A stretch of 64,000 nt of DNA, taken from assembly GCA_003662995.1 (NCBI GenBank), contig QMZC01000001.1, positions 1 to 64,000 of the forward strand, given 5' to 3'. The translations under genes were made by a program, and so were the position numbers. The DNA comes from Archaeoglobales archaeon (GTDB lineage Archaea; Halobacteriota; Archaeoglobi; Archaeoglobales; Archaeoglobaceae). Each line of letters begins with the position of its first letter. Position 1 is the stretch's first letter. Positions 1 to 64,000 of the stretch are shown in pieces. Under the pieces are notes generated by a model. That model was not told the DNA's origin, did no database searches, and was given only the letters and a program-made list of their open reading frames with translations.

Positions 1-1
1 G

Positions 2-109
2 GATAGAACAAAAAGGTTTTGGAATAGATTTCCTTTCAATAGTTCTTTTGAATCTGTTCAAAGTTGGTTAGAGAGTTTTATGATGTTCTACAATTACTGG
101 AGGTGCTAA
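2..109 (+). pseudogene. Transposase C-terminal fragment, cut by window edge
   Basis: An open frame of 35 residues runs in from the window start and ends at TAA 107-109. It reads [15 protein letters not shown], then [12 protein letters not shown] and FYNYWR. A C-terminal stretch rich in R/F/W ending in an F-Y-N-x-x-R segment is typical of DDE transposases of archaeal insertion sequences (IS6/IS240-like). The catalytic domain would lie upstream, outside the window, so completeness cannot be judged. The broken gene that begins a few bases downstream fits an insertion that interrupted a resident gene. The family assignment is from memory of the motif only. Confidence 0.45.
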
Positions 110-115
110 TCTTGA

Positions 116-787
116 CAGTCCCGGTTTGAAGATGCCCGTGAAATACTTAGATATGTGTCTCAATTTAACTTCAAAGCTGAATACTTTATATAACTCCCGG
201 CGGTTTCGTAATAATTCCTTGGAAATTCAATAGCTTTATAGAAGCTGTTAATGAAGCAAAAATTTGGGCTGATAAGTTACTAAATGGAATTGAAATTGAT
301 GTTGATTGCATAACGATAGGAATAGATTCATACAGCAGTGCAAGCTTAAGAAAACCGCATATTGAACTTGTTGGTGTTTATGATGGGAAATGGCATTTTA
401 CCGGAAAAAGTTATCCAACCGTTATTCAGCAAAAAGCAATCTCATTTTATGACATTTAACGATAAAGTGATGGTTCTTGGTTGCCGTGACCTCAACATTT
501 TCAATCGAAGATCAATAGCAACTTCAAAAGGATGGAGAAAAGAAATAAATACGAGATTTCGAGAGATTGCAGTAGATTTTAAACCATCGGTTGTATTACA
601 TCATCCACATTATACTGATTCAAAATATACATGGCTTGCAGCATGGAAAAATCTTGAAAGAGAGTTACCTTCGGTAAAACATTATGCATCTTCAAGTATC
701 TATTTTAGAGATGGTGGTGAAAGGTCTAGTTTAGATGAGGTCATAAATAACACGAAAAAGGGAGATGTGATGGACATTATTTTGTAG
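116..787 (+). pseudogene. Frameshifted hypothetical gene next to transposase tail
   Basis: Three overlapping frames join into one protein-like sequence. Frame one (116-193) reads RFEDAREILRYVSQFNFKAE. Frame two (about 197-459) begins PGGFVIIPWKFNSF and contains ELVGVYDGKWHF. Frame three continues with VMVLGCRDLNIFNRRS and VDFKPSVVLHHPHYTDSKY to the stop at 787. At least two indels, near 190 and near 455, break it. No start codon is obvious, so the 5' end was probably lost to the insertion sequence just upstream. I do not recognise the family; the D-L-N-x-F-N and H-H-P-H segments could be conserved catalytic motifs. Confidence 0.55.
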
Positions 788-863
788 CCTATTCTTCGAA
801 ATTAAAAAGTTCATGAATGCTCTGAGGGTAAAAAATAATTATGCCACAAATAAACGATACAAA

Positions 864-1436
864 ATGACAAATTGGAAAAACTTCAAGAATAAAAAGCTAA
901 AAAGTTATGAAATAGCCAAACGGGAAAAGGATGTTGATGAAGACATAGTTCCACTACTTGATTTAATAAACTCGAAAGACGATTTCGTAACGTTATCAAG
1001 TTGTAGTGGTAGAATAGCAGTTATTGACATTCCAGAGTTTGGGGATAAAATCAATTCGGAGTTCTTAGGCAAGTGGCATGATGAAGTTTATGTGGATGAT
1101 ATCATTAAAGCTGCAAAGAAGGGAAAGAAGACCACTTGGTTAATAACCTATCCACCAATAATCCACGTTGCCTGTTCAAATTTAGATAGTGCTGAGAAAC
1201 TTATGAACATAGCAAACAACGCCGGTTTTAGGCGGAGTGGTTTAATTTCTTTAAAAAAGTTTGTTGTAGAAATTTCATCCCTTGAAAGGCTTGAGCTACC
1301 AATAGCAATGAGCGGCAAGATGGTTTTAGACGATAAAACCATTAGAATCATGGTGGATTTTGCAAATAAGAAGTTATTAAAGGGGAAAGAGAAGCTTAAC
1401 AGGCTTGAAAAGTTAATTAAAAGCAATTTCGACTAA
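864..1436 (+). CDS. taw3: tRNA(Phe) wyosine-pathway N4-methyltransferase Taw3
   Basis: Taw3/TYW3 methylates the N4 position of the wyosine intermediate at G37 of tRNA-Phe, using S-adenosylmethionine. The signature TLSSCSGR lies at residues 43-50, followed by the family's K-T-T-W and H-V-A-C segments in the middle. At 190 residues it has the usual length. The frame stays open upstream to 813, but the ATG at 864 starts the conserved N-terminus (MTNWKNFKNKKL), so I use that. It stands alone, downstream of the broken gene and convergent with dnaG. Other wyosine genes (taw1, taw2) are not in the window. Confidence 0.85.
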   Translation: MTNWKNFKNKKLKSYEIAKREKDVDEDIVPLLDLINSKDDFVTLSSCSGRIAVIDIPEFGDKINSEFLGKWHDEVYVDDIIKAAKKGKKTTWLITYPPIIHVACSNLDSAEKLMNIANNAGFRRSGLISLKKFVVEISSLERLELPIAMSGKMVLDDKTIRIMVDFANKKLLKGKEKLNRLEKLIKSNFD

Positions 1437-1499
1437 GCTATTTTTATTTTAAAATTAATAATTTAGAAAAATAAAAATTTAATAAAAAATAAAAAGAAA

Positions 1500-2720
1500 T
1501 TAAAGTTCATCAAACGTGATTATCCTAACGTTTGTAGGAACTTTAACAACGCTACCGAGCCTGACACCAACTAAGTAGTCTACTTCCCTTTTTGCAGCTA
1601 AATCTATGAGTCTCTGCGTTATCACTCCATCAAAGACTATGCTTGATGCTGTAGTATTGTCCGTTTTCAAAGCCTTAACTAAGTCCCTTACTGGAATCTC
1701 CTTTACAAGTTCAAAGTTCTTATCTAGAACTCTCGCTATCAATTTTCCTTCAACTTCCTCTTTATGTCTCTTCAAAACACCAACTTTATCAAGTTTCTCC
1801 AATTCCTCTTTGTCCTCTCTTATTTTAATTTTTACCTCTTTCTCTTTTTCTTTCTCCTTTTGCTCTTTTACTTCTTTAGTTTCTTTTGCCTTAATTACAT
1901 AAATCTGCTCAACGGGAACCTTGTTTCTCAACGATTTCACTATTTCCTTCTGCGTTAAATCCTCAACTCCCTTGCCTTCAGGAGCCCTCGCAACGTAGTC
2001 GATGTCAGCAACTTGTAGCAACTCTTTTAGAATCAAATCTCCACCTCTGTCGCCATCCAAAAATGCTGTGACCGTCTTCTTCTTACTCAACTCAATGATC
2101 GTCTTAGGAATGTTAGTGCCTTCAACAGCAATCACGTTTTTAATGCCATGCCTGAGCAAATTCAAAACGTCAGCCCTGCCTTCAACAACGATTATGGCGT
2201 CAGACTCGTTAACAGCAGGGCCTGCTGGAAGCTTTTCAGCTCCGTATTCAGTTATCTCCTCAATTCTTATTGCCTGCCTAACTAAATTTGAAATCTTCTC
2301 AGATTCAATTTCTGGTTCTTCAAACAACCCTCTAAGAATATCCTTAGCCCTCTCAACTATCTTCCTTCTTTTACTTGCCCTAACATCTTCAATCTTTTGA
2401 ATTTTAATCTTAGCCGCGCATGGACCAACTCTTTCAATTGTCTCCAAAGCAGCAGCCAAGATTGCAGTCTCAATCTTGTCTAAGCTTGATGGTACTTTTA
2501 TCTCTCCATAGCTTTTTCCACCCTTGCTCTCAACCTTTACCTCTATTCTGCCAATCCTCCCTGTTTTTTGCAACTCCCTTAAATCCAAATCTTCTCCCAG
2601 CAAGCCCTCTGTTTGACCAAATATAGCCCCTACAACATCTGGACGTTCCACAATACCCTCTGCAACTATCTCGGCATACACCAGATACTTAGTCGTATCA
2701 CTTGGAGCCTTCATTGTCAT
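1500..2720 (-). CDS. dnaG: Archaeal DnaG-type primase
   Basis: This is the archaeal DnaG-like protein, a TOPRIM-fold primase that in several archaea co-purifies with the exosome. The TOPRIM core is visible: [15 protein letters not shown] near residue 180 supplies the glutamate, and [11 protein letters not shown] near residue 220 supplies the acidic D-x-D. The N-terminus ([21 protein letters not shown]) is diagnostic for the archaeal family. A very charged Lys/Glu linker follows the TOPRIM domain around residues 275-310. About 406 residues is normal length. An AAGGAG site lies just before the ATG at 2720, with alternative starts at 2723 and 2714. The gene converges on taw3. Confidence 0.93.
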
Positions 2721-2833
2721 CACTCTCCTTTCTGTTTTATTAGGAACAATATTAAAATAGATTTGAAGTATTATAAATAGTTATTGCGTGTGATAACGTT
2801 TGTCAAATTAAGCTAACAAAAAGGTTTTATCGT

Positions 2834-3706
2834 ATGATTCGAACACAAATTGTGAAGTTCAAATTGTTGGTAGCCTTGCTCACACTTATTTTGTGCATGG
2901 TTCCAGTAATCGCAAAAGCTGGTAATTTGACAATCAAAGTAGAGGACAATAAGGAAGTTGATGTTAGCGTGTGGAACAATGATACGTTTGTAAACAAAAC
3001 AGGCACGACACTTGTGTTTGAATTACCTTCAGGCATGTATCACGTTCTAATTCAATATGGAAGTTTATCGTTGCTAAAAAGGGTGAATTTAACAGAAAAC
3101 GTGACGCTAACGATTAATCTTACCACAACAAACAATTCAAGCCTTTTAATCAAGAAAATACACACGATAATTTATCCAAACAATTACTTAGAGGTCTATG
3201 AAGTGCTAATTCTCCAAAATAAAGCTAATAAAATATTTTTTGGGGATGTTCAAATACCACTCCCACAACATCGTAGGTTTGAAATGCTGAAGTCAACTGC
3301 CAAGTTTGAAAATTACATAATTCAGAATAACAACTTGGTCATCACAAACACAACAATTCTCCCAAATTCAACCGCTGAAATCATGTTTTCATATACCATG
3401 AATTCCAACAATTTCTCAAGGCGTGTTGATTCTATAAGCGAAACTTTAATCCTTGTCAATGGTGCATCAAAAGTTAAGAGGTCTCCATTTCTAATCTCAC
3501 AAGGAGTTGAACAATTCGATGGGGAAATTTTTGAGGTTTTAACTGCAAATTTGAGCGGCGAAAATTCTTATTACGTGTTGATGGCTGAAAATAAACAGAC
3601 TGCTAATGTCAACCTTGCAGTAATACTCGGAATCGTAATTTTTTCTATTGGGATAATACTGTTCGTGTTGGATAGAGGTAAAGAATGGGAAATAGAAAAT
3701 AAATAA
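2834..3706 (+). CDS. Membrane-anchored envelope protein, function unknown
   Basis: The N-terminus has a signal peptide (LLVALLTLILCMVPVIAKAG) and the C-terminus one membrane helix (LAVILGIVIFSIGIILFVL) with a short charged tail. The roughly 210 residues between contain many N-x-S/T sites, as expected for a glycosylated cell-surface protein, and look beta-rich. It would sit outside the membrane with the tail in the cytoplasm. The gene lies 40 bases upstream of a membrane glycosyltransferase-like gene on the same strand, so a shared role in the envelope is plausible. I do not recognise a named domain. Confidence 0.7.
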   Translation: MIRTQIVKFKLLVALLTLILCMVPVIAKAGNLTIKVEDNKEVDVSVWNNDTFVNKTGTTLVFELPSGMYHVLIQYGSLSLLKRVNLTENVTLTINLTTTNNSSLLIKKIHTIIYPNNYLEVYEVLILQNKANKIFFGDVQIPLPQHRRFEMLKSTAKFENYIIQNNNLVITNTTILPNSTAEIMFSYTMNSNNFSRRVDSISETLILVNGASKVKRSPFLISQGVEQFDGEIFEVLTANLSGENSYYVLMAENKQTANVNLAVILGIVIFSIGIILFVLDRGKEWEIENK

Positions 3707-3746
3707 AACCAAAAATCTTTTTTTAACTATCACAAGCAAAAAGTGG

Positions 3747-5159
3747 ATGAAATCCAAATTGATGCTGATTGCCATATTGTTGATTGCTTTAATTACAAGA
3801 CTTGTTATTTTAGATGCCCGCCCAATCGATCACGATGAGGGGATTCACGCATACTTAAGTTACATACTGTTGAGAGATGGAAGTTACAGGTATGATCCAA
3901 CCTATCATGGCCCGTTTCTGTATTTCGCAACAGCCGGTTTATTTTACTTACTTGGAGATTCCGAATTCGTAGCAAGATTAACTCCTGTAATTTTCAGCAT
4001 TATAGCTGTATTTGTGGCGTACAAATTTAAAAGATGGATGGGGAATGGCGCCTACATTTTCACTTTTTTGATATTATTTTCAACCTCGATTTTGTACTAC
4101 TCAAGATACATGCGAAACGACCTAATTTTGCTTGACTCCTTTTTGGTTGTTGTTTACTGTTACTTCAGGTTTATTGAATCAGAAAAAGAGAGGTTTACCT
4201 ACATCTCTGCATTGTTTTTAGCAATCATGTTCACTTCGAAAGAGAATGCTTACATTTATACGTTTATATTTGTCTCTTTTTTGATCCTCTACGGATTGTG
4301 GAAAGAGGGTTTTAGATACATGATTAGCAAGGTAACAAACTGGAATGCAAAAAAAGTTAGGATTTTATTAACATCAGTCATAATTTTTGCTACAATATTT
4401 ATAACCCTATATTCGGCGTTTTTCGCCGATATAGATGGAGTTGAAAGGGCTATCGTAGGTTCAATCTCCCATTGGGTTAAGATGCATGAAATAAACGACC
4501 ATGCAAAACCGTGGTATTACTATCCAAAACTGCTCATTGAATACGAATTTCTTCCTTTAGGTTTAAGTTTAGCTTCCATCCCATTTTTTTACCAAAGGCT
4601 CAAATCAAAAAATGTTAGTAAACTGGAGATTTTCGCTGCCTACTGGGTTACAACAACTTTGATAATTTATCAAGTATTGTCTCACAAAGTTCCTTGGCTT
4701 TTGGTACACATAGCAACACCACTGGCTTTCTTTGGCAGCATCTATATCGGAGGAAAGCTGCATAAAAACCACTTTAAGCTCGCATTTGGAGTTGTGACAA
4801 TTGCTACCCTGATCACCTCCTGCTACATAACCTACTTCAACTACAACGACGCGAGGGAGGATTTGATTTACATTCAGATTCAACCACCAACCGTCGAATT
4901 GGCTGAAGTTATAAAGGAAAGGTTAAAAACACAAAGGGGCGTAATATTTGAGCCCAACAACGACTACTGGCCCTTACCGTGGTATTTACGGCACGTGCAA
5001 ATAGGTTATTTGACCAAGGGTGATTTGAGCCACTACGATTTTGTTGTAACATCTGAAAAGGGAATCGATTATTGTAAAGGTTTTGGTTTTAAAGTTGTGA
5101 AAAAGTATGAGCTGAGACCATGGGTTTATCTGGTTTTGATGGAGAAAATTGGTAAGTAA
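3747..5159 (+). CDS. Multi-pass glycosyltransferase-like protein, TIGR03663 type
   Basis: This is a membrane protein of 470 residues in the PMT/GT-C-like superfamily. The first luminal loop carries the hallmark acidic motif IDHDEGIHAYLSY near residues 27-40, followed by DPTYHGPFLYF. These features match the archaeal/bacterial TIGR03663 family, which resembles dolichyl-phosphate-mannose protein mannosyltransferases. About ten hydrophobic helices follow, then a soluble C-terminal part. The donor and acceptor are unknown; a lipid-linked sugar donor is the usual inference. It follows the glycosylation-site-rich surface protein, which could be a substrate. Confidence 0.75.
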   Translation: MKSKLMLIAILLIALITRLVILDARPIDHDEGIHAYLSYILLRDGSYRYDPTYHGPFLYFATAGLFYLLGDSEFVARLTPVIFSIIAVFVAYKFKRWMGNGAYIFTFLILFSTSILYYSRYMRNDLILLDSFLVVVYCYFRFIESEKERFTYISALFLAIMFTSKENAYIYTFIFVSFLILYGLWKEGFRYMISKVTNWNAKKVRILLTSVIIFATIFITLYSAFFADIDGVERAIVGSISHWVKMHEINDHAKPWYYYPKLLIEYEFLPLGLSLASIPFFYQRLKSKNVSKLEIFAAYWVTTTLIIYQVLSHKVPWLLVHIATPLAFFGSIYIGGKLHKNHFKLAFGVVTIATLITSCYITYFNYNDAREDLIYIQIQPPTVELAEVIKERLKTQRGVIFEPNNDYWPLPWYLRHVQIGYLTKGDLSHYDFVVTSEKGIDYCKGFGFKVVKKYELRPWVYLVLMEKIGK

Positions 5160-5211
5160 TGATTAAAAACATAATTGGCAAAGTCTTTTATCTCAAGAAT
5201 CAACAAGTTTT

Positions 5212-5691
5212 ATGGATTTAGAAATTGATGGTGAAAAAATCAAGCAATGGTTGATTGAGGAGAATATTTTAAAAGCTGATGTGCCCGACGAAAGGGCAGA
5301 ATGGCACTACGTTGTGGAGTTTCCGCCAAATTCTGATCAGATGTCCGACATTTTAAAACCGGTGGATAAGGACGTTGTGATTGTTATAAGTGGCATAGTT
5401 TTGTCTGAAAAGCATTACAAAGCCCTACACTCATTAAGTCATGAAAAGAAAAGAAATTTAATTTTTAAATGGAAAATGGACCTGTTGTTCAGGGAGGCTG
5501 AATTTAGGATGATTCCCAACGACGAGATGTTACAAAGAATTGAGTTCTCCGTACCGATTTATCCAGATGAACTAAAAAAGAGTGTTTTATTTAGGGCTTT
5601 GAGAGAGATATTCAGATGCAAGCTATATGTGATATGGAATGTAAAACACGAGTTCGACAAGTTTAGCGATGTCGAGTCAATGTACTTGTAG
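5212..5691 (+). CDS. DUF2299-like archaeal protein
   Basis: A soluble protein of 159 residues with no signal peptide. The start (IKQWLIEENILKADVPDERAEWHYVVEFPP) and the pattern of a short alpha/beta domain match my memory of the archaeal DUF2299 family. These small proteins bear a distant resemblance to secretion-chaperone-like folds. The substrate is unknown. It begins 52 bases after the glycosyltransferase-like gene and could be co-transcribed. It converges on the DUF1152 gene, which ends 24 bases away. The family name is moderately certain. Confidence 0.6.
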   Translation: MDLEIDGEKIKQWLIEENILKADVPDERAEWHYVVEFPPNSDQMSDILKPVDKDVVIVISGIVLSEKHYKALHSLSHEKKRNLIFKWKMDLLFREAEFRMIPNDEMLQRIEFSVPIYPDELKKSVLFRALREIFRCKLYVIWNVKHEFDKFSDVESMYL

Positions 5692-5714
5692 TTTGAGTTT
5701 AATAACAAAAACTT

Positions 5715-6638
5715 TCAATCGTACTTACTTACTGCCCTCTCGTAATCCAATTCGGTAAATACTCCCAAGTTGTTCAGCTTCTCATTGGCTTTATTTATGC
5801 TATCGGCATCCTCAACCTCCTTAGCTAGTGCATTAAGCTCAAAAACTTTCTCAGAATCGAAGTAGAACGTTAGTGTTGATAAAGGTGAGACAATAACGGT
5901 CCTACCATCTCTCATCTTTTCTAACCCCAATCTACCTTCATAAGCCCTTAGCGGTAACATGCTCGCCTCCGTAATAACTTCCTTGGTTAATTCTATCATC
6001 TGTCTGTATTCCTCCTCACCAAAAGCCAAACAACCTAAAAATCCCTTGTTTTTCATCAAGATTGAGATGTTATGCAACAACTCCTCAATCCTTAGCTCTC
6101 CATCACTTCCAAACCCAAATACTCCGATAATTGAATTTTCAAGTTTGGATAGTGTGGCGACGCATATTGAATCTGCTAAAGGGCTTTTAATCCCTGACTC
6201 AAACCCCATGCACAGAGCGTCTCCACCGCTGTCCATTCCAACAATTAAATCAATCTTGTATTTCTCAGCAAAATCCAACAATCCTTCAACGAGCTTTTTT
6301 ACACCTTTTGTTATGTCTAAAGCAACAACTTCTCCAAAAACCCTTGCAGCTCTCGCAATTGTTAACTTTACACCATAGTTTGTTGTGGTACTCTCATTGG
6401 CGATAGCAACCGTTGAGTTCACAATTTCAGCATTCTCTAGCTCTTCAATTGCTCTAGGTCCAGGCTTGGGGTCAACAACGATTCTATCCCAGACTATGCT
6501 TCCATGATAAACCTTAACACCAAACTCCTTGAGAAAACTTGCTGTCGGTACAGTTCCAACTATGTCTCCCCCGCCACCCATTCCAAAGAGCAAGACCTTT
6601 TTCACACCAAGACTCTTTATTATCCTTATTAGCTCCAC
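5715..6638 (-). CDS. DUF1152 family protein
   Basis: The N-terminus LFGMGGGGDIVGTVPTASFL is the glycine-rich signature of DUF1152 proteins. A second conserved block, VGMDSGGDALCMG, lies near residue 135. The glycine-rich loops suggest binding of a nucleotide or sugar phosphate, but no reaction is established for the family. The length of 307 residues is typical. There is no signal peptide or membrane helix. The gene is transcribed in the same direction as the lysC-recJ-pcc1 operon and starts 36 bases after the pcc1 stop, so it may be the last gene of that transcript. Confidence 0.75.
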   Translation of the reverse strand: MELIRIIKSLGVKKVLLFGMGGGGDIVGTVPTASFLKEFGVKVYHGSIVWDRIVVDPKPGPRAIEELENAEIVNSTVAIANESTTTNYGVKLTIARAARVFGEVVALDITKGVKKLVEGLLDFAEKYKIDLIVGMDSGGDALCMGFESGIKSPLADSICVATLSKLENSIIGVFGFGSDGELRIEELLHNISILMKNKGFLGCLAFGEEEYRQMIELTKEVITEASMLPLRAYEGRLGLEKMRDGRTVIVSPLSTLTFYFDSEKVFELNALAKEVEDADSINKANEKLNNLGVFTELDYERAVSKYD

Positions 6639-6673
6639 GCTATCACTTCTTTTTAATTAATTTATAACAATTG

Positions 6674-6889
6674 CTAAATCAAATTTAAAATCTCCAGTGC
6701 AACTTTGATGTTCATCAGATAATCGTCAACCGTGTATAACAACGTTCCAATTTTTTCTGTTCTGATTTCAATAAACAACCTACCGTCTCTATCAAAGCAC
6801 TTACACCACTCCAAACTGTCCGGATTCAAAGCTTTTGACAGAATTTTAGCTTTATCTTCAACATCAAACTCTAACTTTGCATGCAACAA
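6674..6889 (-). CDS. pcc1: KEOPS complex subunit Pcc1-like
   Basis: A 71-residue protein matching the Pcc1 family, the dimerisation subunit of the KEOPS complex that makes t6A37 in tRNAs. The C-terminal segment TVDDYLMNIKVALEIL is the family's strongest motif (usual form NDYLRxIKxAxEVL). The only usable start is TTG at 6889, inside the 3' end of the recJ-like gene, so the two overlap by 19 bases and are probably translationally coupled. The partners kae1, bud32 and cgi121 are not in the window. Confidence 0.75.
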   Translation of the reverse strand: MLHAKLEFDVEDKAKILSKALNPDSLEWCKCFDRDGRLFIEIRTEKIGTLLYTVDDYLMNIKVALEILNLI

Positions 6890-8169
6890 AGTCTGTCAAC
6901 CTCCCTTAGAAATTCCTCAACAGCCTGAGGCTCTATGTTTGCACCAGCAGCAACTTTGTGTCCTCCCCCCCTTCCACCAACCCTCTCCGCTGCCAGTCTC
7001 ATGACCTCAGCCAAATCGACCTTCTCAGCCAGTTTTGCATTTGATCTGGCAGAAACTTTAGCTTTACCGTTTTTAATGTTAACAACAATCAAGGGTTTGT
7101 CTGCATAGATGTACCTCGAAAGAGTTGATGCGATTGGAGAAGTGCTTGGAGCATTTTCCATAACAAGGTACCTCATGCAAAAACTATCCTTAACCTCGTT
7201 TCTCCACTTGTTTATCTGCTCAAGTATCTCGGTTCTATACTTTTTCCAAATTTCCAACCCTTTTCCGAGATAATTTTTATCTCTCAAGCAGATGGCAAGT
7301 CCAACGCTCATTTCAGCAGCCCTACCACAAGAATTCACAACATCTGTGAGCATGATGGCATTACTTATCAATTCACTCTTCAAAATCAATTTTTTACCAA
7401 TAAATTCGTCTATTACTCCCTCATAAGCCCCCATTTTTAGTAACCTCAAAACAATTGCATTTGCCAAGGTGTTAATTTCTTCAAAACTTAAATCATCTAT
7501 CTCCTTATCCCCATCAATTTTGATTTTACTTAAAAAATCCTCCAATTCATCCTCCTTCCCATAAAAGTCGAGAAACGGCTCCAATGAATATGTCAGAACC
7601 TCCCTGAGTTTACCAGAGTACAAGTTCAAACCCTCTTTTAGCTCAATAAATCCATTGATTACTCCCTCCTTGACTATCTCCGCATTTCCACCGACTAACT
7701 TTTGCTTATCTCCAATAGCCCCCAAAATTGCAATTGATGATAGATCAACATTATTTCCTATAGCATTGGCAAAAACGTAGGAAGTTCCACTGGCTGATAG
7801 CTCATAAGTTCCATCTAAACCAGCTAAATGTGGGTTTATGTGCACAAAATTCCTTAAAGGCTCAATTTTTCCAACTAAGGTGTGGTGATCAATTATTATA
7901 ACATCTGCGTCGATTTGCGAAACAACATCCGGATAACCACTCCCCATGTCTGCTAAAATCACCAATTCGTCCTTTTCGTACTCAACCTTCTCATTCAAAC
8001 CCTTCAAAAACCTCAAATGGAATGGTTTGCCAATTCTCAACAGCGATTTTGCTATGATGGCTCCGGCAGAAATTCCATCTGCATCGAAGTGCGTATATAT
8101 TCGGATAAAATCGGCTTTTTCCACCAATTCAGCAGCTTTTTTTGCCTGAAGTTTTAATAAGTCTAGCAT
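6871..8169 (-). CDS. RecJ-like DHH exonuclease (archaeal GAN/RecJ family)
   Basis: A DHH-family phosphoesterase of 432 residues. Motif I is THFDADGISAG near residue 27, the DHH motif is VIIDHHTLVG near residue 93, and the C-terminal DHHA1 motif is GGRGGGHKVAAGA near residue 405. The DHHA1 domain binds single-stranded nucleic acid. Archaeal members include GAN, which binds GINS in the replisome, and RecJ-like RNA/DNA exonucleases; which one this is cannot be told from sequence alone. The ATG follows the aspartate kinase stop with no gap, and pcc1 overlaps its 3' end. Confidence 0.85.
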   Translation of the reverse strand: MLDLLKLQAKKAAELVEKADFIRIYTHFDADGISAGAIIAKSLLRIGKPFHLRFLKGLNEKVEYEKDELVILADMGSGYPDVVSQIDADVIIIDHHTLVGKIEPLRNFVHINPHLAGLDGTYELSASGTSYVFANAIGNNVDLSSIAILGAIGDKQKLVGGNAEIVKEGVINGFIELKEGLNLYSGKLREVLTYSLEPFLDFYGKEDELEDFLSKIKIDGDKEIDDLSFEEINTLANAIVLRLLKMGAYEGVIDEFIGKKLILKSELISNAIMLTDVVNSCGRAAEMSVGLAICLRDKNYLGKGLEIWKKYRTEILEQINKWRNEVKDSFCMRYLVMENAPSTSPIASTLSRYIYADKPLIVVNIKNGKAKVSARSNAKLAEKVDLAEVMRLAAERVGGRGGGHKVAAGANIEPQAVEEFLREVDRLCCMQS

Positions 8170-9555
8170 TTAACCTCCAAGATTGAATTCGTCATGAATA
8201 ACTTTAACAGCCTTTTTACCATCCTTTTTTGAAACTGCAAACGATACATTGAACTCTGAACAGCTCTGGCTAATCATGATAACGTTGATTTTGTTTTTAC
8301 CCAAAGCAGAGAATATTCTCCCCGCAACTCCCGGCGTTCCAGCCATGCCTGCTCCAACAGCACTGACAACAGCGATATCTGTCTTCTTGGAAACTGTTAC
8401 AATTCCATTTTCAAGGCGTTTTAACACCTTCAAAGCCTTATCAACGTCGTTGTAGTCAACAACTATTGACAAATTCAATTCAGATGAACTTTGTGACACC
8501 ATAATAACATTTACCCTTGCTTCAGACAGCCTGTTAAAAACTTCAGCCATAATTTCAGCAAAATCAAAGCCAGCACCACTGACATTAACAATAGCAACCT
8601 TCTCTATCAGACTCAAGGCTTTTACTATGTCTTCCGTTGAAGTTGTGCTGTCTTTAATAACCGTTCCGGGTGCATCGGGGTTGAATGCGTTTTTGATTCT
8701 TACGGGTATCTTCTTCCGCATCACATGCTCCAAAGCTCTTGGGTGTAGTATCTTAGCTCCGAAATGTGACAACTCCATTGCTTCTTGATAGGATATTTCT
8801 GGAATTAATTTTGCGTTTGGCACGATCTTTGGATCTGTGGTCATTACACCATCTACTTCTTTCCACAGCCAAACTTCATCTGCATCTAAGGCAGCCCCAA
8901 TCAGTGTTGCAGTCAAATCACTCCCACCTCTACCCAATGTGGTAATGCTACCATCGTCGGTTATCCCAATAAAACCTGTGATTACTGGGACAGTCTTCTT
9001 TATCCTAATTAGTGGATCTAATCTGGTTTTTACAACTTCATAAACCTTTGGTAAAGGCTTTGCCCTTCCGAAGTTTCTGTCGGTAATTATTCCTGCATCT
9101 CCCCCCGTCAAAGCTACAGAATCGACACCCAATGAAAGTAGCGATGCGGAGAAGATTGGAGCTACGAGTCTTTCACCAAACGATATTATGTAATCCTCAC
9201 TTCTCCTCGTCAATTCACCTAGATAGCTTATGCCCAACAGCACTTTCTCCAACTCATCTATGTGTCTGTCTATTACTTCCATAACCTTTGCCTTCAAATC
9301 TCTATTTTTTACAGCCCCTTCAATCGCCTCATAATGCTTTTTCGTCATTTCAGCACTAAAGAGTTTGATAAATCCGGGAGATGGATCAGAATAACATTTT
9401 TGGGCAGCGTGAATTAACGAATCTGTTATACCAGCCATTGCAGAAACAACAACAGCAATTTCATTGTCTGAGAATTTTTTGACCAAATTTGCACAGTGTA
9501 AAATGCTCTTTCCGTCCTTTACACTCGTACCCCCGAACTTCATTACTATTCGCAT
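8170..9555 (-). CDS. lysC: Aspartate kinase
   Basis: Aspartate kinase phosphorylates L-aspartate to open the lysine, threonine and methionine pathways. The N-terminus MRIVMKFGGTSVKDG is the KFGG nucleotide-binding motif, and FGERL appears near residue 125. The C-terminal third has two ACT domains (around residues 310-380 and 390-460, the second containing VGAGMAGTPGVAGRIF), which normally bind lysine or threonine for feedback control. The length of 461 residues is standard. It is the first gene of the lysC-recJ-pcc1 unit; an AGGTGAT ribosome site precedes the ATG. Confidence 0.93.
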   Translation of the reverse strand: MRIVMKFGGTSVKDGKSILHCANLVKKFSDNEIAVVVSAMAGITDSLIHAAQKCYSDPSPGFIKLFSAEMTKKHYEAIEGAVKNRDLKAKVMEVIDRHIDELEKVLLGISYLGELTRRSEDYIISFGERLVAPIFSASLLSLGVDSVALTGGDAGIITDRNFGRAKPLPKVYEVVKTRLDPLIRIKKTVPVITGFIGITDDGSITTLGRGGSDLTATLIGAALDADEVWLWKEVDGVMTTDPKIVPNAKLIPEISYQEAMELSHFGAKILHPRALEHVMRKKIPVRIKNAFNPDAPGTVIKDSTTSTEDIVKALSLIEKVAIVNVSGAGFDFAEIMAEVFNRLSEARVNVIMVSQSSSELNLSIVVDYNDVDKALKVLKRLENGIVTVSKKTDIAVVSAVGAGMAGTPGVAGRIFSALGKNKINVIMISQSCSEFNVSFAVSKKDGKKAVKVIHDEFNLGG

Positions 9556-9579
9556 ATTATCACCTGAGAACTTGATTAA

Positions 9580-9601
9580 GTTTCAACTACGTTTCAACTA
9601 C
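9580..9601. repeat. 11-bp perfect tandem duplication
   Basis: GTTTCAACTAC occurs twice back to back (9580-9590 and 9591-9601), just upstream of lysC in the divergent intergenic region. It could be a recent slippage duplication or a two-site operator. Confidence 0.85.
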
Positions 9602-9697
9602 TTAGAGAATATAAAGTTTTGTAGTCTCGATTCTGTTTTTAAATTAACCATGTTTTTTAGGACTATCACAATCTCCACGAACTGTTCTAAACTTTAC

Positions 9698-9727
9698 GTG
9701 AGATAGTATAATGTGAGATAGTATAAT
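9698..9727. repeat. 15-bp perfect tandem duplication
   Basis: GTGAGATAGTATAAT occurs twice back to back (9698-9712 and 9713-9727). It lies about 95 bases upstream of the giant surface-protein gene and in the same intergenic region as the 11-bp repeat. The TATAAT-like portion may add a promoter element. Confidence 0.85.
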
Positions 9728-9773
9728 AACCGAAAATTTTTTATTTTTTAAAAGAATTAATGATTAAAATTTG

Positions 9774-9790
9774 AGGTGCAAAACGCACCT
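9774..9790. promoter_or_regulatory. Small hairpin upstream of surface-protein gene
   Basis: AGGTGC (9774-9779) and GCACCT (9785-9790) form a perfect 6-bp inverted repeat around a 5-base loop, followed by TTTT. It lies 32 bases before the surface-protein ATG, so it may be an operator or a structured leader. A weak terminator for upstream read-through is also possible. Confidence 0.4.
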
Positions 9791-9821
9791 TTTCATCTAA
9801 TTTAGAAGCGGAGGAGTGGAT

Positions 9822-12800
9822 ATGAATGGCGTTGTTAAAACTCCAATAGCACTAATTATGCTTTTATTGTTGGTAGAAAGCGTTTCTGCTGCGGTAATTT
9901 GTGTAGATCAAAGCGGAAATGGAAATTGTACTTGTATGTCAATTAGCAATGCTAATACAACAATTCAGGAGGCTATAGACAGTGCATATCCAGGAGACAC
10001 AATTTTATGTTTGTCCTGGAGACTACAATGAAAACGTGGTTGTGGACAAAACATTGAGCTTAGTTGGGGTACATGGTTTCTCACAAACAAATGTTAGTGG
10101 AGTGCAACAACAAAACCCGTTTTTAATATAAGTGCTAATTATGTCAACGTAACTGGCTTTACAATACGTAATGGTACAATTGGTGTGTATGTAGGAAATA
10201 TTCAAGGCTGTAACATTTCATCAAATAAAATCGTTGGTAACAACATAGGAATTCAGATATCAGGCTCATATAACCTAATTTACAACAACTTCTTTGCCAA
10301 TTATCAGAATAATATTGTTGATAGTGGGTACAATTACTGGAATACTACCTTAAACTGCTTATCTGGACCAAACATAATCGGAGGAGCATGCATTGGAGGT
10401 AACTTCTGGAGCGATTATCAGGGAGACGACTACGATGGAAATGGAATCTCAGATGATCCAATACCTTACAATTCAAGTGGTAATATACAAAATGGAGGGG
10501 ATTATCTGCCATTGCTTGCCATCTATTTTGTTTCGCCAACCCCACAAAGCGGGAGTGCCACGAATTCAAACGTGACGATAAACGTAACCCACACGATTTC
10601 AAATTATGACACCGTCTTACTTAACTTCAGCGGAACAGAATACAACATAACTTCAACGTTGAATCATACAATTGACGTTAGTAAATATCAGGATGGCACC
10701 TACTGGTATTACGCTTGGATGAATGATACAGACGGAATGGCATACAGTACTGCTACAAGGTTTTTGATAATAGATAAAACACCACCGCTCTTCGACTTCT
10801 TCGAAACACCAAAACCACTTTCTTCGGTTTATGGAAATGTGGAAATTAAAGTTGCATTTCATGAGGAGGGTGGTTCGGGAATCGCAAATGTAATCTTCTA
10901 CTATAACAACGGGTCAGGAAACGTCCTTATAGGTTCATCAACTTCCCCAATTTCCGGACAACAGCACAATGGAATTTGGTATAGCGGAGTTTGGAATGTA
11001 ACTTGGGACACTTCGGGTTTGGCAGATGGTCCTTACACCTTAATAGCAAAGGCATACGACAATGCTAAAAATTCTGTTGAAGCTCCTCAGATAGACGTTA
11101 CTTTAGACAACGATAGACTTGCACTTTTCTGCAACGTATGCAAACCAATCTGTAACATTTATGGCAAACTACACGCATCTTGGAAGTCCTATAGACGACT
11201 CACAAGGTGGTGTTTGCAACATTACAATAAACTTCAAACAGCATGCAAAGACATCTATCTACACATCTACATTCCAAATAAAATACAACTCAACATCTAG
11301 GCTCTATGAATACACAAATTTCACCGGTTTTCCAGATTGGGGATTAATAAAGTATTCTATTACATGTAACAATACTGCCGGTTATGAAAATGAGACAAAA
11401 AATGCACAAACTTGGATTTTGTATTACAGAAGTAGAAGCGGACACATCTACAATTTGGAGACGGGTCAACCCGTTCCGAATGCCATAATTGAAGTTGAAG
11501 AGGAAATTCCAACAGAAGGAGGACCACCAACTACTGGATGGACGTACACGACAACATCAAATGACACTGGTTATTACGAAATAGTATTCAACGATACCAC
11601 CGACCCTCTTGGGTCAGTGTATCATATAGGAGCAAGAAACCAACAAGGAACCCTCACAACCCCCCTCTTACCACCTATGCCCGGGCCACTTCCCTTTGAA
11701 CCAAATGAAACAAGTATTAACATGTTTCTTGTGGAAGCTGCAAATCTGACCTTACATGCCCATAATGCATCGGGAGCGACAACCTTCAATGCTGAGATAT
11801 TTGACAGGAGTGCGAAGATGCCTATTAAAGTCCTTTCAAACGTTGGACCTCAAAACTACTCAATTCTGCTTCCAGCAGGAAGAGACTACGACATCGTAAT
11901 TTACAAAATGGCACCCCTCCCACGACATATCCATGGAACGATGCGAGTGGAAGTAAGTACATAAATGCGAACTTGACAGTTAACATGGTAACGGTAACTG
12001 GACACATGTTAGGCGTTACAAACGCAGAATACTACAACATAACGGCTTACATAGGTATAGGTTCTATTTTCCCAAGGGACTTTAATGCCGCCTTCAATCC
12101 ACAAATTAGTCAGGATAGTTACACTTTACATTTACCTGGGATGCCTAATGGAATAAGATACGTGCTTATTGCATATGCCAAAAACGATTCGGGATATTAC
12201 AGTGGGAGTGTTGAAATTACAGCGTACAGCGCCGACATACAGCAAGATATAACTTTATATCCGCTTTACGGTACATACAGGACGGGTGGAGACGTTAATA
12301 CGAGTAAAACAAGATTTGTCTTCGTTGATGACAATGGCTACAACATCACCGGTGTATTCGTGGAAGCAAACATAACGGAGCCTACGGGCTCAAGGACTTA
12401 CATATTCTCATCTCAGTCCCAAAACTACATCGATATACCCATAATTCAGGGTAGCAGTGTAATTTTAAACATATTTACTCCGAAATCTCCACCTAGGAAG
12501 AAAACAATTAGCTCAACCCTGCTTACAAGTAACGATACAATAACTTTAGTTCTTCCAAAAATGGAGTTTAAAGACCCAGAAACCAATAGTCCATTACAAA
12601 ACCTTAGCTTGAAGTTTATAAAGAGCAATTCAAACTGTAACACACCCTATCCATCTTCGGATTGCATAATATATGAAGTAAGTAACGCATCCAATTTCAA
12701 CCCATTAAAGGCTCTAATGGCTGGAAATCTAAACATAAGAACGGAGCAAAAATCAGGTATGGTTGTAGAATTTATTAACGTTGATTTAATTAACTCTGGA

Positions 12801-13841
12801 CCTCCCGATGCTCAATTCTCACCCAATGCAACAGAAAACATAACAACACAAGATACATTTGCTGAAGTCTGGAAAGTTGGTTCGTTTGCACCAGAAATCT
12901 ACGACTACGCTTTAATCGGGATACCATACAATGAGAGCAAACTAAGTGAAAACGCTCCGGTAAAAACTAAGTTTAAGTACCTGTACGATGATGAATTCAA
13001 CGTTATTTGGAATGCAAGCGTTAATAGCACGTCCGATGTAATTGCATTGGGGTATGGAGATTTCAACTTAGACTACTTTGGTGACGGTGTTACGTGTAGT
13101 GATACTTATACAACCTTAAACCCTTCAGGAGCTTGCTACAGGAACACTACAGATAACATGATCTGGTTTATAATCTCCCACTTCTCAGGGGGAGCGCCAC
13201 AAGTGGAAGGATACATCCCAGGACAAGAACCTACACCTACACCAACTCCGTCTGAAGGTGCTTATTCACCCTCACCAGAAATAACATCAATAACTGCTTC
13301 CTATCCTCCAATCGTGTCAGAAAACACAACCTTCAACGTTTCGGTAGAATTTGAAGCGACATTTTATTCATCCCTTGGAGCTACTATAGCTGTAACAACC
13401 CCAGAAGGGTGGAACTCCACATCTTTCAAAGTTGGAACCGTGAATTATGGGGGTGAAGGAAATGTTAGCGTGACAGTCCCCAAAGACGAGATTACAGGGA
13501 ATTATACAATAACGATATGTGTAGAGTCTTCTTTTGATTCTAAATGCGAAGATTTTAGCATTTACGTTGAAGGGGTCGCTCCTGAAAAGACACCAACTGA
13601 AACTGCAACACCGAGTCCTGAAATTACGCCTACTCCTGAGGAAACAGCAACAACTACTCCAACTGAAACTCCAACATCTATGGAAACTGTAACGCCAACT
13701 AAAACCGTAGAAAAAATGCCTACAAAACCAATACAAGCTGAAACGCCTAAAGAAAAACCTACCCAAATACAACCGGGATTTGAGATGATATTCGCGATTG
13801 CTGGATTGATAGCAGTGGCGTATTTACTAAGGAGAAAATAG
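9822..13841 (+). pseudogene. Giant PGF-CTERM surface protein gene with four frameshifts
   Basis: Five consecutive frames join into one protein of about 1,340 residues. It has a signal peptide (IALIMLLLLVESVSA), a right-handed beta-helix domain of NosD type (FTIRNGTIGVYVGN, NKIVGNNIGIQISGS, YNLIYNNFF), beta-sandwich regions with many N-x-S/T sites, and a Thr/Pro-rich stalk (PTPTPTP, ETPTSMETVTPTKT). It ends in PGF, a hydrophobic helix and RRK, the archaeosortase-A sorting signal. The frame breaks at 10003-10006 (one extra T), near 10085-10115, near 11112-11125, and at 11905-11908 (one A too few; restoring it gives YKNGTPP). A GGAGGAG site sets the ATG at 9822. It is either a pseudogene or an assembly artefact; the protein would be cell-wall anchored. 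Confidence 0.8.
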
Positions 13842-13899
13842 AGGATCGAATAATTTCATTTGAAATTTTTAATTTTAAAATCCTCTAAATTGACGGTTG

Positions 13900-14118
13900 C
13901 AAACGATATAATCGCTCCACTCAATGAATACATAAAATGAGGGGCAAATGATAATTCAGACTTTCTTTGCAAATTGATTCCGCATAGGACGCCTCATGAG
14001 GGCTTGCAATCCATTGAATCGATTACCATCTTCTCAAATCTTACAGATCGCTGTAGAGGGGCACGTCTCCGAAGAGAGAGTAGTTCAGGCAAGTCTCAAT
14101 CAAATCTTCTGTTGACAT
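13900..14118 (-). pseudogene. Decayed gene remnant in a 458-bp gene-free stretch
   Basis: The stretch 13842-14299 has no intact gene. On the minus strand an ATG at 14118 opens MSTEDLIETCLNYSLFGD and VPLYSDL, stopping at 14041. Protein-like pieces then continue in other frames (FEKMV, FNGLQALMRRP, CKESLNYHLPLIL) to about 13900. This resembles a short helical motif (STEELIEACLNYP...GFNGL) that I have seen in uncharacterised secreted proteins, but I cannot name the family. Several indels would be needed to rejoin it. The rest of the stretch is AT-rich and featureless. Confidence 0.4.
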
Positions 14119-14299
14119 GTTTTTGAGTATGTTTTCAGCTTATCAATAAAGTTAAATTAAAAAATTTAGAAACAGAGTAAAAATAAAATTATACAGCATA
14201 AAAGCTAAGAACCCAAATAACCAATAGGAACATAGATAGCTTGCTCTTAATTACTTCTATTTCGTTAAATTTAACATAAAACAAAAGGAGGTGATGAAA

Positions 14300-14689
14300 A
14301 TGGAGATAATTGCAAAGCCTAAGGGTGGGAATGTTGATAAAATGGCTGAAAAGGTATTTTTGGAGTGTTTGAACATCCTAGGTGGTTTGAAGAAACTCAT
14401 AGAATACAGAAATCTTACTTGGCTACCGTCGTTAGCAGAATCTTCATACGTCATCGTTTTGAAGAATGAGGCGTTTAAAACTTATGCTGAAATTGCAAGA
14501 GAGTTGGGAATTACGGAACAGACTGCAAAGAACATCGCTACTGCTGATGAGGCAAAAGTGAAAAAGTACTTGGAAGGTGAATTGGAAAAGCCAAATGAAC
14601 ACATTGCCGGTGGGATTGCGAAGCTTGCTTACAACAAATTGAAGAGAGAAGGTAGGTTGGATGAAGAAGAAGTGGTTATAAAGAATTAG
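14300..14689 (+). CDS. Small helix-turn-helix protein
   Basis: About 129 residues, all helical in appearance. A helix-turn-helix is visible at TYAEIARELGITEQTAKNI (residues 60-80), followed by a charged helix. It resembles an archaeal 'probable regulatory domain' family often found near KaiC genes (TIGR03879), but the match is from memory. The strong GGAGGTG at 14287-14293 points to the ATG at 14300; GTG 14291 and ATG 14294 are too close. The next small gene starts 10 bases after its stop, so the two probably form an operon. Confidence 0.65.
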   Translation: MEIIAKPKGGNVDKMAEKVFLECLNILGGLKKLIEYRNLTWLPSLAESSYVIVLKNEAFKTYAEIARELGITEQTAKNIATADEAKVKKYLEGELEKPNEHIAGGIAKLAYNKLKREGRLDEEEVVIKN

Positions 14690-14698
14690 GAAATCGAA

Positions 14699-14899
14699 GT
14701 GCTGGACATAGATTGGGCTGTACATGTATTGGCTAAGGTAAAAGGATTGGATTTTCCAGTTGGCAAGGATGAATTGATAGAGAGGCTTAAAGGAATGATT
14801 ATAAAGGGCAAGAAAATTGAAGACATCCTAAGCAAAATAGATTATCCAATTAGGACTCCAGCAGAGTTGCTGCACAAAATTAGGGAAAAGCTAGCTTAA
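14699..14899 (+). CDS. Small helical protein, possibly DUF2795-like
   Basis: A 66-residue protein starting with GTG. The pattern KGLDFPVGKDELIERLKG then IRTPAELLHKI resembles DUF2795-type small proteins, in which 'GVDFPxxKxELVE' leads into a 'YxSPAEV' segment. No catalytic motif is present. It follows the helix-turn-helix gene by 10 bases and its 3' end overlaps the mobB stop by 9 bases on the other strand. Confidence 0.55.
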   Translation: MLDIDWAVHVLAKVKGLDFPVGKDELIERLKGMIIKGKKIEDILSKIDYPIRTPAELLHKIREKLA

Positions 14900-15361
14900 A
14901 ACATTCAAGTATTTTAAAACAAATTCAACCAATCCGTCCAATTCATCCTTCCTGAAACAAACGTAGCCATCAATTGAAACATCAGACACTACCGCCAATA
15001 TCTTACCCTTTTTGTACCTCTCTAAATTACCACTATTCAAAACAACAATCCTATCCTTCCCAGCATCGTTAAATCCTTCGGTAATAACAACATCGTAATC
15101 CTTCAAATAATGCTCGTAAATCTCATCAAAATCCTCGTTGTATTGCCTTTTAATCAAAGCCAGCTTATTTTTAGATGATAAAACAACATCAGCCCCACTC
15201 TGGTAAATCTTCCAAGAATCCTTTCCTTCCCTATCAATCTCGAAACCGTGGGTGTGCTTTACAACAACAACTTTCAAACCCTTCGATTTTAAAACAGAAA
15301 CTAATCTTGTCACTATCGTTGTTTTTCCACTCTTAGAATCTCCAACTATACTGAGTATCAT
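14891..15361 (-). CDS. mobB: Molybdopterin-guanine dinucleotide biosynthesis protein B
   Basis: MobB is a P-loop GTPase that helps MobA attach GMP to molybdopterin. The Walker A motif VGDSKSGKTTIVTRL lies at residues 6-20, followed by the family motif VVKHTHGFEIDREGKDSW near residues 36-53. VVITEGFND near residue 95 is the conserved TEG segment. The length of 156 residues is normal. It starts one base downstream of the aCPSF1 stop, on the same strand, so it is probably co-transcribed. It implies molybdenum or tungsten enzymes elsewhere. Confidence 0.9.
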   Translation of the reverse strand: MILSIVGDSKSGKTTIVTRLVSVLKSKGLKVVVVKHTHGFEIDREGKDSWKIYQSGADVVLSSKNKLALIKRQYNEDFDEIYEHYLKDYDVVITEGFNDAGKDRIVVLNSGNLERYKKGKILAVVSDVSIDGYVCFRKDELDGLVEFVLKYLNVLS

Positions 15362-15362
15362 G

Positions 15363-17264
15363 TCAAATAAACCTTATCGTTTCAAGGTTCATTGGTGCTT
15401 TGGTTTCAACCCTGTAAGTCTTGTAAATGCTTGATGCCAAGTCGATGCACTTGCTCTCATCTCCATGAACCGTTATAACCTTTTCAGGCTTTTGGCTTAA
15501 AGCCCTTACGTAGTTCATCAACTGCTTTCTATCTGAGTGTCCAGAGAAGCCATCAACGGTCTCAATCTCCATCTTAACTTCTACAACCTCTCTCCTTCCA
15601 TTAGTCGGGAATGGAACTTCTTTCCATCCCTTCTGTATTCTCCTGCCCAAGGTCCCCTCAGCTTGGTAACCAACGAAGACCAACGTGTTTCTTTCATCAG
15701 GAGCTAAAGCTCTGAAGTACTCCATCACAGGCCCACCATTCAACATACCAGAGGTTGCAAGGATTACTGATGGTGTGGAATCTTCAATAACCTCCTGCCT
15801 CTTTGATGGTGAGTCAACTCTAACAAAGCTCTCACTTATAAATGGATTTACGCCGTGGTGGAAAATTAAATCCCTGAGGTGGGCATTCAGGTATTCAGGA
15901 TAGGCTGTGTGTATGGCTGTAGCCTCATATATCATTCCATCAAGATAAACTACAGTCTCCTCAAGTTTCTCATTCCTTATTGCCTCCTCCAACGCAATCA
16001 TCACTTCCTGACTTCTACCAACGGCAAACGTTGGGATTAAAACCTTTCCACCCCTTTTTACTGTTCTATCAATAATCTGAACGAGTTTTTCCTCAGCCTC
16101 CTTTCTGCTCGGCTGGAAGTCGTTGCTACCACCGTACGTTGCCTCCATGATTAAAGCTTCCAGCCTTGGAAAGTGAATTTCGGCTCTATCAAACAATCTC
16201 GTCCTCTCAAACTTGAAATCACCAGTAAAAGCGATGTTGTACAATCCCTCACCAATATGGAAGTGTGCGATTGCAGAGCCTAAGATGTGTCCAGCGTTGT
16301 AGAAAGTGAGCCTCACATCAGGGCTTATGTCTGTAACAACTCCATAATCCAAAGTTATCGTGTGTTTTAATGCTTCCCTTATAAAAGATGATTCGTAAGG
16401 TGTTGGATTACCTTCCCTTGCAGCAACTTCAATGAAATCCAACTGTAGCAACACCATCAAATCTCTCGTTGGGGGAGTCATGTAGATTGGTCCCTTGTAC
16501 CCATACTTGTACAATATTGGAATTAGCCCGCAATGGTCTAAGTGAGCATGTGTAATGACGACCGCATCAATACTATCCAAAGGCTGGATTTCTGGAATGT
16601 ATAGGTAGGGAGAATGTTGGATGTTGCTAACATTGACACCACACTCTATCAGTACCTTGCTTTCAGGAGTCTGTAGTAAATAGCAACTCCTCCCAACCTC
16701 TCTTGAACCACCCAAAAATGTGACTCTCACCCATTTCTCATCGTATATCGTTCCTCTGTGTATCTTTTCACCAATTCTCTTTAGAATTTCCTTCCTTTCA
16801 TCTTTAACACTCAATAAATAGTTCCTTATGTTGCTAATCGTTTTGGATTGGATTGGTGGAGTTCTTATAACTCTAGGACTCCAACCAACAGCTTTCATTA
16901 TTTCTCTGAATGTGATTCCTTGTTTTCCTATGACAACTCCAGGTTTCTCAGCTTCTATGATTACCTCTCCATTCTCTTCGTCAAAGAAAAAGTTTGTTAT
17001 GTTGGCATCTTCAGGAACTATTTGTTTTATTATCTCCTTAGCTTCTTCTGGCGGTTTCAAACTCTTGGGATCGGGTCTTACAATAATTCTCTTCCTCAAA
17101 TCCTTCGCAAGTTTTTTGACTACGTCAACTTCAGCAAACTCCTGAGGATTTTCAACGTAGATAACCAAAACTGGCCCCTCAAACTCAATGTTCTTTACTT
17201 TTACATTTACAGGCAACGATTCCTTTACTTTCTGCTTTAACTCAGACAAATACTTCTTTGTCAT
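15363..17264 (-). CDS. Beta-CASP ribonuclease aCPSF1
   Basis: aCPSF1 is the archaeal metallo-beta-lactamase/beta-CASP ribonuclease that cleaves U-rich 3' ends and drives transcription termination. The N-terminal 150 residues carry two KH-like RNA-binding domains ([15 protein letters not shown]). The metal-binding motif [12 protein letters not shown] lies near residue 238, and further motifs include [18 protein letters not shown] and SGHSDRKQL. The length of 633 residues is typical. It lies 21 bases after psmB on the same strand, and mobB follows. Confidence 0.95.
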
Positions 17265-17285
17265 TCCTTAATATACCAAACAATC

Positions 17286-17921
17286 CTACTTTGAAAACTT
17301 CTTAATAACCTCATCAACCTCTTCAGGCGTGTATTGGTAATATTCCTTCTCAGTAATCTTTACAACATCGATCCCATCTCCAGAAGCAGAATCCCTTTTC
17401 ATCGCTGAGTAAATTGCTCTTACTACAAGCTCTACCGCATTATCAACATCCATCTCTGGTGTGAATCTGTCTTCAAGAACGCCATATGCTGTTAAACTTC
17501 CAGAACCCGTAGCGACAATATCCTTCTCTTCAATAGCCCCGCCAATTGGGTCTATGGAATAAACACTCGCCCCCCTATCGTCAACACCACCTATGAGCAA
17601 TTGCACGAAGTAGGGGAAGTATCTTACTGAATTTAGCAAGTTGGAAGTCATCGTCGCTATTGCTTTGACCGATGGTTTTTCTTCTTTTTTTATTTCATAG
17701 AGATTAGCTTCTACAGTTATCAACCTTGCCAAGAACTGTGCATCTCCAACACTTCCAGCAGTTGTCATTGCTATTCTGTCAGCAATCTGGTAAATTTTTT
17801 TAGCCCTCCTGCTTGCTATAAAACTTCCCATAGTAGCTCTTTTTTCGGTAGCCAGCACTATCCCGTCCTTACAGATTAATCCTACGGTTGTAGTTCCTTT
17901 ATATATCTTGTCCTGCATCAT
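17286..17921 (-). CDS. psmB: Proteasome beta subunit
   Basis: The catalytic beta subunit of the 20S proteasome. A short propeptide (MQDKIYKG) precedes the TTTVGL start of the mature protein, whose first Thr becomes the N-terminal nucleophile after autocleavage. The Lys of ATEKRATMG and the SGS segment VATGSGSLTAYG are in place. The length of 211 residues is standard. It heads the psmB-aCPSF1-mobB transcript and is divergent from the RCK-DHH gene. The alpha subunit is elsewhere. Confidence 0.95.
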   Translation of the reverse strand: MMQDKIYKGTTTVGLICKDGIVLATEKRATMGSFIASRRAKKIYQIADRIAMTTAGSVGDAQFLARLITVEANLYEIKKEEKPSVKAIATMTSNLLNSVRYFPYFVQLLIGGVDDRGASVYSIDPIGGAIEEKDIVATGSGSLTAYGVLEDRFTPEMDVDNAVELVVRAIYSAMKRDSASGDGIDVVKITEKEYYQYTPEEVDEVIKKFSK

Positions 17922-18077
17922 ACTCTATCACTTCTTACTTTTTGAATTTTAAAAAAGCCATTAGGCTAATAAAGAGTTAACAAACTGCTTTTTAAAACTT
18001 TCGATGTTTTGGATTTTTTATACATCTGCATTTTTAACAACACTTTTAAATATTCCTTGGTAAAAGGAATTTTCGAA

Positions 18078-19511
18078 ATGGATGAAGATGAACACGATAA
18101 GGATTATGAATACGTAGTAATTGGTTGTGGTGCCACGGGATTTAGTGTGATTAAAGAGCTTGCAAGAAAAAACAAGAGAGTTTTGGCTATTGATTCATCA
18201 GTTGAACGAATTGAGGTTTTGAAAGATCAGGAATATGATGCAATAGTGGGTGATGCAACAGAGGATGAAATTTACAAAACGATAGACATTTTCAAGGTTT
18301 CCGTGATCTTGGTTTTAACGCCGAGTGTGGAAATAAATGCTGAGGCTATCAAAAAGATTAGGAAATTGAGTAAAGAAATTTTCATAATTTCTAGGGCAAC
18401 AAATCAAAAAACAAAGGAGGAACTGGAGGTTTTGGGCGCTGATTTCGTTGTAACACCACAAGATGCGATGAAAAACGCCATAATAAATGCTGTTGAAGAA
18501 ATTGATACTTATAGAAGGGTTAAAAAATTCAAGGAAGTTTTGAAAAATATAGACGGAAAACTTGGGATATTTACTCACGACAACCCCGATCCAGATGCTA
18601 TTTCATCCGCCCTAGCTTTGAAGGAGATAGCCAAACACTTTGGTGTTGAGTCTGACATTCTTTACTATGGTGAAATATTCCATCAAAAGAATAGAGCAAT
18701 GGTAAACCTGCTTGAGATTGAATTAATCAGAGCTGATGAGGCTGATTTGAGCAACTATTCAAAGTTTGCTTTGGTGGATTCATCAAATGTTGGAGCGAAC
18801 AATTCCATTCCTAAGGACGTTAAGTTGAGCATCGTTATCGATCACCATCCCGCCGAAGGTGTCGAGGCTGAATACGTTGATCTTAGAGATGATGTTGGAG
18901 CGGCAGCGACAATAATGACGGAGTATTTGGAGCAATTAAAGATTGTTCCAAGCAGAACTTTAGCCACGGCTCTTTTCTTTGGAATTAAAAGTGAAACAGA
19001 TGAGTTTAAAAGAAACACGAGGACATCAGACTTTACGGCAGCAGCTTTTCTGTACCCATTTGTTGATCACGAGATGATCGAGAAGATGGAGGGTCCAGCA
19101 ATCTCAACAGAAACTCTAGATGTATTGGGAATGGCTATCAAAAACAGACAGGTTTATTCGAGCTTTTTAATCACTTTTGCTGGATTTATCAATGATAGAG
19201 ATTCACTACCGCAGGCTGCAGACTTCCTTTTAAGGCTTGAAGGCATTTCAACAGTTTTAGTATTTGGAATTCTAAAAGACATGGTTTATCTGTCAGCAAG
19301 AAACAGAGATGTGAGGATAAACATTGGAGAAGTCTTAAAGAGGGCTTTTGGTGATGTTGGAAGTGCAGGCGGTCATGCACATGCTGCTGGTGGTCAGATT
19401 CCCTTGGGCATATTTGGTGAGGTGACAGACAGAGAATCTCTGAGTAAGTTAATTACAGAGGCAATCAAGAAGAAGTTTTTAAACGCAGTTGGAATTGAAG
19501 TTTCTACTTAA
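18078..19511 (+). CDS. RCK_N (TrkA-N)-DHH-DHHA1 fusion protein
   Basis: The first 130 residues are a Rossmann NAD-binding TrkA-N/RCK domain (YVVIGCGATGFSVIKEL, then VGDATEDE). A DHH phosphoesterase domain follows with HDNPDPDAISSALAL and VIDHHPAEG. The C-terminal DHHA1 domain has SAGGHAHAAGG. RCK domains bind nucleotides and sense redox state or cyclic dinucleotides; DHH-DHHA1 proteins hydrolyse c-di-AMP, pAp or short oligonucleotides. A nucleotide-second-messenger phosphodiesterase is therefore a reasonable inference. The frame is open upstream to TTG 18009, but ATG 18078 after AAAGGA fits the domain start. Confidence 0.85.
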   Translation: MDEDEHDKDYEYVVIGCGATGFSVIKELARKNKRVLAIDSSVERIEVLKDQEYDAIVGDATEDEIYKTIDIFKVSVILVLTPSVEINAEAIKKIRKLSKEIFIISRATNQKTKEELEVLGADFVVTPQDAMKNAIINAVEEIDTYRRVKKFKEVLKNIDGKLGIFTHDNPDPDAISSALALKEIAKHFGVESDILYYGEIFHQKNRAMVNLLEIELIRADEADLSNYSKFALVDSSNVGANNSIPKDVKLSIVIDHHPAEGVEAEYVDLRDDVGAAATIMTEYLEQLKIVPSRTLATALFFGIKSETDEFKRNTRTSDFTAAAFLYPFVDHEMIEKMEGPAISTETLDVLGMAIKNRQVYSSFLITFAGFINDRDSLPQAADFLLRLEGISTVLVFGILKDMVYLSARNRDVRINIGEVLKRAFGDVGSAGGHAHAAGGQIPLGIFGEVTDRESLSKLITEAIKKKFLNAVGIEVST

Positions 19512-19908
19512 ACACGTACATCTCAGGAATCCTTGTTGAGTCGTTAATTTGGAACATAATGCTGTTATTTATGTTAATTCTAATAGGCAGGGGTGTTGTA
19601 AGGTTCACACCTTGGAAGTAGTAGTAATCACCTTCATTGATTATGTTAAATTCAAGAACTGCGTGTGTTGAATCCACTTTTACAATCTTAAAATCAGTAC
19701 TGTTACTCAACAAACTCAACACCACATTGCCAACATCATCACACCCAAACAAAAAAGCGTTAATTTTTTGAAAGGGGTCGAGGGAGTAATGAAAAACAAC
19801 CGTAACGTTGTCTTGTGAATATACCACATCGGCTAAAGTTACATTTAATCCTGAAAGTGCAACAAGGCTAAGCATCAATACCGTGAGCATTACATTACCA
19901 ATAATCAA
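19504..19908 (-). CDS. Small secreted protein, unknown function
   Basis: A protein of 134 residues with a signal peptide (VMLTVLMLSLVALSGLNVTLA) and a beta-rich, N-x-S/T-containing mature part. No membrane anchor follows, so it is probably released or held by partners. Its 3' end overlaps the stop of the RCK-DHH gene by 8 bases on the other strand. Its start faces another small secreted-protein gene divergently across 93 bases. No family is recognised. Confidence 0.55.
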   Translation of the reverse strand: MIIGNVMLTVLMLSLVALSGLNVTLADVVYSQDNVTVVFHYSLDPFQKINAFLFGCDDVGNVVLSLLSNSTDFKIVKVDSTHAVLEFNIINEGDYYYFQGVNLTTPLPIRININNSIMFQINDSTRIPEMYVFK

Positions 19909-20001
19909 CAGAATTTAAATATTACTGATACAACGCCAAAAATTAATTAATTTTAGAAATTAATTGGAAAATATTATATATGCATAATGTATCTAATTTT
20001 T

Positions 20002-20394
20002 ATGAGCAAAGGCGCTGATAGTATTAGCGTTTTTCTCCTAATCGCAATTTGCTTAAGTATTCTTCACTTCAGTATGTGCGAATTGGGAAATAGTATTGTT
20101 TATAAATATCCCGTAAGCTACTTCATAAAGAGAGAAGATGGAAAGATCATTATAAAAAACTACGAAAATATTAAAACGTACGTTGTGGTTGAGACTGCAA
20201 AAAACAAGTATGTTTTTTACAATACGAACGTAATACCAATCAACGAAACAGGCACAATAACTGTAAAAATTGTAGATTGTAGAAATGGACAAACATTACT
20301 CTCTAGAACGTTTTATATTGATTCTCTGGATAACAAGATGGGCAAAAACGGCAGCACCAAATCCGTTGTCAATGTTAACAACGGCAACACCTGA
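20002..20394 (+). CDS. Small secreted protein overlapping larB antisense
   Basis: A signal peptide (ISVFLLIAICLSILHFSM) precedes about 100 residues of beta-rich sequence. A TATA-like ATTATATAT at about 19972-19980 suggests a nearly leaderless start at ATG 20002 rather than 19987. The last 33 codons lie antisense within the 3' end of larB, and the tail is low in complexity ([13 protein letters not shown]). The original stop may have been lost upstream. Function unknown. Confidence 0.5.
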   Translation: MSKGADSISVFLLIAICLSILHFSMCELGNSIVYKYPVSYFIKREDGKIIIKNYENIKTYVVVETAKNKYVFYNTNVIPINETGTITVKIVDCRNGQTLLSRTFYIDSLDNKMGKNGSTKSVVNVNNGNT

Positions 20395-21009
20395 AGAACA
20401 GCTTTGAAGCATCGCAAAAAGTGTAGATATGCCCTTTAAACTCACACCGTATCCAACAGAGGTTGGAACTGCTATAATCGGCAAATCAATTAAACTTGCA
20501 ACGACAGATGGTAATGCTCCCTCCATTCCAGCTATAGCTATTACAACATCAACATCTTCATCCTTAATCTTCTTTATTGGTTCAATTAGCCTATGTAAAC
20601 CAGCGATACCAACATCGTAAAATTTTAAAACTTCCAAGCCTAAAAATTCTGCTGTTGTCGCCACCTCTTCACCAACAGGAATGTCTGATGTGCCTGCCGT
20701 TAATATTGCAACTTTCCCCATTCTCTCTTTCTTTAATTCCCCGATTATTGCTATCCTGCCTTTTTCGTTAATGTAAACTTTGTCAAAGGACTTCTTCAAT
20801 TCATCCACTTGCTTTTGATTAAGTCTTGTAACCAAAACCGCATTGACGTGTTTCAAATACCCTCTAACGATTTCAACTACTTCTTTAGCATTCTTACCTT
20901 CTGCAAACACAACTTCAGGCTTCCCGACCCTTCTATCCCTATAACAGTCTATCTTAGCGAAACTTTCAATTTCTTCAATGTAATTGTAATTAAACTCGTC
21001 AAATTTCAT
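20296..21009 (-). CDS. larB: LarB-like nickel-pincer cofactor biosynthesis protein
   Basis: LarB carboxylates and hydrolyses nicotinic acid adenine dinucleotide in the first step of nickel-pincer nucleotide synthesis. The C-terminal half has the AIR-carboxylase-like fold: [18 protein letters not shown], then [11 protein letters not shown], then [16 protein letters not shown], then VPTSVGYG. The glycine-rich end NIDNGFGAA is also conserved. The length of 237 residues is usual. The start overlaps the carB 3' end by 11 bases. larC and larE are not in the window, so the assignment as a cofactor enzyme rests on homology only. Confidence 0.85.
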
Positions 21010-24000
21010 GGTACTCCTGAATTGATTTTATAGTCATTGCATGCTTCACTGCCTCTATTCCTTTCACAACAGCCATCGCACCACTAACAGTTGTTATGTA
21101 CGGAATTCCATAATCTACTGCTGCCCTCCTTATGTAATAACCTTCAGTCTTCCCTCTTTTACCACTTGGCGTGTTGATTATCAAATCAACTTGCTTGTTT
21201 ATTATCAAATCTAATATGTTCGGTCTTCCTTGACTTACTTTCAACACAATTTTGGCATCAATGCTGTTCTCCTTTAAAAATTCAGCGGTTCCGTTAGTTG
21301 CAGTAATCGTAAATCCCATGTCTTTAAGTTTTTTAGCAACAGGTAATATTTTTTGTTTATCCTCTTTCCTCACACTAACAAAAACAGTCCCCTCTGTTGG
21401 CAACTTCATCCCAGCAGCAAGCTGGGCTTTGTAATATGCTATTCCAAAGTTGTAATCAATCCCCATAACCTCTCCAGTTGACTTCATTTCTGGGCCTAAA
21501 ACTGGATCGACGCCCGGTAATTTAATGAATGGGAAAACGACTTCCTTGACTGCTACGTGCTTTAGATTTAGTCTCTCTTTAATCCCCAACTCCTTAAGCT
21601 TTTTGCCCATCATGAGCTTTGCAGCTATCTTTGCCAATGGAATGCCCGTAGCTTTACTAACGAACGGAACTGTTCTGCTTGCCCTTGGATTTGCCTCCAG
21701 TATGTACACCTTGTTGCCCTTAACCGCATACTGTATGTTTATCAACCCAACAACTTTTAAGGCTAAAGCGAGCTTCTTCGTGTAATTTACAATCGTGTCT
21801 ATCGTCTCCTTTGGTACGGAAATTGGTGGTAAGACGCATGCAGAATCTCCGCTATGTATGCCAGCCTCCTCAATGTGCTCCATTATACCGCCTATAACAA
21901 CCTCCTCACCATCGCAAAGGGCATCAACCTCAATTTCTACAGCATCCTCCAAAAACTTGTCAATTAAGATTGGCTTTTCTGGGCTTACCTCCAAAGCCTC
22001 CATTATGTAGTTCTCAAGTGTTTCCTCATCATAAACGATCTCCATCGCCCTACCGCCAAGAACGTAGGAAGGGCGAACTAAGACAGGATATCCTATTTTT
22101 TTAGCAATCTCCTTTGCCTCTTCAATACTGTGGGCAATACCGTTTTCGGGCTGTGGAATTCCCAGTTTCTCTATTAATTCAGCAAACCTCTCCCTGTCTT
22201 CAGCCAAATCAATCGAATCTGTTGACGTGCCCAGGATCGTGGCTCCACTCTCTTCCAATTCTTTTGCGATGTTTAATGGTGTTTGACCGCCGAACTGCAC
22301 GATTACTCCTTCAGGCTTCTCGTTTTCGTATATGTTCATCACATCCTCATGGGTTATGGGTTCAAAGTATAGCCTGCCAGATGTATCGTAATCAGTTGAA
22401 ACTGTCTCAGGATTACAGTTTACCATTATCGTCTCGTATCCCTCATCCTTTAAACTTAAGACAGCATGAACACAGCAGTAATCAAACTCTATACCCTGTC
22501 CAATCCTGTTTGGTCCGCTACCAAGGATCATAACTTTCTTCTTGTCAGTCGGAATTGCATCGTTGTCCATCTCGTAGGTTGAGTAATAATAGGGGGTTTT
22601 TGCCTCGAACTCAGCAGCACACGTGTCAACCATCTTGAACACCGTTGTTATCCCCAAGCTCTTTCTCTTCCTTCTAACATCCCTCTCGCTGACATTGAAG
22701 ATGTGTGCAATTTGTTTGTCTGAAAAACCATACTTTTTAGCTTCCAGAATAACATCTTTAGGCAATTCATCAAACTTATGCGTCTTAGCCAAACCTCTCA
22801 ACTTTTCTTCAACCTCAACGATGTTCTTAATTTTCTCAATAAACCAAGGATCAATCTTCGTTAGATTGTATATCTCGTCAACATCAAATCCAGCTTTTAA
22901 GGCGTACTTTATGTAAAACACCCTATCAGCATTTGGATTTACCAATTTTTGAATAATCTCTTCCCTTGTTGGATTTACATCTTTACCATCCGCCCCCAAA
23001 CCATGCCTGCCAATTTCCAAACTTCTCAACGCTTTTTGTAAAGCCTCCTCAAAAGTCCTGCCTATAGCCATAACCTCGCCAACACTCTTCATTTGACTGC
23101 CTAAGATTTGATTGGCAGTCGAGAATTTGTCGAAAGCAAACCTCGGAATCTTAACCACTACATAATCAATTGTCGGTTCAAAGCTTGCTGGCGTCTCTTT
23201 TGTGATGTCATTCGGTATCTCATCGAGCGTATAACCTACAGCCAACTTAGCAGCAATCTTGGCGATTGGGAAGCCCGTGGCTTTCGATGCTAATGCAGAC
23301 GACCTACTAACCCTTGGATTCATCTCTATAGCCACAAATCTGTCGCTTGTTGGATGAACTGCAAATTGAATGTTACTGCCACCAGTCTCAACCCCTATTT
23401 CCCTTATTATGGCTATTGCAGCATCCCTAAGTCTTTGATATTCAACGTCTGTCAACGTTTGGGCTGGAGCTACAGTTATGCTGTCTCCTGTATGCACACC
23501 CATGGGGTCGAAGTTTTCAATTGAACAGATTATGACAACGTTGTCAGCCAAGTCCCTCATAACCTCCAATTCAAACTCCTTCCAGCCTATAACTCCTTCT
23601 TCAATCAAAACTTGGTTGATTAACGACATTTCCAAGCCTTTTTCTACCACTTCTCTCAACTCTTCCCTGTTGTAAGCTATACCCCCACCTGTTCCGCCCA
23701 AGGTAAAAGCCGGTCTAACAACGACAGGATAACCTATTTCATCGGCAATGCTCAAAGCCTCATCAACGTCGTTGGCTATCTCGCTCTTAGGCACATCCAA
23801 ACCAATCCTATTCATCGATTCTTTGAACAACTCCCTATCTTCAGCCTTTTTTATCGCATCCAATTTGGCTCCTATCAACTCAACACCATACTCATCCAAA
23901 ACACCCATCCCTCCAAGCTCCACTGCCAAATTCAAGGCAGTCTGTCCACCCAAGGTTGGAAGTAATGCGTCAGGAGTTTCCCTTTCAATGATTTTCGCCA

Positions 24001-24220
24001 CGATTGATGCGTGTAACGGCTCGATGTACGTTTTGTCTGCCATCTCTGGGTCTGTCATGATTGTAGCAGGATTTGAATTGACCAACACAACCTCATAACC
24101 CTCTTCCCTCAAAGCTTTACATGCCTGACTGCCAGAATAATCGAATTCAGCAGCCTGACCAATTACAATAGGTCCAGAACCAATAACCATGATCTTCTTT
24201 ATGTCCTCCCTCCTAGGCAT
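20999..24220 (-). CDS. carB: Carbamoyl-phosphate synthase large subunit
   Basis: CarB makes carbamoyl phosphate from bicarbonate, ammonia and two ATP, for arginine and pyrimidine synthesis. Two ATP-grasp halves are present: the first starts [20 protein letters not shown], the second [20 protein letters not shown] near residue 555. A C-terminal MGS-like allosteric domain ([29 protein letters not shown]) completes it. At 1,073 residues it is full length with no frameshift. larB overlaps its end. The small subunit carA is not adjacent in the window, because the fabH-like gene upstream is divergent. Confidence 0.97.
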
Positions 24221-24344
24221 CGAAGGATGTTAATGCAAAGCATATAATCTTTTTTGAGTTATTATTCTTTTACCTACATCGTCTAATGTCGATTAGTAAT
24301 TCGTCGAACAGTTAATATTAAATAATTTGAATTTTACAAACGAC

Positions 24345-25307
24345 ATGGTTTCGATAATTTCAACTGGAGCATACCTCCCAGATAAAGTTGTTCCAAATTC
24401 ATACTTCGAAGAAAGGATTGACACAACTGATAAGTGGATACGAGAGAAAATCGGGATTAAAAATAGGAGGTTTCTGAGGAGCGATCAAGCGACCTCTGAT
24501 CTCGCTACTTTTGCTGCTTTAGACTGCCTAACTAAAGCTAAAATTAATCCTAAAGAAGTAGAAATGATAATTTTGGCAACAACAACACCAGATTTGATTG
24601 CTCCCTCAACTGCATGTATAACACAGATGAAAATGGGGGCCAAGAATGCTGGAGTATTTGATGTAATGAATTTCTGTTCAAGTTTTAATTATGCTTTAGC
24701 TGTTACTTCTCGTTTTGTGGGCAACGAGGTGCAAAATGCTTTGGTTATAGGGGCTGAAGCGTATTCGAGGTTTTTGGATTTTTCTGATCGTAAAACTTGC
24801 GTTATATTTGGTGATGGAGCGGGAGCGATATTTCTCAAAGAAGGAGATTCTGCTTTCTTCAATTACCTCAAAAGTGATGGAAACGGTTGGAACATGATTC
24901 AAATTCCAAGTGGTGGGGCAAGATATCCTGCAAGTTACGAAACTGTTAGCATGGGCATGCATACTTTCAAAATGGGCGGGAAGGGTGTATGGAACTTTGC
25001 AACACAAAGAATTCCAAAAGAGGTTCTTAAGGCTTTTAAAAAAGCTAAATTTAGTGTAGAAGATCGTGATTTTTTTATTTTTCACCAAGCAAACTTAAGA
25101 ATCATTAGAGAGATTATGACATCTCTTGGAATCCCCGAATATAAAACGCACACAACCATTGAAGAGTATGGTAACACAGCATGTGCTTCTATTCCTATAA
25201 CCCTAAACGATGCAGTAGAAAAGGGGAAAGTGAGGAGAGGAGATGTAATCGCATTAATTGGATTTGGTGGTGGATTGGCATGGGGGATAAACATTTTTGA
25301 GTATTGA
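24345..25307 (+). CDS. FabH-like 3-oxoacyl-ACP synthase III family enzyme
   Basis: A thiolase-fold condensing enzyme of 320 residues. The catalytic triad is in place: Cys111 in VMNFCSSFNYAL, His247 in FIFHQANLR and Asn277 in EEYGNTACAS. The C-terminal GFGGGLAWG is the family glycine loop. It is closer to bacterial FabH than to archaeal HMG-CoA synthase. Archaea generally lack a full FAS II pathway, so the acyl substrate is unknown; a secondary metabolite, a special lipid or an acyl-CoA role are all possible. ATG 24345 begins the conserved strand, while 24327 is an upstream alternative. A broken prenyltransferase-repeat gene follows. Confidence 0.8.
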   Translation: MVSIISTGAYLPDKVVPNSYFEERIDTTDKWIREKIGIKNRRFLRSDQATSDLATFAALDCLTKAKINPKEVEMIILATTTPDLIAPSTACITQMKMGAKNAGVFDVMNFCSSFNYALAVTSRFVGNEVQNALVIGAEAYSRFLDFSDRKTCVIFGDGAGAIFLKEGDSAFFNYLKSDGNGWNMIQIPSGGARYPASYETVSMGMHTFKMGGKGVWNFATQRIPKEVLKAFKKAKFSVEDRDFFIFHQANLRIIREIMTSLGIPEYKTHTTIEEYGNTACASIPITLNDAVEKGKVRRGDVIALIGFGGGLAWGINIFEY

Positions 25308-25367
25308 ATGTTACTAATTTATCAGAATTTCAAAAATATAAATAAACAAAAAAGAAATAAATAACAA

Positions 25368-26276
25368 ATGTACAACGAAACAAAAAGGTAGTGTCTGCCT
25401 TAAATGCCGTTAGGCTGATGACGCCTGTTTTGGAGGTGGGCGAATTGCAGAGCTTATACAGACTTAACGCTGAAAGACTAAAAAACTTTGTAATTTCAAA
25501 AAAAAGTTGATGATGGTTTTGCATTCTGCAATGTTTTACCCCTTACCTTACAAGAAACGTACTACGGCATTTACATTTTGAAATCTATTGGAATGAGAAT
25601 TTCCAACAAAGAAAAAATTGTAGAATTTTTGATTGATAGCTTAAAGAGAGAAATATATTCAATCTATTACGTCTTCAACTCTCTTTATTTGCTTGAAGAA
25701 GACTTGCCAGACTTAAGTGATTTTCTACTTCAAAGGTTAGACAATGCTGTAAACAGAATTAACAAAGAGGTGAGTTTAGAGAGGGGTACTACTGCTACTT
25801 GTTCATTCGAGATGCCAAACGTTTTAAAGGAGGTATATCTAATCACAAACTCACTAAAACTGCTTGGTAAAGATGTAAACAGAGCTAAGAGTTTTATCAA
25901 AAAATTTAGGAGAAATGAAGGGTTTGGCACAAATTCTTCAAATATCAAAAAAACTTACTACTGCGTTTCAGTATTAGGTGAAGTTGATAAAGACGTTATT
26001 TCCTTCATCAAGCAACATGAATACAAGACGGTGGATTTACAAAAACGCCAAATGGCTATCCACCATACCTTGAAGAAACGTTTTACGCTCTTCAATGCTT
26101 TAAAATTTTAAATTACAACTATTTCAGCTAATAAAACACTAAATTATATCTTATCACTACAAAATAGAGACGGTGGATTTAGAAGGCATGGCGGTATTTC
26201 CACACTTGAAGACACATACTATGCCATCGCAAGTCTCAACGTAATTGCTAAATCGGTTTGTAACGGTAGTGATTAA
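25368..26276 (+). pseudogene. Prenyltransferase/terpene-cyclase-repeat protein, frameshifted
   Basis: Joined frames give an alpha/alpha-toroid protein of about 300 residues. Repeat motifs appear several times: DDGFAFCNV with LQETYYGIYILKSIG, GFGTNSSNIKKTYYCVSVLG, DGGFTKTPNGYPPYLEETFYAL, and QNRDGGFRRHGGISTLEDTYYAI. Such Q-x-x-D-G-G-F repeats occur in protein prenyltransferase beta subunits and terpene cyclases. Breaks lie near 25385 (A5 run), at about 25497-25505 (A8 run), near 26015 and near 26110. The start ATG 25368 is inferred by joining frames. The activity is unknown; it sits downstream of the FabH-like gene. Confidence 0.75.
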
Positions 26277-26614
26277 GCTTCCAAAAATCTTATTTGATAC
26301 ATTGTGCATTCATCACTTAAAACGTGCATCAAATCCTTAATTAAACCCACAAAATTTGCATTCACCCATTCAGAGAGCATTTTCTTGCATTCTTTGTCAG
26401 TAGAACATAAAGCTCCATTTTTGTTTATCCATTCAACAACGGGAGATGGAATGACAGAAACGTAAGCGTACTTATCAACTATTTTGCAATTGTACTTACT
26501 TTCAAACTCGTCTTTTGCATCAAGAATTGCTTTAGAGAAGGGAAAATAAATCTCACCAAAATCTATCAGTACTCTTTGCTTTTTAGGTCTAACAGCCAGC
26601 AAACCCTTTCCCAA
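26273..26614 (-). CDS. Hypothetical protein; true start probably behind an A8 run
   Basis: The open frame starts at a TTG (26614) and gives 113 residues with no recognisable domain. Directly upstream on the minus strand is an ATG at 26648 reading MQV, then an A8 run. If the run had seven A residues, the ATG would read through as MQVKKEIVSAFLGKGLLAV in frame with the rest. The gene may therefore be frameshifted by one base, or the sequence may be wrong there. Two Cys pairs (ALCSTDKECKK) are visible. The stop overlaps the end of the prenyltransferase-repeat pseudogene. Confidence 0.5.
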   Translation of the reverse strand: MGKGLLAVRPKKQRVLIDFGEIYFPFSKAILDAKDEFESKYNCKIVDKYAYVSVIPSPVVEWINKNGALCSTDKECKKMLSEWVNANFVGLIKDLMHVLSDECTMYQIRFLEA

Positions 26615-26704
26615 GAAAGCTGAAACTATCTCTTTTTTTTACCTGCATCTCCAAATATTATTGTGGATAATTAGATATATTCATTTCGTCGAAGAATTTG
26701 AATG

Positions 26705-27316
<612 letters not shown>

Positions 27317-27367
27317 TTAAAATAACTAACGAAAATCATTTCTCTAATTGTATCCTATCTGTTACAA

Positions 27368-28435
27368 ATGAAATCTGCTAATCAGTTTAAGCTCAAAGTT
27401 GATTTGCTAACTAAAGGTATAAGGGGGAATCTAAAGCCGTTGAGGAAAGGTGGAGGAGGTCCAGTAGGTGGCGTGAGTTTTAAAGTAGAAGATTGTGTTG
27501 TTAACGCTCCATACACACAAAACTTTGCTAAACTATCCCCCTACGAGATTGTTGAAGTTAAAGGTAAGTATAAACTTTTAAAGGATGGTGAAAACGTAGC
27601 TGACGTTTTTGTGCCTAAGGAGCCTGAATATTACAAATTTTGCGTTGATGGCATTGAAATGAAGAGAATTGTGGCATTGGATGGTGTAGATACACTCGTC
27701 ACGTCTGTATTAAGACATTGCAGTCACAAAAGAAAGTGTGCCTTTTGCAGTTTGGAGTATGGTGAGGACTTTGTGAAAGAAAAGAAGCCCGAACAAATAG
27801 CCAAAGTTGTTGAAAAGGCGGTTGAAGAAGACAAAAATAGGCATTTGGTAATAACGACTGGCACACCACCAACACCTGATAAGGGAGCCTTGTTGGTTGC
27901 GAATGTTGTTAAAGCTGTGAAGGAACAAACAAACATTCCAATACAAGTTCAAGTTGAACCGCCAAAAAAGTTAGGGTTTATCGATTCTCTTTACGATGCT
28001 GGAGCAGATGCTATCAGCTTGAACGTGGAAACTTTCGACTTGGGAATAAGGAGTAAAGTCGTTCCAGAAAAACCATCCATTGAAGAATACTTGAAATGTT
28101 TGAAGTACTCATTAAATCTATTTGAGGAGTCGAACGTTAGTTCATGGCTCCTCGTTGGATTGGGTGAGACGTTTGAGAGTTTAATTGATGGATGCACAAT
28201 GCTGTGTGAGATTGGAGCAATACCATTCGTTGTACCATACCGTCCTTCTCCAAGTGTTAATCGAAAGATGTGCGATTATGAATATTTGATGAACGTTTAC
28301 ATTAAAATTGCTGAGATGATGAAAAGTTATGGAATTAAGCCAAAAAGTAAGGCTGGATGTACAAGATGCCAAGCATGCTCCGCCATAGATGTAGCTTTAG
28401 AGTGCATCGACAATTTTCAAACAGAAGATTTATAA
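27368..28435 (+). CDS. Radical SAM protein with CX5CX2C cluster
   Basis: A radical SAM-like protein of 355 residues. The cluster cysteines are C118, C124 and C127 in RHCSHKRKCAFCSLE, a CX5CX2C spacing instead of the usual CX3CX2C. A TIM-barrel pattern follows (LVITTGTPPTPDKG, IPIQVQVEPPKK, ISLNVETFD). A second Cys cluster near the end (GCTRCQACSAIDVALEC) could hold an auxiliary Fe-S centre. It resembles the MSMEG_0568-type radical SAM group, but the reaction is unknown. It starts 22 bases before the HMG-CoA reductase gene's own start region on the same strand, suggesting co-transcription. Confidence 0.75.
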   Translation: MKSANQFKLKVDLLTKGIRGNLKPLRKGGGGPVGGVSFKVEDCVVNAPYTQNFAKLSPYEIVEVKGKYKLLKDGENVADVFVPKEPEYYKFCVDGIEMKRIVALDGVDTLVTSVLRHCSHKRKCAFCSLEYGEDFVKEKKPEQIAKVVEKAVEEDKNRHLVITTGTPPTPDKGALLVANVVKAVKEQTNIPIQVQVEPPKKLGFIDSLYDAGADAISLNVETFDLGIRSKVVPEKPSIEEYLKCLKYSLNLFEESNVSSWLLVGLGETFESLIDGCTMLCEIGAIPFVVPYRPSPSVNRKMCDYEYLMNVYIKIAEMMKSYGIKPKSKAGCTRCQACSAIDVALECIDNFQTEDL

Positions 28436-28457
28436 ATTTATTATTCAAATTTTAGGC

Positions 28458-29717
28458 ATGAAATCTTCGAGAATTAAGGGTTTCTACAAGTTGAGTGTTG
28501 AGGAAAGGCTAAACAAGGTAGCAGAGTTTTCTGGATTGAGTGAGGAGGAGAAGAATCTGATTTACAATACATCATCCCTTTCAATTGATGTTGCTGACAG
28601 AATGATTGAAAACGTCATAGGCACGTTTGAACTGCCTTTTGGAATTGCAACGAACTTCCTGATTGACGGAAGAGACTACTTAATCCCAATGGTTATTGAA
28701 GAACCAAGTGTTGTAGCAGCAGCGAGCAATTCAGCGAGGATGGCAAGGGTAAAGGGGGGGTTTACAACATCTTACAGCGGTTCAACCATGATTGGGCAGA
28801 TTCAGGTCACAAAACTCCAAAATCCGTATGCTGCCAAATTTGAAATTTACAGTCACAAAGATGAGATAATTGAGAAGGCAAATGAGCAAGACCCCGTCCT
28901 TATCGAACTGGGAGGTGGATGTAAGGATGTTAAAGCTAGGGTTATTGAGACAACAAGAGGGCAAATGTTAATTGTACATTTAATTGTGGATGTTAAAGAT
29001 GCGATGGGTGCAAATGCTGTGAATACGATGTGTGAGGCTGTAGCTCCACTAATTGAAAGAATAACCAAAGGTAGGGTTTATTTAAGAATTATATCAAATC
29101 TCGCCACCTACAGGCTTGCAAGGGCAAAAGCCGTTTTTGATAAAGAAGCTATAGGTGGTGAAGAAGTTGTAGATGGAATATTGGAAGCATACGCCTTTGC
29201 CAAGGCAGATCCATTCAGGTGTGCAACACACAACAAAGGAATAATGAATGGAATCGATGCAGTTGTTATAGCCACTGGTAATGACTTTAGAGCTATAGAA
29301 GCTGGTGCTCATGCTTATGCAGCAATAAATGGTTATAAACCTTTGACTACATACGAGAAAAATGAAGATGGCGATTTAGTCGGAACAATTGAATTACCCA
29401 TGGCTGTTGGTATTGTTGGCGGTGCTACGACTGTAAATCCACTCTCTAAGATAGCTTTGAAGATTTTGGGGATAAAGACTGCTGAGGAGCTTGCAAGGAT
29501 AATTGCCGCTGTTGGTTTAGCTCAAAATTTCGCTGCTTTGAGGGCTTTGGCAACTGAAGGCATACAAAGGGGACATATGGAGTTGCATGCAAGAAACATT
29601 GCAATGATGGTTGGTGCTGTTGGAGATGAAATCGACAAGGTTGTTGAGGTGTTGGTTAGGGAAAAGAAAGTTAGAATGGATAGAGCCAAAGAAGTACTGG
29701 AAGAGATAAGAAGTTAA
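28458..29717 (+). CDS. HMG-CoA reductase, class II
   Basis: HMG-CoA reductase makes mevalonate for isoprenoid ether lipids. The protein has the short soluble class II form (419 residues, no membrane part). Catalytic segments are ENVIGTFELPFGIATNF (Glu), DAMGANAVNTMCE, ATGNDFRAIEAGAHAYA (Asp) and a C-terminal HMELHARNIAMM (His). Class II enzymes are mainly bacterial and often NADH-linked; Archaeoglobus is a known archaeal exception, probably through lateral transfer. It follows the radical SAM gene by 22 bases. Confidence 0.93.
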   Translation: MKSSRIKGFYKLSVEERLNKVAEFSGLSEEEKNLIYNTSSLSIDVADRMIENVIGTFELPFGIATNFLIDGRDYLIPMVIEEPSVVAAASNSARMARVKGGFTTSYSGSTMIGQIQVTKLQNPYAAKFEIYSHKDEIIEKANEQDPVLIELGGGCKDVKARVIETTRGQMLIVHLIVDVKDAMGANAVNTMCEAVAPLIERITKGRVYLRIISNLATYRLARAKAVFDKEAIGGEEVVDGILEAYAFAKADPFRCATHNKGIMNGIDAVVIATGNDFRAIEAGAHAYAAINGYKPLTTYEKNEDGDLVGTIELPMAVGIVGGATTVNPLSKIALKILGIKTAEELARIIAAVGLAQNFAALRALATEGIQRGHMELHARNIAMMVGAVGDEIDKVVEVLVREKKVRMDRAKEVLEEIRS

Positions 29718-29763
29718 TCTTATTTTTTATATCTACAACTAAAAAAATCAAAAATTAAAAATC

Positions 29764-30567
29764 TTAAATTTCAACCTTGAACTTGGCTCCTTTACTTATT
29801 ATCAGCCCATACGGGTCTATATCCTCCCTCAAAAGCTTAAGCTCCTCTTGAGTTGGAGGTTCCAATTCCACAACATCATCAGCCACCAACGGCTCAAAAC
29901 CCATGTCGTCGATGACTTCTTCGATGGTTAAACCCTTAAGCACACCAATTAACCTCAACTCCTTCGTTTCTTCGTCAAAATCAAACATGGCTTTTGATGT
30001 AATCAACCTATATGGTCCTGAATTCCTTGCCAATCCAACTTCCTCCCTTGTCTTTCCATCCATTTTATGGCCGGGAGATGTTATGAAGTCGCACCTCTCA
30101 ACAAATCTTCGCTTTTCGTGCGCCATGACAAATATGGTCTTCCAGCAAAAACTTGCAACCTCGTTTCCACCACCACTTCCTGGAAATCTCACCTTAGGTT
30201 TGTTGTAGTCATCACCAATCATCGTTGAATTGATGTTTCCGTATCTATCAATCTGTGCTGCTCCCAAAACACCATAATCAATGTAGCCGGCAGCAGCATA
30301 ACTGAAAGCCAGATTCATACTGCACCACTGAATAGCCCTATAAGTGTTTGTTGGACCTCCCATCGTACCTCTCAAAAATGGAGTCCTGCTTTGATGCCCT
30401 ACAGAGCCGAATTCAAAAACCTGAACGATGTTTGGAGTATAGAGCTTCTCAGCCAAAATTGCAACTACCTGTGGTATGCCCCATCCGACAAATATTGTCT
30501 TGTAGTCCTCAAGCAGTCTTGCTGCATTACAAATCATGAACTCCGTATCGGTAAATTCAACCCCCAT
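29764..30567 (-). CDS. CoA-transferase beta subunit (glutaconate type)
   Basis: The second subunit of a family I CoA-transferase. VFEFGSVGHQSRTP near residue 50 and GAAQIDRYGNINSTMIG near residue 100 are family motifs. The CoA-attacking glutamate of family I beta subunits is not obvious here, so related thioesterase or hydrolase members are an alternative. The AAGGTGAT site points to ATG 30567 (MGVEFTDTEFMI). The gene follows the alpha subunit by 20 bases and the two form one unit. Confidence 0.85.
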   Translation of the reverse strand: MGVEFTDTEFMICNAARLLEDYKTIFVGWGIPQVVAILAEKLYTPNIVQVFEFGSVGHQSRTPFLRGTMGGPTNTYRAIQWCSMNLAFSYAAAGYIDYGVLGAAQIDRYGNINSTMIGDDYNKPKVRFPGSGGGNEVASFCWKTIFVMAHEKRRFVERCDFITSPGHKMDGKTREEVGLARNSGPYRLITSKAMFDFDEETKELRLIGVLKGLTIEEVIDDMGFEPLVADDVVELEPPTQEELKLLREDIDPYGLIISKGAKFKVEI

Positions 30568-30586
30568 TTTAATCACCTTTCTAACA

Positions 30587-31561
30587 TCATCTATATCCCT
30601 CGAGAATCTCCGCCTTCCTAATCAACTGTTTTAGTTTGTCCATCCCTATCTTTGCCAGAAACTCCTCGTGGTTGTCAACGGAGTAAACGTATTCCTCCAA
30701 ATACTTCTGCATGGCATTGTCATCGGCAATCGATGTAAGCATTAGGTAATGCTCAGAATCCATCTCGTAGTAGCCTTGTGTGCCTCCAGGATAGGCACCA
30801 AATGGAGCATGAACAACGGCATCAACCAAGTAGTAAGGTAGCGTTGTCATCAAAGGATTTTTCCTAAACTCTATCGTCTCAACTATCCTTTCAGCGGATA
30901 TTATTACCTTTTTTGAAGCCATTGCTGTCTCTAACGTTGCCACCGTAGGCCCATAAACCCTTGCGTTTCCGTAAATGTCCGCCTCCTGCACGTGTATTAT
31001 GGCAACATCTGGATTCAATGCTGGCATCAATGCAGTTGGAGTGTTGCTAAAGGGACATCTAACAACTACCGCTCCTGAATGCTTTAGCGTATCAGTACCC
31101 AACAAATTCCTTGCTGCAATAAATGGAATTCCCATCGCCCCAGCAACCAATCTGTACGTAATGCTTCCATTACTCCAATCGTAAACCTTAACCTCCCCGT
31201 TCTGCACCTTTCTCGCTATGTAAGGCCCGAAGCCCAAAAATCCCACATCTATCTTATCAACACAGCCAGCTCCAGAGAGCAGTACTGTTTCCAGCAATGT
31301 AAACTTGGCACAGACCCAAAGATTTTTCTTTCTTTGCCTAATTATTTCTCTTATTAGACTTTGTGGACCCCTTGTAAGCGATGAAAAGTCGTACGCTAAG
31401 TAGTCTCCATTGCTAACGAATTTCTTTACAGCTTCTCTCTCATCCATCAGCTTGTCTTTCATCTCCCTGTTTTTCTTATCTCTCACGTACTCTCTAAAGT
31501 CATCGGGATGTATGTAGTGGATTTCCGCTTCACCCCTCTCGATGATTTCGATAAAATCCAT
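30587..31561 (-). CDS. CoA-transferase alpha subunit (glutaconate type)
   Basis: The first subunit of the CoA-transferase, about 324 residues. The nucleotide-fold motif FLGFGPYIARKVQNGEVKV, then GIPFIAARNLLGTDTLKHSG and DVAIIHVQEADIYGNARVYGP, are characteristic of glutaconate-CoA-transferase-like alpha subunits. An AAGGTGAT site lies 4 bases before ATG 31561 (MDFIEII). In anaerobic archaea, such pairs activate short or branched organic acids by exchange with acetyl-CoA or succinyl-CoA; the acid here is not known. Confidence 0.85.
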   Translation of the reverse strand: MDFIEIIERGEAEIHYIHPDDFREYVRDKKNREMKDKLMDEREAVKKFVSNGDYLAYDFSSLTRGPQSLIREIIRQRKKNLWVCAKFTLLETVLLSGAGCVDKIDVGFLGFGPYIARKVQNGEVKVYDWSNGSITYRLVAGAMGIPFIAARNLLGTDTLKHSGAVVVRCPFSNTPTALMPALNPDVAIIHVQEADIYGNARVYGPTVATLETAMASKKVIISAERIVETIEFRKNPLMTTLPYYLVDAVVHAPFGAYPGGTQGYYEMDSEHYLMLTSIADDNAMQKYLEEYVYSVDNHEEFLAKIGMDKLKQLIRKAEILEGYR

Positions 31562-31636
31562 TCTATCACCTTGACAAAGAAAAATCAATTTTTATTTAAC
31601 TCTTGCTTTTTGTGGTTGTTTTATCATTAACAATTG

Positions 31637-32287
31637 TCAATCCTCAAAACCATGCTCACCAACTAATGGTACAAACCTTACAGCACCCCAGTTTTCTTTT
31701 TTAATTTTACCCTTTTCATCCTTCTCCACCACATACAGGTGTTGAGTGAAGTCACCAACTGGTATGACAAGCTTGCCCCCAACTTTAAGCTGTTCTATCA
31801 AAGGCTCAGGTATTTTTGGAGCTGAAGCTGTCACGTATATTTTGTCGTATGGAGCCTCTTTTTCATAACCTTTACTCCCATCTCCTACTACAACCTTAAC
31901 ATTGTCATATCCTAAAGCCTCCAAATTTCTTTTAGCCGTTTCAGCCAATTCGGGAATCCTTTCAATGGCTATAACTTTGCCTTCCCTCCCAACAATTTCG
32001 GCAACGACGGCTGCATGATAACCGCAACCAGCTCCAACCTCTAAAACCTTGTCTCCCTTTTTCAAATCCAACAATTCACACATTATCGCAACCATGTGGG
32101 GGGCGCTAATCGTTTGACCCTTGCCGATAGGTAAAGGTGTATCAACATAAGCTTCACTTCTATAAGCTGGAGGGATGAAAAGATGTCTTGGAACTTTTTT
32201 CATAGCCTCAACAACCTTATCGCTCAGCTCAAGCTCGTGCCTGAGTCTTTCTATCAACCTCTCTCTCTTCTCCTTAAACTCGTCCAT
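31637..32287 (-). CDS. pcm: Protein-L-isoaspartate O-methyltransferase
   Basis: Pcm methylates damaged isoaspartyl residues to start their repair, which is important at high temperature. [37 protein letters not shown] and the SAM-binding [17 protein letters not shown] are all present. The length of 216 residues is standard. Its start overlaps the 3' end of cobY by 34 bases, so it is probably the third gene of the tgt-cobY-pcm operon. Confidence 0.95.
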
Positions 32288-32790
32288 AGTTCCTCAGCCT
32301 TTTTTATGTCCCTCTTCGTATTTATGTTTATGGCATCCTTAATATCAATTTTGTAAATAACCTCGTGTTGCTCTTCTTCGATGAAGTATCCGTCGATTAT
32401 GTTTATTCCAACCGGTTTTTGAGATACGGTTTGCAAAGCTTTGACATCGGATTTGAAGTAAAAAGCAACAATATCTTCGATGAGGTTGTCCTTGAAAATA
32501 ACCAAATCAGAGGAGGCAACAATCAAAGGTTCAAATATCCTTAATTCTTTTACGGCTTCCATATAATCTTCAACAAAACCCCTACCCTTTGCTCTGTAGC
32601 ACTCGATTCCTTGGTATTTTAGGTAATTTTCGGTTCTTGACGTGTGGTGTGATGTGACTGCAATTACTTCAAACGCCATTAGATTATCAAGCATGTGGTC
32701 TACCAACCTCCTGCCCAAAACTTCAACTAATGGTTTTTCACCCATTCCAAGCCTTTTCCCTTTTCCACCGCACATTAAGAGGGCAATCAT
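32254..32790 (-). CDS. cobY: Adenosylcobinamide-phosphate guanylyltransferase, CobY type
   Basis: CobY is the archaeal, non-orthologous replacement for CobU: it transfers GMP from GTP to adenosylcobinamide phosphate. The protein has the nucleotidyltransferase start [22 protein letters not shown], the strand [11 protein letters not shown], and a C-terminal [14 protein letters not shown]. The length of about 180 residues matches. Met at 32790 fits the family better than GTG 32802. It starts just after the tgt stop and overlaps pcm. CobS, the enzyme two steps later, is at 61603. Confidence 0.8.
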
Positions 32791-32810
32791 TTTTCCATTC
32801 ACTCAGCAAA

Positions 32811-34034
<1,224 letters not shown>

Positions 34035-34104
34035 TTAATCTTTGTTTTCGCATCTTTGTCTCTCTATGCAAGCTGTATCGTATTGCAAAGATAAAAATAA
34101 AAAA

Positions 34105-34971
34105 TTAGAATTTGAAGTTTAACATCGCTTCCTGCTTTTTGGGAGAGGGCACAAACTCCACGCCGGGATGCCTTTGCATGAAGGGTTGTGGGTACATCTC
34201 CATAAGCTTGTAAACTTCAGGAGGCACATCAGTTGAGACGTTCAATCCTAGTTCCCTAGCCACTTCAACGGTTATCGGATAATCGTGGGTCCATTTTCCC
34301 TCTGTCAATATCTTTGCGACTTCTTTAGCTCTTTCCTCACCCATCTTGTCTTTTAGAAGGTCGAACACGAATTCTCTAACCTGATTGATTGCTTTCTCAG
34401 CAATATCCGCCAATATCAACGTTTGATCATCAATATCCTTTGGGTCTTTCTTTGAGATTGCGTTTATTATGGAAGGTGCTGGATAATTCATGAGTTGCGG
34501 ATCAACTGGGCCTAACACAGCGTTCGGATCCATTACTATCTCATCGGCAGCCAAAGATATTAGTGTTCCACCACTCATCGCATAGTGGGGAATTATTACT
34601 GTAGTTTTTGCTGGATGCTCCTTTATAGCTCTAGCAATCTGTGTTGCTGCCAAGACCAATCCGCCGGGAGTATGGAGTATTAAATCCAAAGGTTGATCCT
34701 TAGGTGTTGTTCTTATAGCCCTTAAGACTTGCTCGGAGTCCTCAATGTTTATAAATCGGTAAAAGGGAATTCCAAACAAGCCTATACTTTCCTGCCTGTG
34801 AATTAGAGATATGACGTTGCTACCCCTCTTTGAACCAATAGCTCTCATTAAATTTCTCCTTGCAGCCATTAGCTGTCTATACTGGATTTGTGGGGCTAAA
34901 ATTAGGTAAAACAGTAGCAAAAACCAAATCAGGTTTCCAAAAAAGGATAGGGGGTCGTAGTAGTAGTCCAT
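34105..34971 (-). CDS. Membrane-anchored ClpP-fold serine proteinase (SDH family)
   Basis: A serine dehydrogenase proteinase (PF01972-like) of 288 residues. An N-terminal membrane helix (FFGNLIWFLLLFYLIL) precedes a ClpP-like domain. LILHTPGGLVLAATQIARAI forms the oxyanion region, and the nucleophilic Ser is in HYAMSGGTLISLAADEI. MDPNAVLGPVDPQL is also conserved. It probably trims membrane proteins. A separate NfeD-type ClpP protease lies 4 kb away at 38165. The gene stands alone; 187 bases separate it from the crotonase gene. Confidence 0.85.
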   Translation of the reverse strand: MDYYYDPLSFFGNLIWFLLLFYLILAPQIQYRQLMAARRNLMRAIGSKRGSNVISLIHRQESIGLFGIPFYRFINIEDSEQVLRAIRTTPKDQPLDLILHTPGGLVLAATQIARAIKEHPAKTTVIIPHYAMSGGTLISLAADEIVMDPNAVLGPVDPQLMNYPAPSIINAISKKDPKDIDDQTLILADIAEKAINQVREFVFDLLKDKMGEERAKEVAKILTEGKWTHDYPITVEVARELGLNVSTDVPPEVYKLMEMYPQPFMQRHPGVEFVPSPKKQEAMLNFKF

Positions 34972-35158
34972 GTTGGTGTTTTACAAAAAATAAAATATAA
35001 CAATTTTGGATGCTCTAAATTTTATTTGGTAAAATATACAGCAAACATTATTTACAACCATCCCATCTCTCATTAAGGCATCTATAAGAGCGAAACACCT
35101 AACTCAATAAACCTTGTTAATCTATATGTTGCTGACTTTATTAAAAAATAAATTAGAA

Positions 35159-35935
35159 CTAATCCCTATCTTTTCTAAATTCAGCTTTCCTCTTTTCAAC
35201 GAACGCTTTAATTCCTTCTTTGGCATCCTCAGTTGCAAATGATAGTCCAAACAAGTCCCTCTCATACTGTAAACCATCCTTTAAACCCATTCTGTATCCT
35301 CTGTTTACCGCCTGTTTTATAAAACCAACAGCATACGGTGATTTTGATTTAATCGACTCTGCGAGCTTTTGAACCTCCTCCTCAAGCTTGTCGGCAGGAA
35401 CAACCTTGTTAACCAGTCCAAGCCTCTCAGCCTCCATAGCAGAAATTCTCTCAGCAGTCAAACAGAGTTCCATCGCCTTCTTCCATCCCACCAACCTTGA
35501 AAGTCTCTGTGTGCCACCTAAGCCAGGGATGATCCCTAAATTGATCTCGGGCTGTCCAAAGCTCGCATTTTCGCTTGCTACTATTATGTCGCAAGCCATC
35601 GCAATTTCACACCCTCCGCCTAGGGCATATCCATTTACAGCAGCAATTACTGGAACATCTAAGTCTTCCATCTCCTCCAGAGTTTTACCCAATTCTGATA
35701 TTATTTCCCTTGCCTTGACAAAATCACTCTCTGAAAACATTTTGATGTCTGCACCAGCGCAAAAAGCCTTACCTACGCCAGTTATAACAACAACTCTGAT
35801 ATCCTTTTCACTCTTGACTTTCTCAACTAGCTCTTTGAAAGCTTTTGCAACATCCTCGTTTATTGCATTTAGAGCCTCAGGTCTATTCAACCTAACCCAC
35901 AGAATCCCGTCCTTCTTCTCGAACTCAACCGCCAT
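35159..35935 (-). CDS. Enoyl-CoA hydratase/crotonase family protein
   Basis: A crotonase-fold enzyme of 258 residues. Both catalytic regions are visible: FCAGADIKMF near residue 60, and ALGGGCEIAMACD near residue 110 with the first Glu. The second Glu is in FGQPEINLGIIPGLGGTQRL near residue 140. It most likely hydrates 2-enoyl-CoA, for example crotonyl-CoA, in beta-oxidation or butyrate-type metabolism. No partner enzyme is adjacent, so the exact substrate is not known. Confidence 0.9.
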   Translation of the reverse strand: MAVEFEKKDGILWVRLNRPEALNAINEDVAKAFKELVEKVKSEKDIRVVVITGVGKAFCAGADIKMFSESDFVKAREIISELGKTLEEMEDLDVPVIAAVNGYALGGGCEIAMACDIIVASENASFGQPEINLGIIPGLGGTQRLSRLVGWKKAMELCLTAERISAMEAERLGLVNKVVPADKLEEEVQKLAESIKSKSPYAVGFIKQAVNRGYRMGLKDGLQYERDLFGLSFATEDAKEGIKAFVEKRKAEFRKDRD

Positions 35936-36042
35936 AAGTTAGAAATTAATTCAAAATTATTATGTTTTTTGATTTTTATGTTGTTTTGCTTAGGTAGAAA
36001 AGTGATTAATAAAAAGAAAAACAAATTAAAAACTACAAAAAA

Positions 36043-36381
36043 TTAAGCACTCATCTTCTTTGCTTGTTGCTCTGCTATATCTCCAACCACCGGCAATTTA
36101 AACCATTCGCCTTGGTAAGCCTTGAATATACACACTATCCACACGACAAAGGCGATCAGGTTTACTAGTAGCGATAGTGACCATCCGATGAGTGGTATGT
36201 AGCTCAAGATGAAGCTTACAATCCATAGAACTGCGAACACTATTATTGATTGCATTGCATGGAATTTTACGAAGTCACTTTCCTTTTCCAATATAAAGAA
36301 AACAATCCCTGTGATTATGCCTAACACATAGCTCAAAGCTCCTGCAACGTTTTCATCCAAACCTGTTGATGATTTTGCCAT
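36043..36381 (-). CDS. DUF4870-type membrane protein
   Basis: A 112-residue protein with three membrane helices. GALSYVLGIITGIVFFILEKE followed by FVKFHAMQSI is the DUF4870 signature. The function is unknown. It starts 9 bases after the stop of the lipoprotein gene on the same strand, so the two form a small envelope operon. Confidence 0.75.
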   Translation of the reverse strand: MAKSSTGLDENVAGALSYVLGIITGIVFFILEKESDFVKFHAMQSIIVFAVLWIVSFILSYIPLIGWSLSLLVNLIAFVVWIVCIFKAYQGEWFKLPVVGDIAEQQAKKMSA

Positions 36382-36389
36382 GCTATCAC

Positions 36390-36911
36390 TTATTGACCCT
36401 TACTCCAGCCAACTGTAATCTCTTGTTCACCAATTGTTCCACCAATCATAAGCACTTCGTTTTGACCCTTTATGAACATAATTCCAAAACCATCGCTCTC
36501 TATTCCACTGTATTGTACCTTGTAACCTTTACTTTCGATTGCGTTTTTCAAAGCTTCCATATCTTCAGCTTTAACTGTTCTTTTTACAACATACAGAATT
36601 CCTGCTCCCATACCACCTTGACCACTGCCAGAAACAAACGAAGTAGGTTTAGCACCACCATACACGTCATTTAGTATTGGTCTAACCACTGCATCAATAT
36701 CTTTTGCATCCCCAGACAACGGAATTTCAGTAGCCTCAGCGTAAGCATCTTTTTGTGTGCTTTCACTTTCAGGTGCTTGTGTTTCAGTTGGCGTTGGAGT
36801 TGCTTCAGTCTCAGGCTTACTTTCAGGTTTGCTCGAACATCCACTCAATGTAATCCCCAAGGCTAAAAGAGCCAAAACCACTAACAGGATTAGTTTTTTA
36901 TTATTTTTCAT
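36390..36911 (-). CDS. Secreted lipoprotein, function unknown
   Basis: A 173-residue protein with a lipoprotein signal peptide (LLVVLALLALGITLSGC, lipobox LSGC). A Pro/Thr/Glu-rich linker follows (ETEATPTPTETQAPES), then a folded domain of about 110 residues with no recognised family. It would be lipid-anchored on the outer face of the membrane. DUF4870 lies directly downstream. Confidence 0.7.
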   Translation of the reverse strand: MKNNKKLILLVVLALLALGITLSGCSSKPESKPETEATPTPTETQAPESESTQKDAYAEATEIPLSGDAKDIDAVVRPILNDVYGGAKPTSFVSGSGQGGMGAGILYVVKRTVKAEDMEALKNAIESKGYKVQYSGIESDGFGIMFIKGQNEVLMIGGTIGEQEITVGWSKGQ

Positions 36912-37342
36912 TTATTCAACCCCTTTTCTGGGTATCCCTAAATCAAAAATATATATCTTTTTCTGTTTAGTGAACATTAACATCATTATCGTGAGCTTAA
37001 GTGCGTAAAGGAATAACTTTCCATACCGTTACACTTTTCATAGTTAAAAAACTAATAAGGTCTAAATAACTACCCATGAAACACCCAAACGAGAAAAAGA
37101 TGGTCTTGATAAAATCGAGAAGTTGAACTTTTTAAATTCCGATGGTAGCTATCCATAGTGTTGTGAGCTAATTGTAGCTGCCAAAGACTACATCTTAGTA
37201 CCACGAATTGATGGTGAAACGTTTAAAAAGCTCCATTTAAACAAAGTGCAATTACACTTTTTCAATTTCACCTTTACACTTTCAAATACGAAATTAAATT
37301 CTTTAACGAAAATTATATCTTTTAAGAAAATTCCATTAACGT
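36912..37342. other. 431-bp intergenic stretch with weak coding traces
   Basis: No intact gene. On the plus strand, short protein-like pieces appear in different frames: KDGLDKIEKLNFLNSDGSYP near 37090-37155, and ELIVAAKDYILVPRIDGE near 37167-37220. They suggest a decayed gene but are too short to identify. The last 60 bases are AT-rich and probably hold the promoter of the next gene. Confidence 0.35.
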
Positions 37343-37918
37343 ATGGAATTGCTGAAGGCAATATTTGAGACGGCTGAGAGTGGGGACAGAGTCTTAGTAA
37401 CACTACCGGATTTGTACAGCTTTCTGACAATTTCAAGGTCAATAGCGAACTACAGCGACCCGTTCTGGATTCTTTGGAGTGATGCGGCAGTTGAAAGAAT
37501 TAACCATCTGAGTAAAAAATATGGCTTCCCATCGAACGGCGATGCAGTTGTTGTGGAAGCAAGAAAGGACTGCATTTTTCTGAATGAGGTTGAAAAAGTT
37601 AGATTGGATGAACTGCCGAGTATAATTGGTGATTTAACCTACTCCGTTATTATTTCGTTTGGATTGAATTTTTTGAGCATGTACAACCTTAGTTTAAGTA
37701 AAGCCATTGAAGCGATAATGGAGCATGAAAAGGGTTTGTTGTTCAACTGTGTAATAAATAACGATATTGCAAAAAAGCTCATGCCATTTCATGACATCCA
37801 TTTGGAGGTTGTACAGAATGATGCTGTCATTTCTTACCACACATACACAGCAAATCTGAAGTTCAACGTGAGAGATGGAGTTGCAGTACTTTCGGACACA
37901 TTTAGTGTTTACGAATAA
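37343..37918 (+). CDS. Hypothetical protein, possibly degenerate RecA/KaiC-like fold
   Basis: A soluble protein of 191 residues. ESGDRVLVTLPDLYSFLTISRSI and a C-terminal strand pattern recall P-loop-less relatives of KaiC/RecA proteins, but no Walker A motif is present, so this is only a guess. It starts at ATG 37343 after an AT-rich leader and overlaps the DUF357 gene's 3' end by 10 bases on the other strand. Confidence 0.45.
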   Translation: MELLKAIFETAESGDRVLVTLPDLYSFLTISRSIANYSDPFWILWSDAAVERINHLSKKYGFPSNGDAVVVEARKDCIFLNEVEKVRLDELPSIIGDLTYSVIISFGLNFLSMYNLSLSKAIEAIMEHEKGLLFNCVINNDIAKKLMPFHDIHLEVVQNDAVISYHTYTANLKFNVRDGVAVLSDTFSVYE

Positions 37919-38184
37919 TCTAGCAATCCAATTCTCAATCCAATTTCAAGCCAAGCCCATGCCCAGACGACACACTCAAACGCCCTTATTAAATCATTTT
38001 TTTCAAGAAAATAGCGTGTGTCGTCTATGTACGCCTTGATGTTCTCAAAAAACTCTTTTCCGTCTTTATTGGCTTTATTAGCCCTTATTTTCCTGCTTTC
38101 CTCCTCTATTCTCTTGAGCCACCTCAACGTTTCATTTTTAAGTTCGTTCTGCAAGTTCTTATCATCATTCTGGCTTTTTGACAT
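37909..38184 (-). CDS. DUF357 family protein
   Basis: A 91-residue helical protein. The motif AYIDDTRYFLEKNDLIRAFECVVWAWAWLE is shown here in part (DDTRYFLEKNDL, AWAWLEIG) and is typical of the archaeal DUF357 family. It overlaps the nfeD 3' end by 20 bases, so the two are probably translated together. Function unknown. Confidence 0.85.
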   Translation of the reverse strand: MSKSQNDDKNLQNELKNETLRWLKRIEEESRKIRANKANKDGKEFFENIKAYIDDTRYFLEKNDLIRAFECVVWAWAWLEIGLRIGLLDYS

Positions 38185-39448
38185 GCAGAATCAACCCCTC
38201 TCTATCCACAACTACGATCTCATCCCCCCCCTCTAACTCTTCCTCACTCTTTATCTTCCATATCTCCCCCCTAACCTTTGCAAAACCTTTGCCATTCTCA
38301 AAAGAAACGACTTCTCCTTTCTCACCGATAATAGCCTCTCCACCAACCTTTTTCTCAACTTTTTTGAGCTGAACTACTTTAATCAGCAAGAATGTAACAA
38401 CTATTGCCAAACCCAAGCTTATACCAGCAATCAACATTGGAAACGTATTGTAAAATTCTTTTGGCATCAAAGGCTCTTGGAAGAGCATTATCGCTCCCAG
38501 AGTTACACATATTACTGATGCTGCCCCTAAAATGCCATAAGTCGGCGTCAACAATTCTGCAATCAAAAATATTATGCCTGCGATTATGAGCATAATTGAG
38601 ACATAGTTTAGGCTCAAAAAACCGAGTCCGACTAACGAAAGTATCAGGCATATCGCTCCAATTGTTTCAGGCAGTATGCCTGGAGAAGTAAATCCAAAAA
38701 TCAGGCCATACAACCCAATTAAAAACAAAATGGTTGCTACTTGTGGATTGGATAGGATCTCATAAATGCTTGCCTGAAGGGGCTTTTTTATCCTGATAAC
38801 TTCGATAGTATCAAAATGAAGCGTTACGTTTTTCCCATCCAACTTAACTTGCCACCCATTCAACTTTTTAAACAGTTCATCCTTTGAATCTGCTAGAACA
38901 TCAATCACCCCTCTCTCATAAGCTTCTCTTGCCGATAAACTCAAACTTTCCGTTACGAACTTTTCTACAACATCAATGGGTCTTCCCCTTTTCTCGGCAA
39001 TACTCCTTATGTAGCTGGCAATGTAGTTGACGGTTTTATTCTCAATTCTTTGGCCCAAATAATCACTCGTTATTGGTGTTGCCGCACCCACTGACGTTCC
39101 ATTGCTCATTACTGCGATATTTCCAGAAATTAGGATGAAAGAGCCGGCAGATGCGGAAAAAGCTCCTTGCGGGTAAACGTATGTTATAACTGGAATTTTA
39201 CTGTTGAGTATTTGGGAAACTATTTTTTCTGTTGACATGACCAACCCACCGGGAGTGTTTAATACTACTAATATCGCATCAGCATTTTCTTTTTCAGCAA
39301 TGTTAAATGCGTGGTTGATGTGAATGACAGTGCCTTCATTTATTTCACCATTTATCTCAACCTCTACAATTTTTGCAGCTTTTGCATTCACAGAAAGGGA
39401 AAACGAAAGTATGAAAAGTACAAAGATGAGGAGCCTAATCCAGCCCAT
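38165..39448 (-). CDS. NfeD-type membrane-bound ClpP-class protease
   Basis: A signal peptide or first helix (LLIFVLFILSFSLSVNAKA) is followed by a ClpP-like domain (LVVLNTPGGLVMSTEKI, nucleophile region FSASAGSFILISG, then GAATPITSDYLG). Four or five membrane helices and a C-terminal OB-fold NfeD domain (GEVVSFENGKGFAKVRGE) complete it. In the archaeal relative PH1510 this type cleaves the stomatin partner. No stomatin gene is adjacent; DUF357 overlaps downstream. Met 39448 after TAGGATT is preferred over TTG 39466. Confidence 0.88.
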   Translation of the reverse strand: MGWIRLLIFVLFILSFSLSVNAKAAKIVEVEINGEINEGTVIHINHAFNIAEKENADAILVVLNTPGGLVMSTEKIVSQILNSKIPVITYVYPQGAFSASAGSFILISGNIAVMSNGTSVGAATPITSDYLGQRIENKTVNYIASYIRSIAEKRGRPIDVVEKFVTESLSLSAREAYERGVIDVLADSKDELFKKLNGWQVKLDGKNVTLHFDTIEVIRIKKPLQASIYEILSNPQVATILFLIGLYGLIFGFTSPGILPETIGAICLILSLVGLGFLSLNYVSIMLIIAGIIFLIAELLTPTYGILGAASVICVTLGAIMLFQEPLMPKEFYNTFPMLIAGISLGLAIVVTFLLIKVVQLKKVEKKVGGEAIIGEKGEVVSFENGKGFAKVRGEIWKIKSEEELEGGDEIVVVDREGLILHVKKPE

Positions 39449-39537
39449 AATCCTACTGTACAACATAGGTATAAATTTTTATCGTAGGGAAAAAGAATAA
39501 AACTAAACAAAAAACAAAAACAAAAATTAGTTAAATG

Positions 39538-41010
39538 CTAAACCTGCTCAACCTTTTGCACAACCTTAGCCTCCACTCCATAAAAAACTGCGTAAGCTAT
39601 TGTTGAAGCTATCAAACCTGGAACAACCGGATAAATCCAGTACGTCTTGTAATACAGTAGATACCATGCTATTGAAACTACAACAGCTACAATCATTGAA
39701 GCGATTGCTGGCATCTTTGCTGGTTTTTCTAAGTACAATGCAGCAACCAATGGAATTAGAAATGCGGCAGTTATTACTGAGAAGCTTAACCCAACTATCA
39801 CTACTATGTAGCCTGGAGGCTTTATTGCCAGAATTAAAGGTATTAAAGCAAATACGAATACGCTCAACCTTGTAAGCTTTAAAGCCAAGCTATCGCTTAT
39901 CCTCACACCAACCTGAACTATATCTCTAACAAACGAAGTTGCTAATACGTGGAGCAACGAATTAATAGTGCTCATTGCAGCAGCTATGACCGCTGTTAGC
40001 AGTAAAGCGTTTATGCCTATAGGAAACAACTTCATCGCTATGAATGGAACAACTAAGTCGGGATTTTTCATGTACTTTACTGGATCATCGTAGTTTGGAA
40101 TTATCAACCATCCAAAGGGGCCGATGCTGAAAACGCATATTGCAAACAAGCCAATAATCAGGGGTGTTAGAATCATGCCCTTAGCTATAACCCTATCATC
40201 CCTTGCAGCAATAAATCTGACGACAAGTTGTGGACTTGCAAGTTGGGCGATGCTGATTGCGAATGTTAAGCTTAGAATAAACGGTATGACCATTCCCGCC
40301 TTCATTATTGGTGGCGGAGCTAACTTTCCGAATTCAAACAAGTCTTTTCCATTTATTATACTGTCAACACTCTGCAAGGAATTTATAGCGTTTATAGGGC
40401 CGCTTAAGTAAATCATTAGTGTTATGAACAATGCTATACCACCAAACAAAATCAGCAGTCCTTGGATTAAATCCGTCATAACAACAGCCCTAAATCCGCC
40501 AATGGCTGTGTAAAGCATTACAACTATGCCTGTTATGATCAACCCCGTTTTGTAGTCCAGATTGAGCATCACTTCGAACAGATTTCCTGCCCCCTTGTAG
40601 ATGGAGATCATGTAGAATTGGAAGAAGAACAGGATTACCAAAGCAGCAACAACTTGAGCGATTCTGCCGTACTTCATCTTAAAAAGCTCTGGGATTGTTA
40701 AGGCGCCATGCTTATCGGCTAACTTCTTCATTGGTGGAGCTATTAAAATCCATGCAGAAATTGCAAATAGGACGTGGAAAAATATTAGGAAGGCTGACCA
40801 TTGAAAACCTGCTAAGAATCCAAAACCGCCACCTCCGAGAAACGCTGCTGTGCTGAAGTACGTTGCAAAGAATGAGAAGCTAACAACCAAAACACCTAAA
40901 TTTTTCCCAGCCAAGTAAAAGTCGAGTAAACCCTTGGTTTTTCTGTATTCGTAGATCCCGATGAAAATCATCAAGATTATGTAAGCCACAAACACAGCTT
41001 CAATTATCAT
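39538..41010 (-). CDS. Sodium:solute symporter family protein
   Basis: A multi-pass transporter of about 490 residues with some 13 membrane helices. The SSS family features are visible: FSFFATYFSTAAFLGGGGFGF early, GGFRAVVMTDLIQG in the middle, and AAAMSTINSLLHVLATSFVRD late. The likely solute is an organic acid, because the gene follows a CoA ligase gene. An AGAGGT site points to ATG 41010 (41016 is the alternative). A 28-residue membrane peptide gene lies 30-36 bases upstream on the same strand. Confidence 0.85.
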   Translation of the reverse strand: MIIEAVFVAYIILMIFIGIYEYRKTKGLLDFYLAGKNLGVLVVSFSFFATYFSTAAFLGGGGFGFLAGFQWSAFLIFFHVLFAISAWILIAPPMKKLADKHGALTIPELFKMKYGRIAQVVAALVILFFFQFYMISIYKGAGNLFEVMLNLDYKTGLIITGIVVMLYTAIGGFRAVVMTDLIQGLLILFGGIALFITLMIYLSGPINAINSLQSVDSIINGKDLFEFGKLAPPPIMKAGMVIPFILSLTFAISIAQLASPQLVVRFIAARDDRVIAKGMILTPLIIGLFAICVFSIGPFGWLIIPNYDDPVKYMKNPDLVVPFIAMKLFPIGINALLLTAVIAAAMSTINSLLHVLATSFVRDIVQVGVRISDSLALKLTRLSVFVFALIPLILAIKPPGYIVVIVGLSFSVITAAFLIPLVAALYLEKPAKMPAIASMIVAVVVSIAWYLLYYKTYWIYPVVPGLIASTIAYAVFYGVEAKVVQKVEQV

Positions 41011-41045
41011 TTTCATCTACCTCTTTTTGCGCAACAACTCAAATA

Positions 41046-41132
41046 TCACACCCTCTTTGCTTTTCTCAAAGCTACAACAAATCCGAAAATCATCAAACAG
41101 ATTGATGCGATGTAAGTTGCAATAATAACCAC
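41046..41132 (-). CDS. 28-residue membrane peptide before the symporter
   Basis: A perfect GGAGGTGG site (41137-41144) precedes GTG 41132 by 4 bases. The product reads MVIIATYIASICLMIFGFV, then VALRKAKRV: one membrane helix with a positive tail. Its position directly upstream of a sodium:solute symporter matches the small accessory peptides known beside SSS transporters. It is too short for standard gene calls. It starts about 20 bases after the stop of the CoA ligase gene, so ligase, peptide and symporter probably form one operon. Confidence 0.7.
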   Translation of the reverse strand: MVIIATYIASICLMIFGFVVALRKAKRV

Positions 41133-41154
41133 AAAACCACCTCCAATTAATAAA

Positions 41155-42411
41155 TCAAACCCTCACAAGCCTCTTAGCCTTACCCTCAAACCTCTCAATG
41201 CTGCCGTGTGGTAAAGCAATCAGCTTTGGTTTAAATCCTACGAACTCTTTAATATCCCTCGTAATTTTTGATTGCAATTCTTCACTGCCTTCGTACAAAA
41301 TTTTAACACCATTTCCAACCTCAATCTTGTAGTGCTTTATTCCGTAACTTGCCAGTATTTGTTCAACATCGCTCGGATAGAACTTAACGCCCTTTGTATA
41401 TCACCATGTCGTCTGTCCTGCCCCTTATTCTTTTGATGGTCAAATGCTCAATTCCACACTCACATTGCTCGTTACTAACAATAGCGGAAACCTCACCACT
41501 TCTGTATCTTATCAAAGGCATCGCTTCCCTGTTTAACGATGTGTAAACGATCTCACCCTCCTCACCCTCACCCAAAACCTCGCCATCTTCATTGACAATC
41601 TCTACAATGTAGTTGTCCTCCCACATGTGTAAGCCTTGCCTATGACTACACTCAAACCCAACAGTCCCAACACCGCCCATTTCTGTTAGTCCGGGAATGT
41701 CGAAGGCTGTAACGTCAAATAAGCTCTCAATCTGCTTTCGCATCTCATCACTCCAAGGTTCTGCCCCCAACAGCATCTTCTCCAATGCCAAATCTTTAAC
41801 GTCTATGCCCATCTCTCCTGCAACTTCTGCAATTCTGATTGGATAGCTTGCTGTGGCACACAAGACTGTAGTGTTAAAGTCTTTCATGAACTTAATCTGA
41901 TCTCTTGTATTTCCCGATCCAATCGGTATTACGAAAGCATTGAGTTCGTCTGCGGCAAAGTGGAAGCCAAAACCCCCATTCCACAAGCCAAATGCTGGAG
42001 TTATTTGTATAACATCTTTCGATGTTACATTTGCAATATAAAATGCCCTAAGCATCATTTCCTTCCACTGCTCAACATCATTCCTCGTGTATGGGATTAT
42101 AACAGGCTGTCCAGTTGTACCACCGCTCATCTGGATTCTTACAATTTTTTCATTGCCAACGCAACACATCTTTAAAGGATAAGCATTCCTCAAATCCTGT
42201 TTTGTCGTTAGTGGTAGTTTTGTTATGTCCTCTGTTGTCTTAATGCTATCAACGTCGACGTTACACTCCTTGAATTTTTGTCTATAAAAAGGGCAGTTTT
42301 GATAGACGTACTTCACGATTGCCCTAAATCTCTTATTTTTATTTCTTCAATCTCTTTTCTTGGTAGAAATATCCTTTTCTCAGTCTCTCTCCTTTTTGGG
42401 GGAGTTGTCAT
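41155..42411 (-). pseudogene. Phenylacetate-CoA ligase-like gene with two frameshifts
   Basis: Joined frames give about 415 residues of the PaaK/adenylate-forming family. The core is intact: MSGGTTGQPVIIPYT near residue 75, DIPGLTEMGG, and EEGEIVYTSLNREAMPLIRY. The first break, near 42321-42332, separates LPRKEIEEIKIR from RAIVKYVYQNCPFYR. The second is a CCC run at 41390-41392 (one base too many), where the frame ends in KGR instead of continuing KGVKFYPSDVEQ. The C-terminal domain then runs to the true stop at 41155. It would activate an aryl or alkyl acid with ATP and CoA. It heads the ligase-peptide-symporter unit. Confidence 0.8.
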
Positions 42412-42681
42412 TGATAATTGAATGATTCCTGAGTTTATAAACTTTTCCCATTTATGGGTATAATCTTTAATTATCAGATGTGATTGACTAAAATATCGGT
42501 TGCATCTCACTATGCGTAATTCCCATTTTGTATCCTCACCACCTTCATAACTTCAACGATGAACGATTCATAGCTTGTTTTCTCAGCGTACGTTTTTAAG
42601 CAACAAATTTAGCCGGACGTAATTTTATATAGTGGTTAACATGTATCTGTTGGGATAATACATAGTTTATTCATGCTATGG

Positions 42682-43021
42682 TTAGTTTTTAGCTCTTTTC
42701 TCATCTTCTTTTGATATACCCATGGCTGCAAGATAACCAAGCATAATCGAGGCAATCAATTTCAGCCCCTCAATACCACTCAAAAATAAAGCAGGAATTA
42801 GTTAGTGCAATAAATATGGCGATAAGAGGGTTATAGAGCATAGATTGCCTGAAAAGAGGAATCACTACTAATGCGACGATAGAGTATATGATACACCTAC
42901 AATAACTGCTGTAGATTCCAAACAACAACATAATGTAAAAAATAAAGGATGCTATCCCGACAGCTATAAATATTGCTCCTATCAATCTCAAAGCACCATT
43001 GAGAACGTTTTGCGGTCTCAT
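42682..43021 (-). pseudogene. Small membrane protein broken by a 4-bp duplication
   Basis: About 110 residues with four membrane helices. The first frame (MRPQNVLNGALRLIGAIFIAVG onward, shown in part) ends early at 42770. Just before the break, TTAGTTAG at 42798-42805 is a perfect tandem duplication of four bases. Removing one copy restores reading into PALFLSGIEGLKLIASIMLG and a charged tail SKEDEKRAKN, ending at 42682. It overlaps the upstream secreted-protein gene by 4 bases. The family is not recognised. Confidence 0.65.
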
Positions 43022-43468
43022 ATTGCACTATAATGATATTCGAATACTTTCTTTGTCAGAGTTTTGCCATGCATTTTGTATCCTTTGACAATCCACGCTC
43101 CATTAGAGCATTCCAGAGTTAGGGCATCTATGTCTTTCAATTTGTCTACGTTCTTTATGAGCGCATTAATCACTGCAATTCTCCCTTCTGTAATTGCACG
43201 ATGGGTTAAATAGGTATAATCCTTCCTTTGAATAACTTTTTGAACTTTACTGTACGTCAACCTTTCCATGCCCTTAAGGTGAATAGTTATTGTAAATGAA
43301 TCTGTTTCTTCCAAAACTTTCCAGTAAAGTGGTATTCCCCAAACATCGATAAGGCGATCCCACAAACTTGCTTTACACTCGTAAGTGATCGAATACGTCC
43401 TTTGCCAAAGCGACGCTAATACACGCCATCAACACCATCAACCCAATTGCTATGCTCACAGCCCTCAT
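43018..43468 (-). pseudogene. Small secreted protein with one frameshift
   Basis: An ATG at 43468 after GGTGG begins a signal peptide (MRAVSIAIGLMVLMACISVA) followed by KDVFDHL. The frame then shifts near 43376-43390 into ECKASLWDRLIDVWGIPLYW and continues 115 residues to 43018. The two pieces fit together as one secreted protein of about 148 residues. Its stop overlaps the start of the membrane protein gene (ATGA type), so both were one operon. Function unknown. Confidence 0.6.
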
Positions 43469-43621
43469 ATAACCACCAAATCTAATTTTATGTTTGTATT
43501 TATTCTTTACTCAAACTTATTTTGAAAGAGCATTATGAATTCACAGTTGTATTGAGTAACTAATTATTAAAAACTTGCTAATACAGACAAAATTTTTATT
43601 ACTTTAATTGGTTTTGGTGTT

Positions 43622-44329
43622 ATGATATATGAAGCTTTTTCCTCTCAGAGACGTGTGAGAACACTCCGCCAATTGCAACTCTCTCCGGCAAACTTTTCAA
43701 AATTACAGCAAAAAACTGGATTAAATCACACATCACTTTTAATCCATCTAAGAAAACTACTCTCATGCGGACTTATTGAGAAAGAAGGTAAAGTATACAA
43801 GTTGAGTCAGACTGGAAAACTTATTTATGGTACGTTAGACAAACTTGACAGGTTTATTATTGCTTTTGAAAGAGGTATCGATTTTTGGATTGAGCACGAC
43901 TTGAGTACAAGTCCAGAAGAGTTGTTACTCAGACTTGGTGATCTCGGACACTACGAGATTGTATCGTGTAAGAATGAAAATCCAATGTGCTTTGTTGAAA
44001 GGATTGGCAAGATACTCAGCAAATCACGGTGGGTAAGGATTGTTTCAAGTATATCGCTCCATATCTACCATTTTTGTCTGCCGAGATAGATGTAGCTGTT
44101 GTTGCTACTATGGATGTAGCGGAAATTTTTAAGAAAAGCTATCCATTGATTAGAGCAGTTCAGGTTGTTGAAGGAATAAAAATGATGTGTGTGACTGCCA
44201 AAGTAGGTGTCATTCTTGGTTTATATTTGCTGAATGGTGAGTTTGACTTGAATAGAGTTGTAATCTCTTAGGGATGCTGAAGGCATAAAGTGGGGAAAGG
44301 ATATCTTCAAGTATTTTGCAAAACGTTGA
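43622..44329 (+). pseudogene. HTH regulator with FilR1-like sensor domain, two frameshifts
   Basis: The N-terminal winged helix-turn-helix reads LSPANFSKLQQKTGLNHTSL then LLSCGLIEKEGKVYKLSQTG. The C-terminal half resembles the FilR1/DUF1724 domain of methanogen regulators and ends RDAEGIKWGKDIFKYFAKR. Breaks occur near 44030-44055 and near 44270. A ligand-responsive repressor role is likely for the intact form. It is divergent from the small secreted protein operon and may once have controlled the neighbouring genes. Confidence 0.7.
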
Positions 44330-44393
44330 AAATTTAACTGAACACTTTAACTTGCTACCTAAACTCTGTATTATGGCTCGTAGAACACTTTAA

Positions 44394-44615
44394 GTCTCTC
44401 CAAAACGAATACCTCTTGAATTCCCCTATCGTGGGGAAAACTGTTCCAATAGTCCAATTCTCACCGTTGTTTGCTTATCCGAGGTTTGCCCTACTCCTGT
44501 CATAACTGCAGAACATGACTCTTCGGGGACAAGGAAGCTTTTCGAAAATCTGTTTAGAAAAGCTGGAGATTGGAGCAAGTTATTAGATACCGAGATTGCA
44601 CGGTTTTGTGAATAA
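44394..44615 (+). pseudogene. Unassigned 73-residue open frame, probably a remnant
   Basis: Stop-to-stop open frame without a start codon. It reads SPKRIPLEFPYRGENCSNSP, VVCLSEVCPTPVITAEHDSS and KLFENLFRKAGDWSKLLDTE. The composition looks protein-like, with three Cys, but I recognise no family. It follows the broken regulator and may be the end of another decayed gene. Confidence 0.3.
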
Positions 44616-44732
44616 CTACTCGACATTGAAAGCTGAATACACTCGCCACTCCGCTTAAAGTGATGAACATTGCAATTGTGTTCAGTAGTATTCTGTTAAA
44701 GTATTTTAAATCATTGCAACAAAATTCTTCAA

Positions 44733-45665
44733 ATGCTCAAAAAAATTGTTGAGTCGATAAGAAATTATGAAGGACTAAGAAGGAAGAAATACGCTGGTGT
44801 TTTCGGCAAAAAAATTGGTGTGGAGATTGGAGAGGATGCTGCTGTTATTGATGTGGGAACTGAAGACCTACTCTTATTTACAGCAGACGGAATTTGGGAT
44901 GTTGTTTTGCAAAAAGATTTACAGTGGGGAGGATTCGTATCCATTCTTGTAAACATCCATGACATCGCCGCGATGGGAGGAATAGCAATTTCAGCCGTTA
45001 ACATCGTTTCTGTGGTTGACGATAAAGCGTTGGATGAGATATCAATGGGGATGAGGAGGGCTTGTGACTTGTATGGTGTTGGAGTAGTAAATGGACATAT
45101 TCACCCAAATGCAAACACAAACTCCATAGATGTGGCGATGATTGGAAAGGTTAAGAGAAATTCGGTTGTCTATTCAAACACCGCAAAAGCTGAAGATTAT
45201 TTGGTTTATGCAGTTGATTTAGATGGCAATATTCATCCAAAACTTAAGTACAACTTCGATTCAACTAAAAAAGATGCGAGAATTTTGAGGATGCAAATGG
45301 AGGCGATGCAAAAAATTGGTGAGGAAAAAATTGCATCTGCTGGGAAAGATGTTAGCAATGCTGGATTGGTTGGTACGATAGGCATGATGATGGAAGTGAG
45401 TAGGAAAGGTTGTACGATTGATCTAAATTCTGTGCCTAAGCCCGATGGAATTGAAATGGGGCATTGGCTTAAAGTTTATCCTGCTGCTGGTTTTGTTATT
45501 ACCACCCCCACACCAGAAAAGGCTATAAAAATCTTTGAAAAACATTTTCTAACTGCCAGTATTATTGGAAGGGTTAACAACAGCCTTAAAGTTGAACTTT
45601 GTTTGAATGGTGAAAGAAAGACGGTTTTTGATTTCGATGGGGAAAGTATCTTAGGATTATTTTAA
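44733..45665 (+). CDS. AIR synthase-related (PurM/SelD/HypE superfamily) protein
   Basis: A 310-residue member of the PurM-like ATP-dependent superfamily. EIGEDAAVIDVGTEDLLLFTADG near residue 32 and VNIHDIAAMGGIAISAVN near residue 72 form the shared ATP-binding core, and KDVSNAGLVGTIGMMME appears in the second half. It is close to the 'methanogenesis marker 2' type of AIR-synthase-like proteins, whose substrate is unknown. It is not PurM itself by length or motif. No partner gene is adjacent. Confidence 0.75.
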   Translation: MLKKIVESIRNYEGLRRKKYAGVFGKKIGVEIGEDAAVIDVGTEDLLLFTADGIWDVVLQKDLQWGGFVSILVNIHDIAAMGGIAISAVNIVSVVDDKALDEISMGMRRACDLYGVGVVNGHIHPNANTNSIDVAMIGKVKRNSVVYSNTAKAEDYLVYAVDLDGNIHPKLKYNFDSTKKDARILRMQMEAMQKIGEEKIASAGKDVSNAGLVGTIGMMMEVSRKGCTIDLNSVPKPDGIEMGHWLKVYPAAGFVITTPTPEKAIKIFEKHFLTASIIGRVNNSLKVELCLNGERKTVFDFDGESILGLF

Positions 45666-45803
45666 CATAATGAAATTACAAAATAGCTTTTCTGGATATA
45701 TGGGCAGGAGCAATGCCGATTCACAATAACAAAAAACAACTATTTCAATCACACTTTGTATTAATAATATCGAAAAAGTTAATTAGAGTTGGCACTACAT
45801 CAA

Positions 45804-46853
45804 ATGATGAAACCTACCGACTTGCTTAAAAAACCTGTAGATTGTGAATTTATCTCTCAACTGCTTAACAGGGCTATTGATGGCATTAGAACATACTATA
45901 TCTTGTTAACTGCCATAAAACTTGGAATTTTCGATGTTCTACAAACTCCAAGAAATGCAAAAACGCTTTCAAAGGAATTGGGTTGCGATGAAAAACTTCT
46001 GTCCTTATTTTGCGAAAGTTTATGTGAGTTAGGAATTCTAACAAAGATAAATGATGCTTACGCAAATTCTGAGATGAGTAGGATGTATTTAACTATTAAT
46101 TCTCACTTATCCCAGCAAATTCCTGTTATTAACACAGAAAGAATCGTTAACTTGTGGTGCAATTTGCATGAAATTCTTAAAAAAGGAGCTACAAAGTTTA
46201 GCAGAGAAGAGTTCTTTAGCAATTATGCGATACATTCAATGGCACAAACCAGTCTTCTTGGTGAGTTGCAGGAAACTGTAGAATTCATATCAAATTTTCC
46301 AGAATTCAAAAATGCAAAGAAGTTACTTGATTTGGGCGGAGGACACGGATTTTACGCAATCGCCTTTACAGCGATAAACGAAAATTTAAAAGCTTACGTT
46401 TTTGATTTGCCAAACGTCATAGATAGGACCAAAGAGTATATAAAGAAATACAATGCTACAAGGGTTGAGGTAATCTCTGGAGACTTTTTTGTAGATGAGC
46501 TTGGCAAAGACTATGACATAATCTTTTCCTCATACAATCCCGGTGGAAAAAAGCTGGAGTTAATTCCAAAAATACATTCGAGCTTAAAAGAAGGTGGACT
46601 ATACATTAACAAGCAGTTTTTCCCCGATGTAACTGATAGCAATGCATTGTTAAATCTTGAATGGAATTTGTGGGTATTTGATGGGGTAAAAAAGGTAGAA
46701 AAGGGAAATAAGATATACAGTTTTAAGAACGATGTGAATTTAGATGAATACATTGAATCATTGGAGAGTGCTGGGTTTGAGATTTTAGAGGTTGTAGATG
46801 TGAAATCAAATGTTAAGGGAAGCAAGATTATAGTGACAAAGAAGGTTACTTAG
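45804..46853 (+). CDS. SAM-dependent methyltransferase, O-methyltransferase type
   Basis: A protein of about 349 residues. The N-terminal half is a winged-helix dimerisation domain (YYILLTAIKLGIFDVLQ, CDEKLLSLFCESLCELGIL). The C-terminal half has the SAM motif KKLLDLGGGHGFYAIAF, then YVFDLPNVIDRTKEYI. This is the layout of plant-like small-molecule O-methyltransferases, which are also common in methanogens and Archaeoglobi. The substrate is unknown. TTG 45789 is an upstream alternative start. The 3' end overlaps the small paralogue pair by 8 bases. Confidence 0.8.
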   Translation: MMKPTDLLKKPVDCEFISQLLNRAIDGIRTYYILLTAIKLGIFDVLQTPRNAKTLSKELGCDEKLLSLFCESLCELGILTKINDAYANSEMSRMYLTINSHLSQQIPVINTERIVNLWCNLHEILKKGATKFSREEFFSNYAIHSMAQTSLLGELQETVEFISNFPEFKNAKKLLDLGGGHGFYAIAFTAINENLKAYVFDLPNVIDRTKEYIKKYNATRVEVISGDFFVDELGKDYDIIFSSYNPGGKKLELIPKIHSSLKEGGLYINKQFFPDVTDSNALLNLEWNLWVFDGVKKVEKGNKIYSFKNDVNLDEYIESLESAGFEILEVVDVKSNVKGSKIIVTKKVT

Positions 46854-47100
46854 ATTCTGCATCCTCAATCATTTCTTTTGGAATAGGTATAACTATTGCC
46901 TTACCACCAATGTACGATTTGTGGATTGTAACAATTCCATTCCTTTTTGAATACAACACCTTACGAATGTTCACGTATTTGTCCAATTCTGATGGCGGTA
47001 TGTACAGTCTAACAACCTCACCACTAACATCCACAACATCTGCTATTCCATCGACCAACAACAATATCAAATCGTCAACGTTCAATTCAACTAACCTCAT
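46846..47100 (-). CDS. Small protein, second of a tandem paralogue pair
   Basis: An 84-residue protein (from MRLVELNVDDL). It aligns by eye with the upstream gene: DDLILLLVDGIADVVDVSGEVV matches DIAKLLKEGTADVTIDGEKV, and AIVIPIPKEM matches TIAIPKEW. The beta-hairpin pattern ending in 'IPKE' recalls swapped-hairpin AbrB-like proteins, but this is uncertain. The two genes lie 4 bases apart and form an operon. Confidence 0.55.
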   Translation of the reverse strand: MRLVELNVDDLILLLVDGIADVVDVSGEVVRLYIPPSELDKYVNIRKVLYSKRNGIVTIHKSYIGGKAIVIPIPKEMIEDAESK

Positions 47101-47104
47101 AATT

Positions 47105-47323
47105 TCATCCCGGAATCTTAACAACAATCAAATCATTATTTTTCCACTCTTTTGGAATTGCAATTGTGTTCATTTTCCTCCCTCCTTTTTTAAACTTCAC
47201 ATTTTCTACAACTTCTCTTGGTTTGAGCATTAATATTACTTTCTCACCATCTATTGTTACATCCGCTGTACCCTCTTTTAGGAGTTTTGCTATGTCACGA
47301 ATTGTTAGCAAACAAACCTTCAT
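47105..47323 (-). CDS. Small protein, first of a tandem paralogue pair
   Basis: A 72-residue protein starting MKVCLLTIRDIAKLLKEGTA. Its body, DVTIDGEKVILMLKPREVVE and MNTIAIPKEWKNNDLIVVKI, looks like two short beta modules. It precedes its paralogue by 4 bases. Their shared pattern suggests an old gene duplication; together they could form a heterodimeric DNA- or RNA-binding protein or an antitoxin-like pair. No toxin is nearby. Confidence 0.55.
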   Translation of the reverse strand: MKVCLLTIRDIAKLLKEGTADVTIDGEKVILMLKPREVVENVKFKKGGRKMNTIAIPKEWKNNDLIVVKIPG

Positions 47324-47520
47324 ACCATCGATGTTGTTTCACATTATTAAAACAATGTGTTACAAATTATTTAAAGGCAAAATTGGTGAGGGGAAAATTA
47401 AAATTTTTGTGACAAATAAAGACACGGCTGAAATTTTATGGTTTGTATCGTGGTAGCACTGTTAATTTTGTTTTTAAATCAGTTATTTTATCATCCGCCA
47501 TCTCAACAACCTAAGTAATC

Positions 47521-47528
47521 TTTAAATA
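47521..47528 (+). promoter_or_regulatory. TATA box of the S13-S4-S11-RpoD operon
   Basis: TTTAAATA lies 23 bases before the rpsM ATG, the position expected for an archaeal TATA box with a very short or absent leader. Confidence 0.6.
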
Positions 47529-47551
47529 TCTTCCATCATTTTGCCATTTAC

Positions 47552-47992
47552 ATGGCGTTCAAACACATAGTTAGGATTGCTGATGCAGATTTGGATGGTA
47601 AAAAGAACGTAATGTTCGCTCTCACCGGCGTTAAAGGAATCGGCTTGAGGATGGCTAAATCGATAACCAACTACTTAAGCATAGACGCCAAAGCAAAGCT
47701 CGGAGAGTTGGATGATGAGACAATTCAAAAACTCAAGAAGTTTGTTGAGGAAGAAATTGAAAGCTTGCCGGCATGGATGCTGAATAGAAGAAAAGACCCA
47801 CATACAGGAGAAAATCTACATTTGGTGAGCAAGGACATAGATTTTGCAAGGATGGTTGACGTGGAAAGGCTAATCAGAATGAAAGCCTATAGAGGTATCA
47901 GACATGCGAGAGGTAAGAAGGTTAGGGGGCAGAGAACAAGAACGACTGGCAGGAAAGGAAGGACGGTTGGAGTTATAAGGAGAAAGAAGTAA
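47552..47992 (+). CDS. rpsM: Ribosomal protein S13 (uS13)
   Basis: Small-subunit protein S13, which bridges to the large subunit. FKHIVRIADADLDG begins it, ALTGVKGIGLRMAKSI is the helix-hairpin-helix, and the basic tail GIRHARGKKVRGQRTRTTGR is diagnostic. The length of 146 residues is archaeal. It heads the S13-S4-S11-RpoD operon and S4 follows after 27 bases. Confidence 0.97.
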   Translation: MAFKHIVRIADADLDGKKNVMFALTGVKGIGLRMAKSITNYLSIDAKAKLGELDDETIQKLKKFVEEEIESLPAWMLNRRKDPHTGENLHLVSKDIDFARMVDVERLIRMKAYRGIRHARGKKVRGQRTRTTGRKGRTVGVIRRKK

Positions 47993-48019
47993 AGGGTAAA
48001 GAGTTAAGGGGTGAATTAA

Positions 48020-48538
48020 ATGGGAGATCCAAAAAGACACAGAAAGAAATACATTTCTCCAACCCATCCTTGGGATAAGGCAAGGCTTGAAAAGGAGATG
48101 CAGATTGTAATCAAGTACGGGTTGAGGAACAAGAGGGAGTTGTGGAGGTTCCAGAACATTCTGAGAAAGTATAGGCGAGTGGCAAGAGACTTGTTAGCTA
48201 AGATAAATCTACCTGGTAGAGAAGGAGAGTTGGCAAAGGTTAAAGCCATGACTGTCATTAAAAAGCTGACAAGGATGGGAATATTGGATGAAAATGCGAC
48301 CTTAGATGACATCCTAAACTTGAACGTTGAGGATTTCCTAGAACGAAGACTACAAACGATGGTTTACAGGCAAGGTTTAGCCAATACAATAAAGCAAGCA
48401 AGACAAATGGTTGTTCATGGACACATAGCCGTTGACGGTAGAAGGGTTACAGTCCCAAGTTACATTGTAAATAGGGATGAGGAGAGCAAGATTTCGTATT
48501 ATGTAAATTCTCCATTTGCAAAAGCTAAGGAGGCTTGA
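48020..48538 (+). CDS. rpsD: Ribosomal protein S4 (uS4)
   Basis: A 172-residue archaeal S4, which initiates small-subunit assembly. [20 protein letters not shown] is the archaeal N-terminus, and the S4 RNA-binding domain reads [13 protein letters not shown] then [19 protein letters not shown]. rpsK starts 2 bases after the stop. Confidence 0.97.
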
Positions 48539-48540
48539 TT

Positions 48541-48939
48541 ATGGCGGAAAAGAAGAAGGGTAAGTGGGGTATTGCACATATATTTTCATCCTACAACAAC
48601 ACGATTATCACGATAACTGATATTACGGGATGTGAGACGATTGTAAGGATAAGCGGTGGAATGATTGTTAAAGCTGATAGGGATGAAGGAAACCCATACA
48701 CAGCAATGCAGGCAGCCATAAGAGCTGCTGAAATTGCCAAAGACAAGGGGATTGAAGGTGTGCACATCAAAGTTAGGGCTCCTGGTGGCAACAAACACAC
48801 AACACCTGGACCAGGAGCGCAAGCAGCAATAAGGGCTTTGGCAAGGGCTGGACTAAAAATTGGTAGAATAGAGGACGTTACACCAATACCACACGATGGC
48901 ACAAGACCTCCAGGCGGTAAGAGGGGCAGAAGGATTTAA
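48541..48939 (+). CDS. rpsK: Ribosomal protein S11 (uS11)
   Basis: A 132-residue S11 from ATG 48541. [20 protein letters not shown] and the tail [19 protein letters not shown] are invariant in archaea. It forms the mRNA exit platform of the ribosome. rpoD starts 33 bases downstream in the same transcript. Confidence 0.97.
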
Positions 48940-48972
48940 GATTTATTTGATTAAGCTTAAATTGGGGTAGCC

Positions 48973-49761
48973 ATGAAAATTGAAATTGTAGAAGAGGACG
49001 AACTCAACATTAAGTTTATTCTTTATGATGCTCCAGTAGCCTTTGCAAATTCATTCAGGAGAGCTATGAAAAGTCTCGTTCCTGTGATGGCAGTGGATTA
49101 CATTGATGTTTATTTAAACTCATCATATCTGTTTGATGAGATTTTAGCCCACAGAATTGGGTTGATACCGATAAAAACGGATTTAAACAGGTTTAACATG
49201 CAAAATGAATGTGTTTGTGAGGGTGAAGGTTGTCCGAATTGCCAAGTATCTTTTAGGCTTAACGTCGAAGGTCCAAAAATGGTGTATTCTGGTGATTTTA
49301 TTTCAGATGATGAGGAGATCAGGCCCGTTTATGATAACATACCTGTTGTTGAGCTTTTTAAGGGGCAACAACTAATGATTGAGGCTGTTGCTAGGCTTGG
49401 AACTGGAAAAGAGCATTCAAAGTTCCAGCCTGTCTCAATTTGCACTTACAGAATAATTCCTGAGATTGAGATACAGGGGGAATGTAACAGTTGCAAGGCT
49501 TGTGTTGAGGCATGCCCAAGGGATATTCTCGAAAACAGGGATGGCAAAATAGTTGTCAAAGATGTTTTAAACTGTTCAATGTGCATGGAGTGCGTTAAAG
49601 TTTGCGAAGAGAACGCAATAGAAGTCATGGAGACAAACAACTATCTTTTCATGGTTGAGGGGATTGGTCAACTACCAATTAGAGAAGTAATGACAAAAGC
49701 GTTGGAAATTATCAAGAGTAAAGCTGAGGAAATGAACAAGATAATTGAGGGTTTGGTCTGA
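48973..49761 (+). CDS. rpoD: RNA polymerase subunit D with ferredoxin-like insert
   Basis: Subunit D is the archaeal counterpart of bacterial alpha and eukaryotic Rpb3, and nucleates polymerase assembly with subunit L. SFRRAMKSLVPVMAVDYIDV is the dimerisation core. Residues about 170-215 form a ferredoxin-like domain with two clusters: CNSCKACVEACP and CSMCMECVKVCEENA. Eight cysteines are present, so two 4Fe-4S centres are possible, as known in some archaea. The C-terminal dimerisation segment follows (FMVEGIGQLPIREVM). Confidence 0.96.
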   Translation: MKIEIVEEDELNIKFILYDAPVAFANSFRRAMKSLVPVMAVDYIDVYLNSSYLFDEILAHRIGLIPIKTDLNRFNMQNECVCEGEGCPNCQVSFRLNVEGPKMVYSGDFISDDEEIRPVYDNIPVVELFKGQQLMIEAVARLGTGKEHSKFQPVSICTYRIIPEIEIQGECNSCKACVEACPRDILENRDGKIVVKDVLNCSMCMECVKVCEENAIEVMETNNYLFMVEGIGQLPIREVMTKALEIIKSKAEEMNKIIEGLV

Positions 49762-49879
49762 AGTTTAAAAGGTTAAGAAGGTTTGGTTTGACTTTTGATT
49801 TGGTTCATTGTTTAATTGTTCCCTTAACAATAATCTGCCAAACAGACTACAAGTGGCAGTTGTTATCGAAAATACTTAA

Positions 49880-50134
49880 CATTTTCGAATTGCAAAAGAC
49901 AAAGAAGACCATGTTCTTCTCAACGAAGATTTCTCACGTCGTAGAGGATACAGAAAGATCTTTCCATGCTGCAACTTCGATGTAGTCAGATTGGATAGAA
50001 CGTTGAGTTATCCTCTCAGCATTTTCGTTTCAAAAAGCTTGGAGGAAGACAAAAGGAGATTTAGGGCTTTGAAGAGCTTATGGCCTGCTGAGAAAACGGG
50101 AGAGTTCAAACCCGTCAGCCGTCAGGGCTGTTAG
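49880..50134 (+). pseudogene. Unassigned 84-codon open frame in the gap after rpoD
   Basis: The 427 bases between rpoD and the tRNA gene hold no intact gene. One stop-to-stop frame looks coding: DKEDHVLLNEDFSRRRGYRK, FDVVRLDRTLSYPLSIFVSK and KSLWPAEKTGEFKPVSRQGC. It has no start codon. I do not recognise it; a decayed mobile-element gene is one possibility because it sits next to a tRNA. Confidence 0.3.
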
Positions 50135-50188
50135 AGAAATGTGTTTAAGCTGGCTAAATCATTCGAATTCACATTCCTATGCCTACAG

Positions 50189-50270
50189 CGCCGGGGCTGG
50201 GATTTGAACCCAGGAGCCCTTACGGGCACCAGCTCTCAAGGCTGGCGCAGTACCTCTCTGCAACCCCGGC
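50189..50270 (-). tRNA. tRNA-Ser (UGA anticodon)
   Basis: An 82-nt class II tRNA. The acceptor stem pairs GCCGGGG with CCCCGGC, and the discriminator is G. The anticodon arm CCAGC-CTTGAGA-GCTGG has anticodon TGA at 50236-50238. A long variable arm (TGCCCGTAAGGGCTC region) and the T arm CTGGGTTCAAATCCCAG follow. The long variable arm and G discriminator are serine identity elements. CCA is not encoded. Confidence 0.95.
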
Positions 50271-50415
50271 AGTAGTGGAATGTTTTTCAATCACTTTTGG
50301 GGTTTATGAAAGTTGTGGTTTTCAGAAAACACTCTATCTTTTGGTATTTTGACAAGCTCTGCAATACTCTTTTAGGTCACAAAAAAGTTAAATAGATTAA
50401 ATAGACGGTGAAACA

Positions 50416-50775
50416 ATGGAGAACAGGGAAAAGCTGTTGGTGGGAGTTGCAATAATTAGTTTTTCTTTAGCAATCACTTTTTCTCTCTTTCACAGTATAT
50501 CTCCCTATACTACTGTTTCCGATTTGGTTGAGCTTAGGAATGCAAAAAACATTCAGGTCGTGGGAGAGATTGTCAAAAATTCAGTTGTAAACAAAAATAA
50601 CACAACGATATTTGAAATTACAGATGGTGTAAACGAAGTCAAGGTTATCTACTCGGGGAAAATTACGTACTATGAGGGGCAAGTAGTAGTTGTAGGGGAT
50701 TATAAAAATGGAGTGATCTATGCTACTCAAGTTCTCAGGAAATGTCATACTGAATACAGGGTGGGTGGGCAATAG
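50416..50775 (+). CDS. ccmE: Cytochrome c maturation protein CcmE, archaeal CxxxY type
   Basis: CcmE carries heme covalently for attachment to apocytochromes c. This 119-residue protein has one N-terminal helix (GVAIISFSLAITFSLF) and a beta-barrel heme chaperone domain (IQVVGEIV, VKVIYSGKI, YYEGQVVVVGDY). In place of the bacterial heme-binding H-x-x-x-Y it ends with CHTEY, the C-x-x-x-Y variant known in archaea and some bacteria. ccmF starts right at its stop codon. The ABC and CcmC components are not in the window. Confidence 0.85.
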   Translation: MENREKLLVGVAIISFSLAITFSLFHSISPYTTVSDLVELRNAKNIQVVGEIVKNSVVNKNNTTIFEITDGVNEVKVIYSGKITYYEGQVVVVGDYKNGVIYATQVLRKCHTEYRVGGQ

Positions 50776-52515
50776 ATGGATGTCGGCGAGCTGTGTCTTT
50801 TTTTTGCACTAATCCTCTCATCAATCTCAACCCTTGCATTTATCTCCGGAAGCAAACGTAACGACGTTAAACTTCTGAAAATTGGCGAAAAATCCTTACA
50901 TCTAACAACAGCCTTTTTAACCTCATCCCTCTTCATACTAGCCTACTATTTCATAGTAGATGACTTCAACATCACATACGTCTATTTGAATTCCGATCTC
51001 TATTTACCGCTTGCGTACAAAATAAGTGCCATCTGGGCTGGTAAAGAGGGTTCATTACTTCTGTGGGTTTTCTACGTATCCTTACTATCATCCGTATTTA
51101 TCAATGTTGAAAAAAAAGACATCAACTTGGCTAAATCTTTGACTGTGGTCAGTGTATTTTTAACATCCCTGATTTTAATAATGATTTCTACATCAAATCC
51201 CTTTACAAGGCTCGGGTATGTGCCAGCTAATGGTGTCGGTCTAAATCCATTGTTGAGGACACCTGAAATGGTGTTTCATCCCCCCACGATATTTGTGGGA
51301 TATGCAGCTACAATTTTCCCGTTTGCTGTTGCTTTGATTACGCATAGGTTCAAAAGAGGGTGGATTTTGTTTTCTTGGTTATTTTTAACTATTGGGATAT
51401 TTCTTGGAGCTTGGTGGGCTTATAAAACCCTTGGGTGGGGGGGATTTTGGGCTTGGGATCCTGTAGAGAATGCAAGTCTGCTCCCCTGGGTAACTCTGAC
51501 TGCTACAATTCATTTGATGAACAAATACAAGAAAGAGCCATATTTCTTAATTGTGGCGAGTTTTATTCTTGTCATATTTGCAACGTTTATTACAAGAAGC
51601 GGTATAATAAAATCCGTTCACGCATTTGGTGAAACTCTGTTCGGAGCGTCTTATCTTATCTTAATGGTACTCTTCTCTGGATTGTCGATCTTCTTCTATT
51701 TCAAAAACGGAGGTCCAGAGCAAAATCAGGGGAGAAACGTTGGGGGAATTTTGTCTAATCAAGACGTTTTACGCGCTTTCTTGATTTTGATGTTGTTCTT
51801 CGTCATGGCGGTATTGATTGGGACTATCTCAAATATATTTGCTGCAATTAAGAGAAGCTATTATTTGACCACAGCACTACCAATTTTTGGTCTGATAGTT
51901 GCATTGATCGGTGTTTGCTTCTCTTCAAAACTCAAACATTCAATATTAGTAGCCATGGTAGTATCAACGATTGCTTTTATTTATAAGGGATTTGTTGGGG
52001 CATTGGCTTTTTTTGTTTCAACTTTCTCAATTTTTTTCTTATTGAATGTTGGAAAGTTAAACCTCCAAAAAATAGGCAAAATTTTAGTCCATCTTGGAAT
52101 TATTCTGCTTTTTTTAGGCTCAACTTTTGTTTGGGTGTACGAAGTAAAGCATGAAAATGTTGTGCTTGAAAAAGGGGAATCAGTTAAGATTGAAGGGGTC
52201 ACAATAAGATACGACAATATCTTTTTGAGAGAAGACAATGAGAAATTTACGCTAGTACCATTGTTAACCTTCAATAACGATCAAATTGTTTTAAAGCAGT
52301 TTATCTACAAGATAGAGAGAGGCGAAAGAGTTGTGAACAATGTAAATGTGGTTGTAACACCTTTTTTTGATTACTATGTGGCATTAAAGGGAATTTCAGA
52401 GAACTACAATTCCATAGTCATTGATTTCTACATAGTCCCGCTAACATCCTTTGTCTGGGCAGGATTTTATTTACTGATGATTGGAGGATACTTCGCTTTG
52501 GTTCGGAAGAGCTAA
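50776..52515 (+). CDS. ccmF: Cytochrome c heme lyase subunit CcmF-like
   Basis: A 579-residue membrane protein with about 13 helices. The tryptophan-rich WWD motif WGGFWAWDPVENASLLPW near residue 220 presents heme. Conserved histidines flank it (EMVFHPPTIFVGY upstream, TATIHLMN just after). A C-terminal soluble loop (KGESVKIEGVTI) and a last helix complete it. Its ATG directly follows the ccmE stop. It indicates c-type cytochromes in this organism. Confidence 0.9.
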   Translation: MDVGELCLFFALILSSISTLAFISGSKRNDVKLLKIGEKSLHLTTAFLTSSLFILAYYFIVDDFNITYVYLNSDLYLPLAYKISAIWAGKEGSLLLWVFYVSLLSSVFINVEKKDINLAKSLTVVSVFLTSLILIMISTSNPFTRLGYVPANGVGLNPLLRTPEMVFHPPTIFVGYAATIFPFAVALITHRFKRGWILFSWLFLTIGIFLGAWWAYKTLGWGGFWAWDPVENASLLPWVTLTATIHLMNKYKKEPYFLIVASFILVIFATFITRSGIIKSVHAFGETLFGASYLILMVLFSGLSIFFYFKNGGPEQNQGRNVGGILSNQDVLRAFLILMLFFVMAVLIGTISNIFAAIKRSYYLTTALPIFGLIVALIGVCFSSKLKHSILVAMVVSTIAFIYKGFVGALAFFVSTFSIFFLLNVGKLNLQKIGKILVHLGIILLFLGSTFVWVYEVKHENVVLEKGESVKIEGVTIRYDNIFLREDNEKFTLVPLLTFNNDQIVLKQFIYKIERGERVVNNVNVVVTPFFDYYVALKGISENYNSIVIDFYIVPLTSFVWAGFYLLMIGGYFALVRKS

Positions 52516-52566
52516 AAGAGGGTTAAACGAAATTGTTGGTGCTTTAATGGCTGTAGAAAAATCGTG

Positions 52567-53391
52567 TCATACAATCTCAATTCCATAAACCTTCTCAACG
52601 TTCTCGCAACAAATTTTATGGATAAGGTCTTCATCAAATCCGTGTTTAAGCAATTCTTTGATTTTTCTTGGCACCGTTTTAGGTCCTAAAACAGCCCCGG
52701 GTCTCTTCTTATCATCAATGTAGTCCGTTTCAACCATGAATCTATTGCCCTGCTTTGCTGCATTCAGCACGTTTTCATTTCCTGCAATCACCGATGGAAA
52801 CATTCCTATTTCTTCAAATTCCCTTATCTTCGGTGGTGAAAAGTGTTTCACAACTTTTTCCAACTTTACTCCAGCTTTTTTTGCAATGTTTGCAATCTCT
52901 TTCATTCCATCGATTGTAAAACTTTCTGTGTGTAATTGTACGGCACATCCAACGTCTTTTGCCACTTCAAAGGCGTGAAATAGGACATCATTGCTCAAAT
53001 TCCATACATGTTTGTTAACTTTGTAATGGGGTCTGCCACTCTTTATTGCCACCGCTTTACCTTCTGCAACATACTTGCCAGCTAAATCCAATGCATCCTT
53101 CATAATTTCAGCAGCCTTCTCGTATCCGACTTTATCTCCCAATACGGTAATTTCAGCAGGATGGATGCTTAAAACCGCAAAAGCCCTTACAATCTCATTT
53201 GCATCTTTTACGAGTTTGATATGCCTATCAAAAACCTCTTTAAAATCTTCTCCTCTTTTCGGAAAAACGTTGTAATGATGGCAGAGTAACGAAACTAAAA
53301 ACACATGCGTACCACCAACTTCCTTGAATTGCCTTAATGCCTTAAGTCTAAGATTGTTATATAGATGCATGTGGTTGTCTGTGATTATCAT
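52567..53391 (-). CDS. TatD-like metal-dependent hydrolase
   Basis: A TIM-barrel amidohydrolase of 274 residues. The H-x-H motif is ITDNHMHLYNN at the N-terminus, and metal ligands follow in AVLSIHPAE, VQLHTESFT, KHFSPPK and MVETDYIDD. TatD proteins are nucleases or hydrolases with uncertain natural substrates. It lies downstream of the candidate H/ACA RNA on the same strand. Confidence 0.85.
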   Translation of the reverse strand: MIITDNHMHLYNNLRLKALRQFKEVGGTHVFLVSLLCHHYNVFPKRGEDFKEVFDRHIKLVKDANEIVRAFAVLSIHPAEITVLGDKVGYEKAAEIMKDALDLAGKYVAEGKAVAIKSGRPHYKVNKHVWNLSNDVLFHAFEVAKDVGCAVQLHTESFTIDGMKEIANIAKKAGVKLEKVVKHFSPPKIREFEEIGMFPSVIAGNENVLNAAKQGNRFMVETDYIDDKKRPGAVLGPKTVPRKIKELLKHGFDEDLIHKICCENVEKVYGIEIV

Positions 53392-53428
53392 GGTGGAAAG
53401 TTCTAAAATCTGCTTTTAAAAGCTTGGG

Positions 53429-53486
53429 TGTAGCTCCGCGAACCGACCTGGGATCATGTTTGTCACCCAGGCGTGAGAGCGGAGCC
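53429..53486 (-). ncRNA. Candidate H/ACA box guide RNA
   Basis: On the minus strand a single hairpin has lower stem GCTCCGC/GCGGAGC (53479-53485 with 53433-53439, plus one G-U pair), an internal loop TCTCACG/TCGGTTC, upper stem CCTGGG/CCCAGG, and a terminal loop with two TGA elements (TGACAAACATGAT) as in an archaeal K-turn/K-loop. ACA (53431-53429) directly follows the lower stem, 15 nt below the top of the pocket, matching the 14-16 nt rule for H/ACA RNAs. GC content is far above the surroundings. A TATA-like element sits upstream. The guide is partly complementary to the 23S rRNA segment GAAC...GUGAGA. Confidence 0.65.
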
Positions 53487-53506
53487 ATTACTAATTTCTT
53501 CAATCC

Positions 53507-53519
53507 AAATTTAAATTTT
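53507..53519 (-). promoter_or_regulatory. TATA-like element for the candidate H/ACA RNA
   Basis: AAATTTAAATTTT lies 21-33 bases upstream of the predicted RNA 5' end on the minus strand, the expected archaeal TATA distance. Confidence 0.45.
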
Positions 53520-53660
53520 GCTGTTGAGTTTAACTTTGCAGTATCCAAACAACACTTCAAACTCCTCCAAAATTAATCTTTTAATGGTGGCTTATTTAGG
53601 ATTATTGTAGATTTTTCATAAATCTTAGAAAGTAATTATAATTAAAAATAAATTTAAATT

Positions 53661-54029
53661 CTAAAAAACCAGCAAAAGCAACGAACCGTACCCAAAAGCA
53701 ATTAAGAAAGCCAAGAAGCACAGCGAATTAACAACCTGTGGATATTTAGCTCCAAAATTCGTGTCGAGCAGTATTGCTCTCACACCATTGAATGCGTGGA
53801 ATGCTACAAAGAACACTAGCAAAGCGTACATTATCTTGTATCCTAATGAAGAGAGCCTTGAAACAACCAACTCATACTCCATTGCTTCATGAGATACAAA
53901 GTGGGTTTCGTAGAAGTGAAATGTAACCAACACTGTTAAAATCAACCCTGAAATTAGCTGGAATATCCATGCTAAAGGCTCTAAAACCCTTTTTGTGTGC
54001 ATTTCCTCTTTATTTATCTCATTTGCCAT
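53661..54029 (-). CDS. sdhD: Succinate dehydrogenase membrane anchor subunit
   Basis: About 122 residues with three membrane helices and conserved histidines (VTFHFYETHFVSHEA, FFVAFHAFNGVRAIL). GGGGGTG before ATG 54029 sets the start. With sdhC it anchors the complex and carries heme or quinone sites. The gene order is A-B-C-D on the minus strand. Confidence 0.85.
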   Translation of the reverse strand: MANEINKEEMHTKRVLEPLAWIFQLISGLILTVLVTFHFYETHFVSHEAMEYELVVSRLSSLGYKIMYALLVFFVAFHAFNGVRAILLDTNFGAKYPQVVNSLCFLAFLIAFGYGSLLLLVF

Positions 54030-54031
54030 TA

Positions 54032-54403
54032 TCACACCCCCATAACGAATGTGTACATCCTATAGCTTGCTATTAGCCAAACAATCAGCACAATTGCCAC
54101 GCTTACATACAATATGGATTTTCTGCTCTCATAAGTCAATCCAAACTCATGGAGTATCAATCGCAATCCGTTAACTCCATGGTAAATTCCTGCCAAAACG
54201 AGCAGTATGTCGAAGATGAGGAATTGTGGTGTAACTGTTGTAGCTATAAAGCTCTCAAAAACTTCCTTACCCATCCTTATTGAGGTTAGATAAGCTAAAT
54301 GCATGCACAAGTAGATTGTTAAAACCACACCTGTTAATCTGTGAAGACTGAAAGCGATACTGAACAAGCTTTTTCCTTTAACGCTAAACCACTTCTGCCA
54401 CAT
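54032..54403 (-). CDS. sdhC: Succinate dehydrogenase cytochrome b subunit
   Basis: About 123 residues with three helices. SLHRLTGVVLTIYLCMHLAY supplies a family motif and candidate heme ligands; IYHGVNGLRLILHEFG follows. AGGTGAT sets the start near ATG 54403 (GTG 54412 is the frame's first start). The 5' end abuts sdhB. Confidence 0.85.
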   Translation of the reverse strand: MWQKWFSVKGKSLFSIAFSLHRLTGVVLTIYLCMHLAYLTSIRMGKEVFESFIATTVTPQFLIFDILLVLAGIYHGVNGLRLILHEFGLTYESRKSILYVSVAIVLIVWLIASYRMYTFVMGV

Positions 54404-54408
54404 AACCA

Positions 54409-55119
54409 TCACCTGAAAATGCTCTTTATCGTTTCAATTGCTGACTTAAACCTAATCTTCTGCACCGCTTTAGCAGGATCAATCTGCTTTGGACAAACTT
54501 CGCTACATTCAGCAGCAAAGTGACATCTCCAAACACCATTATCTCCACAAACCAAAGCCAACCTAATCTTCTCTCCTTCATCTCTGCTATCTGCATTGAA
54601 TCTGTATGCTGCCGTTATGGCTGCAGGTCCAAGGTAGTCATCCCTCGTAGCTGCTGCTGGACAGACTGAGTAACATGCCCCGCATTTCACGCACAAAGTA
54701 AAATCGTAGTAGGCATGTAATTCTTTTGGAGATTGGATTAATTCAACAGGTTCTTCGTAATTGTCATCCTTCCTAATTAAATACGGTTTAACAGCCTCAT
54801 GCTTCTTGAAGAATCCTTCAAAGTCTGTAACTAAATCTTTTATCACTTTAAAGTTATCTAATGGCTCTACTTCCAATGAATTTCCAATTTCGAGAATTTG
54901 GGTTTCGCATGCTAATCGGGGTTTTCCGTTTATCTTAACAGCACAACTACCACAAATAGCCATTCTGCATGAAGCTCTAAAAGTTAAGCTCCCATCCAAA
55001 TTCTCCTTAATGTAGTACAAGCCTTCTAATACGGTCATTCCTCTCTTTACAGGGATGTTGAACGTTTGCCAGTAAGATTTTTCACCATCAAACCTTCTAA
55101 TTCTAAATTCAACATCCAT
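54409..55119 (-). CDS. sdhB: Succinate dehydrogenase iron-sulfur subunit
   Basis: A 236-residue Fe-S protein. The plant-type 2Fe-2S site is CRMAICGSCAVKINGKPRLA followed by C. The C-terminal domain has CVKCGACYSVCPAA and CHFAAECSEVCPKQIDP, which fit the 4Fe-4S and 3Fe-4S centres. It passes electrons between SdhA and the membrane anchor. It starts 9 bases after the sdhA stop. Confidence 0.95.
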   Translation of the reverse strand: MDVEFRIRRFDGEKSYWQTFNIPVKRGMTVLEGLYYIKENLDGSLTFRASCRMAICGSCAVKINGKPRLACETQILEIGNSLEVEPLDNFKVIKDLVTDFEGFFKKHEAVKPYLIRKDDNYEEPVELIQSPKELHAYYDFTLCVKCGACYSVCPAAATRDDYLGPAAITAAYRFNADSRDEGEKIRLALVCGDNGVWRCHFAAECSEVCPKQIDPAKAVQKIRFKSAIETIKSIFR

Positions 55120-55127
55120 GCTACCAC

Positions 55128-56825
55128 CTAATACTTCCTTTCAACTGGCTCCCACTTCGTTATCGTCACTGGGATGTACTCAAATCTTGGACCATCAGGC
55201 GTGTAGTAGGCTAAGGTATGCTTCAACCAGTTCTCATCGTCCCTCTTTGGATAGTCCAACCTGTAATGCGCCCCCCTACTTTCCGTCCTGTTCAAAGCTC
55301 CAATTGCCACAACTTCAGCCAAATCGAGCATATATCCAACTTCAAAGGTATAAACCAGATCTGTGTTAAAGCCTTTGGTCTTGTCAACAATCTCCACATT
55401 GTTGAACCTCTCTTTCAACTCCTTGATTTTCTTAACTGCCTCCTTCAACTCATCTTCAATCCTGAAAATCCACAGATTTTTGTCCATCGTTTCATTTAAC
55501 TCCTTCTTAAGCTGATACGGATTTTCATCTCCGCTCTTTCCAAGAATTTCATCAAAAATTCTGCTCTCCTCTGCTTTGTACACTTCATTGGAAACGTGGC
55601 TATAGTCGGCATTCAACACATACTCAGCAGCTTTTTCTCCAGCAGCCCTACCAAAAACGAGGCATTCAGCTGTTGAATTGCTCCCCAATCTGTTTGCTCC
55701 ATGTATACTCACACATCCTGCCTCTCCTGCAGCATACAATCCTTTAACGGGACTTTCACAATTAGCGTTTGTATGAACTCCACCCATCGTGTAGTGTGCC
55801 ACAGGCCTCACAGGAATTGGTTCTTCAACCGGATCAATTCCCACAAACTTTATTGCGGCATCCCTTATCAAAGGCAACCTCTCATTGATCTTCTCCTCGC
55901 CTAAATGCGTCAAATCCAAAGCTATGTAGTATCCGTGTTCACTTTCTATACCTCTGCCTTCCAGTATCTCCTTCCACATAGCTCTCGCAACAACATCCCT
56001 TGGAGCCAACTCCATTTTCTCTGGAGCGTACCTCTCCATAAACCTCTCACCATCCTTGTTTCTCAAATAACCTCCTTCACCTCTGCAAGCTTCTGTCATT
56101 AAAATTCCAGATGGAACCAAGCCCGTTGGATGGAATTGGAAAAATTCCATGTCTTTCAAAGGCACGCCAGCCCTATAAGCAACAGCCATCCCATCTCCTG
56201 TTACAGTGTGACTGTAGGTTGTGAATCCATACAGCCTGCCAGCCCCACCAGTGGCGAGAATTACGGCTTTAGCTTCAAATAAAATTAAATCTCCCGTCTT
56301 TAATTCAATTGCTGTCAAACCTTTAATTTTGCCATCTTCAATCACCAAACTCGTTAAAAAGTACTCATCATACCTTATCACATTGGGGTACATCAGCATT
56401 CTTTCGTAAAGCGTATGAACCTCATGGAATCCAGTTCTGTCAGCGGCAAATATCGTTCTGTTGAAGGAATGCCCACCAAAAGCTCTTTGGGCTATAAGTC
56501 CATCCTCTGTTCTGCTCCACGGACATCCCCAGTTGTCAAGCCTCAGAATTTCTTTGGGCATCTCCCTAACAAAAAATTCAACCGCATCTTGATCGGCTAA
56601 GAAATCAGACCCTTTGACGGTATCCCATGCGTGTAAGTCGAAGCTGTCTCCTTCTCTCATCACCGCAGCAGTTCCACCTTCAGCGCAAACACTATGGCAT
56701 CTAATTGGATACGTTTTTGAGATTAAAGCTATTGATAACTTCTTGCTTTTTTCAGCAGCAGCAATTACTGCCCTCATTCCAGCCAAACCAGCCCCAACAA
56801 TCACGATATCGTGTTGCACTTTCAT
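55128..56825 (-). CDS. sdhA: Succinate dehydrogenase flavoprotein subunit
   Basis: About 565 residues. The FAD motif is DIVIVGAGLAGMRAVIAA, the flavinylation region RCHSVCAEGGTAAVM, and the active site has FFQFHPTGLVPSGIL and a C-terminal SRGAHYRLDYP. VAHYTMGGVHTNANCESPVKG is also conserved. It oxidises succinate or reduces fumarate; the direction is not visible from sequence. Alternative starts lie at 56831 and 56834. Confidence 0.95.
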   Translation of the reverse strand: MKVQHDIVIVGAGLAGMRAVIAAAEKSKKLSIALISKTYPIRCHSVCAEGGTAAVMREGDSFDLHAWDTVKGSDFLADQDAVEFFVREMPKEILRLDNWGCPWSRTEDGLIAQRAFGGHSFNRTIFAADRTGFHEVHTLYERMLMYPNVIRYDEYFLTSLVIEDGKIKGLTAIELKTGDLILFEAKAVILATGGAGRLYGFTTYSHTVTGDGMAVAYRAGVPLKDMEFFQFHPTGLVPSGILMTEACRGEGGYLRNKDGERFMERYAPEKMELAPRDVVARAMWKEILEGRGIESEHGYYIALDLTHLGEEKINERLPLIRDAAIKFVGIDPVEEPIPVRPVAHYTMGGVHTNANCESPVKGLYAAGEAGCVSIHGANRLGSNSTAECLVFGRAAGEKAAEYVLNADYSHVSNEVYKAEESRIFDEILGKSGDENPYQLKKELNETMDKNLWIFRIEDELKEAVKKIKELKERFNNVEIVDKTKGFNTDLVYTFEVGYMLDLAEVVAIGALNRTESRGAHYRLDYPKRDDENWLKHTLAYYTPDGPRFEYIPVTITKWEPVERKY

Positions 56826-56857
56826 ATTCATCACTTCTAATCTAATTTTCCTACTTC

Positions 56858-57727
56858 TTAAGCTTTAAGCACTCTTTTAACTATCTCAGCAACCTCCATT
56901 GGAGTTTTTCCAACCTCTACGCCAACTTCATTTAATGCTTTAATTTTGGATTCTGCTGTCCCCATTCTGCCTTCAATTATTGCTCCGGCATGCCCCATTC
57001 TCTTTCCTGGAGGGGCTGTAATTCCGGCTATGTAACCAACTACGGGTTTTGACATGTCTTTAATAAACTCTGCCGCTTTTTCTTCATCAGTACCTCCTAT
57101 TTCGCCTATTAAAACGACTAAATCCGTTTCTTTGTCTTTCTCAAACTTTTCAAGTATATCTATGAAGTCTGATCCAATTATCCTGTCCCCACCTATTCCC
57201 AAAACAGTTGATTGCCCAATACCAAGCTTTGTTAGGTTGTATGCTATCTGGTAAGTTAAGGTTCCACTTCTTGAAACTATGCCTACATTACCTTCCATGA
57301 ATATCTGAGGTGGCATTATGCCAAGATGTGATTTATTCGGGCTTATTATCCCAGGACAGTTTGGACCTATTAATGTAACGTCATTATCTTTAACTTTCCA
57401 GTACATTTTAAGCTCGTCATGCACGGGAATGCCTTCGGTAATACAAACAACCGTCTTTATCCCAGCATCCACAGCCTCAAAAACAGCGTCAGCAGCGAAA
57501 GCGGCGGGTACAAAGATTACTGATGCATTTGCATTGGTCTCTTCAACGGCATCCCTTACAGTGTTGAAAACTGGCACGCCATGAACCTCCATTCCAGCCT
57601 TGCCAGGAGTAACACCAGCAACTATCTTCGTTCCATAGCTTAACATTCTTTCAGTATGAAAACTGCCCTGATAGCCTGTTATGCCTTGAACAACAGCCTT
57701 TGTATTCTCATCAATTATTATCGCCAT
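56858..57727 (-). CDS. sucD: Succinyl-CoA synthetase alpha subunit
   Basis: Makes or uses succinyl-CoA with ATP or [23 protein letters not shown] is the CoA site and [10 protein letters not shown] follows. The phospho-His is in [17 protein letters not shown] sets the start at ATG 57727, which overlaps sucC by 17 bases. It lies upstream of sdhA in the same direction, forming a sucC-sucD-sdhABCD group. Confidence 0.95.
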
Positions 57728-58874
57728 TTTTACACCCCAATTCAACAGCTTTCTTAGCCCCCTCCTCCATCGTTTCAACGAGTGCTATTTCTTCCTTAGT
57801 TTGTTTTAAAAACTCTTTAATCATGTTTCTGCCTTCCTCCTCGTTCGTTCCAGCCAACCTCAAAACGATTGGAATTCCAACCTCCATCTCTGACAACGCT
57901 TTAATCAAACCCTCAGCAACCTGATCGCATCTGGTAATCCCACCGAATATGTTGATAAAGATTACCTTGACATTTTTATCCTGCAAAATTATGCTCATAG
58001 CCTCTTTAACCAACTCCGCAGAAGCTCCACCACCAATATCGAGGAAATTTGCTGGTTTGCCATTTTCCAAGTATATCAAGTCCATTGTAGCCATTGACAT
58101 TCCTGCCCCATTTGCTATAACACCAATGTTGCCATCAAGCTTTACGTAGTTAAGCCCCTTTTGTTCGGCAATCCTTTCAAGCTGGTCTACCTCAGTATAG
58201 TCCTTCAATTCAGCTAGATCTTTGTGTCTGTACAATGCATTGTCATCTACGTTCAGTCTTGCATCTGCAGCAATTACTTCGCCATCCTTTGTAACGATTA
58301 GTGGGTTTATCTCCGTCAATTCAGCCTCATACTTAATCATCACATTGTAGAGCTTTTTGATTATTCCAAAAACTTCTTTAAAGTACTCTTTTGGCATGTT
58401 TGACTCATATAAAAGCTCTCTGACTTGATAATCCCACAAACCCCACTTCGGGTTTATCGTCTTTCTTGCGATCTTGTCTGGATGTTTTGCAGCTATTTCT
58501 TCAATGTTCATACCACCAACAGAACTCACAATTGCCGCAATTCCCTTGTTTGCTCTATCCAAAGTAAATCCAACGTACATTTCTCTGTCAATGTCCAATT
58601 GCTCCTCAACGTAAATCTTCTCAACCAAATGTCCTTTAATTTCCTTGCCAAACAACTCCTTAGCCTTCTCAACTGCTTCATCTACAGAATTAACGAGTTT
58701 TATGCCGCCTGCTTTGCCCCTTCCACCAACTAAAACCTGGGACTTTAATACAGCCTTTCCAAATTCTTTGACTATTGTTTCTACTTCCTCAACACTTTTT
58801 GCAAGCTTACCCTTAGGAATCTTAATGCCATTTTGAGCGAAAATTTGCTTTGCCTGATATTCATGTAGCTTCAT
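57711..58874 (-). CDS. sucC: Succinyl-CoA synthetase beta subunit
   Basis: A 387-residue ATP-grasp subunit. [20 protein letters not shown] is the canonical start, [16 protein letters not shown] is the nucleotide site, and [17 protein letters not shown] is near the C-terminus. It heads the sucCD-sdhABCD group; an AGGAGGTGG-type site precedes it. Confidence 0.96.
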
Positions 58875-58995
58875 TTTACCACCTCCTATCCAAAAACGGG
58901 TGGATACTTATTGGTTTCTATTTATAGTCCCTTTGGTTTTAAATTTTAGAGAAATAAATTAATTAAAATTGTAAAATTAAAATAGTTTAAAGCAA

Positions 58996-60414
58996 TCAAG
59001 CAGATTTTTCGTATTTACCACTTAACAACCCAGAATACTCTTTTAATGGCTCTTCAATCTTTAAACCCATTCCTTTTTTCATGTCAAGGATTCTGAAAGT
59101 TCTCTCATGATTACCAAACCTGTTTTTGATTACCGTAATTGCCTTCAGCAACTCCCCCTCTTTTTCTATGTATCTGCCGTAAATTAAGTAGTCCGCAAAC
59201 CTGCTTATTCCCAAACCAGTTAGATGGAAGACATCCATTTCTTGCGTAATCTCAACAACTGCCAACATCGTTACCCCCATCTTCTTAGTAGCTCTGTTGA
59301 GTGTTCTGAGCATGTTAATTGAATCCTTACTGTTGATTGCTAGGTTGGAGAGCGTATTGACACAATCAATTGCGATAATCGTTGGATTGTGGCTTTTAAG
59401 GTCATGAATTATGTTCCAATACACCTCCCCAACGCTTGACATGTCTTCGCATTCCTTAACAACTAACCTCTCAGGTTTGTAGTTGAATAAATCCTCATAT
59501 CTTTGCATTATTTCTTCTCTACTCTCTTTAAACGTGTAGAGTATTCCTGTGTTGTTAAAGTCGTTCTGCATTAAAATCTGCAAACACAGATTCGTTTTCC
59601 CAACACCACTCTTTCCACTAATCATGAGTTTGGATCCACTAAGAATCCCGCCACCGAGCATGCTATCCAATTCAGCGTTTCCAGTGCTCAAAGTTAACCC
59701 GTCTTTGATACTGTTAAGTTCAAGACCGTGCAAAATAATAGGATAAACAACAATCCCGTTGTCTTTGATGTCAAAGTAGTGTCTTCCAATAACTACGTCG
59801 CTTCTGCTCTTTAAAACATCTATTGTTCTAAAAATTTTACCATTAGCCTCAACTTTTTCAAGATGAAATTCCCCGCTAACAACATAACTGATTATTTCTT
59901 TTCCAATGTCATCTGTTTTTTCTGACGAAATCATCGTTGTGGTGTCTCTTGAATTTAAATATTGGATTATCGAAGACAACACCCGTCTATATATCGCCTC
60001 ATCCTTTACTATGTCCCTAATAGCACCAATTCCATCTATGAACACTCTGTCAGCATTTTCTATAACATCCAATTTTGTTACAGAGTCAATGAATTCGATA
60101 ATTTCTGCTCTCGAATCGTAGTCGAGGAAAAATGCATCACTTCTGTATATGTCCAGCTTTTTGAGCATGTCAACGAAAAGTATGTTTTTGGTATCCCAGC
60201 CAAAGGAGTTTGCTTGATAGATAATCTCATCGACACTTTCATCAAACGTTATATAGACGCATTTCTCACCCCTTCTTAACCCCTCAATCAAGAATTGTAA
60301 ACCAAAAATGGTTTTTCCACTTCCCGGACCACCTTTAACGAGGTGGGTGGTGCCTTTTTCTAACCCACCTTTTAGTATTATATCCAACCCCGGAATACCC
60401 GTGGTTGTCTTCAT
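58996..60414 (-). CDS. Double KaiC-domain ATPase
   Basis: Two RecA-like KaiC domains in one chain of about 472 residues. The first Walker A is KGGPGSGKTIFGLQFL near residue 30, the second ISGKSGVGKTNLCLQIL near residue 265. Walker B-like strands are RVFIDGIGAI and IIAIDCVNTL. Archaeal KaiC relatives act in signalling and motility control rather than in a clock; the partner is unknown. AGGTGAT points to ATG 60414. Confidence 0.85.
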   Translation of the reverse strand: MKTTTGIPGLDIILKGGLEKGTTHLVKGGPGSGKTIFGLQFLIEGLRRGEKCVYITFDESVDEIIYQANSFGWDTKNILFVDMLKKLDIYRSDAFFLDYDSRAEIIEFIDSVTKLDVIENADRVFIDGIGAIRDIVKDEAIYRRVLSSIIQYLNSRDTTTMISSEKTDDIGKEIISYVVSGEFHLEKVEANGKIFRTIDVLKSRSDVVIGRHYFDIKDNGIVVYPIILHGLELNSIKDGLTLSTGNAELDSMLGGGILSGSKLMISGKSGVGKTNLCLQILMQNDFNNTGILYTFKESREEIMQRYEDLFNYKPERLVVKECEDMSSVGEVYWNIIHDLKSHNPTIIAIDCVNTLSNLAINSKDSINMLRTLNRATKKMGVTMLAVVEITQEMDVFHLTGLGISRFADYLIYGRYIEKEGELLKAITVIKNRFGNHERTFRILDMKKGMGLKIEEPLKEYSGLLSGKYEKSA

Positions 60415-60549
60415 TATTATCACCTAAATCACAAGAGTTAGAATTGATGTTTCTCTCTGCACTTAAAGGTTACTCGTTGTGTGATTCTCACATATATTTT
60501 AATTATTAGTTACATTGCTAAACAAAACAAAATTTTATTTGGTTAAAGA

Positions 60550-61416
60550 TTATTTGGTCAAAGATACTAATATGACTCCTAAAACGACAAGAAGGATTGA
60601 AATTGCTGTAGCAATGTCTATTTTCTCTTTTAATGAGATTTTCCCAAGTAAAGCACCTATTACTGGTGAGCTAGCAGTTATTGGTGTAACCTTCCATGAG
60701 CCAACCAAATGTACGGCTTCAATGAATGAGTAGATTCCAGCAAATGTTAATATTCCACCACCAATTCCCAAGTATTTGATAGCATTTGAGTTTATCTTGA
60801 ACCCCTCGAAACCTGAAACGATTATGATTAAGATGGCAGCGTTAAACATCATTCTAACTCCCGCTACAGTTACAACAGAGAGTTTTGTTGTTAAGTAATC
60901 CAGTGTCAGAATTGCAAGTGACCAGAAAAAAGCGGCAAGTAAAGCGAAGTAAATGCCTTTTAAACTCTTAATCTTGTTATCAGCATTCTTTCTAACACTT
61001 CTGCTGATTGCATAGACGGCTATAACCGTCAGCAATGATGCTATTAACAAGTTTAGGTTGAATCTGACCGAATATATTACTTGGGAGAGTAATACCACAT
61101 AAATGGGATATGTTGCTGAAAGTGGTAAAACAATACTAACTGGAGCGCGTTTCAGGGAATACAGGTACAGTAAATCTCCAATGAAGAAAGATAGAATGGC
61201 TGAGAGAATTAGTATAAAAGCGGTAAACATGTCTATGCTTACAAGCTCAAATATGTAGCTCCCAAAGATTAGAATGGGTAGAAACAACAACGAAGCAACA
61301 ATTGACCTAACCATATTTCCATAAAGTTCACTTACTTCTTCCAACCCTTTCTTATAGACAACCCCGCTCGATCCCCAGCAAAAAGCTGCCAATATTGCTA
61401 AGATTAATCCTTCCAC
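60550..61416 (-). CDS. EamA/DMT family transporter
   Basis: A 288-residue protein with ten membrane helices in two EamA repeats. ILAAFCWGSSGVVYKKGLE begins repeat one and ALLAAFFWSLAILTLDYL repeat two. The PIYVVLLSQVI and TPITASSPVIGALLGKI segments are typical. The substrate (amino acid, nucleoside or other metabolite) is unknown. Confidence 0.88.
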   Translation of the reverse strand: MEGLILAILAAFCWGSSGVVYKKGLEEVSELYGNMVRSIVASLLFLPILIFGSYIFELVSIDMFTAFILILSAILSFFIGDLLYLYSLKRAPVSIVLPLSATYPIYVVLLSQVIYSVRFNLNLLIASLLTVIAVYAISRSVRKNADNKIKSLKGIYFALLAAFFWSLAILTLDYLTTKLSVVTVAGVRMMFNAAILIIIVSGFEGFKINSNAIKYLGIGGGILTFAGIYSFIEAVHLVGSWKVTPITASSPVIGALLGKISLKEKIDIATAISILLVVLGVILVSLTK

Positions 61417-61570
61417 TTAAAATGGTTTAACAAGCTGAATATATCTCTTGCTTAAATTTATTTTCCCATTTGATATGCTATCTGTATTACGTTCCTTGCA
61501 TGTCCCGTATTGAAGCTTTACAACCAATTCTACGACGCACTGCATTTCCCATGTAAACGAAACTTTAAAA

Positions 61571-61582
61571 TAAAATATATAT
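61571..61582 (+). promoter_or_regulatory. TATA-like element before cobS
   Basis: TAAAATATATAT ends 20 bases before the GTG start of cobS, consistent with a short-leader archaeal promoter. Confidence 0.45.
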
Positions 61583-61602
61583 CTCCTTAATCAATCAACT
61601 GC

Positions 61603-62328
61603 GTGAAGGCTTTGAAAGGCGGAATAGGTTTTTTTACTCAAATCCCAATAGGCAGAGATTTGGAGAGTTTTGAAAATCTAAGAAAGAATCTCTGGATTTT
61701 ACCTGTTGTAGGGTTAATTTCAGGAGTGTTAATAGCCATACCATCCTACTTTCTGTTTGCATTGAACATCGGATTTGTTGCCGTTATATTTTACATACTT
61801 GTTGAGGGGATAAATCACATTGATGGCTTAGCAGATTTTGGAGATGCTGTTTTTGCTAACAAAAAATTTGAAGCATTGAAAGATACAAAACTTGGAAGTG
61901 GTGGGGCAGTTTTTATAATCTCTTACCTACTAGTTCTATCATTCTCCTTTCAAAGTTTAGAGTTTCTAGGGTTCGAGATGATTTATGCGATAATCTTATC
62001 TCAAGTGTGTGCAAAAACTGCGATGCTCATCTTATTGACAACATCAAAACCACTCTGGGATGGCTTGGCAAAAACGATGATAGAATTTGCATCCAAAAAA
62101 GACCTGATTGTTGGTGTATTATTGTCCATTTTGATTTTTGTCTCAACAATTTTGATAAATTATAAATTCTCATTTTTCTTGTCTATATTGTTCTCTTCAA
62201 TTTTGCTTACAGCAATTTATAGGTACTACGTTCTAAAAAAATTTGGTGGGATTAATGGAGATATAGTAGGAGCTTTGAACTGCATGGTTTTTGCTTTTTC
62301 AAATTTGATGTTCTTGATTTTAGCTTGA
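61603..62328 (+). CDS. cobS: Adenosylcobinamide-GDP ribazoletransferase
   Basis: CobS joins adenosylcobinamide-GDP and alpha-ribazole to finish cobalamin. The sequence starts GGIGFFTQIPIG and has the active-site segment EGINHIDGLADFGDAVFA near residues 69-86, including the acidic D-G-L-x-D-x-x-D motif, and seven or so membrane helices. GING near the C-terminus is conserved. The length of 241 residues is typical. It is alone here; cobY is at 32254. Confidence 0.9.
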   Translation: MKALKGGIGFFTQIPIGRDLESFENLRKNLWILPVVGLISGVLIAIPSYFLFALNIGFVAVIFYILVEGINHIDGLADFGDAVFANKKFEALKDTKLGSGGAVFIISYLLVLSFSFQSLEFLGFEMIYAIILSQVCAKTAMLILLTTSKPLWDGLAKTMIEFASKKDLIVGVLLSILIFVSTILINYKFSFFLSILFSSILLTAIYRYYVLKKFGGINGDIVGALNCMVFAFSNLMFLILA

Positions 62329-62584
62329 ACTGATGTAAAGATGTAAAGTGTTTGGAGGTGTTTTGCAGAAAAAAATCTAAATGGAAGTTCAATGAGTTCG
62401 AGATTACTGAAAAGTTGTCCAAGATTCGGCTCGACTTTAAAAATAAAGGTGGAAAATGAAACAGATACGAAATGATTAGCGAGCTAAAAACTTGTGGCAA
62501 GTAATTGTATAAACGTTAGTTAATCGTTATATTTTATCTGCAAGTTTTCAGCTAATAGGTAATTCTCCAAAAAATGGGATAAAG

Positions 62585-62594
62585 CTTAAATATA
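62585..62594 (+). promoter_or_regulatory. TATA box of trpB2
   Basis: CTTAAATATA ends 19 bases before the ATG, suggesting a leaderless or nearly leaderless transcript. Confidence 0.5.
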
Positions 62595-62613
62595 AGGAAT
62601 CATCCTACCAGTT

Positions 62614-63993
62614 ATGCATAGAAAGATTTTGTTGGAAGAGGACGAAATGCCGGACAAATGGTATAACATACTGCCTGACTTGCCAAAACCTCTGCCACCA
62701 CCAATCAATCCTGCAACACAAGAGCCAGCGAAGCCAGAAGATTTGATGCAAATATTCGCAAAGGAGCTTGTGAGACAGGAGATGAGTGGTGAGAGATGGA
62801 TAAAGATTCCCGATGAAGTAAAAGACATCTACACGCTCTGGAGACCAACACCCTTGTTTAGGGCTGTTGGATTGGAAAAGATACTAAAAACCCCTGCTAA
62901 AATCTATTACAAGTTCGAATCAGTGAGTCCTGCAGGCAGTCATAAACCGAACACAGCTGTTGCACAAGCTTACTATAACATGGTTGAAGGAATAGAAAAT
63001 TTAACAACTGAGACGGGGGCAGGACAATGGGGTTCAGCTTTAGCTTTTTCTGGAGCGATGTTCGGGATAAACATTACGGTTTACATGGTTAGGGTTAGCT
63101 ACGACCAAAAACCGTTTAGGAAAACGCTAATGCAGATGTGGGGGGCTAAGGTTTATCCAAGTCCGAGCAACAACACGAAGTTTGGGTCTGAGATATTGGC
63201 TAAAGATCCTGACAATCCGGGAAGCTTGGGAATAGCGATAAGTGAGGCGATAGAGGATGCTGTAACCCATGAAAGTACGAAATATACATTAGGCAGTGTT
63301 TTGAACCATGTTTTACTGCATCAAACGGTTATAGGGCTTGAGGCTAAGAGGCAGTTGGAGAAGGTTGATGATTACCCTGACAAGGTTATTGGATGTATCG
63401 GTGGTGGAAGCAGTTTTTCAGGCTTGTTTTGGCCCTTTTACTATGACGTAGTGACTAAGAAGGCTCCAAAAGATGTTGAGTTTGTTGCTGTTGAACCCTC
63501 AGCATGCCCAAGTGTTACCAAGGGAGCGTATATGTACGATCATGGAGATTCTGCAAGGATGACGCCGTTGTTGAAAATGTACACCCTTGGCCACGATTTT
63601 ATGCCTCCTCCAATTCACGCTGGCGGTTTGAGATATCATGGAATGGCTCCAACTCTATGTTTGCTTGCTAATGAAGGTATTGTTAAAGCTAAAGCCTATA
63701 ACCAACTTGAGGTTTTTGAGGCGGCATCGATGTTTACAAAGGCAGAAGGGCATTTGCCTGCTCCAGAACCATCACATGCAATTAAGGCTGTAATAGATGA
63801 GGCAATAGAGTGTAGAAGGACAGGGGAGGAGAAAACGTTATTATTCGTGTTGTGTGGACACGGACACTTTGACATGAAGGCTTACGAAGACTACTTAGGC
63901 GGAAAGATGGTGGCTTACGAATATCCGAGCGAGGAGGTTAAAAAGGCTCAGGAGAGAATAGCCGAGCTTTATCCGTGGTTAAAGAGCCTTTAA
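62614..63993 (+). CDS. trpB2: Tryptophan synthase beta chain, TrpB2 type
   Basis: A 459-residue PLP enzyme. The PLP lysine is Lys111 in [17 protein letters not shown], the phosphate loop is [11 protein letters not shown], and [18 protein letters not shown] follows the lysine. The long form with an N-terminal extension ([19 protein letters not shown]) is TrpB2, which in archaea often works without TrpA and may make tryptophan from serine and free indole. No other trp gene is near. Confidence 0.93.
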
Positions 63994-64000
63994 TTTGATT

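Follow-up and report, generated by a model that had tools for sequence, protein, structure and literature searches.

A conserved 28-residue single-helix peptide encoded ahead of an SSS symporter in the Archaeoglobaceae is a probable symporter accessory subunit

Introduction

The locus considered here raises the question of whether a 28-codon open reading frame (ORF), placed between a CoA ligase and an SSS-family symporter, encodes a partner of that symporter. Transporter subunits can go unnoticed when ORFs are filtered by length, and this peptide is overlooked by standard annotation. To our knowledge, the companion helices of Na+/solute symporters have been little studied beyond human SGLT2-MAP17, and searches of the available literature library returned no publication using the phrase "symporter small accessory protein" and none describing a prokaryotic SSS symporter with a small helical subunit. 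The ORF was analysed within a stretch of 64,000 nucleotides (the window) from the genome of an Archaeoglobales archaeon (contig QMZC01000001.1), a 187-contig assembly, and compared with the equivalent loci of its relatives.

Results

The features of the locus, as read from the window, are the following:

41046–41132, minus strand: 28-aa single-helix peptide ORF (GTG at 41132–41130, TGA at 41048–41046)
41137–41144, minus strand: ribosome-binding site GGAGGTGG, read from the DNA, 4 nt 5' of the GTG
39538–41016, minus strand: SSS-family symporter, 492 aa (PF00474, E = 7.3e-59)
41155–42411, minus strand: PaaK-type (phenylacetate) CoA ligase, frame broken twice, located by match to a relative's intact ligase
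42337–42411, 41390 to about 42340, and 41155–41394, minus strand: N-terminal, main and C-terminal pieces of the ligase

Transcription on the minus strand runs from the PaaK-type CoA ligase through the 28-codon ORF to the SSS symporter. The ORF translates as MVIIATYIASICLMIFGFVVALRKAKRV, and the plus-strand letters CCACCTCC at 41137–41144 correspond to GGAGGTGG on the minus strand. Reading of the window bore out the initial annotation of this ORF, including its GTG start, its ribosome site, its one helix and its position directly upstream of the symporter, with 29 nt separating the peptide stop from Met1 of the symporter. The symporter may start instead at Met3 (41010), the start position of most relatives. 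Membership of the SSS family is clear from PF00474 (200.1 bits; cut-off, 22.8) and TIGR00813 (184.4 bits; cut-off, 184), and the relatives of the symporter with solved structures include SGLT1/2, SMCT1 and CHT1 chains. For the peptide, no Pfam or NCBIfam model scored above cut-off, the sole NCBIfam match, PGAP-CTERM (E = 0.075), falling far short of its cut-off.

The CoA ligase that had been described upstream does adjoin the peptide, but it is not intact in the window. When the nearest relative's 418-aa ligase, which is intact, was matched to the window, residues 1–25 fell at 42411–42337 in one frame, residues about 29–341 in a second frame (ending at 41390), and residues 340–418 back in the first (41394–41158), placing frameshifts at about 42337–42379 and about 41390; the peptide and symporter frames are intact. 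The relative's ligase is unbroken and 93% identical over the main piece, and the ligase occupies a single frame in the other 28 loci holding both ligase pieces. The two breaks may reflect mutation or assembly error. The 310-aa piece scored below the PaaK equivalog cut-offs (TIGR02155, 310.2 of 646.3 bits; NF041878, 331.6 of 700 bits) and, because the gene is broken in the window, only the designation "PaaK-type" is claimed.

A homologue of the symporter (E ≤ 1e-60) was present in 30 of 55 Archaeoglobaceae genomes, the nearest named relative being 89% identical (Archaeoglobaceae archaeon isolate AUK153), and the identical 30 genomes carry the peptide. Reading the upstream DNA locus by locus placed a short homologous ORF immediately 5' of the symporter in all 30, encoding 25–30 residues between the PaaK-type ligase and the equivalent symporter and preceded by sites comparable to that of the window. 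The initial annotation had called for the same peptide to be sought ahead of homologous symporters, and would have been contradicted had the peptide or its ribosome site not been conserved among relatives; across the symporter-bearing genomes the peptide, its position and its ribosome site are all kept. In a search of 392 genomes of the phylum, a profile of the peptide (19 rows) matched these 30 genomes of the family with E values of at most 1.7e-5, including 10 that lay outside the building of the profile (G022, G147, G178, G186, G195, G213, G238, G248, G270 and G289). Beyond the family, only four matches occurred at E ≤ 0.01 (E = 0.004–0.0099), all in longer frames (66–540 aa), and these are probably due to chance. 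The profile search returned no peptide match in 20 of the 25 family genomes that lack the symporter, and likewise none in G026 and G030; the remaining three (G302, G311 and G316) were not listed by name, such that absence there was not directly seen. No confident match to the peptide occurred apart from the symporter in the genomes searched.

The ligase homologue lies directly upstream in 29 of the 30 loci, in the order ligase, peptide, symporter. The exception is G022, for which the fetched locus (L085) contains no ligase match and the symporter has internal stops; this cassette is decaying, with the peptide still recognisable (A21 replaced by G). Because of the broken symporter, the locus was omitted from the 29-locus analyses of overlap, pN/pS, helix face, first helix and background. 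Stretches of 12 kb or 7.5 kb from four complete genomes and from the nearest relative were compared with each other and with a 16-kb section of the window. Among ORFs of at least 80 aa, none but the ligase and the symporter recurred between these five loci and the window, and no shared homologues were detected in the cassette flanks. The three-gene cassette has thus been kept while its surroundings changed. The surroundings differ in every genome compared (L106–L109, L006 and window positions 34001–50000), as if the cassette had moved as a unit. Given the fixed order in 29/30 loci and the restriction of shared genes to the cassette, the proposal that ligase, peptide and transporter form one uptake-activation operon is well supported by the genomics.

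Peptide and symporter genes are closely spaced in most loci. In 19 of 29 loci the peptide stop and symporter start share 4 nt, and in one more they share 1 nt; two loci have a 2-nt gap and seven, including the window, have gaps of 9–53 nt, such that 22/29 loci have an overlap or a gap of ≤2 nt (Met3 is taken as the start of the window symporter in this count; from Met1 its gap is 29 nt). An ORF of 24–80 aa that is transmembrane-like, has a ribosome site and ends at the start of the next gene was found at 27/29 loci, compared to 3/291 in a background of ORFs of 200 aa or more (n = 291) from 400 kb of four relatives. Two loci were missed: L081, whose start is disturbed, and L075, which lies at a contig edge and had its coordinates shifted. 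Without the ribosome-site condition, the counts were 28/29 and 21/291 (3/34 among the polytopic-like background ORFs). A looser ribosome-site pattern flagged 29/29 loci, the disturbed L081 included, and is not counted as evidence.

Purifying selection acts on the peptide frame. For nine disjoint locus pairs, pN/pS was 0.29 (95 synonymous differences at 187.6 sites; 77 non-synonymous differences at 532.4 sites), and over 19 partly overlapping pairs it was 0.27, compared to 1.06 and 1.85 for shifted-frame controls on the latter set, indicating that it is the amino-acid sequence that is selected. Taken with the homologues in 30/30 genomes and the excess over background (27/29 versus 3/291), this makes the 28-codon ORF more than a chance frame; it is a real gene.

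Conservation is concentrated on one side of the helix. The 28 distinct peptides all have Y7, S10, G17 and A21, with either M or I at position 14; the invariance of Y, S, G and A was first noticed without a motif pattern, and the pattern later used in the first-helix comparison (Y, S, G, A/G) was matched by all 29 peptides. The 3-4-3-4 spacing of Y7-S10-M14-G17-A21 corresponds to one a/d face of a packed helix, with a mean entropy of 0.18 bits at these five positions versus 1.95 bits at other core positions, and the periodicity of conservation exceeds that of shuffles (p about 1e-4). The basic tail noted at the outset holds among the homologues (C-tail net charge, +1 to +4), while the first six residues carry −1 to 0. 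Under the positive-inside rule, the peptide, with its basic C-tail and non-basic N-terminus, is predicted to insert N-out/C-in.

Small ORFs also precede other SSS symporters of these archaea. In a second clade represented in the genome of the window, an ORF of 33–44 aa with a single helix and a core ending in LIWgLrWR lies upstream in 15/15 loci read, and in a third clade an ORF of 47–52 aa with two hydrophobic stretches (KxLE...PF...TYxYW...RW) does so in 15/15; these loci are those fetched from 18 and 44 genomes with a match, respectively, and both counts rest on reading of the ORF listing, except that L110 of the second clade, at a contig edge, was read separately from the other 14. Choice of an upstream start lengthens some of the listed frames in both clades. 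The LIWgLrWR ORF (L002, contig C28; L110–L123) often begins M-[LFI]-G-x-E, like members of NF045580, a family discussed below. Neither the own-genome copy of this ORF nor that of the third-clade ORF (L003, contig C94; L124–L137) has a Pfam or NCBIfam match over cut-off. Automated counting fell short of this reading: it returned 2/15 and 0/15 for the two clades because a ribosome site was required, along with a start close to the match. A variant returned 2/15 and 9/15, with 0/15 for NF045580 loci, in our reading because it used first starts and picked the symporter frame poorly. Upstream of the fourth SSS symporter of the genome is a DUF4212-like ORF (14.8 bits versus a cut-off of 30), and the NF045580 peptides of relatives precede SSS genes in 15/15 loci fetched. 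Two genomes (G011 and G021) have a second symporter, 57–58% identical to that of the window, with a different peptide upstream, of 39 codons in G021 and in an equivalent longer frame in G011. At these second-symporter loci (L028 and L029), the 39-aa peptide, MAEILGLDPAIGG...NAKRRGDL in L029, has an NF045580-like LG-x-D start and is a possible link between the 28-aa and NF045580 types.

Discussion

The 28-codon ORF probably encodes a single-helix subunit that serves as a dedicated accessory to the adjacent SSS symporter. This role, raised by the initial annotation, is supported by the conservation of the peptide together with its position and ribosome site, from which we infer a physical or functional interaction with the symporter. 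The small membrane ORFs ahead of the two other symporter clades, and the NF045580 peptides ahead of SSS genes, also speak for it. Against it stand the confinement of the family to the Archaeoglobaceae, the failure of NF045580 to find the peptide, the non-overlapping genes of 7/29 loci and the broken ligase frame in the window.

The likeness of the peptide to the N-terminal helix of the symporter (TM0) bears on its origin. The peptide MVIIATYIASICLMIFGFVVALRKAKR and the first helix of the symporter MIIEAVFVAYIILMIFIGIYEYRKTKG share 12 of 27 residues (counted by eye), and the peptide could be a detached duplicate of TM0 that works as an extra or exchangeable TM0. When the peptide profile was scored without gaps along the symporter alignment, the N-terminal stretch came out far ahead (24.8, against 11.1 for the runner-up), and with reciprocal scoring matrices over 26 columns the median TM0 or peptide scored above all 1500 background frames. 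Part of this likeness, however, comes from the start Met and the basic tail that both have: when only the core is scored, shuffles reach the score in 1.6% of cases (0.016) and 8–14 of the 1500 background frames score equally (36–55 on the narrowest core). The conserved G is offset by one position between peptide and TM0, NF045580 peptides are unlike the TM0 of their own symporters, and peptides are no closer to the TM0 of their own symporter than to mismatched ones (own pairs better in just 12/29), a count on which concerted evolution of the two was also rejected. With a strong signal over 26 columns, a weak one in the hydrophobic core and no own-pair excess, duplication was rejected as the main explanation and is retained only as a rival, one that we consider rather doubtful. 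As a claim on origin it is compatible with the accessory-subunit reading, and the sequence likeness leaves it a possible source of the peptide. No natural fusion of peptide and symporter was present in the 30 loci read; with the peptide predicted to be C-in and the symporter N-out, a forced fusion would be artificial.

A second alternative is that the ORF is a leader peptide or cis-coupling device, where its translation delivers ribosomes to the symporter start and the product itself has no role. The 4-nt stop-start overlap in the majority of loci and the good ribosome site 5' of the small ORF would fit such a device, which nevertheless needs no amino-acid selection, no four invariant face residues and no always-basic C-tail; further, the gaps of 9–53 nt in 7/29 loci weaken strict coupling, yet the peptide is conserved. 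We regard this explanation as unlikely. It is more improbable still that the peptide is a free-standing small membrane protein, acting in membrane stress or regulation, with nothing but the operon in common with the symporter. Single-helix proteins of similar size do regulate unrelated bacterial membrane proteins, among them MgtR (30 aa), MgtU (28 aa) and MgtS (31 aa) (PMC10710835, in excerpt), but the present peptide had no confident match away from the symporter and none was seen in symporter-less Archaeoglobaceae. That the ORF arose by chance, an idea encouraged by its extreme shortness and by the abundance of random ORFs of such size within the window, runs against conservation, selection and position, and is refuted by pN/pS and by the held-out genomes to the point of being hardly credible.

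As an accessory subunit, the peptide would insert with its N-terminus out and its C-terminus in, and translational coupling would keep peptide and symporter at nearly the same level. The face formed by Y7-S10-M14-G17-A21 may pack on a symporter helix, stabilising or maturing the symporter as MAP17 does on SGLT2. The symporter would import an aryl- or alkyl-carboxylate with Na+, which the PaaK-type ligase would then trap as a CoA thioester; it is the ligase that suggests a carboxylate as the imported solute. A 28-residue, clade-specific helix with an explicit candidate binding face offers a minimal system for companion-helix function, and the prediction follows that attempts to express these archaeal symporters heterologously may fail if the peptide is left out.

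A more speculative extension, to which we give limited credence, is that the SSS symporters of the Archaeoglobaceae are obligate two-subunit machines, each clade with its own co-translated small membrane subunit (the 28-aa, 33–44-aa, about 50-aa and NF045580 types). The 28-aa type would then be a detached second copy of the first symporter helix, a removable TM0-like scaffold and a one-helix prokaryotic counterpart of SGLT2-MAP17.

Several known systems share parts of this arrangement. The DUF4212 (PF13937) and DUF485 companions are likewise small membrane proteins whose genes adjoin an SSS gene; DUF485/YjcH pairs with ActP. DUF485 proteins are longer than 28 aa, and the DUF4212 model spans 79 positions and has no sequence match to the peptide. 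A permease, a companion membrane protein and a CoA ligase serving one acid, as proposed for the cassette, have a parallel in PaaL, PaaM and phenylacetyl-CoA ligase. PaaL is an SSS protein, and we know of no indication that PaaM is a 28-aa helix. In the bacterium Pseudomonas putida these three proteins serve phenylacetate, and both PaaL and PaaM are reported as essential in P. putida U (PMC3224230, in excerpt).

By analogy only, MAP17 (PDZK1IP1) is also one helix paired with an SLC5/SSS transporter, though it is eukaryotic and longer than the 28-aa peptide. Human SGLT2 is described as requiring MAP17 as an auxiliary subunit, the single helix of which contacts TM13, moves with the fixed bundle of SGLT2 and acts as a scaffold or stabiliser (excerpted from PMC10803289).

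The closest likeness in layout is to NF045580 (symport_access, "symporter small accessory protein", 33 positions), whose members are single helices of about 33 aa, each encoded immediately ahead of an SSS symporter gene. The peptide has this layout, its single-helix ORF of about 30 aa lying directly 5' of the symporter gene, and the helix pattern of the family (Y, with small residues at +3, +10 and +14) aligns with it by eye. The best gapless register against the NF045580 profile is at the expected offset of 6, a score that 43.6% of shuffles equal; the NF045580 model gave no match to the peptide over its 35-bit cut-off, and the family search of its own genome returned 0 matches. NF045580 peptides, unlike the 28-aa peptide, start MLG-x-[DE] and end in W/N/R; they precede other SSS clades, 25–30% identical to the window symporter, and no PaaK was found within up to 1500 bases upstream of their loci. 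Small accessory peptides of SSS symporters are already a named class, and the NF045580 model does not cover the 28-aa family.
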